Notes under the pieces: model-generated
The model's database searches: none
The model's input: only the letters and a program-made list of their open reading frames with translations
What the model was told of the DNA's origin: nothing
Program-made: the position numbers and the translations under genes
NCBI GenBank assembly: GCA_023132135.1
Contig: JAGLYR010000300.1
Location: forward strand, 1 to 7,843
Direction of reading: 5' to 3'
DNA: 7,843 nt
From: Candidatus Eiseniibacteriota bacterium
Lineage (GTDB): Bacteria > Arandabacterota > Arandabacteria > JAGLYR01
In this document: one piece after another, positions 1 to 7,843 of the stretch
How the letters are laid out: the number at the start of each line of letters is the position of its first letter
Numbering within the stretch: the first letter of the stretch is position 1

Positions 1-70
1 CTTGTCACCCTGTCACCTGTCACTGGATCTATGCATCGGCCTTGCCCGTGTGACGTGGGCGAGTGACAAG
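1..70. repeat. short TGTCAC repeats with an inverted partner
   Basis: TGTCAC occurs three times at the left edge (3-8, 11-16, 18-23), spaced 8 and 7 bases apart. CTTGTCAC at 1-8 has its exact reverse complement GTGACAAG at 63-70. The left edge is cut by the window, so the array may extend further. It lies in non-coding DNA upstream of the S8 protease and resembles the degenerate short-word arrays seen between genes in some uncultured bacterial genomes. No function can be read from it; the hairpin arms are only 8 bases and far apart. Confidence 0.5.
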
Positions 71-110
71 TGTCCAGTGTCGAGGAAATGGGGCAGCATT
101 CCGCAGGCCA

Positions 111-190
111 GGGACTGTCTCTCATGCCCTTCTCCTTGGACTACGTACTCGGCACTACGCACTAGGGACTGTCTCTCACGCCCTTCTCCT
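111..190. repeat. 26-base direct repeat pair, 54-base period
   Basis: A 26-base unit at 111-136 recurs at 165-190 with one difference (T at 125, C at 179). It begins GGGACTGTCTCTC and ends GCCCTTCTCCT. A partial third copy, CTGTCTCT, lies at 191-198. The 28-base linker holds its own small repeat, ACTACG at 140-145 and 154-159. The block is non-coding and sits 53 bases upstream of the predicted S8 promoter. It could be a genome-wide intergenic repeat or an upstream control region; the window alone cannot decide. Confidence 0.75.
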
Positions 191-242
191 CTGTCTCTAT
201 CAGTGTCTTCGGTGGATGGCTCAGCGGATAGGGGGTTTTGCC

Positions 243-272
243 TCGACATAGCCGCATGTTTCGAGATATACT
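243..272 (+). promoter_or_regulatory. predicted sigma70-type promoter of the S8 protease gene
   Basis: TCGACA at 243-248 matches the -35 consensus at 5 of 6 bases. TATACT at 267-272 matches the -10 consensus at 5 of 6, with an 18-base spacer. Transcription would begin near 279 and leave a leader of about 50 bases before the GTG at 329. The -10 block GAGATATACT resembles the one in front of the C25 protease (GTGATATACT), at nearly the same distance from the start codon. Prediction by eye only. Confidence 0.5.
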
Positions 273-313
273 TGATGCCTGACGAATCGCATCGCTGCCC
301 TGAAACCGCTACG

Positions 314-320
314 AAAGGAG
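314..320 (+). promoter_or_regulatory. ribosome binding site of the S8 protease gene
   Basis: AAAGGAG lies 8 bases before GTG 329. It is the only good Shine-Dalgarno sequence upstream of the signal peptide and decides the start: the frame stays open back to base 2, but the earlier in-frame starts lack such a site and would put unrelated sequence before the signal peptide. Confidence 0.75.
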
Positions 321-328
321 CCTCCATC

Positions 329-2731
329 GTGCGGACATACTGGAGTGGCCCCATCCTGGTCGTCGTTTCGATGTTGCTCATTGCAACCGGTTCCCTCGAG
401 GCAACCCCGGGGAATACGATCTACCTCATGACCCATACGTTCGATCCCGGTGAAGCGATCCCCGAAGTTCCCGCCTCCCTCAGCGCCCCCGAGCCCATCA
501 TGGGGCAGCAGGCCTACTACCTCGTTCAGCTCGGCGGTCCGCCGACAGAGGAACGGAAGGCATCCATTGTCTCCGGCGGCGGCGAGCTCATCGCGTATGT
601 CCCGGATCACACTTACATCGTGAGGATGGATCCCGCCACCCGGGAAGCAATCATTTCCTCTCCGCAAGTCCGCTGGGTCGGGCCCTACCACCCGGCGTAC
701 AGACTGGACTCGATGATCGGGCAGCGCGAGTTCCACAATCCCGAGCGCGCGTCCGATCCTCTCCATACACTGAGGATCCGTGTATTCGACGATCTGGACG
801 AGACGGCCGGGCAGATTCAGGATCTGGGCGCCGAGATTCTGGAGACCGTCGACGATGGGTTCCAGAAAACCGTCGTTGCTCGTGCAGCGCCCGAGATACT
901 CGAGGATATCGCACGACTGGCCCGCGTCTGGTGGATCGAGGAGAAACCGGAGTTCTTCCTGATGAACAACGACACCAAGTGGGTCGTCCAGTCCAACGTG
1001 TCCGGCAACACTCCCATCTGGGACAAGGGGCTCCATGGAGAGAATCAGCTGGCCGTGGTAATGGATTCCGGCCTCGACTACAATTCCTGCTGGTTCCGCG
1101 ATGGAGGCTCAGCCCCGGGACCCAGCCACCGGAAGGTGATCAACTACTCGCTGTATGGTGGCAACGCATACGACGGGTGTGACACTGGTCATGGTACCCA
1201 CGTGTGCGGCACTCTTGCCGGCGACCAGTCCTACGTCAATCCCGGGAACTACTCCTACAACGGGATGGCTTACAAGGCAAAGCTGGCCATGCAGGACGTT
1301 GGTGAGGATGACGTATGGTCGTGCACGGTTGGGGCGGTCAATGTGCCCAGCAGCCTGACCTCCGCCTACAACGCGGCGTACAATCTGGGCGGCCGTGTGC
1401 ATTCCAACTCCTGGGGCAGCACGGAGAACAGCTACGATTCCTACGCTGTGAACGTGGACAATTTCATGTGGGGACACCCCGATTTCCTGGTCGTCTTCGC
1501 CTGCGGGAATTCGGGATCCGGTTCGAGCACTGTCGGGTTCCCCGGCACTGCCAAGAACTGCGTCACCGTCGGCGCTACAAGGAGACCTCCACAGCAGAGC
1601 ACCATCGCAGGCTATTCGAGCCGCGGCCCCACCTCGGACAACCGTTACAAGCCGACGGTGGTCGCCCCCGGCGGAGAAGCCGGCTACGGCTACATCAACT
1701 CGGCTGACAACCACGCGGGCAATCCCCCGGCGCAGACCTGCAGCATGGTCAGCAGTCCTTTCCAGGGAACGTCGATGGCAGCCCCGGCCGTCGCCGGATG
1801 CGCGCTCCTGGTCCGCCAGTACTACACGGAAGGCTGGTACCCGAGCGGGACGCTGACCGGGGCCGATGCCCTGGTGCCCAGCGCGGCCGTGATGAAGGCC
1901 ACGCTTCTCAATTCCGCCACCGATATCGGCACCGCCAACATCCCCAACAACGACGAGGGCTGGGGACGGGTGCTTCTGGAAGACGCCCTTTATTTCCAGG
2001 GAGACGCCCGCGAGCTCATCGTGGAGGATGTGGCGCCGGGGGTCGCTCAGGGGCAGACACAGTCCTTCCAGTTCGAGGTCGACTCCTCCACGGTGCCCCT
2101 CGAGATCGTGCTGGTGTGGACGGACTACCCGGGCACAGCGGGAACCAGCGTGGCCATCCAGAACAATCTGAATCTCACGGTCACGGCCCCGGGTGGAACG
2201 CAGTACAGGGGGAACGTCTTCAGCGGCGGCCAGTCGATAGCCGGGGGCTCCTACGATACCCGAAACGTGGAAGAGGCCGTGAGGCGGAACAGCCCGTCTC
2301 TCGGCACGTACACGGTAGATGTGAACGGCGCGGTGGTTCCCCACGCGCCCCAGCCGTTCGCCCTCGTGACCACCGGGTCCTTCGCCAACTGGCCCCAGGA
2401 TCCCACCGGGGTCGCGGACGGGGAACTGACCGTCGCAGGAAAACCCTTCGAGATTCAGAGCATTTCTCCCAACCCGTTCAACCCGTCAACGACGATTGCT
2501 TACCGCTTGAATCCGGTGTCGTTGGGGATGGCGCGGGCAACACTCAAGATCTACGGCGTGGACGGACGGGTCGTGACCACTCTTGTCGACCGTGTCCAGG
2601 ATCCGGGACTCTACTCCGTGATCTGGAATGGGCGGTCGTCCGAGGGAGTGACCGTCTCCAGCGGCGTGTACTTCTGTGAGCTGGCGTATGGTGGGGAGAA
2701 AGAGACGAGGAAAGTCATTCTGTTGAAGTAG
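329..2731 (+). CDS. secreted subtilisin-family (S8, KP-43-like) serine protease with C-terminal sorting-type domain
   Basis: Secreted endopeptidase of 800 residues, probably hydrolysing proteins at the surface or in the medium. Residues 1 to about 25 form a Sec signal peptide (hydrophobic ILVVVSMLLI, then a small-residue cleavage zone). Residues about 63-127 and 145-211 look like two successive inhibitor-type propeptide units. The catalytic domain (about 220-555) has the full triad: Asp246 in MDSG, His288 in GHGTH, Ser482 in GTSMA, with oxyanion Asn394 in CGNSG. Residues about 585-695 form a beta domain with WTD and NNLNLTV motifs, as in the KP-43 type of S8 proteases. Residues 707-800 are a FlgD-Ig / type IX-like tail with SPNPFNP at 713-719 and RKVILLK at the end. 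The catalytic domain holds eight cysteines, unusual for subtilisins. It is first in a likely operon, 39 bases before the prenyltransferase-TPR gene. Family assignment is firm; substrate and secretion route are inferred. Confidence 0.93.
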   Translation: MRTYWSGPILVVVSMLLIATGSLEATPGNTIYLMTHTFDPGEAIPEVPASLSAPEPIMGQQAYYLVQLGGPPTEERKASIVSGGGELIAYVPDHTYIVRMDPATREAIISSPQVRWVGPYHPAYRLDSMIGQREFHNPERASDPLHTLRIRVFDDLDETAGQIQDLGAEILETVDDGFQKTVVARAAPEILEDIARLARVWWIEEKPEFFLMNNDTKWVVQSNVSGNTPIWDKGLHGENQLAVVMDSGLDYNSCWFRDGGSAPGPSHRKVINYSLYGGNAYDGCDTGHGTHVCGTLAGDQSYVNPGNYSYNGMAYKAKLAMQDVGEDDVWSCTVGAVNVPSSLTSAYNAAYNLGGRVHSNSWGSTENSYDSYAVNVDNFMWGHPDFLVVFACGNSGSGSSTVGFPGTAKNCVTVGATRRPPQQSTIAGYSSRGPTSDNRYKPTVVAPGGEAGYGYINSADNHAGNPPAQTCSMVSSPFQGTSMAAPAVAGCALLVRQYYTEGWYPSGTLTGADALVPSAAVMKATLLNSATDIGTANIPNNDEGWGRVLLEDALYFQGDARELIVEDVAPGVAQGQTQSFQFEVDSSTVPLEIVLVWTDYPGTAGTSVAIQNNLNLTVTAPGGTQYRGNVFSGGQSIAGGSYDTRNVEEAVRRNSPSLGTYTVDVNGAVVPHAPQPFALVTTGSFANWPQDPTGVADGELTVAGKPFEIQSISPNPFNPSTTIAYRLNPVSLGMARATLKIYGVDGRVVTTLVDRVQDPGLYSVIWNGRSSEGVTVSSGVYFCELAYGGEKETRKVILLK

Positions 2732-2758
2732 AACGAAGCGCCACATCAGACATCCACG

Positions 2759-2764
2759 AAAGGG
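2759..2764 (+). promoter_or_regulatory. ribosome binding site of the UbiA-TPR gene
   Basis: AAAGGG lies 6 bases before GTG 2771, in the 39-base gap after the S8 stop codon. The gap shows neither a hairpin terminator nor a promoter, so translation probably starts on a transcript shared with the protease gene. Confidence 0.55.
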
Positions 2765-2770
2765 CAGGGC

Positions 2771-5296
2771 GTGGCACGGCGCTCGATCTCGTCCCTCATC
2801 TCAGATCTTGAGAACTCCCCCCTCCATTGGGGCTGCTACGCCGCCACTTTCATTGGCCTGGTGATCGCCCGGAATCTCATCGAAGGCGCGCTGGGCCCGG
2901 ATCGCATTCTGGGATTCACCTACTTCGCCTCTCCTTCGGCCCTGATGGTGCTGGATCATTTCCTCTTCTTCTACGTCAGCCTTTTTCTGGGCTTCTCGAT
3001 TCTCCTCTCTGTGCTGATCCGGGAGAGAATTGGCCGGGTCATGAAGGTAATGACGCCGGCGTGGGCACTGATCCTCATTCCCCCCGTTCTCGATTTCATC
3101 CTCACTGCGGGGAGTGGTGTACGAATTACCTACGTCCTCGACCTATCGCCCGTGATCCTCAGGTTCTTCGACCCGATGGTCGCCCTCGACCGCGTTTCAT
3201 ACGGCCAGCGGGTGGAAATCCTCCTCGCCTGCATTCTGGCTTGCGGGTACGTGCGGATCAGGACCCGGAGCTGGACGAGAGCCGTCGGGTCCTTCATCGG
3301 GGTCTACATTCTGATCGCGATACACGGGGTTCTTCCCAGTCTGTATGCGAAATCGGCATGGTTTGTGACGGAGGGGGCCGGGACAGGCGCGGCGGCTGCA
3401 TACGATGCCGCCTTCAAGTCGGGCGGAATTGTACAGGAGGAAAGCCGGAAGTTGGCGCTTCTCTTCCTCTTCGCATCGATTCTCCTGGGCTGGATTGCAC
3501 TCCGGATGCACACGCCAAAGAAGACAGACGCCGTCTGCGCGAACGTTCGCCCACTCCGCTCGATGCATTACACGGGAATGACGGTTTTCGGCGTTGCGCT
3601 GGGATGGGCTGTCTTTGCTCCGGCCGGAATCGAGTTCTCCGGCGGAGGAGATCTCCTCGGAGTTCTCGGAGTCTGCGTTGCCACCTTTTTTGCTCTCCAG
3701 GCATCGATCGGACTCAATGACCTTTTCGACGAGCAGGCCGACCGGATTGCGGGTGCGCACCGTCCCCTGGTGACCGGCATTCTGGAAAGAAAGGACGCCA
3801 TCCTGCAGGCAGTATCTTTCTCTGCAATAGCCCTTCTCCTTGCCCTCAACGTGAAATACTCGACTTTTCTCCTTATGGCGCTCGTGCTCGCGGTCTCGGT
3901 CTTCTACTCCGCGCCGCCGCTCAGGCTCAAGCGGATTCCGATCCTGGCAACGGTGACCCTTGGGCTCCTTTCTCTCCTGGCCGCGCTTATCGGATTCTCC
4001 GCGTTTGCCGAAGAACGATCCGTGGCGCTGTTCCCGCCAAGACTGGGGTGGCTGCTGGTGCTCTCCTTCGGCCTCGCCTTCACGGCCAAGGATCTCAAGG
4101 ACATCGATGGAGATCGAGCGACAGGCACACTCACACTGCCGATCCTGCTGGGACCCCGGGCGGGAAAGGCGGCCGTAGCGGTTCTCCTTGCTCTGGGGTA
4201 CCTTCTGATTCCTCTTCTTCTCCCCTACCGCGTGCTTATTGTTCCTTCGATCCTCCTGGGCCTTGCGAGCGCGGCGCTCGTCTACCTCTGGAAACGCCCC
4301 GGGGTAGACAACGTGCTTCTCGCTGTCTACCTCGCTTTCGCTCTGGTTGTCGCCACCGTAGTCGGGCGCGACGTGGACGCTCTCCTGGCCGGGGAAAATC
4401 CCCTGCTGGGGGCGAAAGTGGCGCAGATCCAGGGACGGAATGCGGAGGCGCGTTCCCGGTGGGATCAGGCGGCTGATCGCTATCTTCACGCCGCCCGCAT
4501 GCTCACCGATGATCCTGCTCTTCTCGAACACACCGGGGTCTCCCTGTTCAACAGCAACCGTATGGAGAAAGCGGCGGCAATGCTGGAGATGGCAACCGAA
4601 TCGAACCCGTCTTCCCCCGTCGCTCGGGAGTACCTAGCGATCTCGGAGATGAAGTTGGGTCACACGGACGTGGCCGCAATGCTCATGACCACTGCGGTCC
4701 GCTCAGGGATGAGACCGGGGATCTTCCTGTCTCACCTCGGGGATCTCTATCTGACGGCGGGAGACCCGGCATCGGCCCGGAGCACCCTGGCTCACGCGCT
4801 TCATGTCGGACACGGGGACGTCCCCACGCGCATCCGGTATGCCGACGCGCTGGCGGCCCTGGGGCTGGTGGATGAATCCCGGCATCAGTACGAGCGTGTT
4901 GTGGAGAGAGACCCCTCGTCGGCCGAAGCTCTGGATGCTCTTGGAAGGTTCTACCACTCTGCGGGCCGACCGGACATGGCTCTTCCCAGACTCCAACGGG
5001 CCGTGTCGCTCGCCCCCGCCGAGGCTACGTTCTGGAACAATCTCTCGGTTGTCTACCGCGACCTCAAGCGCTACGGCGAAACCCTCGATGCTCTTGACCG
5101 CGCGACGCGCCTGGATCCTGCACTTGTCGATGCGTACTACAACAGAGGACGCGTCTATGACACGCTCGGCCGTCACGACGAAGCGCGGAGGCAGTACCTT
5201 CTCGCTCTGGAAATCGATCCCTCCTTTGCGCAGGCGCGGAAAGAGCTGGAGAAACACGGGCTTGGCGACACTATGCAAGGGTCGGGTCGAAGGTAA
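2771..5296 (+). CDS. UbiA-family prenyltransferase fused to an N-terminal membrane domain and a C-terminal TPR array
   Basis: Inner-membrane protein of 841 residues in three parts. Residues 1-265 hold about six hydrophobic segments (about 21-41, 57-83, 94-112, 145-161, 171-193, 228-244) that I do not recognise. Residues about 266-535 are a complete UbiA domain with nine likely membrane segments. It has the first Asp-rich motif NDLFDEQAD at 316-324 and the second, DLKDIDGD, at 441-448. Such enzymes use these motifs to bind Mg2+ and polyprenyl diphosphate and transfer the prenyl chain to an acceptor; the acceptor here cannot be told. Residues 583-820 are seven TPR units of 34 residues each, with a degenerate one before them. 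UbiA enzymes are usually about 280-320 residues, so this is a large fusion. Charges in the loops place the TPR array in the periplasm. The UbiA and TPR calls are firm; the biological role is unknown. It might act in quinone or lipid synthesis, or modify exported proteins. Confidence 0.9.
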   Translation: MARRSISSLISDLENSPLHWGCYAATFIGLVIARNLIEGALGPDRILGFTYFASPSALMVLDHFLFFYVSLFLGFSILLSVLIRERIGRVMKVMTPAWALILIPPVLDFILTAGSGVRITYVLDLSPVILRFFDPMVALDRVSYGQRVEILLACILACGYVRIRTRSWTRAVGSFIGVYILIAIHGVLPSLYAKSAWFVTEGAGTGAAAAYDAAFKSGGIVQEESRKLALLFLFASILLGWIALRMHTPKKTDAVCANVRPLRSMHYTGMTVFGVALGWAVFAPAGIEFSGGGDLLGVLGVCVATFFALQASIGLNDLFDEQADRIAGAHRPLVTGILERKDAILQAVSFSAIALLLALNVKYSTFLLMALVLAVSVFYSAPPLRLKRIPILATVTLGLLSLLAALIGFSAFAEERSVALFPPRLGWLLVLSFGLAFTAKDLKDIDGDRATGTLTLPILLGPRAGKAAVAVLLALGYLLIPLLLPYRVLIVPSILLGLASAALVYLWKRPGVDNVLLAVYLAFALVVATVVGRDVDALLAGENPLLGAKVAQIQGRNAEARSRWDQAADRYLHAARMLTDDPALLEHTGVSLFNSNRMEKAAAMLEMATESNPSSPVAREYLAISEMKLGHTDVAAMLMTTAVRSGMRPGIFLSHLGDLYLTAGDPASARSTLAHALHVGHGDVPTRIRYADALAALGLVDESRHQYERVVERDPSSAEALDALGRFYHSAGRPDMALPRLQRAVSLAPAEATFWNNLSVVYRDLKRYGETLDALDRATRLDPALVDAYYNRGRVYDTLGRHDEARRQYLLALEIDPSFAQARKELEKHGLGDTMQGSGRR

Positions 5297-5323
5297 GGAT
5301 TCCGTGTTCATCGACGCAACCCC

Positions 5324-5352
5324 TTGCAATTCCGCCAGTTCTGTGATATACT
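5324..5352 (+). promoter_or_regulatory. predicted extended -10 promoter of the C25 protease gene
   Basis: TTGCAA at 5324-5329 and TATACT at 5347-5352 are separated by 17 bases, the ideal spacing. TG at 5344-5345 makes an extended -10 (TGATATACT). Transcription would start near 5359, giving a leader of about 48 bases to the GTG at 5407. This suggests the C25 gene can be expressed independently of the two genes before it. Confidence 0.65.
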
Positions 5353-5392
5353 GAGGCATTGGAATTCATCTCAATCATGGGTATTCCCCAAC

Positions 5393-5399
5393 GGAAGGA
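5393..5399 (+). promoter_or_regulatory. ribosome binding site of the C25 protease gene
   Basis: GGAAGGA lies 7 bases before GTG 5407. It favours this start over TTG 5359, which falls on the predicted transcription start, and over ATG 5377, which has only a weak and distant GGAA before it. Confidence 0.65.
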
Positions 5400-5406
5400 C
5401 AGGCCC

Positions 5407-7791
5407 GTGAGACACTTGATAATTGTTTCGAGCATCCTCCTGCTCGCCGCGCCCGTGTCCGGCGCCGTCGTCGAACACACCTACTCCTTCGACACGCCCC
5501 GGATCGTGACCACCGGCGGGTATCATCTCATCACCTTTGACGGCACCTACCCCGCGGGGAAACTCGGGGGGCCGATGCTCCCGTTCCAGGGTGCGGAGAT
5601 TCTGCTGCCTCCGGGAGAAGCCGTTGACTGGATCGAGATCCAGAGATGCAACCCGGCCACCCTGGATGGATCCTTCCGGCTGTTTCCTCAGCAACCGGTC
5701 CGACCCCTCTCCGAACCAGGCGCGACGGAGTTCCTGATCGACAGCACCGTCTATGGCAGCGACGTTCGCCTGCCGGAGGACATGGCCCCCGCCTTCAGTA
5801 CTCACTACGCCAATGGGATATCCATCGCTGTCGGGGCTTTCACCCCCATGACTTACATTCCCGGATCGGGGACGGTCACGTACTACCAATCCGTCACTGT
5901 ACGTGTCCATACCGAATCGACCATGGAATCCCGCCGCGCTCTGGAGATGCTGCCTACCTCGGAGAGGGTTCTGGAAGCAGCCGCGGCTCGCACGGACAAC
6001 CCCAAGGCGCTGACCTCCTACGCGCCCCGATCCACCGACGGCGAGTACGACTACCTCATCATCACGAAGAACACCTACGTTGACGATTTCCAGCCCCTGG
6101 CGGATTTCCATACCCGTCGCGGGATCCGGACGGAAATCAAGACCGTGGAATTCATCGACTCCAACTACTCGGGCGTGGATGCGGCGGACCGGGTCCGGGC
6201 CTGCATCATCTACGAGTACCAGAACCACGGAATCCAGTGGGTTCTGCTTGGAGGAGACGCGGACGGTGAACACGACGACCCGTCCGGAAAGGTGGTTCCC
6301 TACCGGGGCCTCTACTGCGGCGTGCAGTCTTCATCCTTCTACGAAGATTACCACATCCCTTCGGACTGCTACTTCGCCGGACTCGATGGCAACTGGAACA
6401 ACGATGGGGACAACCGCTGGGGTGAGCCCGGGGAGGAGGATTTCTATGGCGAGGTGGCCGTTGCCCGAGCCCCCGTGGACTGCGAAGCGGAAATCGCGAA
6501 CTTCATCACCAAGACCACCCGGTACCAGAGCGAACCGGTATCCGCCGAGGTGAGAGACGTTCTGCTCCTCGGAGAATACCTCTGGGCGGACCCCCTCACC
6601 TGGGGCGGCGACTACATGGACGAGCTGGATGGGGTCTGCACGAACAACGGCTTCACGACCCAGGGAATCCCCACTTCCTACCCAATCCAGAGACTCTATG
6701 ACAAGACCACCGGATGGGATGAATGGGACCTGATGGCCACCGTCAACAGCGGCCTCCACTTCATCCACCATCTGGGCCACTCAAACACGTGGTACACGAT
6801 GAAGATGTGGGACACCGACGTCACAGACGTCAACTTCACCAACAACGGCATCGACCACAGCTACTGCATCGTCTTCACCCAGGGATGCCTGGGCGGAGCG
6901 TTCGACAACTACTACGGGGGCGACTGGTACTCGGACGACTGCATTGCCGAGGACATGCTCTCCATCAACCACTACGCCGCGGCCGTGATCGCCAACTCCC
7001 GGTACGGGTGGTTTACCGAGGGGACCACCAACGGTCCGTCGCAGCACTTTCACCGGGAATTCGCGGATGCGCTCTACGGCGAGGGGATCACGACCCTGGG
7101 CGGAGCGATCACCCGCTGCAAAGCCGAGACCGCTCCATTTGTTGATCTCCCGGATGAGTACGAGCCCGGCGCGCACCGCTGGTGCTTCTACTGCAGCAAC
7201 GCCATGGGCGATGCGGCCATGGATTTGTGGACGGATACTCCGGGCAATCCGGCAGTGAACGCGCCGGAGAGTGTGGACCGGTACGCGGCGTCCGTGACCG
7301 TCGAGACCGGTGTGGAAGGAGCACTGGCGGCTCTTTCCTGGGATGGGACTCTCTACGGGCGCGCGTACGCGGGACCGTCGGGAGATGCAGAGGTGGTGTT
7401 CAGCGAGTTGATTGAAATGCTCGATGAGCTGGATCTCGTCGTCACCGCCCACAACTACCTGGCGCATGAGGGGACGATTCTGGTGACGGATTTTGCGGCC
7501 GCCTCCAACGAGGCCTCACTGGAAGTAGATTGGGCTCTTGCACCCTGCACGCCCAACCCGTTCTCGCGCGAGACCGCTATCCAGTACTCGATCCGGAGCG
7601 AGTCGGATGTTTCCATCCGGATCTTCGATGTCGAGGGACGCACTGTGGCCCGTCTCATCGACGGCCCCCAGTCAGCCGGACGCCATCAGGTTGTGTGGAA
7701 GCCCTATGAGCGCGTCGCTCCCGGGATCTATTTCTGCGAATTGCGGGCTGGAGAGTTCAGGGCGGTGAGGAAGTTGCTGATGGTGAGATAG
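5407..7791 (+). CDS. secreted gingipain-family (C25) cysteine protease with C-terminal sorting-type domain
   Basis: Secreted cysteine endopeptidase of 794 residues, related to the gingipains. Residues 1-20 are a short signal peptide (VRHL, then a hydrophobic run ending PVSGA). Residues about 21-205 form a pro-region with the GGPMLP and LPPGEAV motifs common in C25 propeptides. The catalytic domain runs from YDYLIIT near 214 to about 612 (NAMGDAAMDLW). The likely catalytic dyad is His458 in HHLGHSN and Cys494 in TQGCLGG; their 36-residue spacing is close to the 33 of RgpB. Residues about 613-700 resemble the Ig-like domain that follows the gingipain catalytic domain. Residues about 712-794 are a FlgD-Ig / type IX-like tail with TPNPF at 715-719 and RKLLMVR at the end. 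The protein has 14 cysteines. Its own promoter lies just upstream. Arg, Lys or other cleavage preference cannot be read from the sequence. GTG 5407 was chosen for its ribosome binding site and clean signal peptide. Confidence 0.92.
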   Translation: MRHLIIVSSILLLAAPVSGAVVEHTYSFDTPRIVTTGGYHLITFDGTYPAGKLGGPMLPFQGAEILLPPGEAVDWIEIQRCNPATLDGSFRLFPQQPVRPLSEPGATEFLIDSTVYGSDVRLPEDMAPAFSTHYANGISIAVGAFTPMTYIPGSGTVTYYQSVTVRVHTESTMESRRALEMLPTSERVLEAAAARTDNPKALTSYAPRSTDGEYDYLIITKNTYVDDFQPLADFHTRRGIRTEIKTVEFIDSNYSGVDAADRVRACIIYEYQNHGIQWVLLGGDADGEHDDPSGKVVPYRGLYCGVQSSSFYEDYHIPSDCYFAGLDGNWNNDGDNRWGEPGEEDFYGEVAVARAPVDCEAEIANFITKTTRYQSEPVSAEVRDVLLLGEYLWADPLTWGGDYMDELDGVCTNNGFTTQGIPTSYPIQRLYDKTTGWDEWDLMATVNSGLHFIHHLGHSNTWYTMKMWDTDVTDVNFTNNGIDHSYCIVFTQGCLGGAFDNYYGGDWYSDDCIAEDMLSINHYAAAVIANSRYGWFTEGTTNGPSQHFHREFADALYGEGITTLGGAITRCKAETAPFVDLPDEYEPGAHRWCFYCSNAMGDAAMDLWTDTPGNPAVNAPESVDRYAASVTVETGVEGALAALSWDGTLYGRAYAGPSGDAEVVFSELIEMLDELDLVVTAHNYLAHEGTILVTDFAAASNEASLEVDWALAPCTPNPFSRETAIQYSIRSESDVSIRIFDVEGRTVARLIDGPQSAGRHQVVWKPYERVAPGIYFCELRAGEFRAVRKLLMVR

Positions 7792-7843
7792 TAAGATAGT
7801 ATCATATGACCCCTTGGAGGGACCCATTTTCATATGCACGCTG
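7774..7843 (+). promoter_or_regulatory. possible control region and start of a further gene, cut by the window
   Basis: After the C25 stop the sequence becomes A+T-richer. TTGCTG at 7774-7779 and TAGTAT at 7797-7802 lie exactly 17 bases apart but match the consensus poorly (3 and 4 of 6). GGAGGGA at 7816-7822 precedes ATG 7834 by 11 bases, which is longer than ideal. CATATG occurs at 7803-7808 and 7831-7836. Only three codons remain, so no gene can be claimed. No convincing terminator hairpin was found after the C25 gene. Confidence 0.2.

Follow-up and report, generated by a model that had tools for sequence, protein, structure and literature searches.

The gene at positions 2771-5296 of the window encodes an 841-residue protein that joins a six-segment N-terminal membrane domain (here called the N-domain), a UbiA domain and eight TPRs, and both this anatomy and its membership in a family of similarly built proteins are near certain. 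The subfamily, with its N-domain, its predicted periplasmic TPR arm and its recurrent dead paralogues, is apparently undescribed in the open-licence literature, although the UbiA superfamily itself is known. That literature, when searched, yielded no paper describing a UbiA-TPR fusion and none that links prenyltransferases with Eisenbacteria. The window, meaning the whole stretch of DNA that was analysed, spans all 7,843 bases of contig 225 in a 3.40-Mb draft genome of 345 contigs. It holds three genes, all on the same strand, with the following features:

2..2731, + strand: S8 subtilase with a FlgD_ig tail, upstream gene (Pfam 2.2e-41)
2771..5296, + strand: fusion gene, N-domain + UbiA + TPR, 841 residues (open reading frame; homologues 47-60% identical)
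2771..3565, + strand: N-domain, six transmembrane (TM) segments, residues 1-265 (without Pfam or NCBIfam match; six helices by AF2; profile scans)
2870..2884, + strand: N-domain signature R34-x3-E38, end of TM1 (unchanged in 18 diverse relatives, with identity as low as 14%)
3080..3094, + strand: N-domain signature P104-P105-x2-D108, end of TM3 (P105 invariant, P104 and D108 at least 90%, 18 relatives)
3203..3217, + strand: N-domain signature G145-x-R147-x-E149, start of TM4 (G145 at least 90%, 18 relatives)
3551..4393, + strand: UbiA domain, nine TM helices, residues 261-541 (Pfam 3.4e-28; model fits 6m31)
3716..3742, + strand: first Asp motif NDLFDEQAD, residues 316-324 (N316, D317, D320 and D324 invariant in the family)
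4091..4114, + strand: second Asp motif DLKDIDGD, residues 441-448 (D441, D444 and D448 invariant in the family)
4415..5230, + strand: eight 34-residue TPRs, residues 549-820, predicted periplasmic (Pfam TPR, register, TPR folds, topology)
5359..7791, + strand: C25 (gingipain-type) peptidase with a sorting tail, downstream gene (Pfam 2.5e-47)

The fusion frame opens with a GTG start and has no internal stops. It lies 39 bp from the S8 subtilase gene, a gap in which no terminator-like site was found, and a promoter-like site (5324-5352) stands just 5' of the C25 peptidase gene. No Rfam RNA was found in the window.

The initial annotation described an unusual architecture and a genuine three-part fusion, not a chance read-through, and both points hold. 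Ten further loci that encode the same order at 47-60% identity were recovered from 84,980 scanned species genomes. Because these independent loci carry it, the 841-residue fusion is not an assembly error, and an assembly or read-through artefact is ruled out. Seven of the ten homologues are a single frame over essentially their full length, two (L044, L045) run into contig ends and one (L040) is frameshifted inside the TPRs. Six of the loci are labelled Candidatus Eisenbacteria, the others being bacterial MAGs. The junction between N-domain and UbiA is fixed in these homologues. Mean pairwise identity within the family is 0.60 for the N-domain, 0.61 for UbiA and 0.49 for the TPRs, the last TPR being an exception to this lower conservation. 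The widespread unit proved to be the pair of N-domain and UbiA, not the three-part set.

The middle part belongs to the UbiA superfamily. PF01040 matches residues 282-509 (E 3.4e-28, 99 bits against a gathering cut-off of 34.2), and both Asp motifs, of the NDxxDxxxD and DxxxD types, are found. The AF2 model has nine helices between residues 262 and 533, and its 248-540 region fits the DGGGP synthase 6m31 with a Z of 21.0 (265 residues, rmsd 5.1, 19% identity). The solved sequences nearest to the fusion are the prenyltransferase 4tq3, DGGGP synthase 6m31 and the chlorophyll synthase 9sau. The two Asp-rich motifs are intact, as first reported, with their N and D residues invariant in all homologues. 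Since none of these Asp residues varies among homologues at 47-60% identity, selection for catalysis is indicated in the window family, and the claim that the enzyme is probably active gains support from their retention.

As for the acceptor, none can be assigned from NCBIfam, because the fusion lies far below every equivalog cut-off. It scores 58.4 bits against 296 for the DGGGP synthase model PRK12882 and 58.5 against 353 for PRK12883, 33.6 against 250 for EboC (NF035940), and 28.9 on the nearest MenA model against 555. ChlG/BchG and homogentisate phytyltransferase are among its best NCBIfam matches (61-66 bits), but their cut-offs (212 to 436 and 226 bits) are above the fusion scores, which for the ChlG/BchG models range from 32 to 61 bits. 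Their architecture differs as well, and no chlorophyll genes were seen in the window. The early view that this is not a standard quinone enzyme agrees with a separate MenA in the same genome (L001; TIGR00751, 132 bits, over the cut-off), which falls in a different clade. The genome further encodes a DGGGPS-like UbiA (L002), a decaprenyl-phosphate phosphoribosyltransferase (L004), a BchG-like UbiA (L005) and a GGGPS (PF01884, 5.3e-41, G000:C124:17832-18527), so the standard UbiA roles are already taken. Separately, the GGGPS and the stand-alone L002 make archaeal-type ether lipids possible in this organism.

The N-terminal part had been described as a six-segment membrane domain without a known family, and so it appears: a domain search of the 841-residue protein recovers UbiA and TPR, and residues 1-265 match nothing in Pfam or NCBIfam. 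The AF2 model of the N-domain consists of six long helices (pTM 0.72, pLDDT 71.5). Model confidence is moderate (pLDDT 76 over the full length), and the periplasmic loops, with part of the signature, fall below 50. Compared with solved structures, this moderate-confidence model gave at best a VIA Z of 4.7 and a Foldseek E of 0.49, and a PDB profile search returned only a peptide-transporter stretch (0.0012). Given that confidence, the absence of a convincing PDB neighbour does not amount to proof of a new fold. Two candidate identities were rejected. A degenerate UbiA copy is one, as hhalign shows an overlap at the junction alone (14.8%; rejected at that sensitivity), and a known Pfam, NCBIfam or PDB family is the other, nothing having been found.

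N-domain profiles matched in 20 of 386 and 25 of 385 genomes, in two heavily overlapping scans, and the matches come from many families. At least three phyla are represented: that of the window, that of the family f72 and that of genome G162, the last being a phylum with only two genomes in the set that was covered. Family f72 lies outside the window's phylum, and the homologue genomes G045 and G042 were placed there by identical match coordinates. The N-domain is absent from all seven other genomes of the window's phylum that the analysis covered. Weak profile matches were treated with care. Most of the distant ones are corroborated because the same reading frame runs on into a UbiA domain or UbiA-type motifs; a match at L112 (E 0.006) was discarded as false, the protein being a plain transporter by eye. 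In a comparison of 18 diverse N-domains, R34, E38, P105 and Y121 never vary, and P104, D108, G145 and Y160 rarely do. R147 and E149 are invariant in the close family and the degenerate paralogues. UbiA starts no more than a few residues from the end of the N-domain in nearly every intact case, and the joined signature (R-x3-E, PPxxD and GxRxE directly before UbiA) is present in the fusion.

At the C-terminal end, the TPR array is as regular as initially stated, with units of 34 residues, but it holds eight consecutive units and not seven, the first (KVAQIQGRN...MLTDDP) having been missed. Pfam TPR models match down to 1e-24, the AF2 model has a helix pair (544-560/564-577) at this first unit, and the region compares with TPR folds at a Z of about 25.

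In terms of topology, if the Asp loops are placed inside, the six helices of the N-domain and the nine of UbiA would put the N-terminus in and the C-terminus out. In the UbiA-fold protein Rv3806c, nine TM helices are connected by four loops on the cytoplasmic and four on the periplasmic side (PMC10994848), which places its N and C termini on opposite sides of the membrane. Like the fusion, Rv3806c has a cytoplasmic Asp-containing loop; it differs in transferring phosphoribose, not a prenyl group, and in lacking extra domains, and its counterpart L004 is separate in the window genome. With the C-terminus opposite the Asp motifs, the TPRs should be periplasmic. Across eight homologues the loops hold on average 29.9 K+R per protein inside against 13.9 outside, and most short loops obey the positive-inside rule clearly. 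The rule is less clear at the N-domain loops 112-145 and 197-225, predicted outside, because they hold 4.6 K+R each. Together, the number of helices and the positive-inside rule predict a cytoplasmic active site and periplasmic TPRs. TPRs so placed could hardly keep a substrate from the cytoplasm in position for catalysis, which speaks against the initial proposal that they tie the enzyme to its substrate.

A layout of this kind is met in the TMTC O-mannosyltransferases, polytopic membrane transferases whose C-terminal TPR array lies on the face of the membrane away from the cytoplasm. These have a GT-C fold, and their active site and TPRs are on the same side, unlike the fusion. The resemblance is an analogy of layout only, and homology is not claimed.

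A tree of 38 UbiA sequences, which leaves the TPR-type tails of the degenerate forms outside, gives the placing that had been asked for: the fusion groups with the N-domain-bearing UbiAs, beside DGGGP-synthase-like enzymes. The N-domain-bearing proteins form one branch (support 100/97), which includes one plain UbiA, L113; the AU test does not reject an exclusive N-domain-UbiA clade (p 0.317). The TPR-bearing proteins lie together on one side of a split with 98/94 support. Next to the N-domain branch stands a DGGGPS-like one (L002, L119, L131), the union of the two being supported at 90/75. A single N-domain fusion, followed by a single gain of TPRs within the branch, would be the simplest history.

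The N-domain proteins fall into several architectures. The first has the N-domain and an intact UbiA without TPRs, in 514-556 residues (L104, L106, L107, L147, L149, L150, L151, L152); at L149 (5169-8645) two such intact genes stand in tandem, in a genome (G398) that also has the degenerate L148 and L153. The second adds a C-terminal 138-301 residues with TPRs and comprises the window family, L114, L096, L102 and L105, the TPR match of L105 being marginal. In the third, the UbiA region lacks the Asp motifs, either with TPR-type tails (L049, L050, L075, L097, L098) or without them (L148, L153). The fourth has the N-domain without a recognisable UbiA (L099, L100, L101, L103, L108, L109, L110, L111).

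For L049, L050, L074 and L075, hhalign identifies the middle region as a true relative of UbiA (99%, 2.6e-18). Second and third architectures occur together in genomes G041-G045, G391, G392 and G394, the degeneracy of the co-occurring paralogues having been read in L049, L050, L052, L074 and L075, and in G398 intact and degenerate two-domain forms are both present. Judging from these co-occurring sequences, catalysis was probably lost more than once while the N-domain was kept.

Other features of these paralogues were also seen. L049 (4670-7129), L050 (5108-7570), L074 and L075 make up a second paralogue family in Eisenbacteria-type genomes, in which N-domain and TPRs are retained and the Asp motifs gone, and genes resembling UDP-glucose dehydrogenase and sugar epimerase lie near L049 and L052 (by eye). 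L110 (5295-7067) and L111 (5652-7475) carry the UbiA-like motifs NDHFD.DED and KDYKDIREDY and are possibly a very divergent UbiA branch; no Pfam model matched the L110 protein. Broken frames are found in L040 (8190-8440, within the TPRs) and in the degenerate paralogue L052 (3835-6331), reflecting sequencing error or decay.

Our leading reading of the function, which we hold with about even confidence, is a cytoplasm-facing prenyltransferase joined to a periplasmic platform of N-domain and TPRs, with a small lipid or head group as its acceptor. The two Asp motifs would hold Mg2+, and the UbiA part would transfer an isoprenoid diphosphate to the acceptor at the cytoplasmic face. The polar residues R34, E38, D108, R147 and E149 of the N-domain would lie at periplasmic helix ends, where the domain may receive or move the prenylated product, or hold a periplasmic partner. 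The TPRs may dock envelope proteins on the periplasmic side, and the Asp-less paralogues may serve as non-catalytic partners or scaffolds. The membrane domain travels with one UbiA branch in at least three bacterial phyla. The family thus offers a handle on the isoprenoid products of little-studied bacteria, and on the question whether prenyltransferases can be coupled to processes across the membrane.

Several other explanations were weighed. A DGGGP-synthase-type enzyme, adding a second prenyl chain to prenylglycerol-phosphate or a similar head group for membrane ether lipids, with the extra domains only tuning it, is possible but unlikely. It draws on the sister grouping with L002, L119 and L131, the fold match to 6m31 (Z 21), the presence of PRK12884 and PRK12882 among the best NCBIfam models, and the GGGPS of the genome. 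The archaeal DGGGP synthases (6m31, 7bpu) do share the fold over 265 residues and both Asp motifs, and form the neighbouring clade, but they are about 280 residues long, without N-domain or TPRs. The fusion remains far under the family cut-offs, as under every NCBIfam cut-off, and the stand-alone DGGGPS-like UbiA of the same genome reaches 209 bits on PRK12884 against 71 for the fusion; the TPRs and dead paralogues are also left unexplained. Those paralogues are what recommends a different idea, that the UbiA part has become chiefly a structural or lipid-binding module, leaving the conserved work to the N-domain: the Asp motifs are repeatedly lost with the N-domain kept (L049, L050, L075, L097, L098, L148, L153), and some N-domain proteins have no recognisable UbiA (L099, L101, L103, L108, L109). 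Within the window family, every one of the Asp residues is invariant at 47-60% identity. We find this reading quite unlikely.

The closest published parallel in logic is the ebo cluster, whose UbiA-like EboC is nearest to DGGGP synthase and was proposed to assemble with the TPR-like EboA for export (PMC6282210). By this analogy the fusion would make a prenylated carrier that serves to bring a compound into the periplasm; the N-domain would be the transporter or flippase, and the TPRs would scaffold a complex. Type I phosphodiesterases near the fusion gene in Eisenbacteria are in keeping with this. In the ebo cluster, the TPR-like part is a separate protein and no N-domain is reported for EboC; the score on the EboC model is well short, other ebo genes were not recognised beside the fusion and the N-domain fits no transporter fold, which together make the idea rather improbable. 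Protein prenylation or lipidation, in which exported polypeptides bind to the TPRs and receive a lipid anchor from the enzyme, would account for the large secreted or surface proteins that are often neighbours (S8 and C25 in the window; L038, L043, L107, L153, L152, L104). UbiA enzymes normally attach isoprenoid tails to small molecules, the predicted active site is across the membrane from the TPRs, and secreted proteins are abundant in these genomes; we regard it as highly improbable. A bolder version of the platform reading, and a very unlikely one, makes the N-domain a new type of periplasm-facing membrane module, a flippase or transferase; the fusion would link synthesis of a prenylated lipid on the cytoplasmic face to its use on envelope proteins gathered by the TPRs, with the dead paralogues as partner subunits. 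If true, bacteria would handle exported proteins through a system that depends on a prenyl lipid.

The neighbouring genes give a hint, from gene neighbourhood only, of a link to exported proteins. An S8 subtilase gene with FlgD_ig lies immediately 5' also in L038 and L043. Secreted neighbours of 1,800-1,900 residues are found at L107 and L153, one of 1,293 residues at L152, and two large lipoproteins at L104. Since the genomes are rich in such genes, these neighbours are a lead only. The FlgD_ig neighbour is weak evidence because FlgD_ig has 125 matches in the window genome (G000), and a link to FlgD_ig sorting was set aside as weak for the same reason. The link to 'YQG' surface proteins is suggestive: they adjoin the Eisenbacteria loci, twice at L151, and the sole copy in G041 is adjacent. 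They are abundant, and at the G398 and G400 loci read they are not adjacent.

Lastly, some minor observations concern the surroundings. The abundant C-terminal FlgD_ig tails suggest a type-IX-like sorting system in the window genome. L107 (5859-8829) and L153 (5453-8100), in genomes distant from each other, share a conserved trio made of a secreted helical protein, the N-domain-UbiA protein and the secreted protein of 1,800-1,900 residues, which is repetitive; the first trio protein has QW-like repeats (by eye). A conserved 276-residue membrane protein (MWP.LR...TSNQ) without Pfam match is found at L036 (10374-11204), and also at L037 and L040, two or three genes away from the fusion.
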